Shown: positions 1 through 38,940 of the stretch, piece by piece
Layout of the letters: every line of letters begins with the position of its first letter
Position numbering within the stretch: position 1 is the first letter of the stretch
Assembly (NCBI GenBank): GCA_944386045.1
Contig: CALWZO010000013.1
Coordinates: forward strand, 1-38,940
Direction: 5' to 3'
DNA length: 38,940 nt
DNA from: an uncultured Clostridia bacterium
GTDB lineage: Bacteria; Bacillota; Clostridia; Oscillospirales; Ruminococcaceae
The notes under the pieces: model-generated
What the model saw: the letters and a program-made list of their open reading frames with translations, nothing else
What the model was told of the DNA's origin: nothing
Database searches by the model: none
Program-made: the position numbers and the translations under genes

Positions 1-425
1 GCTGCCACATCGTCGTCAGTCAGTGTCAGCTGATGGCGGAAGCTGGCCTTTTTTGCATCGTCCTTTGGCTTTCCGGCGGTAAAGTATGGAGGGTTGCAGC
101 TGACAAGGTCAAACTGCATATCTGTCTGCCAACGGCGTATATCCGCATTTACCGCCTGCAAATTTTCAAATTTGTTCAGCCGTATGCTGTTTTCCAGCAG
201 CCGGGTGCCTTCGCCGTCTATCTCCAGTGCCACCGCCAGGCCTTTATGTCCGCGGTCTTTCCAGCGCAGCGGGATAATTCCGCAGCCGCTGCCGATGTCC
301 AGCGCATTCTGGGCATATTTCAGCTGACAAAAATCGCTGAGCAGAAAAGCATCGGTGCCAAAGCGGTGGGTGGAATTTATGCAGACTTTTGTTCCGTGGG
401 CCAGTGTTTCTATATCGTATGTCAT
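1..425 (-). CDS. tRNA1(Val) adenine-N6 methyltransferase-like protein (TrmN6/YfiC type), C-terminus beyond window
   Basis: About 141 codons are visible; the gene runs off the left edge, so only the N-terminal part is seen. It starts at the ATG at 425 behind an AAGGAAA ribosome binding site. The reading shows a Rossmann SAM-binding loop (ALDIGSGCGIIPL), an acidic residue at the end of the second strand (ALEIDGEG) and the N6-adenine methyltransferase catalytic motif NPPY followed by FTAG. This arrangement is typical of the TrmN6/YfiC family, which methylates A37 of tRNA-Val, although related N6 methyltransferases with other substrates share it. It lies 55 bases downstream of the TIM-barrel gene on the same strand and is probably the last visible gene of the rpe-rnfDEA-like operon. 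Family call is firm; exact substrate is inferred. Confidence 0.75.
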   Translation of the reverse strand, partial: MTYDIETLAHGTKVCINSTHRFGTDAFLLSDFCQLKYAQNALDIGSGCGIIPLRWKDRGHKGLAVALEIDGEGTRLLENSIRLNKFENLQAVNADIRRWQTDMQFDLVSCNPPYFTAGKPKDDAKKASFRHQLTLTDDDVA

Positions 426-480
426 TTTCCTTATAAAAGTTAAATGGCTGAGTTTTCACGCCCGGCCATTCAACATATCC

Positions 481-1581
481 TTATCTTACAAAATAACTGC
501 CTGCCGACTGTATGTTTTCCAGTGTTGTTCCGTCGGTCATCCACAGGGCAAAGTGAGTAATACCATTGTCCCGGGCGATTTTCTTCAGGCTTTCCACCGC
601 AGAAATATCGCTTACCTGCGATGCGTCGGCGGTGATTATTACATTTTCAGCTCCCAGCTGGAAGGGGTGCACAATATACTGGGCGTAATCCCCGCCGGAA
701 GCTGTGGCTGAATATTCAAACTGCCATATGGCCCTGCCGCCTTTGGCAGAAACTTTGCTTTTCAGCGTGTTCAGCAGATTTTTCATATTTGCCAGTACCT
801 GTTCGGTGCTGGCGCCGAAATCCCTTTTGTCCAGGCTGTAGCCTGTAGGTGTGGAATATCCGGCGTAAATTATCTCTTTTATTCCCTTTGACAGAATTTC
901 ATCTGTAATGTCGGTTATATACGACTGCATTATGCTGCTGGCCGGGTTGGCCCAGGATTTTCCGCCCAAAGCGGCGCTGGTGTCCAGCCACAGGCTTTCG
1001 GTGCCCTGGTATTTTACCGCCGCACCCCTTTCAACAGAGGAAATCATTCTGTCCATAAAGGTGTAGACCCTGGCAACGGGAGTGATACCGTTTTCATTCA
1101 TCTTCTTCACAACCATATCAAGGTCCGCCACTGTGTCGGCTTTCAGCTTTTGGGCGTACTGGTTTTCAGAATTGTAATGTATATATCCGCTGGCGTCCTT
1201 CAGGTCAAAAACACAGTGGTCTGCACCGGCTGTTTTGGCAGCTGCAATGACGCTGTCTATTCCGCCCTCGGTGGTCATTTGGGAAATATCGGCATAATAG
1301 TAAATGCTTGTATCGGAAACCTGTACAGGCTCTGAACCGGATTGTGACCGCTGCCCATCCGAAGAGTCCGGCTGCTGCTGTGAAGAGGTCTGCTCTGAAG
1401 GGGCAGAAAAATCCAGGTTGGCGAAAAAGTTTACCACAGGTTTGCCCAGGAAAAATCCGGCCGCAATCAGCAAAACCACACCTGCTGCCACAGTCAGAAC
1501 TTTTTTGAACACGACTGTCTTGGGCGAAGCAGAGTTTCTTTTATATCTTTTTATTTTTACCGGTTTTTGGTTTTTAGCCAT
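481..1581 (-). CDS. Membrane-anchored putative glycoside hydrolase-like TIM-barrel protein (DUF4015 type)
   Basis: 366 residues. A short basic N-terminus (KNQKPVKIKRYKR) is followed by one hydrophobic segment at about residues 27-45, then a Ser/Gln-rich linker (about 58-90) and a globular domain from about 92 to the end, so the bulk should lie outside the membrane. The domain begins with YYYADIS and carries VFDLKDASGYIHY at about 124-136, the signature-like strand of the DUF4015 putative glycoside hydrolase family; later strands (ITPVARVYTF, EIIYAGYS, GITHFALWMTDG) fit a TIM barrel. Substrate is unknown. The start has an AAGGAG site and lies 14 bases after the rnfA-like stop, so the gene is co-transcribed with the Rnf-like trio. 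In ordinary rnf operons this extracytoplasmic position would be filled by RnfG, which is absent here; any functional link is inference. Confidence 0.7.
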   Translation of the reverse strand: MAKNQKPVKIKRYKRNSASPKTVVFKKVLTVAAGVVLLIAAGFFLGKPVVNFFANLDFSAPSEQTSSQQQPDSSDGQRSQSGSEPVQVSDTSIYYYADISQMTTEGGIDSVIAAAKTAGADHCVFDLKDASGYIHYNSENQYAQKLKADTVADLDMVVKKMNENGITPVARVYTFMDRMISSVERGAAVKYQGTESLWLDTSAALGGKSWANPASSIMQSYITDITDEILSKGIKEIIYAGYSTPTGYSLDKRDFGASTEQVLANMKNLLNTLKSKVSAKGGRAIWQFEYSATASGGDYAQYIVHPFQLGAENVIITADASQVSDISAVESLKKIARDNGITHFALWMTDGTTLENIQSAGSYFVR

Positions 1582-1595
1582 ATAAAATCTCCTTT

Positions 1596-2216
1596 TTAAA
1601 GGGCTACCCTGTGTCCCGTCAGGGCGTAAACTGCCATGGCAAGAACAGAAATATATATCAGTGTTATGGGCAGGCCGCGGAAATTGGCCGGCACCAGGTC
1701 GTGGCGTATTTTTCTTTCACCTTCAATTATCAGCAGCATTGCCAGCATATAGCCCACGCTGCTGCCAAAAGCAAAGCCGATTGTTTCAGCCAGTGTAAGG
1801 CCCAGCGTAGTGGTAAAAATTATGGTTCCCACTATGGCGCTGTTTATACTGGCGCTGGTTATGGAGTAGATCATTCTTTTAAAAGTGGATTTTTGCACCG
1901 CTATGCTCAAAACAAATACCACCAAAATATAGCTTACGGTACAGCAGACAACTATCAGCACCGGTGTGACAAACCTTGTGTACCGGGCAAAAGGTGTAAA
2001 ACCTATAAGCGGCCTTAAAAAATATACCAAAAGGCTGTTTATCATCTGGAACAGTGTCAGGAAGGCGCAAAAATACATGGTGTCCTTTTTGGGGTCATTT
2101 ATCATGCGCAGACCGCCGGACAGGCCCAGGCCGCGTATAAATATAACATTCTGTGCGCCTATGGCCAGGACAGAATAGCTGAAAAACGATATAATTGCAT
2201 TAACCATTGAGCTCAT
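1596..2216 (-). CDS. RnfA/NqrE-family integral membrane protein lacking the 2Fe-2S cysteines
   Basis: 206 residues, about six membrane segments. Homology to RnfA is clear from GLGLSGGLRM near residues 29-38, from NSAIVG near 125-130, and from the C-terminal block with VPANFRG near 174-180, which matches the RnfA block VPAPFRG. In canonical RnfA the corresponding segments read GLGLCPF and NCAVLG; the two cysteines ligate an intramembrane 2Fe-2S cluster shared with RnfE. Here they are Ser33 and Ser126. The protein therefore keeps the fold but not the known redox site. The start overlaps the end of the rnfE-like gene by 17 bases and has an AAGGAGG site. It is the third gene of a D-E-A trio, downstream of rpe. 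Redox function as in Rnf is doubtful; the actual function is unknown. Confidence 0.8.
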   Translation of the reverse strand: MSSMVNAIISFFSYSVLAIGAQNVIFIRGLGLSGGLRMINDPKKDTMYFCAFLTLFQMINSLLVYFLRPLIGFTPFARYTRFVTPVLIVVCCTVSYILVVFVLSIAVQKSTFKRMIYSITSASINSAIVGTIIFTTTLGLTLAETIGFAFGSSVGYMLAMLLIIEGERKIRHDLVPANFRGLPITLIYISVLAMAVYALTGHRVAL

Positions 2217-2862
2217 AGCCGGCCGCCTCCTTCTTCAGTTTGTCGTGGTATATGTTTACATACATATTCCACAGTGCACACATGACGCCTATTATCAGAA
2301 ATCCGCCAAAGCTGTACCGCGCCATTGGCAGAAGCTTTACGGAAATAATGCTCAGACCTCCTATGCTGCCATAGGCCAGAAATTCTCTTATTGTGCCCAG
2401 CAGAATACATGCCATAACAAAACCGGCAGTGTTCCTCAGGCCGTTTATTATTGAGTAAAGAAAAGATTCTTTTCTTGTTTTTTCAAAGTTTTTTACAATC
2501 AGCGGGTCAACAACCAATATCGGCAGATAAGCGCCCATATTCAGCGGCCATGTGCCGAAGACTTTGTACATTGCATAGTATGCAAAGCCAAACACCACCG
2601 CAGATGTCAGAGGGTAAAAGAATGTTTTCAGCGGCACGCTCATCCTGCGGGTTATCAGTGATGTTATAACGCGGGTGGGTGTCAGAATAAGTATTACCGC
2701 GATACTGAGCATTAAACTGTTGCCCAGGGTTGTGGCGGCCACAGACAGAGGTGCCAGGGCCAGACCTTTTATGAAAACAGGGTTGGACAGCAGCACTTTT
2801 CTGCGTCTTACGGTATCATCCCAATTGGCCAGTTCGCGGTTTACTTTTGTCTTTCTGTCCAT
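2200..2862 (-). CDS. RnfE/NqrD-family integral membrane protein lacking the 2Fe-2S cysteines
   Basis: 220 residues with about six membrane segments after a charged N-terminus of about 25 residues. NPVFIKGLALAPLSVAAT at about 27-44 aligns with the RnfE segment reading LVQLLGLCPLLAVTST, and YLPILVVDPLIV at about 112-123 aligns with IPLIVTNCIVVG; the block LGTIREFLAYG at about 155-165 matches the RnfE LGSLREIIGNG. At the two positions where RnfE has cluster-ligating cysteines this protein has Ala37 and Pro120. Together with the RnfA-like partner this removes all four ligands of the intramembrane cluster. The gene overlaps the rnfD-like stop by one base (TAATG), indicating translational coupling. 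A paralogous membrane core with a different role is the likeliest reading. Confidence 0.8.
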   Translation of the reverse strand: MDRKTKVNRELANWDDTVRRRKVLLSNPVFIKGLALAPLSVAATTLGNSLMLSIAVILILTPTRVITSLITRRMSVPLKTFFYPLTSAVVFGFAYYAMYKVFGTWPLNMGAYLPILVVDPLIVKNFEKTRKESFLYSIINGLRNTAGFVMACILLGTIREFLAYGSIGGLSIISVKLLPMARYSFGGFLIIGVMCALWNMYVNIYHDKLKKEAAGYELNG

Positions 2863-4073
2863 TACCTGCCCTCCTTCTTCTGCTTTTCCTCAAGCTCTTT
2901 CAGAGCCTGTTTCACATCTATGGTCCTGGTGGTAAATTCCACCTGGTCTATATTATCTTCCGCCGCGCTGATTATATCCAGCAGCTGATTGCCTGTATCG
3001 GCGCTTCCGGCAGCTTTGTCAGCAGATTTGCGCGCAGCTGATTTTTTCGCTTTTTTAATTTCAACATTTCCGGCTGTCACCGGTGCAGCTTTCTTTTTGT
3101 TCAGGCCCAGCTGAGCAATCCAGGCTTTAAATGACCGGCTGTTTTCAAATATTCCGCCGGCACTGAACAGTCTGTCCCAGAAACCTTCTGTTGCGTTTAC
3201 CAGCAGCAGTGCAAAACATCCGCCTATTTCATAGCTGCCGAAATATCTGAACAGCATTGTAAGCACACCGCTTAAAACGCCGAAAACAATTTTTGCTTTC
3301 GGATTGTGCGGTGTGGTGGCAGGCTCGTTGAGCATAAACACAGCATAAAATATCAATGCGCTGGACAAAAGTTCCAGCTTGAGGCTGTCAAATCTTGATA
3401 CGCCGTATATCCTGGGGAAAACAATAGCAATAATTGCACATGTGGCCAAAAAACTTACGGGTATATGCCATGTTATTCTTTTTCCCACCAGGAGAAAAAC
3501 TGCAACCGACAGTATTACCAGTATGAAAGCGGAACCCATGGCGCCGGGGTGATATCCCAGCAGAAGGTTTATGGTGGATACATATGGCAGGCCGCCGGCC
3601 TTTATCTGGGAAGCGCCGGAAAGAGCGCTTTCGGCAGCGCCGGACCAAAAGCTGACCTTTGTCAGCGGTGTTACCGCCGCAAGGGCCTGATTTGGCCAGT
3701 TTACCGCCGCAAAACACATTGCCAATGCCGCCAGGCTGAAAGGATATACATCTTTTCCGCCGAAAGCATGCTTGCCCAGCACCACAGTCACCGCCACTGT
3801 CACAACAACTATGTACAGCGGAACAGACACCGGCAGCATCATGCAGAACACCAGCGCAGCCACCGTGCTGCTTTTGTCGGATGTATCCACTTCCTGCTTT
3901 CTGATAACCGCCATGGCCACATCAGATATTCTGGCGGTCAAAAACGCCACAACGCACACCAACAGCACCCTGGCTGAATACATTACGCAGGCGCACAGTA
4001 TTATGGGAAGCAGTGCCAGCAGCATATCATCATAATGGCTTTGCTCCCTGATTTTTACACTTGTTTTATTCAT
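2862..4073 (-). CDS. RnfD/NqrB-family integral membrane protein with altered FMN-attachment motif and long C-terminal tail
   Basis: 403 residues, longer than the usual 310-350 of RnfD. The family is recognised from HAFGGKDVYPF (about 102-112, like FGGLGxNxFNP), LLLGYHPGAMG (about 170-180), ITWHIP and the C-terminal block YFGSYEIGGCFALLLVNA. The flavin-attachment motif of RnfD/NqrB is DxxSGAT with FMN linked to the Thr; here residues 149-155 read SALSGAS, so the leading Asp is Ser and the acceptor Thr is Ser155. Flavinylation may be lost or altered. After the last membrane segment there is a tail of about 95 residues rich in Lys and Ala, ending in a Glu/Lys-rich helix. It follows rpe by 17 bases and begins the rnfD-E-A-like trio. 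RnfC, RnfG and RnfB genes are not adjacent. Confidence 0.8.
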   Translation of the reverse strand: MNKTSVKIREQSHYDDMLLALLPIILCACVMYSARVLLVCVVAFLTARISDVAMAVIRKQEVDTSDKSSTVAALVFCMMLPVSVPLYIVVVTVAVTVVLGKHAFGGKDVYPFSLAALAMCFAAVNWPNQALAAVTPLTKVSFWSGAAESALSGASQIKAGGLPYVSTINLLLGYHPGAMGSAFILVILSVAVFLLVGKRITWHIPVSFLATCAIIAIVFPRIYGVSRFDSLKLELLSSALIFYAVFMLNEPATTPHNPKAKIVFGVLSGVLTMLFRYFGSYEIGGCFALLLVNATEGFWDRLFSAGGIFENSRSFKAWIAQLGLNKKKAAPVTAGNVEIKKAKKSAARKSADKAAGSADTGNQLLDIISAAEDNIDQVEFTTRTIDVKQALKELEEKQKKEGR

Positions 4074-4090
4074 CTGTTTCCTTTTCTCTC

Positions 4091-4735
4091 TTATGCCTTT
4101 AATTTTTTTATCGCCCGTGCCGGGTCTTCACTGCCAAACACATAGCTGCCGGCCACCAGCACATTTGCACCGGCGTATTTGCACATGACGGCAGAACGGT
4201 CGTTTATGCCGCCGTCCACCTCTATCATCAGGTTGTCCAGCCCCAGCTGTCTGGCTTTGCCGCTGACCCTGGCAATCTTGTCCACAGCCACCGGCATAAA
4301 GCGCTGGCCTCCAAAGCCCGGCTCCACGCTCATGACCAAAATCAGGTCCACCTTGTCTATGTAAGGGTATATCCGTGAAGTTGGTGTCTGCGGTTTTATC
4401 ACCAGCCCGGCTTTTTTGCCGCAGGATTTGATTATATCTATTGTCCTGAGTATGTCGCAGTCGCTTTCCACATGGAAGGAAACCAGGTCGGCGCCGGCTT
4501 CACAGAACTGTTTTGCATACAGCTGTGGTTTTTGTATCATAAGATGCACATCAAAAAACGCGTCGCTGGCCTTTCTCAACGATTTTATCACCGGCAGACC
4601 CAAAGAAATGTTGGGCACAAAAACGCCGTCCATCACATCTATATGCAGCATATCCGCGCCGGCTTCGATTACCTTTTCACATTCTGCAGCCAGATTTGCA
4701 AAATCAGCCGATAAAATCGATGGAGAAACTTTCAT
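4091..4735 (-). CDS. rpe: Ribulose-phosphate 3-epimerase
   Basis: 214 residues, normal full length. It interconverts ribulose 5-phosphate and xylulose 5-phosphate in the pentose phosphate pathway, in the cytosol. The sequence carries the family hallmarks: SILSADF at the start, HIDVMDG at 31-37 with metal ligands His31 and Asp33, HLMI at 64-67 with metal ligand His64, MSVEPGFGGQ at about 135-144 for phosphate binding, and EVDGGI at about 172-177 with catalytic Asp174. The start is preceded by a GAGG site, and a good sigma-A promoter lies about 50 bases upstream. It is the first gene of the operon that continues with the Rnf-like trio; in many Firmicutes rpe sits instead beside rsgA/prkC, which is not seen here. 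Confidence 0.95.
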   Translation of the reverse strand: MKVSPSILSADFANLAAECEKVIEAGADMLHIDVMDGVFVPNISLGLPVIKSLRKASDAFFDVHLMIQKPQLYAKQFCEAGADLVSFHVESDCDILRTIDIIKSCGKKAGLVIKPQTPTSRIYPYIDKVDLILVMSVEPGFGGQRFMPVAVDKIARVSGKARQLGLDNLMIEVDGGINDRSAVMCKYAGANVLVAGSYVFGSEDPARAIKKLKA

Positions 4736-4786
4736 AATTCATACCTCGTTTGATTGTGTGTTAAAAAGCAATTCCTGTATCTATTT

Positions 4787-4815
4787 ATTATACATTTTAA
4801 AGGCAAAAAAATCAA
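4787..4815 (-). promoter_or_regulatory. Sigma-A promoter for rpe-rnfDEA-like operon
   Basis: On the minus strand TTGATT and TATAAT are separated by exactly 17 bases, giving a start near 4780 and a short leader before the rpe start at 4735. No other promoter of this quality was found before the downstream genes, so this probably drives the whole operon. Confidence 0.7.
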
Positions 4816-4936
4816 TTTTTAGCACAAAAATTCACAATATATCTAAAAAATTAACACCTTTACCGGGCTATTTTCTATTTTAATTTTTCCAAAATTGTGA
4901 TACCATTATTTAAAGAATTTAAAACCGGAGATTTTT

Positions 4937-5620
4937 ATGAAAAAATTTTTAAGCCGGACGGCGATGCTGTCCATGACATTTTTCCTGATTTTGGCATCGG
5001 TGTTCCTGGTGGTAAACACCAGATCTTTCTACACCGGCCAATATGAAAAAAACAACACCGAGCAGGCCACCGGCATGTCTCTCCGGGACCTGGACAAGGC
5101 AACCCGGCTGCTTTTAGATTATCTTAACAACAAAAGGGACGACCTGGATATGACAGCGGACAAGTTTGACGCTTCCCGGCAGATTTTTGACCGGAGAGAA
5201 AAGACACATATGGTGGATGTAAAGGCTTTGTACGCCGGCGCAGGCACAGCCATGGCATTTTTTGGTGCTTTTGCGGTGGGTATGTTTTTTGTGATGACGC
5301 GAAAAACGCCCAAAAAGGATCTGCCGGCCCTGCTTAAACACGGATATAAAACCGCGGCCGTTTTCACCCTTGTGCTGGCCTTAGTGCTGGCGGCAGTCTT
5401 TACACTGGGCTTTGACCGGTTTTGGACCGCCTTTCATCATGTGTTTTTCACAAATGACCTGTGGCTGCTGGACCCGCGCACCAGCACGATGATAAACATG
5501 TTCCCGCTGGAATTTTTCCTGGCGATGTGCACCAGGATACTTGTTGTTTTTCTGTCGCTGTTTGCGCTGGCCGGTATATTTATAAAGCTGACCGAAAAGA
5601 AAATCAGGGAAAAAAGATAG
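4937..5620 (+). CDS. DUF1461/TIGR01906 integral membrane protein, Lit-like (lipoprotein intramolecular transacylase family)
   Basis: 227 residues with membrane segments at about 8-27, 99-120, 139-160 and 190-212 and a polar extracytoplasmic loop at about 28-98. The length, topology and the two conserved His-containing blocks (EKTHMVDVK with His91; FHHVFFTNDLWLLDP with His167/168) fit the TIGR01906 family, which includes Lit. Lit moves an acyl chain within diacylglyceryl lipoproteins to make the lyso form in Enterococcus and Bacillus, and uses two essential histidines. Many family members are uncharacterised, so transacylase activity here is inferred. The start is at ATG 4937 behind GGAG. It is monocistronic, ending at a shared terminator, convergent with a lipoprotein gene. 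Confidence 0.65.
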   Translation: MKKFLSRTAMLSMTFFLILASVFLVVNTRSFYTGQYEKNNTEQATGMSLRDLDKATRLLLDYLNNKRDDLDMTADKFDASRQIFDRREKTHMVDVKALYAGAGTAMAFFGAFAVGMFFVMTRKTPKKDLPALLKHGYKTAAVFTLVLALVLAAVFTLGFDRFWTAFHHVFFTNDLWLLDPRTSTMINMFPLEFFLAMCTRILVVFLSLFALAGIFIKLTEKKIREKR

Positions 5621-5680
5621 CGTTTTTACACACAAAGGCAAATACAGCAACTTCTATATGGAAAAATATTCCAAAAAAAC

Positions 5681-5710
5681 AAAGGCGGTAAATACCGCCT
5701 TTTATTTTTT
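5681..5710. terminator. Bidirectional rho-independent terminator
   Basis: The inverted repeat GGCGGTA / TACCGCC is flanked by AAA and TTT extensions, with a T-rich run on both strands. It lies between the convergent Lit-like and lipoprotein genes; the lipoprotein stop codon is inside its right arm's T-run. Confidence 0.8.
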
Positions 5711-6365
5711 ATTTAAAACAATCCAAAATCCGGTCTGTTCCGCTTCCGTCAAAGCTGGTATATATCATACATATCATATAATCGCCATGCCTTGCATACA
5801 TCATAAGTTTTTCTACCGTTCTCCCGTACATATTAGTTATTCCTTTTAAAGCTTCATAGTTTTTGCCGGATAGTGTCAAGTTATCAATTTCTTCGTATGT
5901 ATAGTCATACTCTGATTTATCAAGCTGGGATTTGATATTTTCCATATAAAGCTCATCTGTTATGTCCGTTGCATTTTCCGCAGCAAGATTTTCGTACTGT
6001 ATTAACAGGTAGTTGTTTGTGTTTGGGTCCAGTATTATGGTATCTGGAATAACTTTTTCCCGCTTAAATTCTTCTTCGCCCCATTCAGCCAGCTCTCCGC
6101 CGGTTACAGAGGGCATCAATGCGGCCGCTACCTCGTCATCGGTGCAGGCATACCAGCCCTCCGGCAGTTCAATGCGCATACCGGTGCTGTCATTGGTATA
6201 CACAGTCCTGTCTTCGTTATAGGTACCGCGGGCAATGGTGACCTGTTCCTGCTGCGACTGCTCCTGCTGGGATTGTGACTGTTGTTCTGAAGGCTCCCGC
6301 GGGGAACATGCAGTCAATGAAAACAACAGCACAGCGCCGGCTGTCAGTGCAAATAATTTTTTCAT
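5709..6365 (-). CDS. Hypothetical lipoprotein with Gln/Ser-rich linker
   Basis: 218 residues. The N-terminus MKKLFALTAG with a hydrophobic stretch ends in the lipobox LTAC (Cys20), so it should be lipid-anchored outside the membrane. Residues 24-42 are a Gln/Ser/Glu-rich linker. The globular part starts with STGMRIELPEGW, an opening often seen in PsbP/DUF1795-like extracytoplasmic lipoproteins, but I cannot assign a family with confidence. The C-terminal block (GRTVEKLMMYARHGDYMICM) fits a small alpha/beta fold. It has its own leader with an AGGAG site and a palindrome at 6397. Convergent with the Lit-like gene. Function unknown. Confidence 0.65.
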   Translation of the reverse strand: MKKLFALTAGAVLLFSLTACSPREPSEQQSQSQQEQSQQEQVTIARGTYNEDRTVYTNDSTGMRIELPEGWYACTDDEVAAALMPSVTGGELAEWGEEEFKREKVIPDTIILDPNTNNYLLIQYENLAAENATDITDELYMENIKSQLDKSEYDYTYEEIDNLTLSGKNYEALKGITNMYGRTVEKLMMYARHGDYMICMIYTSFDGSGTDRILDCFK

Positions 6366-6396
6366 GCTTTTTTCTCCTTTAAAAATATATTCTTAA

Positions 6397-6412
6397 ATCC
6401 GGCACGCCGGAT
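6397..6412. promoter_or_regulatory. Perfect 7+2+7 inverted repeat upstream of lipoprotein gene
   Basis: ATCCGGC-AC-GCCGGAT lies about 32 bases before the lipoprotein start, within its probable leader. It has no T-run after it on the minus strand, so an operator or mRNA hairpin is more likely than a terminator. No regulator is assigned. Confidence 0.4.
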
Positions 6413-6474
6413 AAAGTTCTCAAAATTGTATCTGAAAAAGCATCGTAATATCTGTTCTGTGTGCAACAAAAGCA

Positions 6475-6518
6475 AAAAAGGTCCTGACGCGGGGAAAACC
6501 GTGTCAAAACCTTTTGTT
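6475..6518 (-). terminator. Terminator of the ispH-S1 operon
   Basis: On the minus strand an imperfect stem (AAAGGT..TGACACGG / CCGCGTCA..ACCTTT) is followed by a T-run. It begins just after the ispH-S1 stop at 6526. Confidence 0.75.
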
Positions 6519-6525
6519 TTAAAAA

Positions 6526-8478
6526 TTATTCAGCTGTTTCTTCGCTTTCTTCTTTGGCCGGGGCTTCAACTGTCTGTTTGATGGACAGGGAAACTCTCTT
6601 GGCTTCAAAGTCAACGCCGATCAGTTTTACCTGAACTTCCTGGCCAACTTTCAGCACTGCGTTGGGATCTTCAACTCTCTCGTGAGAGATTTCAGAGATG
6701 TGTACCAGACCGTCAATACCGGGCAGGATTTTTACAAATGCACCAAATTTGGTGATGGAAGCAACTGTACCTGTGAGAACTGTGCCCAAAGGATATTCGT
6801 TTTCCAGTTTTGTCCAGGGGTTATCCTCTTCTTTTTTGTGGCCCAGGCTGATTCTGTTGTTTTCTTTGTCGATGGATTTTACAAATACATCAATCTCATC
6901 GCCGACTTTCAGAATTTCGCCGGGATGTCTGATTTTTTCCCATGTCAGTTCGGACATGTGTACCAGGCCGTCAACGCCGCCCAGGTCTACAAATGCGCCG
7001 TAGCGTGTCAGGCTCTTTACAACGCCGTTGTAATGTTTGCCTTCTTCTACTTCAGCCCAGAATTTTTCTTTCAGCTCGTTGTTCTTTTCGTCTTTTACAG
7101 CGCGGATAGAACCGATAACCTTTCTTCTGGAGCCTTCTTTGGACGCTTCGATAATTTTGATTTCCTGTTTTGTTTTAACCAGGTCTTCCAGTGACTCGTT
7201 TCTGCCTGCTGCCAGAGAAGCAGGGATGAAAACACGCACGCCGTTTACATAGGCAACCAGGCCGCCTTTTACGGCTTCGGCGATGGTGGCTGTCAGGATT
7301 TCGCCTGTTTCGGCAGCTTCTACAACAGCGTCCATACCTTCCATTGCGTCATATCTCTTTTTAGAAAGTTCCACGGTTCCTTCCTGGTCGTTAGGCTTAA
7401 TAACGATGAGGTTCAACTCGTCACCTTTCTTAACCAGGTCTTCAACTTTGGCACTTGGGTCATCACTCAGTTCGCTGGCTTTGATAAAGCCTGTGTGCTT
7501 TGTGCCAATGTCCACTGTAACTTCGTTAGCGGAAACACCGGTTACAACTCCTTTTATTTTTGCGCCTCTGAAAACCTTCGGTTGATTTGCATAAGACTCG
7601 TTGAGCATTTCTTCAAAGCTCATGCCGTCTTCACGAATTACTTCGCTCATCTTGTTAAGTACCTCCTGAATTATGAACGCCGGTGTACTTGCACCTGCTG
7701 TGACGCCCACATTTTGAATATTTATAAATAACTCCGGTGAGAGTTCTTTAACTGTTTCAATGCTGACGGTTTTGCAGTACCGGCTGCAAACATCCACCAG
7801 TTTCTGTGTGTTGGACGAATGACGGCCGCCGATGACAATCATCAGATCGCTGTTTTGAGCCAGCTGCGCCGCCTCGGTCTGTCTTTCACTCGTCGCTCTA
7901 CATATTGTATCAAAAATTTCGCAATCTGTACATAGTTTTTTTGTTATATTTACACTTTCTTGCCATTTTTTCAGCATATATGTTGTTTGCGCGACCAAAA
8001 CACAGCTTTTTTGTCTATTTCGACCAATATTCAGCCAGTCTTCCAGGGCCTGCGGCCGGTTGAAAACAAACACTTTCGAGCCGCAATAGCTGACAATCCC
8101 CTTTACTTCAGGGTGATTGGCATCACCGGCCACCAGCAGGGTCTTGCCCTCCCGGCCTGTTTTTTGTGCAATTCGATGAATTTTCTTTACATAGGGGCAG
8201 GTGGCATCATGGGTGGTTATTCCGGCTTTTTCAAAATGTTCGCACACCTGTTTTTCCACACCGTGACTGCGCAGCACAACCTCGTACCCGTCGGGCACAT
8301 TCAGGTCTGAAAGGGTGAGGACACCTATGGCTTCCAGCCGCCGCACCGCCTGGTTGTTATGTATCAGCGGCCCCATTGTGGCCACCTTTACGCCGCTTTT
8401 TGCCAGCGTCTGGGTCATATCCACCGCACGGTTGACGCCGAAGCAGAAGCCGGCGGTTTTTGCCTTAGTTATTTTCAT
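6526..8478 (-). CDS. ispH: Fused 4-hydroxy-3-methylbut-2-enyl diphosphate reductase / ribosomal protein S1
   Basis: 650 residues. Residues 1-280 are IspH, the iron-sulphur enzyme that makes IPP and DMAPP from HMBPP at the end of the MEP pathway. The three cluster cysteines are Cys12 (GFCFGVNRAV), Cys94 (HDATCPYV) and Cys193 (DTICRATSERQ); His40, His73 and the SSNTQ block are also present. Residues about 303-374, 393-461, 480-549 and 565-634 are four S1 RNA-binding repeats, the last two with typical GxVxxITxFGAFVxLxxxxGLVHxSE patterns. The acidic tail resembles S1 proteins. Such IspH-S1 fusions are known in Clostridia. The start at 8478 lies inside the end of plsC (14-base overlap), so it is translationally coupled. 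No stop or frameshift separates the two halves. Confidence 0.95.
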   Translation of the reverse strand: MKITKAKTAGFCFGVNRAVDMTQTLAKSGVKVATMGPLIHNNQAVRRLEAIGVLTLSDLNVPDGYEVVLRSHGVEKQVCEHFEKAGITTHDATCPYVKKIHRIAQKTGREGKTLLVAGDANHPEVKGIVSYCGSKVFVFNRPQALEDWLNIGRNRQKSCVLVAQTTYMLKKWQESVNITKKLCTDCEIFDTICRATSERQTEAAQLAQNSDLMIVIGGRHSSNTQKLVDVCSRYCKTVSIETVKELSPELFINIQNVGVTAGASTPAFIIQEVLNKMSEVIREDGMSFEEMLNESYANQPKVFRGAKIKGVVTGVSANEVTVDIGTKHTGFIKASELSDDPSAKVEDLVKKGDELNLIVIKPNDQEGTVELSKKRYDAMEGMDAVVEAAETGEILTATIAEAVKGGLVAYVNGVRVFIPASLAAGRNESLEDLVKTKQEIKIIEASKEGSRRKVIGSIRAVKDEKNNELKEKFWAEVEEGKHYNGVVKSLTRYGAFVDLGGVDGLVHMSELTWEKIRHPGEILKVGDEIDVFVKSIDKENNRISLGHKKEEDNPWTKLENEYPLGTVLTGTVASITKFGAFVKILPGIDGLVHISEISHERVEDPNAVLKVGQEVQVKLIGVDFEAKRVSLSIKQTVEAPAKEESEETAE

Positions 8479-9154
8479 CGCCTGTTACCGTCCTTTCCGG
8501 CCGCGGCGCTGTAAGGGGCTGATACCCTGTGCTGCGGCAATATTCGTCCAGCAGGCCGTCCATGGCCCGGGCTGTCAGGTTTTTGGCGCGGCGCAGCATC
8601 TCTTTTGACCCGCCTTCCAGCTGTAAGTCTTCGGCTGTCAGCGGCCGGCCGATTTTGACCACCACCGGGCCGAAAAATTCCATTTTTTTGCTTTTTGTGG
8701 GATAAATCATCCTGACGGGGACAATATCTGCACCTGTCTGGCCCGCTATCATAAAGGCGCCGGATTTCATCTTTGCCATGGTGTCATAGGCGCCGCGGGT
8801 GCCCTCGGGGAAAATCAACATTCCGCGGCCTGTCTTTATGTCGGCCACCGCCTTTTCGATTGCTCCCCTGTCGCCTTTGCCCCTTTCCACCGGGAAAGCG
8901 CCCACCTGGCGGAACAGCCAGGCCAGCACCGGGTTGCGGAAAAGCTCCGCTTTGCCCATTATGGTCATCTTTTTACCCCATCCCCAGGCCATAACTATAA
9001 AAACCGGGTCCAGAATATTGCGGTGGTTGGCGCATATCACAAAGGGGCGGCCGCTGGTTTTATACTCCTTCAAATATTGGCGACCCTCCACCCTGAAGCT
9101 GAACAGCAGGCGGAAAATAATTGAAACTGCCCGCAACAAAAATATATATACCAT
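8465..9154 (-). CDS. plsC: 1-acyl-sn-glycerol-3-phosphate acyltransferase
   Basis: 229 residues. It transfers an acyl group to lysophosphatidic acid to make phosphatidic acid at the membrane. The acyltransferase motifs are in order: NHRNILD (residues 43-49, the catalytic NHx4D), KAELFRNP (68-75), FPEGTRG (115-121) and VPVRMIYP (about 146-153). A hydrophobic N-terminus (about 3-19) would hold it at the membrane. It begins one base after the cmk stop, with a GGGAG site inside the cmk tail, and its end overlaps ispH. The C-terminal tail (about 205-229) has no recognisable motif. Confidence 0.9.
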   Translation of the reverse strand: MVYIFLLRAVSIIFRLLFSFRVEGRQYLKEYKTSGRPFVICANHRNILDPVFIVMAWGWGKKMTIMGKAELFRNPVLAWLFRQVGAFPVERGKGDRGAIEKAVADIKTGRGMLIFPEGTRGAYDTMAKMKSGAFMIAGQTGADIVPVRMIYPTKSKKMEFFGPVVVKIGRPLTAEDLQLEGGSKEMLRRAKNLTARAMDGLLDEYCRSTGYQPLTAPRPERTVTGDENN

Positions 9155-9155
9155 A

Positions 9156-9827
9156 CTATTCTCCCAGTTTACTTTCTATCACTGACAGCACTGCCCGCAC
9201 TGCCCGGTCAAAATCCATTTCGGAAGTATCCACCAAAACGGCGTCCTGTGCCTGTTTCAGCGGTGACTGCCGGCGGTGAATATCCTGCCAGTCCCTTTTT
9301 TCTATATCTGCCAGCACGCTGTCAAAATCTGTCTGCACACCCTTTTCAGTCAGCTCTTTATACCTGCGCCGGGCGCGCACACGGCTGTCAGCGGTCAGGA
9401 AAATTTTCACCTGAGCCGACGGCAGCACCACAGTGCCTATGTCCCTGCCGTCCATCACAACGCTTTGCCTTGCGGCCACATCCCTCTGGGCGTCCAGCAA
9501 AAATGCACGCACGCATTTGTAGGCGGAAGTCACGCTGGCGGCCATGGAAACACGGCTCCGGCGTATGGTATCCGAAACATCTTCACCGCACAGCAATACT
9601 CGCTGGGCCCCGTCCTGATAGGCCAGGTCCACCTGCACATTTTCCAGCGCGGCGCAGACGGATTTTTCATCGTTTATATCCACGCCGTTTTCCAGCATAT
9701 ACAGCGCCACGGCGCGGTACATGGCGCCGGTGTCCACATACAGTATGCCCTTTAAGGCGGCAACCTTTTTGGCTATGGTGCTTTTTCCGGCTCCGCCGGG
9801 GCCGTCCAATGCAACTGAATATATCAT
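9156..9827 (-). CDS. cmk: Cytidylate kinase
   Basis: 223 residues, normal length. It phosphorylates CMP and dCMP with ATP. The P-loop GPGGAGKS is at 9-16, YVDTGAMYR follows at about 30-38, the CMP-binding block VVMDGRDIGTVVLP is near 128-141, and the lid region has RARRRYKEL. The order BaiN-like, cmk, plsC, ispH-S1 is common in Clostridia. A likely internal promoter (9865-9894) lies just upstream, so this housekeeping part can be expressed apart from the surface glycan genes. Confidence 0.95.
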   Translation of the reverse strand: MIYSVALDGPGGAGKSTIAKKVAALKGILYVDTGAMYRAVALYMLENGVDINDEKSVCAALENVQVDLAYQDGAQRVLLCGEDVSDTIRRSRVSMAASVTSAYKCVRAFLLDAQRDVAARQSVVMDGRDIGTVVLPSAQVKIFLTADSRVRARRRYKELTEKGVQTDFDSVLADIEKRDWQDIHRRQSPLKQAQDAVLVDTSEMDFDRAVRAVLSVIESKLGE

Positions 9828-9864
9828 GTTTATCTCCTTATTATATAAACAAATTTACAACAAT

Positions 9865-9894
9865 ATTATATACTTTTACCTGTTGCCTTTTCAA
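9865..9894 (-). promoter_or_regulatory. Internal sigma-A promoter upstream of cmk
   Basis: Minus-strand TTGAAA and TATAAT are separated by 18 bases. The -35 box lies in the last codons of the BaiN-like gene. Predicted start is near 9858, giving a leader of about 30 bases with AAGGAG before cmk. Confidence 0.6.
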
Positions 9895-11104
9895 CTATAT
9901 CGCCGGCACAGGCGAAAGCGGTGGAAAAAGCTATCTGCAAATTATATCCGCCTGTATATGCGTCTGTATCAATCACTTCTCCGATAAAATACAGTCCGCT
10001 TTTTATTTTTGATTCCATTGTTGCCGGGCTGAGCTCTTTGGTTGAAACGCCGCCGCTGGTTATCACCGCAATATCAATTTTGTATTTTGAATTCAGCGGT
10101 ATAGTAAAATTTTTCAGAAGCTTTGCAAGGCTTTGTCTTTCGGCCCTGGTTATCTGGTTTACCGGCTTGGTTTTATCCACGCCCCATTCGGCCAGCATGG
10201 TTTCTGTCATGGACTTTGGCAGCAGCATATCCAGGCTGTGAGCCGCGGTTTTTGTGTGCAGTTTTTCAAAGTCGGAACATATCCTTTTGTACAGAACCTC
10301 TTCAGACAAAGCCGGCTTTAAATCTATCACTGCGGTGCACTGCTGTATATCCTTGTCCTTTATGTGGCAGGATGCAGACAGCACCAGCGGGCCGGAAATG
10401 CCGAAATGAGTGAACAGCATCTCCCCCTGTTCGCTGAACAGCTTCTTTTTGCCGTGCATTATTGTAAGGCTGACATTTTTCAGGGAAAGACCCATCATCC
10501 GTCTGCACTTTGTGCCGTTTTCCACCAGCGGAACCAAGCTGGCGGTGGGTTTTATCACCGTATGGCCTGCCCGGGCGGCAAAGCGGTAACCGTCACCGGT
10601 GCTGCCCGTCCGTTTGTAAGACAGGCCGCCGGTGGCCACCACCACATTGTCGGCATAATATTTTTTTCCGTCAGCACACAGCACACCGACAACCTTTTCG
10701 CCGTCAAAAATCAGCTCTTTTACATCGCTGTATATAACCTTTGCCTTTGAGGCATGGCGTTCCAGCGCGTTTTTTATATCCTGCGCCTTGTCCGACACAG
10801 GAAAAACCCTGCGGCCGCGCTCGGTTTTGAGGGCAACGCCCATATCTTCAAAAAATTCCATTGTCCTGTGCGGCGGAAAGCCGTATATGGCAGAATAAAG
10901 GAATTTTGGATTGGTCCTGACATTTTTCAAAAATGTTTCTTCGTCACAGTTGTTTGTAACATTGCAGCGGCCTTTGCCGGTGACCAGTATCTTTTTGGCG
11001 GTGTCGGAGCTGTGCTCGAAAATTATGGTTTCCACGCCGTTTTTGGCAAGAAAACCGGCGCAGAACAGCCCGGAGGCGCCGCCGCCTATAATAATTGTCT
11101 TCAT
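9866..11104 (-). CDS. BaiN/HI0933-family NAD(P)/FAD-dependent oxidoreductase
   Basis: 412 residues. The FAD-binding dinucleotide fold starts at residue 3 with IIIGGGASG, followed by GKGRCNVTN (about 43-51), VVVATGG and a second family block TGSTGDGY. The C-terminus has GGVSTKELSP and VIDTDAYTGGYNLQIAFSTA, both hallmark HI0933/BaiN motifs in which the end of the chain closes over FAD. Family members include the BaiN enzyme proposed in bile-acid dehydroxylation, but most lie beside cmk, as here, and have unknown substrates; I would not infer bile-acid chemistry. Its ATG immediately follows the stop of the upstream glycosyltransferase. Confidence 0.85.
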   Translation of the reverse strand: MKTIIIGGGASGLFCAGFLAKNGVETIIFEHSSDTAKKILVTGKGRCNVTNNCDEETFLKNVRTNPKFLYSAIYGFPPHRTMEFFEDMGVALKTERGRRVFPVSDKAQDIKNALERHASKAKVIYSDVKELIFDGEKVVGVLCADGKKYYADNVVVATGGLSYKRTGSTGDGYRFAARAGHTVIKPTASLVPLVENGTKCRRMMGLSLKNVSLTIMHGKKKLFSEQGEMLFTHFGISGPLVLSASCHIKDKDIQQCTAVIDLKPALSEEVLYKRICSDFEKLHTKTAAHSLDMLLPKSMTETMLAEWGVDKTKPVNQITRAERQSLAKLLKNFTIPLNSKYKIDIAVITSGGVSTKELSPATMESKIKSGLYFIGEVIDTDAYTGGYNLQIAFSTAFACAGDIVEKATGKSI

Positions 11105-12910
11105 TTAAACCTCGTCGTATCTGGGCAGTACTCTGCTTTCGGAAAAGTCCTCCATATCCAGCGTGAGATTGGGGTTGTAAAATTCATCTTTCAGCAGCTT
11201 GTCGCCGAAACGGTCTTTCAGTCTTTGTTTTTCGCCGTCAAACCTTTCCTTTTTCTCGCCTTTTTTGTCCAGGCCGCGGGATATGCTTTCGTGGTGGTAG
11301 CACCGGGCGTATGGGGTAAACACCACCTGATAACCCCGCTGTTTTACCCTGAGGCAGAAATCCACATCGTTGAACGCCACTGCAAAGCCTTCGTCCAGGC
11401 CGCCGACGGCATCAAAAGCCTGTCTTGTAACCAGCAGGCAGGCGGCCGTCACCCGGGACAGGTTCTGCACACAGGCCAGGCGGAACATATAGCCGCTGCG
11501 GCCGCGGGGGTGATATTTGTGGCTGTGGCCGGCAAAACCGCCCAGACCGGTGATGACACCGGCGTGCTGTACAGTGTCGTTGGGGTAGTACAGCATGGCG
11601 CCCACAATGCCCACATCTTTCTGCAAGGCTATTCCGGCCATTTCTTCTATCCAGCCGGGGGTGATAATCTCTATATCATTGTTGAGCAATAACAGCATTT
11701 CGCCCTTTGCCCGGCGGACGGCGAAATTATTTATGGCGGAAAAGTTGAACGAACCCTGATATTTCAGCACATGCAGATTATTATGTCGCTTTTCCAGCCG
11801 GTCATAATACCGGAAAATTTCATCGGTTTCGGAATTGTTTTCCACCACCAGTATTTCAAAATTGGGATAGGTGGTTTTTTCATAGATGCTGTCTATACAT
11901 TTTTCCAGCACCGCTTTCCGGTCTTTGTTGGGGATAATTATTGACACCAGCGGCGGGTTTTCTATTGTATAATCCGCCTTATATGTGCCGGGGAACATAC
12001 CCTCCTTTGCCTTTGCAGCTATGCCGCACCTGTCCAGATGGGCCTGCAATGCGGCCACGCCGTGCCGTGTGACATAGGGTTTTGCCTCCATTCCGCCGCT
12101 GGTGGATGCGCTGTGCACACGCCAGTAGTACAGCACTTTGGGAATATGGCTTATCTTTGCGCCGCTTTCCCGTACTTTCAAAAACAGGTCATGGTCCTGG
12201 GCGCCGTCATACTCTTTTTTCAGGCCTCCCAAAGCCTCAAACAACCGTTTTTTCATACAGGCCAGGTGGCATATATAGTTGCAGTTGGTCAGGTAAAACA
12301 GGCTGAAATCCGGCTTGAAATGGGCCACAATCGGGTTTGTCCAGTCGGTGTCAAACAGCGCTTCATCGCTGTACACAAAGTCCGCGCCGGTGTCCCGTAT
12401 GCGCTTTGCCATCTGATACAGCGCGTCCGGTGACAGTATATCGTCGTGGTCGGCCAGGCAGATATAATCGCCGCCGGCGTATTTTACCGCCCGGTTGGTG
12501 TTTTCGCTGATACCGCCGTTGTTTTCCAGTTTTACATACACTATCTTTTCGCTGTCAAGGCTGCGCACATACCCGCCCACATAGGCGTGGTCTGCGTCGG
12601 AGGCGTCGGCCAGCACCAGCTGTCCGTACTGATAACTCTGGTTTAAAAAGCTGTCTATAAACTCTTTGAGGAAAGCCGGGTCGGTGTTGTACAGTGCTGT
12701 GATTACCGAAATTGTCTTGTTTTCAAAGGGAGGGATGTATTTTTTCTGCTCTTCCAGCGCAGCGGCCGGCGGCAAAAACCTGCCCTTTCTGCTTTTCATT
12801 CGGCGGCGGAAAAAAGCGGCCGCCCTTTTTATTGTGCCGGCGGCACCCTCTTCTTTCAGATAGGTGAAAAACAGCGCCACCAGTTCTTTAAATCTTTTTA
12901 TCTTCAACAT
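11105..12910 (-). CDS. Two-domain family 2 glycosyltransferase (paralogue 1)
   Basis: 601 residues with two GT-A domains in one chain. Domain 1 (about 66-290) begins ISVITALYNT and has the metal-binding DHDD at 154-157; domain 2 (about 326-560) begins VSIIIPNKDR and has LLLNNDIEI. The C-terminal VDFCLRVKQRGYQVVFTPYARCYHHES block is typical of rhamnan/teichoic-type family 2 transferases. It probably adds sugars from nucleotide donors to a surface polysaccharide on the inner face of the membrane. No membrane segment is visible. It is strongly similar in order and motifs to the next gene upstream, from which it is separated by 2 bases, indicating tandem duplication and divergence. Acceptor and linkage are not known. 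Confidence 0.85.
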   Translation of the reverse strand: MLKIKRFKELVALFFTYLKEEGAAGTIKRAAAFFRRRMKSRKGRFLPPAAALEEQKKYIPPFENKTISVITALYNTDPAFLKEFIDSFLNQSYQYGQLVLADASDADHAYVGGYVRSLDSEKIVYVKLENNGGISENTNRAVKYAGGDYICLADHDDILSPDALYQMAKRIRDTGADFVYSDEALFDTDWTNPIVAHFKPDFSLFYLTNCNYICHLACMKKRLFEALGGLKKEYDGAQDHDLFLKVRESGAKISHIPKVLYYWRVHSASTSGGMEAKPYVTRHGVAALQAHLDRCGIAAKAKEGMFPGTYKADYTIENPPLVSIIIPNKDRKAVLEKCIDSIYEKTTYPNFEILVVENNSETDEIFRYYDRLEKRHNNLHVLKYQGSFNFSAINNFAVRRAKGEMLLLLNNDIEIITPGWIEEMAGIALQKDVGIVGAMLYYPNDTVQHAGVITGLGGFAGHSHKYHPRGRSGYMFRLACVQNLSRVTAACLLVTRQAFDAVGGLDEGFAVAFNDVDFCLRVKQRGYQVVFTPYARCYHHESISRGLDKKGEKKERFDGEKQRLKDRFGDKLLKDEFYNPNLTLDMEDFSESRVLPRYDEV

Positions 12911-12912
12911 TA

Positions 12913-14751
12913 TTATTTATATCCGTAATTTTCGTATAGCAATGTGAAATGGGGGTTGTAGTACGGGTCACCGTAGTTGAAATATTTCCCCCATTTGGCG
13001 GCAAAACGCCGCTTTTCCCCTTCGTACCTGGGGTTGGGTTTGTCCGTTTCGTCCAGGCCGCGGGATTTGCTTTCATAGTGGTATGCCTCGCTGTATGGGG
13101 TGAATACATTCAGGTATCCGGCCTCGTACAGTTTCAGGCAGAAGTCCACATCGTTGTAAGCAACTGCAAAATTTTCCTCGTCCAGCGGGAAACGGTCGTA
13201 CAGTTCTTTTTTTACCATAAGGCAGGCGCCTGTGACCGCCAGGTAATTCTGGGCGGTGACCAGGCGGTACATATCGCCGGTGGTGTCCCTTTCCAGGCCT
13301 TTGTGGCTGTGGCCGGCACTGCCGTTGATGCCGATGATAACACCGGCGTGCTGTATGCTGTCGTCCGGGTAGTACAGCTTGGCGCCCACTGCACCCACAT
13401 CCGCCCTTTGGGAAAAGGACAGCATCTCTCTGATAAACCCGTCAGAGATAAACTGTACATCGTTGTTCAAAAGCAGTATATGCTCCCCGTCCGCCTGTTT
13501 TTCGCCAAAGTTGCACACTGCGGAAAAGTTGAACGGGCCACAGTAGTAAACGGTTTTCACCCGGGGATATTTTTCCTCCAGCCGTCGGTAAAATTCAAAG
13601 GTTGCTTTTTCCTGTGAATTGTTTTCCACAATTATTATCTGTATATTATCCCAGCCGCCGTGGGCAAATATGCTTTCCACACAGCGGGACAGGTCATCGA
13701 TATGGTCTTTGTTAGGTATGATTATGCTTACCTTGGGCTGGCCCTGCACCTTGTACACCGGGCGGTAACTGCCGTTGTACTTTTGTATCTTCACATCATC
13801 ATACTCAAGGCCGACCCTGTCCAGGTGGGCCATAACCGCCCTGCGCCCCGCCTCGAAGGCATAGCTTTTGGCGGACATATCACTGGCGGTGGAGCCTGCG
13901 TGGCCGCGCCAGTAGTAAAGCACTTTGGGTATGTGGTATATCTTCTGCGCCTTTTCTGACAGGCGCAGTATCAGGTCATAATCCTGTGCCCCGTCATAGG
14001 CCGGGTCTTCGTACAGGCCGGCTTTTTCGGCCAGGGCGCGGGAGAACACCAAAAAATGGGTTATGTAATTTACACCGCGCAGAAAATCCGGGGCGTAGTC
14101 TATCTTGAAATGAAACTGTATCAGATGTTTCAGCTGTCCGTCCAGGGTTATTTCGTCGCTGTACAGCATATCGGCTTTATGCTCGTTTATGGCCTTTACA
14201 TTTTCGTACAGCGCACCCGGCAGTATCACATCGTCGTGGTCCAGCAGGGCTATATAGTCGCCCTCCGCCAGCCGGAAGCCTGCATTGGTGTTGCGGCTGA
14301 TACCGCCGTTTTCCTCCAGCTTTTTATAGGTTATCCTGCTGTCTTTATACCCTGCCACAATCTGCTGTATGTGAGGCATGTCCTTGTCGGAGGCGTCTGC
14401 CAGCACCAGCTGCCAGTTGGAATAGCTCTGTCTCGCCACGCTGTCAATCATCTGCTTTAAAAAGTCGGCGGGGGTATTGTACAGCGGCACCACTATGCTG
14501 ATTTTGGGCATATAGGGGAAGATTGCATTTTTCTGCGCTTTCAGCTCTTTTTTCAGGGGTATGTCACTGCGGAAACGCCACACATCCCCTTTGGTCATCA
14601 GCTTTATGCGGAAATCCACCTTGCGCCATGTGGCTTCCAGACCGTCCCTTTTTAAAGACAGAACACCTCGTTTTATCAAGGTGCCCGCGCGTTTGATATT
14701 CAGATTTCTTTTTAAAAACTTTAAGGGTGTATCCTGTAAATTGTCGCTCAT
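12913..14751 (-). CDS. Two-domain family 2 glycosyltransferase (paralogue 2)
   Basis: 612 residues, same architecture as its neighbour. Domain 1 starts with ISIVVPLYNTP near residue 84 and has DHDD; domain 2 starts with VSIIIPNKDH and has LLLNNDVQF. Shared blocks include LADASD, ENGGIS, HIPKVLYYWR, FNFSAV/I, YNDVDFCLK and YHxESxSRGLD. Two catalytic domains suggest addition of two linkages or a repeating pattern. It follows the Wzt-like ATPase gene by 13 bases. The N-terminal 80 residues differ most from the paralogue. Role: assembly of the polysaccharide exported by the adjacent ABC transporter (inferred from context). Confidence 0.85.
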   Translation of the reverse strand: MSDNLQDTPLKFLKRNLNIKRAGTLIKRGVLSLKRDGLEATWRKVDFRIKLMTKGDVWRFRSDIPLKKELKAQKNAIFPYMPKISIVVPLYNTPADFLKQMIDSVARQSYSNWQLVLADASDKDMPHIQQIVAGYKDSRITYKKLEENGGISRNTNAGFRLAEGDYIALLDHDDVILPGALYENVKAINEHKADMLYSDEITLDGQLKHLIQFHFKIDYAPDFLRGVNYITHFLVFSRALAEKAGLYEDPAYDGAQDYDLILRLSEKAQKIYHIPKVLYYWRGHAGSTASDMSAKSYAFEAGRRAVMAHLDRVGLEYDDVKIQKYNGSYRPVYKVQGQPKVSIIIPNKDHIDDLSRCVESIFAHGGWDNIQIIIVENNSQEKATFEFYRRLEEKYPRVKTVYYCGPFNFSAVCNFGEKQADGEHILLLNNDVQFISDGFIREMLSFSQRADVGAVGAKLYYPDDSIQHAGVIIGINGSAGHSHKGLERDTTGDMYRLVTAQNYLAVTGACLMVKKELYDRFPLDEENFAVAYNDVDFCLKLYEAGYLNVFTPYSEAYHYESKSRGLDETDKPNPRYEGEKRRFAAKWGKYFNYGDPYYNPHFTLLYENYGYK

Positions 14752-14764
14752 ATAAAAAACCTTT

Positions 14765-15496
14765 TCAGTATTTTGTGCTGTAAGCCCGGCAAACCTCTTC
14801 GGTGGGACCGGTCATTATAACATTTCCCTTTTCCAGCCAGGTTACCTTGTTGCACATTCTGCGCACCTGTTCGATAGAGTGGCTGACCAGTATTACGGTG
14901 GTGCCGCCGCTCATAAGTTCTTTCATGCGGTTTTCGCATTTTTCCTGAAAGCGGTAGTCGCCCACAGACAATATCTCGTCGGCGATCAGGATATCCGGTT
15001 TTGTGGCTGTGGCAATGGCAAAGGCAATCCTGGCCACCATGCCGGAGGAATAGTTTTTCAGCGGCACATCCAAAAAATCATGCAGTTCGGAAAAGTCCAC
15101 TATATCCTGAAAATGCTCGTCCATAAACTTTTTGGAAAAGCCCAGCACCGCGCCGTTGAGGTATATATTTTCCCTGGCGGTCAGGTCCATGTCAAAGCCT
15201 GCGCCCAGCTCGATAAGCGGGGCGATACTGCCGTTGACGGTGACAGTACCTTTTGTGGGTTTCAGCACACCGGCAATGGTTTTCAGCAGTGTGGATTTGC
15301 CCGAACCGTTAAGCCCCACCAGGCCGTACACATCCCCGGGCATAATTTCTATACTCACATCTTTCAGCGCCCAAAATTCTTCAAATTTCAGGCTGCCTTT
15401 GGTGAATTTTATAAGATATTCCTTTAAATTGTCCACCTTTTCGCTGGCCAGGTTAAAACGCATGCTGACATTTTTTACACTTACCATCGGCTCCAT
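14765..15496 (-). CDS. Polysaccharide ABC exporter ATPase (Wzt/TagH type)
   Basis: 243 residues. The Walker A motif is GLNGSGKS, the signature is YSSGMVARIAFA (the SSGM form typical of polysaccharide exporters), Walker B is ILIADEIL and the switch His is in VSHSIEQVRRMC. It powers export of a lipid-linked glycan across the membrane with the permease encoded just upstream. It lacks the C-terminal carbohydrate-binding domain seen in O9a-type Wzt, so it is closer to the short TagH/KpsT-like forms. Gap to the permease gene is 9 bases. Confidence 0.9.
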   Translation of the reverse strand: MEPMVSVKNVSMRFNLASEKVDNLKEYLIKFTKGSLKFEEFWALKDVSIEIMPGDVYGLVGLNGSGKSTLLKTIAGVLKPTKGTVTVNGSIAPLIELGAGFDMDLTARENIYLNGAVLGFSKKFMDEHFQDIVDFSELHDFLDVPLKNYSSGMVARIAFAIATATKPDILIADEILSVGDYRFQEKCENRMKELMSGGTTVILVSHSIEQVRRMCNKVTWLEKGNVIMTGPTEEVCRAYSTKY

Positions 15497-15505
15497 AATT
15501 TTCTC

Positions 15506-16285
15506 CTAAATATACAAAATAAAGTTGTCCTGGGTTTTCCAGAATACGCTGGCTCCCACCACCAGGGCTGCCACTGCAAAAAATGTGCACACCCCAATGG
15601 AAACAACCGAGGGGAACACCCCGTCTATAACACAGCCGCGGAAAGAGGTCACATACCAGTACAGCGGATTAAGCCTGCCCAGATACACCATAAAGGTGCC
15701 CTGCCAGATGCTTTCCGGGTAAAATATCGGTGTGGCATAGCTGAGGGCTGTCACTATAACCGTCCAAAAATGCATCACATCCCTGAAAAATATCGCCGCG
15801 GCAGCCAAAAACAACCCCACACCGGTGCAGAACATAAACAGCAAAAACATGGGTATGACGCCGGCAAACAGGCTGAGGTGGAAGGATGTGCGGGTTATAA
15901 GCATCACAAACATCAGCGCTATCATGGAAAAAAACAGGTTCAAAAAGGAAAAACAGCTTTTTTCCAGCGGGAAAATATATTTGGGTACATAAACTTTTTT
16001 AATCAGCGGCGCCGAAAACAGCACACTGCCCATGGCCGCCGTGCTGGACTCGTTGAAAAATGTAAACAACAGCTGTCCGGACAGCAGGTACACCGGATAA
16101 TTGGGTATGTCAAAGCGGAAAAATTTTGAAAAAACCGCTGTCATAACCAGCATCATCAGCAGCGGATTGAGCACGCTCCATAATATACCCAACTTACTGC
16201 GGCGGTATTTTACCTTTATGTCCCTGCCGATAAGGTTGGACAGCAAAAAACGGTAACGCCAAAATGTGGCAAATCTGTTTTTCAT
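15506..16285 (-). CDS. Polysaccharide ABC exporter permease (Wzm/TagG type)
   Basis: 259 residues with about six membrane segments. The N-terminus RFLLSNLIGRDIKVKYRRS and the following GILWSVLNPLLMM are characteristic of the ABC-2 polysaccharide export permeases; NPLYWYV near residue 210 is also conserved. It pairs with the ATPase gene downstream. It begins 3 bases after the rfbC stop, so expression is coupled. Likely substrate is a rhamnose-containing cell-wall glycan, judged only from rfbC and the glycosyltransferases beside it. Confidence 0.9.
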   Translation of the reverse strand: MKNRFATFWRYRFLLSNLIGRDIKVKYRRSKLGILWSVLNPLLMMLVMTAVFSKFFRFDIPNYPVYLLSGQLLFTFFNESSTAAMGSVLFSAPLIKKVYVPKYIFPLEKSCFSFLNLFFSMIALMFVMLITRTSFHLSLFAGVIPMFLLFMFCTGVGLFLAAAAIFFRDVMHFWTVIVTALSYATPIFYPESIWQGTFMVYLGRLNPLYWYVTSFRGCVIDGVFPSVVSIGVCTFFAVAALVVGASVFWKTQDNFILYI

Positions 16286-16288
16286 ATA

Positions 16289-16855
16289 TCAATACCTTTC
16301 AAACCATTCAAATTTCTGCTGTGAGAAAGGGGTGTGGTGCTTGTCCTTTTCGCTGAGCTTCAGCGGGCAGTCCACCTGCGGCCACTGCACATTTACAGTC
16401 GGGTCATCAAAGGGTATTCCGCCTTCTGCGCCGGGGTTGTACACATCGGTGCATTTGTAGACAAATTCCGCCTCATCGCTGAGCACCAGGAAACCGTGGG
16501 CAAAACCTTCCGGAATATAAAACTGCATTTTGTTTTCACTGCTCAGCACCACGCCAAACCACTGGCCGAAAGTTTTTGACGCCGGGCGGCAGTCCACCGC
16601 CACATCGTACACCTCGCCGCTGATAACCCTTACCAGCTTGCCCTGGGTGTTTTCGGTCTGAAAATGCAGACCGCGCAAAACGCCCTTACTGCTTTTTGAA
16701 TGATTATCCTGGACAAATTCTTTGTCTATACCTGCCCGGGCAAATTCATCTTTCTGATAAGTTTCCATAAAAAAGCCGCGGTCATCACCGAAAACAGTGG
16801 GTTTTATAACCACCAGGCCTTCTATATCGTTTTTTATAAATTCAAATTTTGACAT
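16289..16855 (-). CDS. rfbC: dTDP-4-dehydrorhamnose 3,5-epimerase
   Basis: 188 residues, full length. It epimerises dTDP-4-keto-6-deoxyglucose on the way to dTDP-L-rhamnose. Motifs: FxDDRGFFMETYQ, FVQDNHSKSSKGVLRGLHFQ with the catalytic His in LHFQ, VRVISGEVYDVAVDCR, and YIPEGFAHGFLVLSD. Other rml genes are not in this window and must be elsewhere. It is the first gene of the surface-glycan operon, with GAGG before the ATG and a candidate promoter at 16905-16933. Confidence 0.93.
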   Translation of the reverse strand: MSKFEFIKNDIEGLVVIKPTVFGDDRGFFMETYQKDEFARAGIDKEFVQDNHSKSSKGVLRGLHFQTENTQGKLVRVISGEVYDVAVDCRPASKTFGQWFGVVLSSENKMQFYIPEGFAHGFLVLSDEAEFVYKCTDVYNPGAEGGIPFDDPTVNVQWPQVDCPLKLSEKDKHHTPFSQQKFEWFERY

Positions 16856-16904
16856 ATTTCATTTCCTCTGCATTAAATAATTTTAAACGCACTATAACAT
16901 TATA

Positions 16905-16933
16905 ATATTATCATAAGATACCTGTGTTTTCAA
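16905..16933 (-). promoter_or_regulatory. Candidate sigma-A promoter for the rfbC operon
   Basis: Minus-strand TTGAAA and TAATAT are separated by 17 bases, about 50 bases upstream of the rfbC start. The -10 is not ideal; an overlapping TATAAT a few bases downstream lacks a good -35. Confidence 0.5.
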
Positions 16934-16997
16934 CTAAAACAAAGGGACGCGCCAATTTAAATATGTAAATTTTTTATTTTGACCTGCAAATATTTAT

Positions 16998-17036
16998 AAA
17001 AGGCCCCCGGAGTATATCCGGAAGCCTTTTTGTTTT
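16998..17036. terminator. Terminator downstream of the SpoIIQ-like gene
   Basis: AAAAGGC..CCGGA / TCCGG..GCCTTTT forms an interrupted stem with a five-base loop. It lies immediately after the minus-strand M23 gene stop at 17049. The stronger T-run is on the plus strand, so it may act in both directions. Confidence 0.6.
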
Positions 17037-17048
17037 TAAAGCAGATTG

Positions 17049-17768
17049 TTATTTCAGTACAGTGTCGGGGTTTACCGCCGCGCCGTCCATTATTATTTCC
17101 AGGTGTATATGACTTTCTTCCATAACCTCCATATCCACCTGACCCACGGTGCCGATAGCCTGTCCCCGGCTTACGCTGTCACCCTCTTTTACATGAGGCT
17201 GCCGGGCAAGGCCGCAGTATCTGGCTGTAAAGTCACCGTGGTTTATTTCCACCACCGTGCCCAGCAGACCGTCGGTGTAAACTTTGGTTACTGTACCTGC
17301 GGCACCGGCTTTTACGGCTTCGTCCTGAACGGCGGAAATGTCAATGCCGTTGTGTGTACGCCAGTCGTCCATGGTGCGGTTGTACACCAGCTCATCGCCG
17401 GAAAAGGCATTGAATATCTTGCCGCTTACCGGGAGGGTAAACCGCGGTGTTGTATTCCGCCGGCTTTCTGACCGCTGTGACCGGGAAGAAGATTTGGCGG
17501 ATGAGGAGCTGGCCGGCCGCTGTGTCTGGGAAGCAGAGGGCAGCGGCACATTTTCCTGTTCTGTCTGCACATCTTCCACTTCCTGCTGCGACTGGGGCTG
17601 TGAAGACTGCCGTATGTTCTGCAAATGCTGTTCATCCAGCTGTTTGTTTATGTTGTTGACCGTCTGATAGGTAAATACACCGGCCAAAGCCAGGGCGCCC
17701 ACCAGCACCAGTGTGACACCGTTGTTTTTCAGCATGGAGCCCAGCTGACCGAAAAGCCTGTTTTTCAT
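17049..17768 (-). CDS. SpoIIQ-like M23 family metallopeptidase
   Basis: 239 residues. One membrane segment at about 18-34, a Gln/Ser-rich linker (about 55-105), then a LytM/M23 domain (about 110-239). The opening YNRTMDDWRTHNGIDI resembles SpoIIQ proteins of spore-formers, which sit in the forespore membrane and bind SpoIIIAH to form the channel to the mother cell. LytM zinc ligands are present: His139 and Asp143 (HNGID), and His220/His222 (HIH). Bacillus subtilis SpoIIQ lacks the first His; clostridial ones keep it, as here, so endopeptidase activity is possible. Start has GGAGG. Monocistronic between a terminator and its own leader. Without other spo genes nearby a general M23 cell-wall hydrolase remains an alternative. 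Confidence 0.7.
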   Translation of the reverse strand: MKNRLFGQLGSMLKNNGVTLVLVGALALAGVFTYQTVNNINKQLDEQHLQNIRQSSQPQSQQEVEDVQTEQENVPLPSASQTQRPASSSSAKSSSRSQRSESRRNTTPRFTLPVSGKIFNAFSGDELVYNRTMDDWRTHNGIDISAVQDEAVKAGAAGTVTKVYTDGLLGTVVEINHGDFTARYCGLARQPHVKEGDSVSRGQAIGTVGQVDMEVMEESHIHLEIIMDGAAVNPDTVLK

Positions 17769-17855
17769 ATATAATCCTCCAAAAGCGTCTGTTTTATAGA
17801 TTTACATATATTTTTTACAGCTTATCGGTTTTTATACAATATTTTCTATCTGTTT

Positions 17856-19028
17856 TTATTCCACGGACAGTCTTTCCTGCGCCTGATATTTCTGCCCTGC
17901 CGTGTCGGTCATATCCAGTGTCAGTGTCAGGTTTGCCCCGGACGGCACATCCGCTTTTATATTTTCGGGCAGATAGTGAAAATAAGTTATATCAGCGTTG
18001 CCCAGCTGGCCGCTGGCGTAGGCGGCTTTTGTATCTTCTTCGGTAAAAGAGGTGTCGGCCTCCATACCGTCATCCAGTATGGCTTCAAAATTATCCTTAT
18101 ATATAACCTTGTCACCGCAAGTCAAAGTCAGTGTTGCCTGTTTTACTTTTTTAAGCAGTGTATCCTGATCGCCTGTATACATAGGGATTGACAGTGTGGC
18201 CTGTACCTGCCCGGAAACATACAGCTTTCCTTGCCGGCTTTGGCTAATATATCCGTCGAAAGTAAACTCTTTTATTTTCATCACATAGGCCAGCGACGGG
18301 TCTTCCAGGCTGCCAAAGCTGTAAGTTTTGGTTTCCCGCCCTTCCACCAGATAAAAATACACCGGCATGTAATCAGAGCACACCACATCTACTACGGCGG
18401 TGAAAACCCCATCGGAATACTGTCCGTCTGCAAAGACATTTTCGCCGCCGCTGTTTACGGAAACCCTGAAAAGTGTATTTTCCGTATAGCTGGACGGCAC
18501 CGCAGTAAACTGAAGGGAGGCGGTGTTGGTCAGTGTGTCATAGTCCAGCAGTTTATAGGACATATCTGCAAAATCCCGGTTGGGCACTGCTGACTGAAAA
18601 TGTCCCAGACCGGAAATCTGTCCGCGCAGGGAGGAAATCTCGCTTTCCAGGCGGCTTATCCTGTCCAGCCGGTTTTGCATGTTATAGCTTTGCCTGCGGT
18701 CTGTCACCCAAAAAGCCATACAACACACAGCCAGTATGACATAGGCGGCCAGCGGCCGGAGGGGAAATTTTCTGTTTTTGCGCTCCGGTGCGGGCAAGGG
18801 GGCTTCTGTTTTCGCCGGCCGTTCTTCCTGCCGGCTGTCATCAAGCAGATAGGATACGGGCACATCAAATATCTTTGCCAGCCGGGACAGGTTTTCCATG
18901 GTAGGCAGCGCACTGCCGTTTTCCCATTTTGACACCGACTGTCTGGACAGGCCCAGCATATCCGCCAGCGCTTCCTGACTGATGTTTTTATCCCTTCTCA
19001 GCTTTGCTATTTTTTCACCTGTTTTCAT
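17856..19028 (-). CDS. Membrane-anchored XRE-family transcriptional regulator
   Basis: 390 residues. Residues 4-58 are a Cro/C1-type helix-turn-helix (KIAKLRRDKNISQEALADML, then LSRQSVSKWENG). A Pro/Glu linker leads to one membrane segment at about 93-108, then a predicted coiled coil (about 113-140: MQNRLDRISRLESEISSLRG) and about 245 residues that should lie outside the cell, mainly beta-strand in character, with no family I can name. This layout suggests a one-component sensor that reads an extracellular signal and acts on DNA from the membrane. It has its own minus-strand promoter (19129-19158) overlapping a plus-strand promoter, so it may control itself and the divergent patatin operon. 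Target genes are inferred. Confidence 0.8.
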   Translation of the reverse strand: MKTGEKIAKLRRDKNISQEALADMLGLSRQSVSKWENGSALPTMENLSRLAKIFDVPVSYLLDDSRQEERPAKTEAPLPAPERKNRKFPLRPLAAYVILAVCCMAFWVTDRRQSYNMQNRLDRISRLESEISSLRGQISGLGHFQSAVPNRDFADMSYKLLDYDTLTNTASLQFTAVPSSYTENTLFRVSVNSGGENVFADGQYSDGVFTAVVDVVCSDYMPVYFYLVEGRETKTYSFGSLEDPSLAYVMKIKEFTFDGYISQSRQGKLYVSGQVQATLSIPMYTGDQDTLLKKVKQATLTLTCGDKVIYKDNFEAILDDGMEADTSFTEEDTKAAYASGQLGNADITYFHYLPENIKADVPSGANLTLTLDMTDTAGQKYQAQERLSVE

Positions 19029-19102
19029 GCTTTTCCTCCGTGAATGTTTTACCTTATGCTATCAAAACCGGCGATTTACCGCCACCATTTTTCGGTTGCA
19101 AA

Positions 19103-19130
19103 TTGCAAACTTTCAGTTGCGCCATATAAT
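19103..19130 (+). promoter_or_regulatory. Plus-strand sigma-A promoter overlapping the XRE gene promoter
   Basis: TTGCAA and TATAAT are 16 bases apart. The -35 lies in a run of palindromic TTGCAA units (TTGCAA at 19096-19101 and 19103-19108). It would give a leader of about 130 bases before the patatin-like gene. Confidence 0.45.
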
Positions 19131-19158
19131 TTTAGCATAACTTGACCTGTTCTGTAAA
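19129..19158 (-). promoter_or_regulatory. Extended -10 promoter for the XRE regulator gene
   Basis: Minus-strand TTTACA and TAAAAT are 18 bases apart with a TGn extension before the -10. Its -10 overlaps the -10 of the opposing promoter by two bases. The transcript leader then carries the TTGCAA repeats. Confidence 0.5.
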
Positions 19159-19208
19159 TGCGGTGCAGCCGGGATGGTAAATTATACAAAACATTCACAA
19201 TGCCGTTA

Positions 19209-19237
19209 TTGTAAATATTTTTCAAAAGGGTTATAAT
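19209..19237 (+). promoter_or_regulatory. Sigma-A promoter of the patatin-like gene
   Basis: TTGTAA and TATAAT are 17 bases apart, with a short leader carrying GAGGTG before the ATG at 19270. Confidence 0.65.
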
Positions 19238-19269
19238 TTTTATATTATTGCTTATCGAGAGGTGAAAAA

Positions 19270-20118
19270 ATGTTTGACTGTGCTTTGATTTTGGAAGGCG
19301 GCGGCATGAGAGGTGTATACACCGCCGGCATACTGGATTATTTTTTGGAACAGGGGCTGGAGTTTTCGTCTGTATACGGCGTTTCCGCCGGTGCGCTGAA
19401 CGGAGCAAACTTTGTCAGCCGACAGCACGGGCGCAGCATACGCACCTTTACCGAATACCTGGATGACGAGAGGTATTCCGGCGCCAAATATCTGTTTAAA
19501 AACGGCGACTGGTTCAATATAGACTTTGTGTACGGCGAAATACCGAACAAGCTGGATGTGGTGGACTGGGACACCTTTGCCGCCAGCAAGACCAAATTTT
19601 ATGCGGTTGTGTCCAATGTGGTCACCGGCAAGGCGGAATATCACCGCGTCACCGACCTGAGAAAACAGATGGATACAGTGCGCCGGTCGGCCAGCCTGCC
19701 GCTTTTGTCCACCATTGTAAATATAAACGGCAAAAAATATCTGGATGGCGGCATCTGCGACAGTATCCCCCTGTACAAAAGCATACAGGACAGCAACCAT
19801 AAAAATGTGGCGATACTGACCCAGCACCGCGGCTTTGAAAAGCAGCCGGCCTCTGCCATGGGGCTGGTAAAACTGAGATACCGCAAATACCCCAAGTTCG
19901 TCCGGGCCAACAGATACAGGCATTTGATGTACAACAATCAGACAAAGTATGTTTATCAGAAGGAAAAGGAAGGTCAGGCCTTTGTAATCCAGCCAAAAGA
20001 GCCGGTAAATATAGACAGGCTGGAAAAAAGCACCGAAAAGCTGTGGCGGCTGTACCGCGCCGGATACAATGACGGCAAAGAAAGTTTTGAACGGATGATG
20101 AAATATCTTGACAACTGA
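19270..20118 (+). CDS. Patatin-like phospholipase (RssA/YjjU type)
   Basis: 282 residues. The patatin Ser-Asp dyad is visible: oxyanion-hole EGGGMRG at 9-15, nucleophile elbow GVSAG with Ser39, and the Asp in YLDGG (Asp159). Members hydrolyse acyl esters of lipids; the natural substrate is not known. The length and the C-terminal half (MGLVKLRYRKYPKFVRANRY) match the bacterial YjjU subgroup. No signal peptide, so cytosolic or membrane-associated. A 301-residue antisense reading frame over this gene is a shadow. Followed after 16 bases by the Crp-type regulator and probably co-transcribed. Confidence 0.88.
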   Translation: MFDCALILEGGGMRGVYTAGILDYFLEQGLEFSSVYGVSAGALNGANFVSRQHGRSIRTFTEYLDDERYSGAKYLFKNGDWFNIDFVYGEIPNKLDVVDWDTFAASKTKFYAVVSNVVTGKAEYHRVTDLRKQMDTVRRSASLPLLSTIVNINGKKYLDGGICDSIPLYKSIQDSNHKNVAILTQHRGFEKQPASAMGLVKLRYRKYPKFVRANRYRHLMYNNQTKYVYQKEKEGQAFVIQPKEPVNIDRLEKSTEKLWRLYRAGYNDGKESFERMMKYLDN

Positions 20119-20134
20119 CACTTTGGAGAAAAAC

Positions 20135-20776
20135 ATGGCCGATCTGACAAAAAACATACTGTTCAGCGGTTTGAACGCCCGGCAGATTGACCGGATAATA
20201 AAACGGTGCGGCGGCTGGGAAAAACAGCTGAAGGACGGCGAAGCGGCCGTGCGCCAGGGAGATATTCTCCATTACATAGGAATAGTATTGTCCGGGACAG
20301 CCGTAGGCAAAAAATACACTGCCGACGGCGAAGAAATAATAGTTTCACGCATGGGCGAAAACCGGATTTTTGCAGATGTGCTGTCCGGTGCGGCCGGCTT
20401 TGCCAGCCCGGTAAGCGTGTTTGCCGTCGGACAATGCAGGGTACTGTTTTTGGATTATAACCGGCTGCTGTCCTGCACCCTTCCCCAGGGGCCTGCGGTG
20501 CTGAAAAATATGATACAGAATATATCCCTGAAATATTTTGCCCAAAACAGACGCATGGATATATTGATGATGAAAAGCCTGCGCGAAAAAATAACCGCTT
20601 ATCTTTTGTGGCAAAAACAGATGTCCGGCACCGATGAGTTTGACATTGACCTGGACAGGCGACTGCTGGCAGACTTTCTTGCCGTCGAGCGCTCGGCTTT
20701 GTCCCGCGAACTGTCAAGGATGAAAAAGGACGGACTTATCCGGTACAAAAAAAATCATTTCAAATTGTTTTTCTGA
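20135..20776 (+). CDS. Crp/Fnr-family transcriptional regulator
   Basis: 213 residues from the ATG at 20135, chosen because GGAG lies 7 bases upstream; an earlier in-frame ATG at 20108 would overlap the patatin gene and has no site. Residues about 15-125 are a cyclic-nucleotide-binding-like beta barrel (ILHYIGIVLSGTAVGKKY). The C-terminal part is a winged helix with ERSALSRELSRMKKDGLI as recognition helix. No four-cysteine Fnr cluster is visible at the N-terminus, so it is closer to the effector-binding or YeiL-like members. The adjacent HD-domain gene has its own promoter and may be a target. Confidence 0.8.
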   Translation: MADLTKNILFSGLNARQIDRIIKRCGGWEKQLKDGEAAVRQGDILHYIGIVLSGTAVGKKYTADGEEIIVSRMGENRIFADVLSGAAGFASPVSVFAVGQCRVLFLDYNRLLSCTLPQGPAVLKNMIQNISLKYFAQNRRMDILMMKSLREKITAYLLWQKQMSGTDEFDIDLDRRLLADFLAVERSALSRELSRMKKDGLIRYKKNHFKLFF

Positions 20777-20791
20777 TTTTTGCAAAACCGC

Positions 20792-20820
20792 TTGTACTGA
20801 TTGCAAAAGGATAATATAAT
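20792..20820 (+). promoter_or_regulatory. Sigma-A promoter of the HD-domain gene
   Basis: TTGTAC and TATAAT are 17 bases apart; the spacer contains TTGCAAAAG. Start is expected near 20827, with AAGGAGAG before the ATG at 20860. Confidence 0.7.
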
Positions 20821-20859
20821 ATTGTTAGTTATGACTTTACATAAAAGGAGAGTAATAAA

Positions 20860-21423
20860 ATGCTTACACTGGAAAGAGCAAAGGAACTGAACGCCACCAT
20901 GGTCAGCGAACCGCACCTTATCCTGCATGCCAAAAATGTCATGTACGCAATGGGCGGCCTGGCAAAACACTTCGGCGAAGATGTACAGCACTGGCAGGCC
21001 ATAGGTTTTCTGCACGACTATGACTATGAAAAATATCCCGAGGAGCACCTTCAGCACACCGAACAGCCGCTGAAAGAGGCCGGACTGACCGATGAAGAAG
21101 TCAGGGCTATTATGGCTCACGGCTGGGGACTGTGCAGTGATGTGGAGCCGGTAACCAACCTGGAAAAAAGCCTGTATACTGTTGATGAACTGACAGGTAT
21201 AATCCAGGCCGCCGCCAGAATGAGACCCAACGGCATTGAAGATATGGAAATATCCAGCTTTATGAAAAAATTCAAGGACAAAAAATTTGCAGCCAAATGT
21301 GACAGGGAAGTTATCAAAAAAGGCTGTGAAATGCTGGGCATGGAAGTGAAAGATGTGGCCGCAATCTGCATTGACGCCATGAAAGAGCACGCCCGGGAGC
21401 TGGAAATAGGCCCCAAAGCCTGA
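20860..21423 (+). CDS. HD-domain (HDIG-type) hydrolase-like protein
   Basis: 187 residues. The metal-binding HD pattern is present: His23, His52-Asp53 (FLHDYDYEKYP), His87 (IMAHGWG) and Asp109 (YTVDELTG). Such small HD proteins are predicted phosphohydrolases of unknown substrate; they are frequent in Clostridia. Cytosolic. The gene has its own promoter and a strong terminator, so it is a single-gene unit. Confidence 0.75.
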   Translation: MLTLERAKELNATMVSEPHLILHAKNVMYAMGGLAKHFGEDVQHWQAIGFLHDYDYEKYPEEHLQHTEQPLKEAGLTDEEVRAIMAHGWGLCSDVEPVTNLEKSLYTVDELTGIIQAAARMRPNGIEDMEISSFMKKFKDKKFAAKCDREVIKKGCEMLGMEVKDVAAICIDAMKEHARELEIGPKA

Positions 21424-21440
21424 TTTAACTGTATATATGC

Positions 21441-21470
21441 AAAACGCTCCGGACAACGGGGCGTTTTTTG
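21441..21470 (+). terminator. Terminator after the HD-domain gene
   Basis: AAAACGCTCC and GGGGCGTTTT form the stem with a G-T pair, loop GGACAAC-like, followed by a T-run. Confidence 0.85.
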
Positions 21471-21536
21471 TATATGCTTGCTCACGGGGCAGAATGTATG
21501 CTATATTTTAATCAGATAAACTGCAAGGAGGCAAAA

Positions 21537-22262
21537 ATGAATTACCTGCGTGCCGTAAAACTGAAAAAACAGCCGCCGAAGAACTCTTATCTGGCCGGTC
21601 TGCCTGTGGTGGAAAGCCTGAAAAAAGCCGGAGAGCTGACCTTTGACAAGCCGGTCACCTTTTTGATTGGCGAAAACGGCAGCGGCAAATCCACCCTTTT
21701 GGAAGCTGTTGCAGTGGCCATGGGCTTCAATCCGGAGGGTGGCTCCAAGGATTTCAGCTTTTCCACCTCCGACACCCACTCCCCGCTGTACAGCATGCTG
21801 ACCTGTGTCAAATCTGTCAGGTTGATGTCAGACGGGTTTTTCCTGCGCGCCGAAAGCTTTTACAACGCCGCCAGCTACATAGACGACACGGCCGCATCCA
21901 ACGGCTATATAAGGTACGGCGGAAAATCCTTCCACAGGCAGTCCCACGGGGAGAGCTTTCTTGCACTGGCGGAAAACCGCTTCGGCCCGGGCGGTCTCTA
22001 TATCCTGGACGAGCCGGAGGCCGCACTTTCCCCCACAAGGCTTATGTCCCTGATGGTGATTATCCACCGCCTTGCCCGACAGGGCAGTCAGTTCATCATC
22101 GCCACCCACTCGCCGATACTTATGACATTGCCGGGCTCCCGGATTATACAGCTTACCGATGAAGGGTTTGAAAATGTTTCTTACCGGCAGACCGAACATT
22201 TTATCATCACAAAGGAATTTATGAACAATCCGCAAAAAATGCTGGATTTTCTGTTTAAATAA
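21537..22262 (+). CDS. AAA-family ATPase, short SMC/ABC-like type
   Basis: 241 residues from the ATG at 21537, chosen for the AAGGAGG six bases upstream; an ATG at 21468 would extend it into the terminator. Walker A is GENGSGKS (45-52), with the conserved Q-loop-like region after it; SHGESFLALAENRF acts as the signature region, ILDEPEAALSP is Walker B, and THSPILMTLPG is the switch. It resembles stand-alone AAA_15/AAA_21 ATPases. Function is unknown; no nuclease or toxin partner lies beside it. The next gene, a flavodoxin, follows after 48 bases. Confidence 0.75.
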   Translation: MNYLRAVKLKKQPPKNSYLAGLPVVESLKKAGELTFDKPVTFLIGENGSGKSTLLEAVAVAMGFNPEGGSKDFSFSTSDTHSPLYSMLTCVKSVRLMSDGFFLRAESFYNAASYIDDTAASNGYIRYGGKSFHRQSHGESFLALAENRFGPGGLYILDEPEAALSPTRLMSLMVIIHRLARQGSQFIIATHSPILMTLPGSRIIQLTDEGFENVSYRQTEHFIITKEFMNNPQKMLDFLFK

Positions 22263-22274
22263 ATTATTTTACAG

Positions 22275-22291
22275 CTTCGCTTGAGGCGAAG
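22275..22291 (+). other. Short intergenic hairpin before the flavodoxin gene
   Basis: CTTCGC and GCGAAG form a perfect 6-bp stem with a 5-base loop, 6 bases before the flavodoxin ribosome binding site. No T-run follows, so it is not a terminator; it may modulate coupling or mRNA stability. Confidence 0.4.
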
Positions 22292-22310
22292 TAAAGGAAG
22301 GAGAACATCT

Positions 22311-22784
22311 ATGAAAAAGACACTTGTGGCTTACTTTTCCGCCTCCGGAAACACACAGAAACTGGCCCGCGCACTGGCTGCGGCAACAGGGGCAGAACTT
22401 TTCTGCATCGAACCGGCAGTTCCCTACACCGGCCCCGACCTGGATTGGAGGGATAAAAACAGCCGTTCCACCCTGGAAATGCAAAACAGAGACAGCCGCC
22501 CCGCCATTGCCGGGGTGCCGGAAGATATAAGCAAATATGACAGAATATTTGTGGGATTTCCCATATGGTGGTACACCGCGCCCACAATAATCAACACCTT
22601 TTTGGAAAGTGTTGACCTGTCCGGCAAGACTGTAATCCCCTTTGCCACCAGCGGCGGCAGTGATATGGGGCAGACAAACCATTACCTTGCCCCCTCCTGC
22701 CCCGGCGCGCTGCTGAAAGAGGGCAGAAAGTTCAGCCCGGATACTGATATTTCCCGGCTGGCCGCCTGGGCGCAAAGTCTGTGA
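22311..22784 (+). CDS. Flavodoxin
   Basis: 157 residues from the ATG at 22311, preceded by AAGGAAGGAG; an in-frame ATG 30 bases earlier has no site. FMN phosphate loop: AYFSASGNTQKLA near the start. FVGFPIWWYTAPTIINTFLES and FATSGGSDMGQ are the ring-binding loops found in the Flavodoxin_4 group. These small FMN proteins carry single electrons in the cytosol and often serve under iron limitation. Its redox partner is not encoded nearby. Confidence 0.88.
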   Translation: MKKTLVAYFSASGNTQKLARALAAATGAELFCIEPAVPYTGPDLDWRDKNSRSTLEMQNRDSRPAIAGVPEDISKYDRIFVGFPIWWYTAPTIINTFLESVDLSGKTVIPFATSGGSDMGQTNHYLAPSCPGALLKEGRKFSPDTDISRLAAWAQSL

Positions 22785-22944
22785 TTTACAGAGAAAACTC
22801 ACGGCCCTTGCTTTTCTGATTGCGGCAGCCGGTGTGTATATGGCCGTGTTTTTGTCATAGTGGGTAAATTTGAAAAACGCCACAATACTCCTGACTTTGT
22901 AAACAGTCAAATAAAAATCATCTATAACCGGCGGTTTTTCGCAC

Positions 22945-22976
22945 AAAAAAACGAAGCCTTTCGGCTTCGTTTTTTT
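22945..22976. terminator. Bidirectional terminator between flavodoxin and oppA
   Basis: ACGAAGCC / GGCTTCGT with a TTTC loop, flanked by seven A and seven T, so it can work on both strands. It ends the opp operon on the minus strand. The 160 bases between the flavodoxin stop and this hairpin hold no convincing gene. Confidence 0.9.
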
Positions 22977-22997
22977 AATTTGTTCCAGTTAAACAGA

Positions 22998-24770
22998 TTA
23001 ACCGTTTACACTTTCCTGGTAAGCTGCCAGATACTGTGCACTGGCTTCCAGATCCTGTGTCAGCACATTACCTGTGTCGATCAGTGTGCCAACTGTGGAG
23101 TAAACAGGCATTACATAACCGTTGTTGAAGAGCACGAAGTCTTCCTGGTTGATTGCGTAAAGAACAGCTTTGCGCAGATCTTCATTCAGGAATTTGCTGC
23201 CTTCTCTCAGGTTGAAGTTGCAGTAAGTAACGCCGTTGGAGTCTCTCTTCATAACAGTGAAGTTGCTGTCCTGTTCGATGAGGCTTACATCTGTTGCAGC
23301 AACTGTGCCCAACAGATCAACTTCGCCTGCACGGAAAGAAGAAGTAGCAGAAGAAGCGTCTTTGATGAACTTCATGTAAACATTTGCAATTTTGGGTGCA
23401 AATTCAGAATCAGCCATGTAACCGGGGTTCTTTTCAAATGTGATGCCGTAGTCATCAACAGAAACGAACTGGTAAGGGCCGGAGCACCACAGGTGGTTGT
23501 CACCGGCTTTGATAGCACCGAAGTCACCGTAGCAAACATCTTTTGTTGCATCGTAATCTTCAACAGTAAATTTGGAGTTCAGAGACATAACCTGTTCTTC
23601 GCACAGGATACCGGCTGACTGGTGAGCCAGGTAGTTCAGAACCTGCGGGAAGGGTTCGGTTGTTGTGATTTTGATAACCTGGTATGTGCCGGCAGCGTTG
23701 TTAACAGCTGTTTTGTCTGTTGTCAGAGAGCTGATCTGGCCGTCGATACCGGCTGTCAGAGTTTCCAGAACGGAAGCACCTGTAGAAGCATCTACTTTGC
23801 TGCTCAGTTCGGACAGGTCTGTTACCATTTCAATTGTCTGCATGTGGTTGTGCAGTGTGTATGTCTTGTGAGAAGCAACGCTGTTTTTGTCAGCTGCTCT
23901 TTCCAGAGAGAACACTACATCTTCACCGCCAACTCTTACGCCTGTGTTAACAGCATGGCCGCCTTCTGCTTTGGAGAAAAATACATCGTCTCTCAGCAGG
24001 AAGTAGTATTCGCTGTTGCCTTCAGCAATTGCATATGCGTAAGACAGTGATGAATCTGTTGTGATTTCATCGTCATCTGACAGGTTGATGATTTTTACAT
24101 ACATGTTACCGGACAATGTGTTCATTGTACCGTCATTTGCCTGGATCGGGTCCAGAGATGTGGGAGAAGCAGATGTCTGTGTCAGAACCAACGGTCTTGT
24201 ATCGTTGTTTGCGGCATCAATGTATTCATAAGCTTCCCAACGGCCCGGACGAGATTTGGGCTGGTTGATTGATTCAGCTTTCAGCAGCTGGTTGTTGTAA
24301 GCCAGCATTTTTACTGTTGAGTAAATCGGAACAAGGTAAGCTTTTTCTGTTATCAGATAGTTTTCCAGCTCTGTGTATGTAGCAGCTGCCTGTTCACCGA
24401 TTTCTGTTGCACCTTTGTCAATCAGTTCATCAACTTTTTCGTCGATGATAGGTGAATCATTGTAGTCACCTGTGGAATGATAGATACCGCGAACAGCGTA
24501 GTCCACGTTACCTGTAACTGTTGTCCAGCCTGTTACAGCCAGATCAAAGTTACCTGCTTCTTTTGCCCGCTGGAAGCTGGAATAGTCAGGCTGCATGTTG
24601 ATTGTAACTGTAAAGCCTGCATTTTCAAGCTGGTCGCGGATGATGTTCAAGTTGTCTTCACTTGATGATTGGCCCAAAATTGTTATAGGCTCTTTTTCTG
24701 TGGTAGTACCGCAAGCTGCCAGAGAAAAAGCCATAACAACGCTGAGGGCCAGCGCAATAAACTTTTTCAT
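22998..24770 (-). CDS. oppA: Oligopeptide-type ABC substrate-binding lipoprotein (SBP family 5), apparently circularly permuted
   Basis: 590 residues. Signal peptide with lipobox LAAC (Cys20), so anchored outside the membrane. Family 5 proteins normally start with a TLDP-type segment and end with the lobe containing the FDL..GW block. Here the order is swapped. Residues about 28-186 carry the normally C-terminal part: ITILGQSSSEDNLNIIRDQL, AGFTVTI, GNFDLAVTGW (73-82), then YTELENYL and AYLVPIY. Residues about 191-590 carry the normal N-terminal part: RPLVLTQTSASPTSLDPIQA, GGEDVVFSLERA, CSGPYQFV, FRAGEVDLLG, DLRKAVLYAINQEDF. The chain ends at SAQYLAAYQESVNG, where ordinary members continue into the missing lobe. 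It likely binds peptides for the OppBCDF transporter. Last gene of the operon, 55 bases after oppF. Confidence 0.85.
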   Translation of the reverse strand: MKKFIALALSVVMAFSLAACGTTTEKEPITILGQSSSEDNLNIIRDQLENAGFTVTINMQPDYSSFQRAKEAGNFDLAVTGWTTVTGNVDYAVRGIYHSTGDYNDSPIIDEKVDELIDKGATEIGEQAAATYTELENYLITEKAYLVPIYSTVKMLAYNNQLLKAESINQPKSRPGRWEAYEYIDAANNDTRPLVLTQTSASPTSLDPIQANDGTMNTLSGNMYVKIINLSDDDEITTDSSLSYAYAIAEGNSEYYFLLRDDVFFSKAEGGHAVNTGVRVGGEDVVFSLERAADKNSVASHKTYTLHNHMQTIEMVTDLSELSSKVDASTGASVLETLTAGIDGQISSLTTDKTAVNNAAGTYQVIKITTTEPFPQVLNYLAHQSAGILCEEQVMSLNSKFTVEDYDATKDVCYGDFGAIKAGDNHLWCSGPYQFVSVDDYGITFEKNPGYMADSEFAPKIANVYMKFIKDASSATSSFRAGEVDLLGTVAATDVSLIEQDSNFTVMKRDSNGVTYCNFNLREGSKFLNEDLRKAVLYAINQEDFVLFNNGYVMPVYSTVGTLIDTGNVLTQDLEASAQYLAAYQESVNG

Positions 24771-24800
24771 TTGAGTATACTCCTTTTTTTATTTATGCAC

Positions 24801-24815
24801 AGCCGCAAAGCGGCT
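24801..24815 (-). promoter_or_regulatory. Hairpin between oppF and oppA
   Basis: AGCCGC-TTT-GCGGCT is a perfect 6-bp stem in the 55-base gap. No T-run follows directly. Such hairpins often protect or process mRNA so that the binding protein is made in excess. Confidence 0.45.
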
Positions 24816-24825
24816 ATTCACCGAT

Positions 24826-25818
24826 TTATTCGTATTTCAGCGTACCATCGGCCACTTCCTGCCATCTGTGGCAAGCCACCAGATGGTTGGGTGCAACCTC
24901 TTTCAGCTGAGGTGTCTCTTTTGTACACTGCTCAGTGGCAAAAGGACAACGGGTGGCAAAACGACAGCCTATCTTCGGGTTGATAGGTGATGTGATTTCG
25001 CCTTTGAGAATTATTTTCTTGCTCTTTTTCAGCACATTCGTGGAAGGAATGGCTGACAGCAACGCAATTGTGTAAGGATGAAGCGGTTTTTCAAATATGT
25101 CATTCTTGGGAGCTTTTTCTATCAGCTGACCCAGGTACATAACACCTATGTTTGTGGATATGTGTTTTACAACAGACAGGTCATGGGAGATAAACATATA
25201 TGTCAGGCCCATTTTTCTCTGCAGATCCATCAGCAGGTTGATAATCTGTGCCTGAACGGAAACGTCCAGCGCAGAAACCGGCTCATCACATACGATAAAT
25301 TCAGGGTTTATAGCCAAAGCACGGGCAATAACCACACGCTGACGGCGTCCGCCGTCAAATTCGTGAGGATACTGATTGTAGCTTCTCATGGGCAGGCCAA
25401 CCAGCTCCATCAGCTCTTCAACCCTGGCTTTTCTTTCAGCCTCTGTTTTGTACATTTTGTGCAGTTTCAAAGGCTCTTCGATAATCTGGCCTATGCTCAT
25501 ACGGGGGTTCAGTGATGCGTAAGGGTCCTGGAAGATAATCTGCATTTTCTGACGCATTTTTCTCATTTCGTCATCAGAAAAATTGTTTATATCCATTCCG
25601 TCATATATTACATCGCCGCTGGTGGCCTGATGAAGGCGCAGTATAACACGGCCCAGTGTACTTTTACCACAGCCGGATTCACCTACTATACCCAGTGTTT
25701 CGCCGCGGTTGATTGTCAGGTTTACATCGTCCACAGCGTGAAGATAACCGGCCGGAACCGGGAAATATTTTTTCAGTCTTCTGGTTTCCAGCAAGACTTT
25801 GTTATGGTTGTTTTCCAT
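24826..25818 (-). CDS. oppF: Oligopeptide ABC transporter ATPase OppF
   Basis: 330 residues. Walker A GESGCGKS, Walker [13 protein letters not shown], and switch [11 protein letters not shown] are present. The signature reads [15 protein letters not shown]: Asp stands where most ATPases have the Ser of SGG, a variant I recall in clostridial OppF. The C-terminal oligopeptide/HPY region has a Cys-rich block ([14 protein letters not shown]), which in DppD-type proteins can hold an iron-sulphur cluster. With OppD it drives peptide import. Start overlaps the oppD stop by one base (TAATG). Confidence 0.92.
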
Positions 25819-26798
25819 TATTCACCCTCCTGCTGTGAAAATAAATCAAAATGACACATAAATTTATGATCTGTTCCGCGCACCGGAGGCTGCTGATTTT
25901 TGCATATATCTTTGCAGTAACGGCAGCGTGGATGGAAATAGCATCCGGTAGGCAGGTCGGCAGCGTTGGAAATTGCGCCTTCTATCGGGATAAGCTCTGT
26001 GGCGTCGCTGTCCAGTTTCGGTATTGAGTCAAACAGACCTCTTGTATAAGGATGTTTCGGATTGAGGTAAACATCCTTTACAGTGCCGCTTTCAACAATC
26101 TGTCCTGCGTACATAATGGCAACATTGTCACAGGTTTCAGCAACAACACCCAGGTCATGAGTGATAAGTATCATAGCCATTTTGTACTTTTCGCGCAGCT
26201 GGTTGATTATATCCAGCACCTGTGCCTGAATGGTAACATCCAGCGCGGTGGTAGGCTCGTCAGCGATAAGCAGTTTGGGGTTGCACAAAAGGCTCATGGC
26301 TATAACAACACGCTGTTTCTGACCGCCGGAGAACTGATGCGGAAAGTCATCATACCTGTCGCTTTTTACACCAACAACTTCCAGCAGGTCAATAACTCTT
26401 TTCTTGGCTTCTGCTTTGGAAACTTTGTCATGAGTTATAACAATTTCGCTCAGCTGTTCGCCCACTGTCATGATAGGGTTGAGGGCTGTCATAGGATCCT
26501 GGAAAATCATAGCTACGCCATTTCCGCGCATTGCCTGGTTTTCCTTATCGGTATTATAAATTACATTGTTGCCTTCAAAATATATTTCGCCGTCCACAAT
26601 CATTCCCGGCGGGTCGGGGATAAGCTGCATGATGGACAAGGCAGTTGTTGTTTTGCCAGCGCCTGTCTCGCCTACCAGACCCAGAGCCTCGCCTTCTCTT
26701 ACGGTGAAATCAATACCGTTTACGGCTTTGGCTGTGGCATCGTCGGTAATATAATGTACATGAAGGTTTTTAACATCTAAAACTACTTTATTATCCAT
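25818..26798 (-). CDS. oppD: Oligopeptide ABC transporter ATPase OppD
   Basis: 326 residues. Walker A GETGAGKT, signature [15 protein letters not shown], Walker [13 protein letters not shown] and switch [13 protein letters not shown]. The C-terminal tail has [14 protein letters not shown], the Cys-rich oligopeptide transporter motif. Unlike OppF its signature keeps the Ser, so the two nucleotide sites are not equivalent in sequence. It lies 23 bases after oppC. Confidence 0.93.
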
Positions 26799-26821
26799 TT
26801 TATCTATTTATACCTCCTGTA

Positions 26822-28348
26822 TTATTTCAGTTTCGGGTCAAGGGCGTCGCGCAGACCGTCACCGAAGAAGTTGAAGGCCAGAACGATTATGATAATTGCA
26901 AGACCCGGGAATATGGCAATGTAAGGGTTGGATTCCAGATATGTGGAACCGGCTTTCAGGATATTGCCCCATTCAGGAATGTGGGCTTCAACACCGATAC
27001 CCAGGTAAGACAGTGAAGATGTTGACAAAACAGCACTGCCTATACCCATTGTAGCCCTTACGATTACAGGAGCCAGTGAGTTGGGGATAATGTGTCTGAA
27101 TATAATTGTACCGTCTTTGGCACCGCAGGCTTTGGCTGCTTCAACAAATTCCTGGTTGGAAAGGCCCAAAACCTGAGCACGCACAGTTCTGGCGTATCCG
27201 GGTATACCACCAACGGACAGAGCCATGATCAGTGTAATTGTGCTTGCGCCGAAAGCAGCTATGATGGCGATGGCCAGCAGGATGCTGGGAACAGCACTGA
27301 GAACATCCAGTATACGCATGATGATGTTTTCTGTTCTGCCGCCGTAGTAACCGGCCAGCGCGCCCAAAAGACCGCCGACAATAATCGGAACAGCAGTGGA
27401 AATAACACCGATGATAAGTGATATTCTGGCACCGAATATAATTCTGGTAAATACGCATCTGCCGTAGTCGTCACAGCCAAAGGGATAAGCCAGGCTTGGC
27501 TGGGCCAGCATCTGTGAAAAGTTGTTGGATGTGGCAATGCGATAGTCAAATGTCAGGTTGGAACCTATGGAAACTGACAGCAGGAATATAACAACTATCA
27601 TACCTATAACTGCTGTATAGTTTTTGAACAGGCGGCGGATAACATCTATCCACTCCACACTGATTTCGTCATTTTTATGACGGTATTTTCCTATTGCTAT
27701 AAGACCGAGCAGGAATGAGAATACATTACCCAGCGCAAGGCCCAGCAGGCATATTACAGCAAAGGGCATAAATTTTTTGTCGGGTTTTTTGCCCATTGCG
27801 TATTTGCCAACAGCAAATATAACAACAAGGTTAAATATTGAGTACAGTCCGTACAGCGCCATACCCAGCACAAATGTAGATGCCTGTTTGGGTTTGAACA
27901 GGTTCAGTGCGCTTATCAGGATTATGTACAATGAAATAAGCAAAGAGTAAACAGACAGCTGATACTCGATGTTCTTTTCCTTTTTAACCAGCATCATACC
28001 TGCTATAAACAGTAAGAAGTTGCCGCAAAGGATGAAGGGAACCAGCAAAAAGCCCAGCTTTCTTGTGCCGTCGGAAATAGCTCCGGCAGGGCCTATAAGC
28101 TCTTTGGTTATCTTGCTTGTAATGAAAAATTGCAGCAAAAACTGTACTGCAAACACGGCCGCAATAATCAGCTTTGCCGTGGAAACACTTTCTGCCATAA
28201 AAGCGGTAACAGCGAGGTACAGCGCAAAAACGCCTGATACCTGCCAGCCCAGTCTGGATGTCATAAACTCAAAAGAGCCGGACAGCTTTTTGCTGTTTAC
28301 CTTTTTGATATAAGCAGCTTCGTTTTTTGTCATCTGTTTTGTAGCCAC
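26822..28348 (-). CDS. oppC: Oligopeptide ABC transporter permease OppC with a long membrane N-terminal extension
   Basis: 508 residues, against about 290-320 for ordinary OppC. The C-terminal part (about 238-508) is a complete permease: FGCDDYGRCVFTRIIFGAR, and the EAA loop EFVEAAKACGAKDGTIIFRHI. The first 230 residues hold about six further hydrophobic segments (about 35-52, 59-77, 98-121, 130-150, 158-180, 194-220) of no family I recognise. No frameshift or second start separates them. The extension may be an extra membrane domain for assembly or regulation. Between oppB and oppD with short gaps. Confidence 0.88.
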   Translation of the reverse strand: MATKQMTKNEAAYIKKVNSKKLSGSFEFMTSRLGWQVSGVFALYLAVTAFMAESVSTAKLIIAAVFAVQFLLQFFITSKITKELIGPAGAISDGTRKLGFLLVPFILCGNFLLFIAGMMLVKKEKNIEYQLSVYSLLISLYIILISALNLFKPKQASTFVLGMALYGLYSIFNLVVIFAVGKYAMGKKPDKKFMPFAVICLLGLALGNVFSFLLGLIAIGKYRHKNDEISVEWIDVIRRLFKNYTAVIGMIVVIFLLSVSIGSNLTFDYRIATSNNFSQMLAQPSLAYPFGCDDYGRCVFTRIIFGARISLIIGVISTAVPIIVGGLLGALAGYYGGRTENIIMRILDVLSAVPSILLAIAIIAAFGASTITLIMALSVGGIPGYARTVRAQVLGLSNQEFVEAAKACGAKDGTIIFRHIIPNSLAPVIVRATMGIGSAVLSTSSLSYLGIGVEAHIPEWGNILKAGSTYLESNPYIAIFPGLAIIIIVLAFNFFGDGLRDALDPKLK

Positions 28349-28365
28349 TACAAATCCTCTCTCTC

Positions 28366-29778
28366 TTAATAGTTTTTCATCTTGGACTTAATTCTCGGGT
28401 CGATAACAGCGTACATTATGTCAACAATCAGGTTTACGATTGAAACGACGAATGAAACATATATAACGCCGGCCAATACTGCCGGAATGTCCGGTACAAA
28501 CTGCTTTTCAACAATGTATAAGCCGATACCGTTGATGTTGAAAACTTTTTCTGTAACTGATGAACCGCCCAGCATACCGCCAAACTGCATACCGATTGTT
28601 GTGATGATCGGTATCATGGCGTTGCCCAGGATGTGTTTGAGAACAACCTTTCTTTCCGGCAAACCTTTTGCGCGGGCAGTGAGGATGTAGTCTGAATTTT
28701 TTACCTCCATCATGGACGAACGGGTCATACGGGCAACAGACGCCGACATACCGGTACCAAGGACTATGGCCGGCATGATAAGCGTAACCGGATTTCCCAC
28801 CTGGAAAGTGGCGGGCAGCCATTTGTTTTTGATGGAGAATTCCAAAATCATCATAAGGCCCAGCCAGAAGTTGGGTATGGACAGACCCAGCAGGGCTATG
28901 AACATGGCTATATAGTCGAATGATGTATAAGGTTTGATAGCTGAAATGATACCTGAGGGAATTGCTATTACCAGAGATACCAGCATTGACCAGAATGTAA
29001 CCTGCAATGTGATGGGGAATTTGTTGGCCAGGGCCACAGCTATGTTTTCGTTACCCTGGAAAGATTTACCCAGGTTGAATGTCAGCAGGTTCTGGAACTT
29101 GCTGAACAGCTGTACCAGGTAAGGCTGGTCAAGTCCGTGCATTTTGTTAAACCGTTCTACCTGTTCAGGTGTGGCGGTCACACCCAGAATATTTAAAGCC
29201 GGATCCATAGGTGATATGTAAAGTATGGTAAATACAAGGAATGTAACGCCAAACAATACAAATACCATCATAACCAAACGGTCAACCACATACTTGGAGA
29301 TGGGGTTGGTAAACAAAATCATTATGATGTACATCGGAAATGATGTGATGATTGAAAGCGCCAGGAGTGCTCCGTTGCTGATAAGAGAAGAATACACCGA
29401 AGCCATGGTAACTTCTTCTATCGATTTGCTTTGGGCAATCTGTTTTACTTTGTCTTCCAATATCCAGTCAAAATTCTTTTTGGCAATCTGTTCTGCCTGT
29501 TTTTTCATATCCCGCTCGGAAGCTGATTTTTGGAAATATTCGTTTTTCCTTTTGATCTGCTCCAATGCTGTCCGGGTAAGTTCGCTTAACAGAGACGTGC
29601 CTTCCATTTCCCGGCGTACCTGATTTCTTATCTCAGCATAGCCGTCTTTCCCTTTTTTGCCTTTGTAAACAAAAAAAGTAATGAGCATTGTCGGCAATCC
29701 CAGCACCCACAGCCAGATGCGATACTTTGAATTGCGATACATTCTTTTGAATGTATCTTTAAAACTACTGATGTTCAT
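28366..29778 (-). CDS. oppB: Oligopeptide ABC transporter permease OppB with a charged N-terminal extension
   Basis: 470 residues, against about 305-340 usually. The permease core starts near residue 162 (VVDRLVMMVFVLFGVTFLVF) and includes HGLDQPYLVQ, the FNLGKSFQGNE segment and the EAA loop YILTARAKGLPERKVVLKHI. The first 160 residues have one membrane segment (about 21-37), a long polar helical stretch (about 45-120) that may form a coiled coil, then another hydrophobic segment (about 133-156). First gene of the operon, with AGGAG before the start and a promoter 97 bases upstream. Confidence 0.88.
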   Translation of the reverse strand: MNISSFKDTFKRMYRNSKYRIWLWVLGLPTMLITFFVYKGKKGKDGYAEIRNQVRREMEGTSLLSELTRTALEQIKRKNEYFQKSASERDMKKQAEQIAKKNFDWILEDKVKQIAQSKSIEEVTMASVYSSLISNGALLALSIITSFPMYIIMILFTNPISKYVVDRLVMMVFVLFGVTFLVFTILYISPMDPALNILGVTATPEQVERFNKMHGLDQPYLVQLFSKFQNLLTFNLGKSFQGNENIAVALANKFPITLQVTFWSMLVSLVIAIPSGIISAIKPYTSFDYIAMFIALLGLSIPNFWLGLMMILEFSIKNKWLPATFQVGNPVTLIMPAIVLGTGMSASVARMTRSSMMEVKNSDYILTARAKGLPERKVVLKHILGNAMIPIITTIGMQFGGMLGGSSVTEKVFNINGIGLYIVEKQFVPDIPAVLAGVIYVSFVVSIVNLIVDIMYAVIDPRIKSKMKNY

Positions 29779-29874
29779 TCTTTCACTCCTAAAATAGGCA
29801 TCGGCGGATCTTTTTTGTTTTACTCAGGGTTCACCGCCGACCACCTGTCTTTTAATTTAGCTTCATAGGTATTA

Positions 29875-29904
29875 ATTATATCATACCTATATATTTTGTT
29901 TCAA
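29875..29904 (-). promoter_or_regulatory. Extended -10 promoter of the opp operon
   Basis: Minus-strand TTGAAA and TATAAT with an 18-base spacer and a TGn extension. Leader of about 90 bases to oppB. Confidence 0.7.
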
Positions 29905-30114
29905 GATGCAATGCATAGTTATGTGCATTTTCTGTAATTTTTACTATTTTTCCCAAGATTTTTCACCACATTTGTCATTTTGCCAAAAATTATTTGTGGA
30001 TATGAAACAAAAAAAATTTAATTAAATTTATCAATTTTGTCAAATAATTTAAAATTTCAAAATATTTTATGTTTTTACACTAATTGTTACAGTAATTTTT
30101 ATGCAATAAGCTAA

Positions 30115-30144
30115 TTAAAAATATTTGACCACTTGTGATATAAT
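30115..30144 (+). promoter_or_regulatory. Extended -10 promoter of the M28 peptidase gene
   Basis: TATAAT at 30139 with TGA before it; the -35 (TTAAAA, spacer 18) is weak, as often with extended -10 boxes. Confidence 0.55.
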
Positions 30145-30187
30145 ATTTTATACTGTATTATACAAAAAATTTGAAAGGAACACGCAA

Positions 30188-31471
30188 ATGGAAATAAGCG
30201 GAAAAAGAGAATTTGATCTTTTGAAAAAAATCGGCTTTGTAAGAATGGCCGGCACCGAGCAGGAAAAGCAGGCCGCAGAAATTCTTATGGAAGAAGTTCG
30301 CTCCATAGGCCTGGAACCTGTGTGCGAAGAATTTGAAATAGAGGATGCAGACATCACAGCTGCCCAGCTGGAAATTTTGCGGCCTTACAGCAAAACTTAC
30401 ACCGTAACAGCATACAAACTGTCCGAAAACACACCGGCAGAGGGCCTGACAGCACCTTTTTACTATGCCGAAAACATGACTGATGCCGACATGGCAAATG
30501 CAGAAGGCAAAATAATACTGGTAAACGGTTTCCTCAGCCTTGACCTGTACAGAAAAATAGTGAAGTCAAAAGCTGCCGCATTCATCACCATGAGCGGCAA
30601 CATGCTGGAGACTGAAGAAAATTCAGACCTGTTTACACGCACTCTCAGAAGCACAATGAGGGAGTTCGGCAACATGCCCGCCGCCAACATACGCATGACA
30701 GATGCTTTTGATATCGTCAAAAACGGCGCAACCATGGCCAAGCTGACAGTGGTGAACACACCCAAGAAGCTGACCAGCCGCAATGTTATCGCCACAGTAA
30801 AAGGCACAGAAAAACCCGATGAGGTTATCACTTTCGGCGCTCACTTTGACTCAGTAGAATTTTCCACAGGTGTTTATGACAACGGCGCCGGCAGCGTTAT
30901 AAACATGGAAATCATGCGTCATTTTGTAAACAATCCTCCCAAGAGAACTGTCCGTTTCTGCTGGTTCGGCAGTGAAGAGATCGGTCTGGAAGGTTCCAAG
31001 GCTTTTGTAAGAGACCATGAAGAAGAGCTGAAAAAAGATGTGTACATGATAAATGTAGATGTTGCCGGCAGCGTTATCGGCTATGATATCGCCAGAGTTG
31101 TTGCCACCGCAGCAGCAACCAGCCATGCCGACGCATTTATGAAACGCAAAGGCTATGCAGTTGATGTAAAACAGGATATCTACTCCTCCGACTCCATCCC
31201 CTTTGCAGACAAAGGTGTTCCGGCAATCAACTTTATCAGATTTGGTCATCAGATAGGCGGCGCGTTTATCCACTGCCGCAACGATGTAATCGACTATCTG
31301 TCACCTGAAAGCCTGGAAAGAACAACCAAGTTTATCCTGGACTACTCCGACGAAGTAATCAACTCCGCAGTTATGCCGATAGACAGAACTGTTCCGCCGG
31401 AAATGGTTGAAAAGGTAGACAAATACCTGAACAAAAAAGCTCTGGAAGAAGCACGCAAAGACAAAAAATAA
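30188..31471 (+). CDS. M28 family zinc aminopeptidase
   Basis: 427 residues from the ATG at 30188, chosen for the AAAGGAA before it; an earlier ATG at 30125 would overlap the promoter. Two-zinc aminopeptidase motifs: GAHFDSV (first His and Asp), VYDNGAGS (bridging Asp), WFGSEEIGLEGS (catalytic Glu and zinc Glu), MINVDVAG and a late His in FIHCRNDVIDYL. A PA-like insert region precedes the catalytic part. No signal peptide, so it should act in the cytosol on short peptides. It is divergent from opp, suggesting import followed by hydrolysis. Confidence 0.9.
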   Translation: MEISGKREFDLLKKIGFVRMAGTEQEKQAAEILMEEVRSIGLEPVCEEFEIEDADITAAQLEILRPYSKTYTVTAYKLSENTPAEGLTAPFYYAENMTDADMANAEGKIILVNGFLSLDLYRKIVKSKAAAFITMSGNMLETEENSDLFTRTLRSTMREFGNMPAANIRMTDAFDIVKNGATMAKLTVVNTPKKLTSRNVIATVKGTEKPDEVITFGAHFDSVEFSTGVYDNGAGSVINMEIMRHFVNNPPKRTVRFCWFGSEEIGLEGSKAFVRDHEEELKKDVYMINVDVAGSVIGYDIARVVATAAATSHADAFMKRKGYAVDVKQDIYSSDSIPFADKGVPAINFIRFGHQIGGAFIHCRNDVIDYLSPESLERTTKFILDYSDEVINSAVMPIDRTVPPEMVEKVDKYLNKKALEEARKDKK

Positions 31472-31477
31472 TAACTG

Positions 31478-31508
31478 AAAAAGAGGCTGTGAAAACAGCC
31501 TCTTTTTA
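31478..31508. terminator. Bidirectional terminator after the M28 peptidase
   Basis: AAAAAGAGGCTGT / ACAGCCTCTTTTT with a GAAA loop. Shared by the peptidase and the convergent chromate transporter operon. Confidence 0.9.
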
Positions 31509-31544
31509 TTTTACAACCCTATTATTATTTTGTCTGTTGCGCAA

Positions 31545-32108
31545 TCAGTACAATATTATTCCCATAACAGCTGATACCGCCAGGAAAAACACTGTGTGCA
31601 TTTTTTTCAGTTTTTTGGTGTTGAGAAGTATATAAATGGCAGCAAATATCACTATCGCCCTGAAATTTATATAACTTAATATATTTCCCGCAACCGGAGA
31701 GGTGTTGATAAGAGTAACCTGGAACAAACTGAGCAAAGCCGATACGATAAGGGCAAGCACGCAGGGACGCAGGCCATAGAAAGCCCAGTCCACATATTTG
31801 TTTCCGCGGAAAATATGCAAAAATTTTGCCATTATGGAAACAAGTATCAAGGCCGGAAAAATAACTCCCAGCGTGGCAATGCAGCCGCCCAGCAGGCCGG
31901 CAGTTGTATATCCGGCATAGGTGGCCACATTTACGGCCATAGGTCCGGGGGTACTTTCGCTTATAGCTATAAAATCAGTCAGCTGCCGCAGAGTAAACCA
32001 ACCGGTCTTTTCCGAAAGATCATGCAAAAAAGGCAGTGACGCCATACCTCCGCCAAAGTTGAACAGACCGATTTTGGCAAATTCATAAAAAAGCTGCAAA
32101 TAAATCAT
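31545..32108 (-). CDS. Chromate transporter family protein, half-size
   Basis: 187 residues, one CHR domain. The family motif FNFGGGMASLPFLHD is at about 16-30 and ISESTPGPMAVNVATYAGY follows. About five or six membrane segments. Single-domain CHR proteins come in pairs encoded side by side, as here, and work together. In Bacillus such pairs export chromate; in anaerobes the natural substrate may be another oxyanion. Overlaps the upstream partner by 4 bases. Confidence 0.88.
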   Translation of the reverse strand: MIYLQLFYEFAKIGLFNFGGGMASLPFLHDLSEKTGWFTLRQLTDFIAISESTPGPMAVNVATYAGYTTAGLLGGCIATLGVIFPALILVSIMAKFLHIFRGNKYVDWAFYGLRPCVLALIVSALLSLFQVTLINTSPVAGNILSYINFRAIVIFAAIYILLNTKKLKKMHTVFFLAVSAVMGIILY

Positions 32109-32647
32109 CTGTGCTCACCCGCTTTCTTCGCCATTATTCCCAGCGCCCCACCGGCGATAACCGGTACAGCCGGACTTACGGGCAAAAATACAAGGACCGC
32201 CAGACATATAAAAAACAGTATCAGCGTCAGCCTGTCGACTATACTTTTTGTAAGCAGGTTTGTAACTGTTTTAATCACCAGCGCACAAACGCCGCTGCGC
32301 ACCCCGGCAAGGGCCATCGCCACAATTTCATTGCTCATAAAGTTGGACAGCACGCTGGCTATTATAAGTATCACTATAACAGATGGTACACACACGCCAA
32401 AGGCCGCAACAATGCCGCCGGCAGTGCCGGAAATCTGATAACCTGACAAAATGCTGGTGTTGACCGCTATAATACCCGGGGCACACTGTGCCAGGGCATA
32501 GTTGTCCGCTATTTCCTGTTTGGAAAGATATGGGTTTTCGCCGCTTGCAAGCTCATTTTCCAATATAGGAAGCATGGCCAGGCCGCCGCCGAAAGTAAAG
32601 GCACCCACACGGAAAAAGCGGAAAAATATATCAATGTATTTTTTCAT
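32105..32647 (-). CDS. Chromate transporter family protein, half-size partner
   Basis: 180 residues from the ATG at 32647, which has CGGAGG 5 bases upstream; an in-frame ATG seven codons earlier lacks a site. Motifs FTFGGGLAMLPILENEL and LAQCAPGIIAVNTSILSGY mark the CHR domain. Forms the second half of the pair and is first in the two-gene operon. Probably regulated by the divergent LysR protein. Confidence 0.88.
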   Translation of the reverse strand: MKKYIDIFFRFFRVGAFTFGGGLAMLPILENELASGENPYLSKQEIADNYALAQCAPGIIAVNTSILSGYQISGTAGGIVAAFGVCVPSVIVILIIASVLSNFMSNEIVAMALAGVRSGVCALVIKTVTNLLTKSIVDRLTLILFFICLAVLVFLPVSPAVPVIAGGALGIMAKKAGEHR

Positions 32648-32690
32648 ACAATCCTCCGAAAAATGCAAAATACCAAAAGCGTATGGATAA

Positions 32691-32712
32691 ATAATAACAT
32701 ATATGTTATTAT
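32691..32712. promoter_or_regulatory. Perfect 22-bp palindrome, probable LysR operator
   Basis: Two 11-base arms centred on CATA/TATG, lying between the chromate transporter and LysR genes. It contains T-N11-A, the LysR-type binding pattern. It is 44 bases from the transporter start and 49 from the LysR start. Confidence 0.6.
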
Positions 32713-32760
32713 ATGTAAAATAGTATTATCAAATTATTATAATAAGGATTTATTTATAGT

Positions 32761-33648
32761 ATGACCATAAGACATCTGCAAATTTTCATCCGGGTGGCAG
32801 AGGAGCAGTCGGTGACGGCCGCAGCCCGCCGTCTGTTCATATCCCAGCCTGCCGCCAGCCTGGCTTTGTCAGAAATAGAGAAGGAATATGATGCAAAGCT
32901 GTTTGACAGGGTAAACAGAAAAATGTTTATGACTGCGCGGGGAGAAAGACTGTACCGCTGGGCCTCCCAGATACTGTCACTGATGGACGATATGAACAGC
33001 GACCTGAAAAATCATATCCAAAGTTCAAAAATACGCCTGGGCGCCAGCACAGCTGTGGCAAACAGTTTTCTTATGCCGGCAGTACGGGAATTTGAAAAAA
33101 CTCACCCGGGTGCTTCCATGCGGTTTACCATTGCCGGTTCACCGTCCATAAAGGAAAAAATATTGAAAAACGAGCTGGATGTAGCAATAACCGAAGATTT
33201 TTTCACCGACGATACGGTGGTGCGGCAGGAGCTTTTCAAAGAGCCTATAATACCCATATGTCCCAAAGGGCACAGATTTGCCCACAAAAAGATACAGCCG
33301 CAGCAGCTGAACACCGAAAAAATAGTGGTAAGGGAGAAAAACACTTCTCTGAGGCAGATTTTTGACAGCATTGTAACAATACACCATCTGGGTATAAGTC
33401 CTTATATGGAATCGTCCGACAACCGGTCGATTATCCTGGCGGTGCGGCAGGGCCTGGGAATAGCCTTTATGCCGCAAAATCTGGTAAATGAATATATCAG
33501 TGCCGGCAAGCTGGAAACTTTTACCCTTACAGGCAAAAAACTTTATTTAAGCTGCCGACTTATACACCACAAACAAAAAAGCCTGTCACCGTCAGTGACA
33601 AGCTTTATAGAATTTTGCCAGGAGTACGGGAAACGCAGCGGGGATTAA
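32761..33648 (+). CDS. LysR-family transcriptional regulator
   Basis: 295 residues. N-terminal winged helix (about 2-60): LQIFIRVAEEQSVTAAARRL, FISQPAASLALSEIEKEYDAKLFDR. The effector domain begins near residue 88 (IRLGASTAVANSFLMPAVREF). It is divergent from the chromate transporter pair and probably regulates it. The ribosome site (TAAGGA) is rather far from the ATG, suggesting low expression. Its stop overlaps the end of the convergent yczE-like gene by 4 bases. Confidence 0.9.
   Translation: MTIRHLQIFIRVAEEQSVTAAARRLFISQPAASLALSEIEKEYDAKLFDRVNRKMFMTARGERLYRWASQILSLMDDMNSDLKNHIQSSKIRLGASTAVANSFLMPAVREFEKTHPGASMRFTIAGSPSIKEKILKNELDVAITEDFFTDDTVVRQELFKEPIIPICPKGHRFAHKKIQPQQLNTEKIVVREKNTSLRQIFDSIVTIHHLGISPYMESSDNRSIILAVRQGLGIAFMPQNLVNEYISAGKLETFTLTGKKLYLSCRLIHHKQKSLSPSVTSFIEFCQEYGKRSGD
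33573..33606 (-). terminator. Terminator of the yczE-like gene inside the LysR coding end
   Basis: On the minus strand AAAGC-TT-GTCAC / GTGAC-AG-GCTTT is followed by six T. It lies within the last codons of the LysR gene, so the yczE transcript runs about 70 bases antisense to it. Confidence 0.65.
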
Positions 33649-34268
33649 ACCCTGTTTGCCCAAACACCCACCGTCTTTGCAAAAACCGGTGTCATTTTGT
33701 CAATTATTTTGCCGTTCAAAATCAGCGTCATCAGCGTCGCATAACCCCACACGCCGCCAAAAAGCAGGCCAAGGGAGAAATATATGATATATAATGTATA
33801 GCATCCGAAAGCATAGCTTTTATGGGCCAGGTCCCCTATCATCAGTATCACATTGTCTGTTATTGACGCGCCGAAATCAATGGAAAGATAAAAAGCAACC
33901 CCCATGCTGATAATGATACAGCCTATCACAGGGTACATGCCTTTGACCACCAGGTCCGGCACCTGCATACCGCCCAGGAACGCCGCCACCGGATCTATCG
34001 TCCAGCCGACCACCACAACAGTTATAAGGGTTGTCAGCGACAGCCTTTTTCTGTAAAATGCCAGCAGACCGATGAACATGACGAAATTGGCCAGATTGGT
34101 CACCGTCCCAAAAGACAGGCCGATATGTTTGCTTATACCGCTTACCATAACTCCCATGGGGTCATTTCCCATTCCGGCACTTACCAGAAACGCACAGCCT
34201 GTGCCTATTATAACCTGGCCTATAAAAACGACCAGATACTTTTTTATCAAAACTTTTGTGTTTTGCAC
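33645..34268 (-). CDS. YczE/YitT-like integral membrane protein
   Basis: 207 residues, about five or six membrane segments. Starts at a GTG (34268) with AAGGTGG 8 bases upstream. GCAFLVSAGMGNDPMGVMVSG and VVGWTIDP fit the YczE/YyaS/YitT family; YczE is needed for surfactin production in Bacillus by an unknown mechanism, but most members have no known role. Monocistronic, with its own promoter and a terminator inside the neighbouring gene. Confidence 0.75.
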   Translation of the reverse strand: MQNTKVLIKKYLVVFIGQVIIGTGCAFLVSAGMGNDPMGVMVSGISKHIGLSFGTVTNLANFVMFIGLLAFYRKRLSLTTLITVVVVGWTIDPVAAFLGGMQVPDLVVKGMYPVIGCIIISMGVAFYLSIDFGASITDNVILMIGDLAHKSYAFGCYTLYIIYFSLGLLFGGVWGYATLMTLILNGKIIDKMTPVFAKTVGVWANRV

Positions 34269-34310
34269 CAGCTAAACCACCTTAATAAACTTATTTTATA
34301 ACCAGGTTAC

Positions 34311-34339
34311 ATTATATTATAAATTTTATCGATAATCAA
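34311..34339 (-). promoter_or_regulatory. Sigma-A promoter of the yczE-like gene
   Basis: Minus-strand TTGATT and TATAAT separated by 17 bases, about 45 bases upstream of the GTG start. Confidence 0.7.
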
Positions 34340-34372
34340 CAGTATTTATTTTCAAAATCACAAAATTTTCAT

Positions 34373-34400
34373 TTGTATAAACTGCTAAAAGTGGTATACT
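34373..34400 (+). promoter_or_regulatory. Sigma-A promoter of the small membrane protein gene
   Basis: TTGTAT and TATACT separated by 16 bases with TGG before the -10. Start expected near 34407. Confidence 0.6.
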
Positions 34401-34430
34401 ATAATTAGCAAAAACAAAGGCGGTTTTGTT

Positions 34431-34931
34431 ATGATAAAACACACATTGCAAAGCGACAGGTTCAGGCATATTGCCCTTACGGGCGCCAAAACGGCTTTGA
34501 CAGCATACAAGCTTACGCTGAAAGCCAAATTGTTCGCCGCTGATACCGCTATCACCGGTTTGGAAAAAATTGCTCATAACAACCAAAAAGCGCTTGTAAA
34601 ACAACAAAAGGAGAATGACAATATGAAAAGTTTCTTATCTGCTTTAACAGTTCTGGCAGTTGCAGGTGCTGCGCTGGGAGCTGCCGGCTACTACCTGTAC
34701 AAAAAAGAACAGGAATTGAACGAATACGAAGAACTGCTTTACTCTGAAGACCTGGCGGAAGATTATATGCCCCGGGAAGATCCGACAGAGGAAAAGCTGG
34801 ATAAAATGGCACGGGCCGCCGCAGATGTAAAGGAAATTATATCCAGCGCCGGCGAAAATGTAAAAGAAACAGTAAGCGGTGCATACAACGATGTCAAAGA
34901 AGCCATCGACAGCGCCATGGACAAAGAATAA
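34431..34931 (+). CDS. Small single-pass membrane protein, function unknown
   Basis: 166 residues from ATG 34431 (AAAGGCGG upstream). The first 64 residues are basic and amphipathic. A second in-frame ATG at 34623 has a stronger AAAGGAG site and would give a 102-residue protein beginning with a membrane segment (about 4-24: FLSALTVLAVAGAALGAAGY), followed by acidic helices with KETVSGAYNDVKEAIDS, reminiscent of YtxH-type repeats. Either or both products may be made. Bounded by its own promoter and terminator. Confidence 0.6.
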   Translation: MIKHTLQSDRFRHIALTGAKTALTAYKLTLKAKLFAADTAITGLEKIAHNNQKALVKQQKENDNMKSFLSALTVLAVAGAALGAAGYYLYKKEQELNEYEELLYSEDLAEDYMPREDPTEEKLDKMARAAADVKEIISSAGENVKETVSGAYNDVKEAIDSAMDKE

Positions 34932-34940
34932 TACAGATTT

Positions 34941-34970
34941 TACCGGGAGAAAGCCTCCCGGTATTTTTTT
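34941..34970 (+). terminator. Terminator after the small membrane protein gene
   Basis: TACCGGGAG / CTCCCGGTA stem followed by seven T. Confidence 0.9.
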
Positions 34971-34981
34971 AATATTGCCTA

Positions 34982-35010
34982 TTGACAAAAGTCATTTTTG
35001 TTGATATAAT
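34982..35010 (+). promoter_or_regulatory. Consensus promoter of tRNA-fMet
   Basis: Exact TTGACA and TATAAT with a 17-base spacer and a TGA extension, 24 bases before the tRNA. As strong as expected for a stable RNA gene. Confidence 0.9.
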
Positions 35011-35034
35011 ATTCTTACGCTCAAAGATAAATGA

Positions 35035-35111
<77 letters not shown>

Positions 35112-35116
35112 GAAAG

Positions 35117-35155
35117 AAACCCTTGATTTGTAGCAAAATCAAGGGTTTTTGTTTT
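35117..35155 (+). terminator. tRNA-fMet terminator
   Basis: AAACCCTTGATTT / AAATCAAGGGTTT stem with GTAGCA loop, followed by T-rich sequence. Confidence 0.88.
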
Positions 35156-35211
35156 GTTTTTCTAATATTTTCGGCATTTCAGCCTAATTTTGCTATATTT
35201 TTAATTTTCAC

Positions 35212-35239
35212 AAAACGGCCCCCAAAAGGCCGTTTTTTG
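35212..35239 (+). terminator. Second hairpin terminator after tRNA-fMet
   Basis: AAAACGGCC / GGCCGTTTT stem with a CCCAAAA loop and T-run on the plus strand. No gene lies just upstream apart from the tRNA, so it is a backup terminator or a left-over from an older arrangement. Confidence 0.75.
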
Positions 35240-35243
35240 CATT

Positions 35244-35263
35244 TTGGGAAACATTTGGGGAAC
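35244..35263. repeat. Tandem 11-bp-period repeat, pair 1 (possible integrase arm site)
   Basis: TTGGGAAAC at 35244-35252 is followed 11 bases later by TTGGGGAAC at 35255-35263. The same arrangement recurs at 35583. Confidence 0.5.
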
Positions 35264-35582
35264 ACGCCTGTATTTTTCCGCGATTTTCAAGGCACTTTCA
35301 GGCATAAGCCCGGAAGAATTTTTATACACAGCATATATTATGTTGCTTTTTATCATAAAAACTGTATTTTTTCTCCGTCATTATACCCAAAGGTGTATAT
35401 CGTATAGTCGAAGACTATCAGATAAAAAGCAAATTCGTTTTTTCTTTGATTTTTACACTTGTATTTTTATAAATAAAAATAACGGATTTTATGCTGTAAT
35501 ACAAATATATTTTAACTTATTATTAAAGTTTTTCCAAAATAAAATTTTGTAACAATGCACAGTTTTTTCAAAATCTGCGATT

Positions 35583-35602
35583 TTGGGAAACTTTTGGTGT
35601 AC
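35583..35602. repeat. Tandem 11-bp-period repeat, pair 2 (possible integrase arm site)
   Basis: TTGGGAAAC at 35583-35591 is followed 11 bases later by TTGGTGTAC at 35594-35602, in the same orientation as pair 1 and 339 bases from it. Confidence 0.5.
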
Positions 35603-35618
35603 TTTACCCCATAAAACC

Positions 35619-35646
35619 AAAAAGACCGACTGTCAGTTCAGTCGGT
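35619..35646 (-). terminator. Terminator of the int-xis operon
   Basis: ACCGACTG / CAGTCGGT stem, T-run CTTTTTGG on the minus strand, about 40 bases after the excisionase-like stop. Confidence 0.8.
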
Positions 35647-35685
35647 AAAAATTTCATATCCTCAAAAAAATCAGCTCACAAAATT

Positions 35686-35862
35686 TTATTTTACAAAAAG
35701 TTTTCTCACATCTTCAAAATTTATCAGGTATTTGCTCCCGGATTTCTGATAAGGGATTGTTCCATCCTTGCAAAGTTTTCTGATACAGCTTTCGGTGATT
35801 GCGCAGTCCGGGTCCTCTTTTCTGAGTTCTTCCAATGTTCCTCTGATTGTGCGTATTTTCAT
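35686..35862 (-). CDS. Excisionase-like small DNA-binding protein
   Basis: 58 residues, starting at ATG 35862 with AAAGGAGG 8 bases upstream. The sequence ITESCIRKLCKDGTIPYQKS followed by GSKYLINFEDVRKLF is the MerR-like winged helix of the excisionase/HTH_17 family: a helix-turn-helix then a beta-wing with a Lys/Tyr-rich strand. It lies 51 bases downstream of the integrase on the same strand, so the two are probably co-transcribed. Order int then xis is the reverse of many phages. Predicted role: bend DNA and direct excision. Confidence 0.75.
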   Translation of the reverse strand: MKIRTIRGTLEELRKEDPDCAITESCIRKLCKDGTIPYQKSGSKYLINFEDVRKLFVK

Positions 35863-35913
35863 TTGCCATACCTCCTTTTACTTTTATTATCCGGCTTTTT
35901 CGTACAAAATCAA

Positions 35914-37119
35914 TTAAAAAATTTCATTGTTAAAAATAATGTTGCACATTTTGTTTCCTGCCTGTATTTTGGCATCGTTTATAACATGGGCGTATTTGTT
36001 GGATATGGTCACCGGCACATCCCCCAGGTAGTCGGCCACTGTAACTACATCAATATTTTTACTGATGAGCATTGACGCTACGGTATGGCGGAACGCGTGG
36101 GGATTGAGATAGGGGTAATCCCCTTTCTTTTTATACTTTTCAGAAATGCGCCTCAGTTCCTGGGTGATGTTGTCGGGATTGATGATGCCGCCTTTTTCAC
36201 CCACAAAAATATAGTCGCTGTCCTTCCACAAATCTCCCCATATCTTCTTTTCCCTGTCCAGCCAGGCAAGATACTGTGTCAAAATCTCTTTCAGTTCGCC
36301 GGGAATGGGCAGCACCCTGTACTTTCTGCCTTTGGGATAGTCCTTGACATAGACTCCGTCTCTTTTGTTGTACAGCACGCAGGTGGAGATGAGAATTTCA
36401 TTTTTCTCAAAATTTATATTTGAGCGTTTTATACCTGCAATTTCGCCGCGCCTGGCTCCCAGGACCATAAGCATATAGCCTATGGTTTTCCATTTTATAC
36501 TCTGCTCATTCAGCATCTGCTTTATCTTTTCAATTTCGGCCGGCTGATAATAGTTGGGCAGCTGGGGCACTACAGTAGGGGCCGTCACTGATTTTGCCGG
36601 ATTGAAACTTATCAGGCGCTGTTTTACTGCATCCTCGAAAATAGTGGAAATCAGCCTGTGATGTTCCAGAATGGTTTTGTCCGAAAGGGGCTGCCCGTTC
36701 AGCTTGTTGGCCCCGGGAGACCTGAGCTTTTTATAAAAATTATTGAGGTGGGACGGCGTGATATCATCAATTTTGATATGGCCCATATATGGTAAAACCC
36801 TGTTTTCCAGCATGTCCTGATAATGGGACAGCGTGCTTTTGGTCCTGCCTGCGCGCTCTTTGGCTTCCATCACCTCTTTTGCAAAGTCCCTGAACAGTAT
36901 TTTCCTGCTGGTGGCCCCGCCGAACTTACATTGAAGCTTAAAGCTGGCCTCCTGCTCCTTTGCAAACTTTTCAGCCTGTTTTTTTGTCAGCCCTTCCGGA
37001 ATTTTTACACTTGTTGTAAAAGACGGAAGGCGCTTTCCGTTTTCGTCAATCCCCCTGTAAATGGTTATCCTGACAGATGTGGCTTCTCCCTTTTTGTTTT
37101 TGCGTATTTCGTATGCCAT
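35914..37119 (-). CDS. int: Tyrosine-type site-specific integrase
   Basis: 401 residues. An N-terminal AP2-like arm-binding region (about 1-70), a SAM-like core-binding domain (about 75-180, FRDFAKEVMEAKERAGRTKSTLSHY) and a catalytic domain (about 190-385). Catalytic residues: Arg in GARRGEIAG (Arg223), Lys in the KGRKYR hairpin, HAFRH (His341, Arg344) and Tyr376 in SNKYAHV. The usual LGH box reads LGD (Asp367), replacing the second catalytic His/Trp. Whether activity is kept is unknown. Start has AAAGGAGG. It would recombine the element at a chromosomal site near tRNA-fMet. Confidence 0.93.
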   Translation of the reverse strand: MAYEIRKNKKGEATSVRITIYRGIDENGKRLPSFTTSVKIPEGLTKKQAEKFAKEQEASFKLQCKFGGATSRKILFRDFAKEVMEAKERAGRTKSTLSHYQDMLENRVLPYMGHIKIDDITPSHLNNFYKKLRSPGANKLNGQPLSDKTILEHHRLISTIFEDAVKQRLISFNPAKSVTAPTVVPQLPNYYQPAEIEKIKQMLNEQSIKWKTIGYMLMVLGARRGEIAGIKRSNINFEKNEILISTCVLYNKRDGVYVKDYPKGRKYRVLPIPGELKEILTQYLAWLDREKKIWGDLWKDSDYIFVGEKGGIINPDNITQELRRISEKYKKKGDYPYLNPHAFRHTVASMLISKNIDVVTVADYLGDVPVTISNKYAHVINDAKIQAGNKMCNIIFNNEIF

Positions 37120-37216
37120 AACAGCCTCCTTTTAAAAATATTTTTCTTGAACATAATTTTCTGCTGTAAATTTTCTGTTTTACCGCCCTGCCTCCCCCGC
37201 GGCTCTATCCTATTAT

Positions 37217-37242
37217 GATTTTCGGATTAAAACAATATTTTT
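37217..37242. repeat. 26-bp direct repeat, copy 1
   Basis: Begins GATTTTCGGATTAA and ends AATATTTTT. Identical to copy 2 at 23 of 26 positions by eye, same orientation. Confidence 0.55.
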
Positions 37243-37330
37243 CTTCTTTCAACAGTCTGCGGCTTTTTTGTGGAAAATGTTTTATCTTCCGTTTTCTGCG
37301 CTGTATTATGTTAATGATTTTATCTTAAAG

Positions 37331-37356
37331 GATTTTCGGGTTAAGAAAATATTTTT
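37331..37356. repeat. 26-bp direct repeat, copy 2
   Basis: Begins GATTTTCGGGTTAA and ends AATATTTTT, 114 bases from copy 1 between the integrase and the unknown operon. Its end touches the stop codon of the 88-residue gene. Confidence 0.55.
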
Positions 37357-37622
37357 TATGCGGCGGAATTTTTTGCATATTTTGAGCGTGCGTTAAAAAT
37401 TACCCTGCCTGTAACAATTCCATGCTCATTTACAGCATAAAAAGCAAATATCCTGTCTGAATATCTGTCCGGGGTCTTCTGCATCATGAAATAATGTCTG
37501 CACAGACAGTTTCCGCTTTTCAAAAGCTCCGTACCGTCCAAATCAACTTCAAATATTTCAAAACCGCTGTCGTTATCCCAGAAAAGGCGGTCCATCTCTT
37601 CACCGCTTATATTTCTAACCAT
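37356..37622 (-). CDS. Hypothetical protein, third gene of the HNH operon
   Basis: 88 residues. I recognise no family. It is acidic at the N-terminus (ISGEEMDRLFWDNDSGFEIFEVDLDG), has two Cys close together (GNCLCRHYFM) and a central aromatic part (RIFAFYAVNEHGIVTGRVIF) that reads like beta strands. The start overlaps the HNH gene stop by 8 bases, so translation is coupled. No signal peptide or membrane segment, so cytosolic. Conserved coupling with a nuclease suggests a partner, immunity or regulatory role, but that is inference only. Confidence 0.6.
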   Translation of the reverse strand: MVRNISGEEMDRLFWDNDSGFEIFEVDLDGTELLKSGNCLCRHYFMMQKTPDRYSDRIFAFYAVNEHGIVTGRVIFNARSKYAKNSAA

Positions 37623-37992
37623 TGCGCAATACCTCCGCTTTCACGCTTACAGGAGTCCTGTGAGCCTCATACCTCAGCTGATTTACCAAAGCCAGCTGAT
37701 ACTGTGTCAATCTGCATTTTTCCCGCAATGTATAAAATTCTTCAAAGTTTTCCGTGTGGACCATTTTGTGAACATCCCTGGTGAGAAGGATGAGGTTTTC
37801 GGCCTCATCCTTTCCTCCAAAGCTTTTGGGAAGCCTGTGGTGCAGTTCGCGCTCCCCCGACTCCAGCGGCCTGAATGTGACATAGCACAGCCCGTTCTGG
37901 GCAAAATAGGCAGCCATGCGGCAGCTGTCATTGTCTGAAAATTCTCCCCGGACAGTTTTATTGTAAAAAAACTTGTCGAAGTTGAAAATCAT
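37615..37992 (-). CDS. Stand-alone HNH endonuclease-like protein
   Basis: 125 residues. The HNH core is clear at about 50-79: LHHRLPKSFGGKDEAENL then ILLTRDVHKMVH, giving His51/His52, Asn66, His75 and His79. The closest look-alike I know is the endonuclease domain at the end of group II intron reverse transcriptases and related phage HNH proteins; the usual zinc-binding CxxC knuckles are absent, with only Cys36. The N-terminal 30 residues and C-terminal helix (about 85-115) have no known domain. Its ATG overlaps the upstream stop by 4 bases. DNA cleavage is a family inference. Confidence 0.75.
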   Translation of the reverse strand: MIFNFDKFFYNKTVRGEFSDNDSCRMAAYFAQNGLCYVTFRPLESGERELHHRLPKSFGGKDEAENLILLTRDVHKMVHTENFEEFYTLREKCRLTQYQLALVNQLRYEAHRTPVSVKAEVLRNG

Positions 37993-38423
37993 ACACCGCG
38001 CCCCCTCCCGCCGGTCCGCTTTGTATCGGGGTAAAACTCAAACACATAGTCGTAGTATTTCAGCAGCATATCCTCTATGGCGTACAAATCGTACATAGAG
38101 GCGCGCCCACATACATACCCGTCACAGCTGACCTGAAATGCCGCAGCATAATCATACCTGCGGTGGACCATTATATATTCCTCGGCCCCCGTTGTCTGCA
38201 TGTTGAAACAACGGTTTACCTCCCGGCGTTTTTCCCGAGCGACCCTGTAACATCTGAAATCCTCAAATTTTCCAGACATAAAATTGCTTTCAGCCTGGTG
38301 CATAAGGAACATTTTCTTTGCAGCAGTTATATTCCTGATAAGGTTGGCATACATATCCCTGCTTTCAGCGTACAGCAATTCCAAATCGCTTATAATTTCT
38401 TTATCTCTCATAATATTAGACAT
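37989..38423 (-). CDS. Hypothetical protein, first gene of the HNH operon
   Basis: 144 residues, no family recognised. The first half is helical and charged (KEIISDLELLYAESRDMYANL, then KKMFLMHQAESNFMSG). The second half has MVHRRYDYAAAFQVSCDGYVC and an aromatic stretch DLYAIEDMLLKYYDYVFEFY, ending in a Gly/Arg tail. Probably soluble and alpha-helical. It is transcribed from a consensus promoter (38470-38498) with a palindrome in the leader, and overlaps the HNH gene by 4 bases. Function unknown. Confidence 0.6.
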   Translation of the reverse strand: MSNIMRDKEIISDLELLYAESRDMYANLIRNITAAKKMFLMHQAESNFMSGKFEDFRCYRVAREKRREVNRCFNMQTTGAEEYIMVHRRYDYAAAFQVSCDGYVCGRASMYDLYAIEDMLLKYYDYVFEFYPDTKRTGGRGRGV

Positions 38424-38445
38424 AACAACACCTCACAAAATTTTT

Positions 38446-38457
38446 GATAACGTTATC
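38446..38457. promoter_or_regulatory. 12-bp palindrome, probable operator of the HNH operon
   Basis: GATAACGTTATC lies between the predicted transcription start and the ribosome site of the 144-residue gene, where a bound repressor would block transcription. The adjacent Cro/C1 protein is the obvious candidate. Confidence 0.5.
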
Positions 38458-38469
38458 TTTTATGTTTAT

Positions 38470-38498
38470 ATTATATACTTTTTAGTGTATATTGTCAA
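38470..38498 (-). promoter_or_regulatory. Consensus promoter of the HNH operon
   Basis: Minus-strand exact TTGACA and TATAAT with a 17-base spacer, followed by a leader with GAGGTG. Confidence 0.85.
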
Positions 38499-38527
38499 CA
38501 AATATTTTATGATATTATAAAATATTA

Positions 38528-38542
38528 TTTGATACTGTCAAA
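38528..38542. promoter_or_regulatory. Inverted repeat between the divergent promoters
   Basis: TTTGA-TACTG-TCAAA, just upstream of the plus-strand -35. A second possible regulator site. Confidence 0.35.
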
Positions 38543-38548
38543 AGATGG

Positions 38549-38577
38549 TTGAAATAATAAATTTATCTGTGTATAAT
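38549..38577 (+). promoter_or_regulatory. Sigma-A promoter of the Cro/C1-like regulator
   Basis: TTGAAA and TATAAT with a 17-base spacer; AGAGGTGAT precedes the ATG at 38599. Confidence 0.75.
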
Positions 38578-38598
38578 TGTAACCAGAGGTGATTTTAA

Positions 38599-38814
38599 AT
38601 GGGAATGACTGAAAAAATCAGAATTCTGCTTGTAAAGCGCGGCAATATTTCAGAGGCTGAGCTGGCGCGCAGACTTGGAATATCTCCGCAAAATCTCAAC
38701 AATAAGATAAAGCGTGACAATTTTACCGTTTCAGACTTGGAAAAAATCGCCGGTGTTCTCGGATGTGAGTTCAAGGCTTTCTTTGAGATACCAGAAACAA
38801 ACGAACAGGTCTAA
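38599..38814 (+). CDS. Cro/C1-type helix-turn-helix regulator
   Basis: 71 residues, nearly all of it the DNA-binding domain: SEAELARRLGISPQNLNNKI is the helix-turn-helix, and VSDLEKIAGVLGCEFKAFFE the following helices typical of XRE proteins. It has no effector domain, so it is probably a Cro-like repressor. It is divergent from the HNH operon with palindromes between, and likely controls both promoters. Ends at a strong terminator. Confidence 0.85.
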   Translation: MGMTEKIRILLVKRGNISEAELARRLGISPQNLNNKIKRDNFTVSDLEKIAGVLGCEFKAFFEIPETNEQV

Positions 38815-38824
38815 AAATAAATAT

Positions 38825-38848
38825 CCCCCGGCGAAGCCGGGGGTTTTT
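38825..38848 (+). terminator. Terminator after the Cro/C1-like gene
   Basis: CCCCCGGC / GCCGGGGG with a GAA loop and five T. Confidence 0.95.
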
Positions 38849-38850
38849 CA

Positions 38851-38940
38851 TAGACGGGTATAACCCTCTGCTACTGGCCACGCATCACGTTGCGTTGGTA
38901 CGGTCTGACACTTGCATAAGATTTTTACCTGCTACCCGTA
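38851..38940 (-). ncRNA. Possible structured RNA or element end at the window edge
   Basis: The last 90 bases differ in composition from the AT-rich neighbours. On the minus strand they can form a long-range pairing of ACGGGTA with TACCCGT, a local GGGT-TAT-ACCC hairpin competing for the same bases, and a hairpin CCA-A-CGCA / TGCGTGG. A reading frame open to the edge on the minus strand ends at TGA (38885-38887) with 17 codons visible, ending SDRTNAT. A coding tail followed by structured RNA would fit the end of an IS200/IS605-type tnpB gene with its omega RNA, but the window stops before this can be tested. Confidence 0.3.

Follow-up and report, generated by a model that had tools for sequence, protein, structure and literature searches.

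Family-5 (cluster C) substrate-binding proteins are well-studied uptake receptors, and the order of their chain has been taken as given. In the E. coli dipeptide importer, residues R383 and D436 of DppA hold the ends of the dipeptide and pair with E41 and R42 in the scoop-loop of DppB, and D436, as numbered in the DppA precursor, is the acidic residue for the peptide amino group (excerpt of PMC12136057). A naturally permuted receptor is known from a different cluster: TpMglB-2 (Tp0684, PDB 5JX2) is a glucose-binding lipoprotein of cluster B with a permuted chain, proposed as 'Type Ic / Cluster Bc', and according to its authors Cluster Bc occurs in many Gram-positives (excerpt of PMC4990184). 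In our search of the open-licence PMC literature, Tp0684 was the one natural permuted receptor noticed among the matches listed, and none of the listed matches was a permuted cluster C protein; the excerpt of PMC2588589 has circular permutation in its reference list only and SBP_bac_5 in a table. A previous sequence-only reading of the window (the whole stretch of DNA analysed, 38,940 nucleotides) had stated that no permuted OppA was known to have been described. This agrees with our search as far as cluster C is concerned, but cluster B does provide a permuted precedent.

Here, we analysed a gene of the window whose product is very probably a permuted cluster C substrate-binding protein (SBP), predicted to form a two-lobed flytrap and likely to be the lipid-anchored receptor of an importer specified by the four genes that directly precede its own. 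The SBP shares with other cluster C proteins (PF00496; GsiB, DppA, OppA, NikA) homology over both parts, the predicted fold over residues 184-590, the lipobox and a gene cluster in which two BPD permeases and two oligo_HPY ATPases are encoded; it differs from them in the reversed order of its parts, in the N-terminal extension of its permeases and in the residue aligned with DppA D436, which is non-acidic in 81 of 81 members. The subunit set and the type I import logic are those of E. coli DppABCDF, whereas DppB (339 amino acids) has no extension and both R42 and D436 are replaced in the present system (excerpt of PMC12136057). TpMglB-2 resembles the SBP in its natural circular permutation, its lipid anchor and its role as a receptor of an ABC importer, while it belongs to cluster B and not C, has another break point and binds a sugar; the excerpt of PMC4990184 mentions no enlarged permeases, unlike those found here.

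The two parts of the binding protein occur in reversed order

The gene and its parts are located as follows:

22998..24770, minus strand: permuted family-5 (cluster C) SBP, predicted lipoprotein, 590 amino acids (open reading frame, profiles and model)
24711..24770, minus strand: signal peptide and lipobox LAAC with Cys20 (sequence; alignment of 81 members)
24279..24710, minus strand: segment that ends ordinary members, residues 21-164 = GsiB 341-495 (hhalign; PDB sequence search with residues 24-192)
24201..24278, minus strand: linker of residues 165-190 between the ancestral C and N termini (stretch left uncovered by the two alignments)
23001..24200, minus strand: segment that begins ordinary members, residues 191-590, of which 191-583 = GsiB 27-340 (profile alignment; superposition)
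22945..22976, minus strand: terminator-like hairpin with T runs, after the SBP gene (read in sequence)

The open reading frame is intact and begins with ATG, and a search of its own 1.8-Mb genome with the SBP gave a single match; the lipobox Cys is invariant in all 81 aligned members. The score of the SBP against PF00496 (138.8 bits) is above the curated cut-off of 32.4, and the profile matches as two pieces in reversed order: its positions 297-367 fall at 24462-24674, in the N-terminal part of the SBP, and positions 11-273 at 23028-24032, in the C-terminal part. A second PF00496 gene, the only further one detected in this genome, is matched as a single piece (profile 2-361). None of the seven NCBIfam equivalogs listed, Opp4A, SapA, NikA, DppA and OppA among them, reached its cut-off (best 49.7 bits vs 650).

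The same exchange was visible in sequence matches to the PDB. In 5u4o, chain residues 197-329 correspond to query residues 426-570 and residues 380-491 to 42-151; in 3tpa, residues 14-126, 189-300 and 391-489 correspond to 199-311, 430-544 and 61-157, respectively (matches of a short stretch to unrelated proteins, with E of 0.2-0.9, were taken as chance and set aside). When the SBP was compared with E. coli GsiB by hhalign, residues 191-583 aligned with GsiB 27-340 (probability 99.8, E 5.8e-28) and residues 21-164 with GsiB 341-495 (probability 97.2, E 4.2e-11). The reversed order is thus far beyond chance. The sequence-only reading had proposed just this succession of lipobox, C-part and N-part, and the two reversed PF00496 pieces and the tiling of GsiB bear it out; its landmarks, an ordinary opening near residue 193 and a chain end at DLEASAQYLAA, were correct, and comparisons of the dot-plot type (5u4o, 3tpa, GsiB) give the two off-diagonal lines it had expected and not a single diagonal. 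Such a swap is easily overlooked, since a Pfam report by best stretch shows a single part of a permuted SBP.

That reading had also raised the possibility of a missing or duplicated lobe, in which case there would be a partial duplication or loss and no true permutation. The SBP, at 590 amino acids, is indeed longer than E. coli GsiB (512 amino acids) and contains insertions. However, the two segments tile GsiB 27-340 and 341-495 once each, so that at the sequence level neither part is missing or duplicated, and the next alternative alignment had a probability of 3.7 (E 0.012). The structural model speaks against a missing lobe as well, with pLDDT below 50 at residues 14-23 only, at the lipobox. 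We consider this explanation extremely improbable.

The lipid anchor is predicted to hang from the other lobe

The AlphaFold2 monomer of the SBP is confident (pLDDT 92.6, pTM 0.88). Since the structural aligners used are sequential, the comparison with solved structures covers residues 184-590 of the model; these superpose on solved cluster C members over the first two thirds of their chains, and in this range the cluster C fold is matched. The listed matches are of the family-5 type, and a cluster B protein is not among them, which in itself excludes nothing. The structure check suggested by the sequence-only reading has therefore given a confident model and a superposition for residues 184-590. 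Residues 24-190 are predicted to pack as in ordinary members, on the basis of the pTM of 0.88 and the profile homology.

The cut presumably falls inside the C-lobe of ordinary members, and we take their ancestral termini to lie on the N-lobe. The lipid tether is consequently predicted to hang from the other jaw: the ancestral termini on the N-lobe would have been joined by the linker of about 26 residues, new termini would have been opened in a loop of the C-lobe, and the anchor would thereby have ended up on the opposite jaw of the flytrap.

The reversed order is shared by a family of Bacillota proteins

A homologue search with two short patterns found 325 relatives, of which the best 80 were kept as loci. 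Part order was tested in 201 rows, comprising these 80 loci, 120 listed proteins and the window (198 distinct sequences). Homologues with the same order had been called for in the sequence-only reading, and they are abundant: the C-part precedes the N-part in 199 of the 201 rows, the opposite order occurs in none, and one part only was detected in two (P0107 and P0120, the latter 375 amino acids long). In P0107 (751 amino acids), NMT1-type binding-protein domains (PF13379/PF09084) are followed by a truncated permuted protein, which may reflect a genuine fusion or a chimera of the assembly. When signal peptides were left in the profile, just 86 of the 201 rows were scored as swapped, because the lipoprotein signal was aligned to the profile start, although the parts were swapped in the printed rows except P0120. 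As a control, all 39 ordinary proteins aligned as a single piece in the profile built from them, and among 54 PF00496 genes in ten genomes (one genome with none) the reversed order was found only in the two family members.

These observations bear on the question whether two gene pieces had merely been misjoined by assembly, annotation or a strain artefact. The assembly that contains the window is a draft of 53 contigs, and metagenome bins account for many of the Clostridia loci. Nevertheless, the reading frame is unbroken and carries a signal peptide of its own, the order common to the 199 rows includes records labelled as complete genomes (L059, L071), and two single-contig genomes, G335 and G376, carry a permuted SBP with the PF00496 order reversed. 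The occurrence in independent isolates refutes the misjoined gene as an explanation, and the chance that it applies is negligible.

By NCBI ranks, the best 80 of the 325 relatives are from Bacilli (61), Clostridia (17), Bacillota without class (1) and an unplaced source (1). In the window's own order, the window's genome was the only one of 147 with a permuted SBP, which indicates a patchy distribution. In a tree of 61 proteins, made by a quick search with the parts returned to ordinary order and with one ordinary row (L125, 766 amino acids) left out, the 23 permuted SBPs form one clade with SH-aLRT of 100 and a long stem. This is consistent with one old permutation event.

The permuted protein is encoded with enlarged permeases

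The genes upstream of the SBP are the following:

24826..25818, minus strand: OppF-like ATPase, 330 amino acids (profile matches)
25818..26798, minus strand: OppD-like ATPase, 326 amino acids (profile matches)
26822..28348, minus strand: OppC-like permease, 508 amino acids, with an N-terminal membrane extension of about 228 amino acids at 27665-28348
28366..29778, minus strand: OppB-like permease, 470 amino acids, with an N-terminal extension of about 158 amino acids at 29305-29778

The cluster is compact and reads, on the reverse strand, OppB-like, OppC-like, OppD-like, OppF-like and the SBP last, followed by the terminator-like hairpin; it holds two BPD permeases and two oligo_HPY ATPases. 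The N-terminal 158 (OppB) and 228 (OppC) or so residues lie outside the Pfam matches and are conserved. For comparison, E. coli OppB, DppB, NikB and GsiC measure 306-339 amino acids, and 26 ordinary OppB-like control frames 269-347.

Among the best 80 of the 325 relatives, 70 loci have both permeases upstream of the SBP with OppB at 440 amino acids or more and OppC at 470 or more. Four further loci are partial (L009 at a contig end; L059, L071 and L083 with broken or short frames), two are cut by a contig end, and in four (L013, L016, L017 and L019) permeases are absent within 6 kb; a permease pair of ordinary length was found upstream of the permuted SBP in none of the 80. In a simple hydropathy count with a cut of 1.5, two hydrophobic segments were registered in 66 of the 70 OppB extensions, and six in 55 of the 70 OppC extensions (five in 13). 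The OppB extension of the window has one segment (138-156) at a cut of 1.6, as the second one peaks at 1.56; from its sequence two membrane segments are likely, though not certain. The AlphaFold model of this OppB is moderate (pLDDT 79.1, pTM 0.58). The cores of the extended OppB proteins form one clade (100/100, with bootstrap not fully settled) in a tree that left out L009, cut by a contig end, and L125, which has a very long branch.

The cluster varies in other respects. In most Bacilli loci (L020-L082), OppD and OppF are replaced by a single fused and divergent ATPase, about 580 amino acids long and on the opposite strand (e.g., L021:4133), and in L009 an in-line frame of 668 amino acids takes the expected place of OppD and OppF. 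A G-N-x-F motif repeated in the OppC extension (near alignment residues 109 and 207) is nearly invariant in 26 sequences.

Permuted SBP and extended permeases were also found together in whole genomes. Among 398 genomes sampled from the phylum, the same four are matched by the SBP profile, at E of 1e-60 or less, and by the profile of the OppC extension, at E of 1e-5 or less, in a first look for which many genomes had only some of their candidates scored. Among 148 genomes from the family to which G376 belongs, the same 39 are matched by both profiles, the OppC-extension match in G443 being partial. The two draws overlap and are not to be summed; that the searches with the two profiles covered the same genomes was judged from matching handles and totals, the unmatched genomes being mostly not listed. 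SBP and permease distances correlate (Mantel), which shows co-inheritance but also follows from plain shared descent. The permuted SBP is likely the receptor of a specialised importer with enlarged membrane proteins.

A real, folded SBP could also be imagined to serve chiefly as a sensor or scavenger co-receptor, instead of being the receptor dedicated to the importer encoded beside it. The four loci without permeases within 6 kb would fit such a role. On the other hand, extended permeases accompany the SBP in the 70 loci mentioned above, and three of the four solo copies share a bin, by contig title, with a permease locus (L013 with L007, L016 with L008, L019 with L010), as a second receptor would. 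We regard the sensor or scavenger role as unlikely, and the four solo proteins as likely second receptors for the same importer.

Ligand of the permuted receptor

The sequence-only reading had called the protein oligopeptide-binding, and this term is appropriate as a family label, but the residues with which DppA contacts the dipeptide are not conserved here. D436 aligns with V85 of the SBP, a position occupied by V in 68, G in 8 and A in 5 of the 81 members and by an acidic residue in none. R383 falls in a gapped, variable stretch near SBP residue 37, with R in 13 of 81. On the side of the permease, Arg occurs at the position of DppB R42 in 0 of 45 proteins, while the position of E41 has E in 28 and Q in 11 of the 45. 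With D436 and R42 replaced and R383 in a variable stretch, the DppA-like clasp is absent; judged by these alignments, the loss of R383 and D436 speaks against a DppA-like mode of peptide binding.

One more gene of the window is relevant here:

30125..31471, plus strand: M28-family peptidase gene (PF04389, 118 bits), divergent from oppB

In six loci the system has an M28 peptidase gene as its head-to-head neighbour, and the same holds for each of the four solo SBP copies. Together these make up the ten Oscillospiraceae loci kept among the best 80 of 325, and such a neighbour was found in none of the other 70. Because the peptidase gene adjoins, a peptide-type ligand is favoured in Oscillospiraceae, where the SBP likely binds a peptide or a peptide-like compound; 'oligopeptide' as the ligand is unproven.

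The same architecture could alternatively serve a non-peptide ligand, e.g., a metal chelate, an opine-like or a sugar-amino-acid compound, as in other cluster C proteins. The replaced D436 and R42 positions are in line with this, and opine- and HEHEAA-binding proteins are among the high fold matches of the SBP. However, the fold matches also include DppA and OppA proteins that bind peptides, and the peptidase neighbours argue in the opposite direction. We see the non-peptide ligand as a real possibility that falls somewhat short of an even chance.

Possible mechanism and significance

In the mechanism that we favour, the SBP would capture its ligand, dock on the two enlarged permeases and release the ligand on ATP binding by OppDF, and the permease extensions would probably compensate for, or exploit, the new position of the tether. 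Given the extra membrane segments of the permeases in these systems, a compensating or anchoring role of the extensions is likely. An altered docking on the permeases, which we infer as the sequence-only reading had done, is more likely than could be known from the SBP gene itself, since the enlarged permeases are co-inherited.

We give about equal weight to the truth and the falsity of a broader proposal, namely that these systems may constitute an unrecognised subtype of peptide-type ABC importer in Bacillota, in which a single ancient permutation would have moved the lipid anchor from the N-lobe to the C-lobe and matching N-terminal membrane domains, evolved by the permeases, would hold the re-tethered receptor. 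By analogy with cluster B, 'Cluster Cc' would be the parallel name for the permuted cluster C SBPs.

The natural permutation offers a ready-made test of whether the positions of the lipid anchor and of the termini matter for docking and ligand release. The strict pairing with extended permeases in the genomes sampled suggests that the position of the anchor or termini does matter, and if the subtype proposed above is true, receptor topology and translocon architecture would be locked together.
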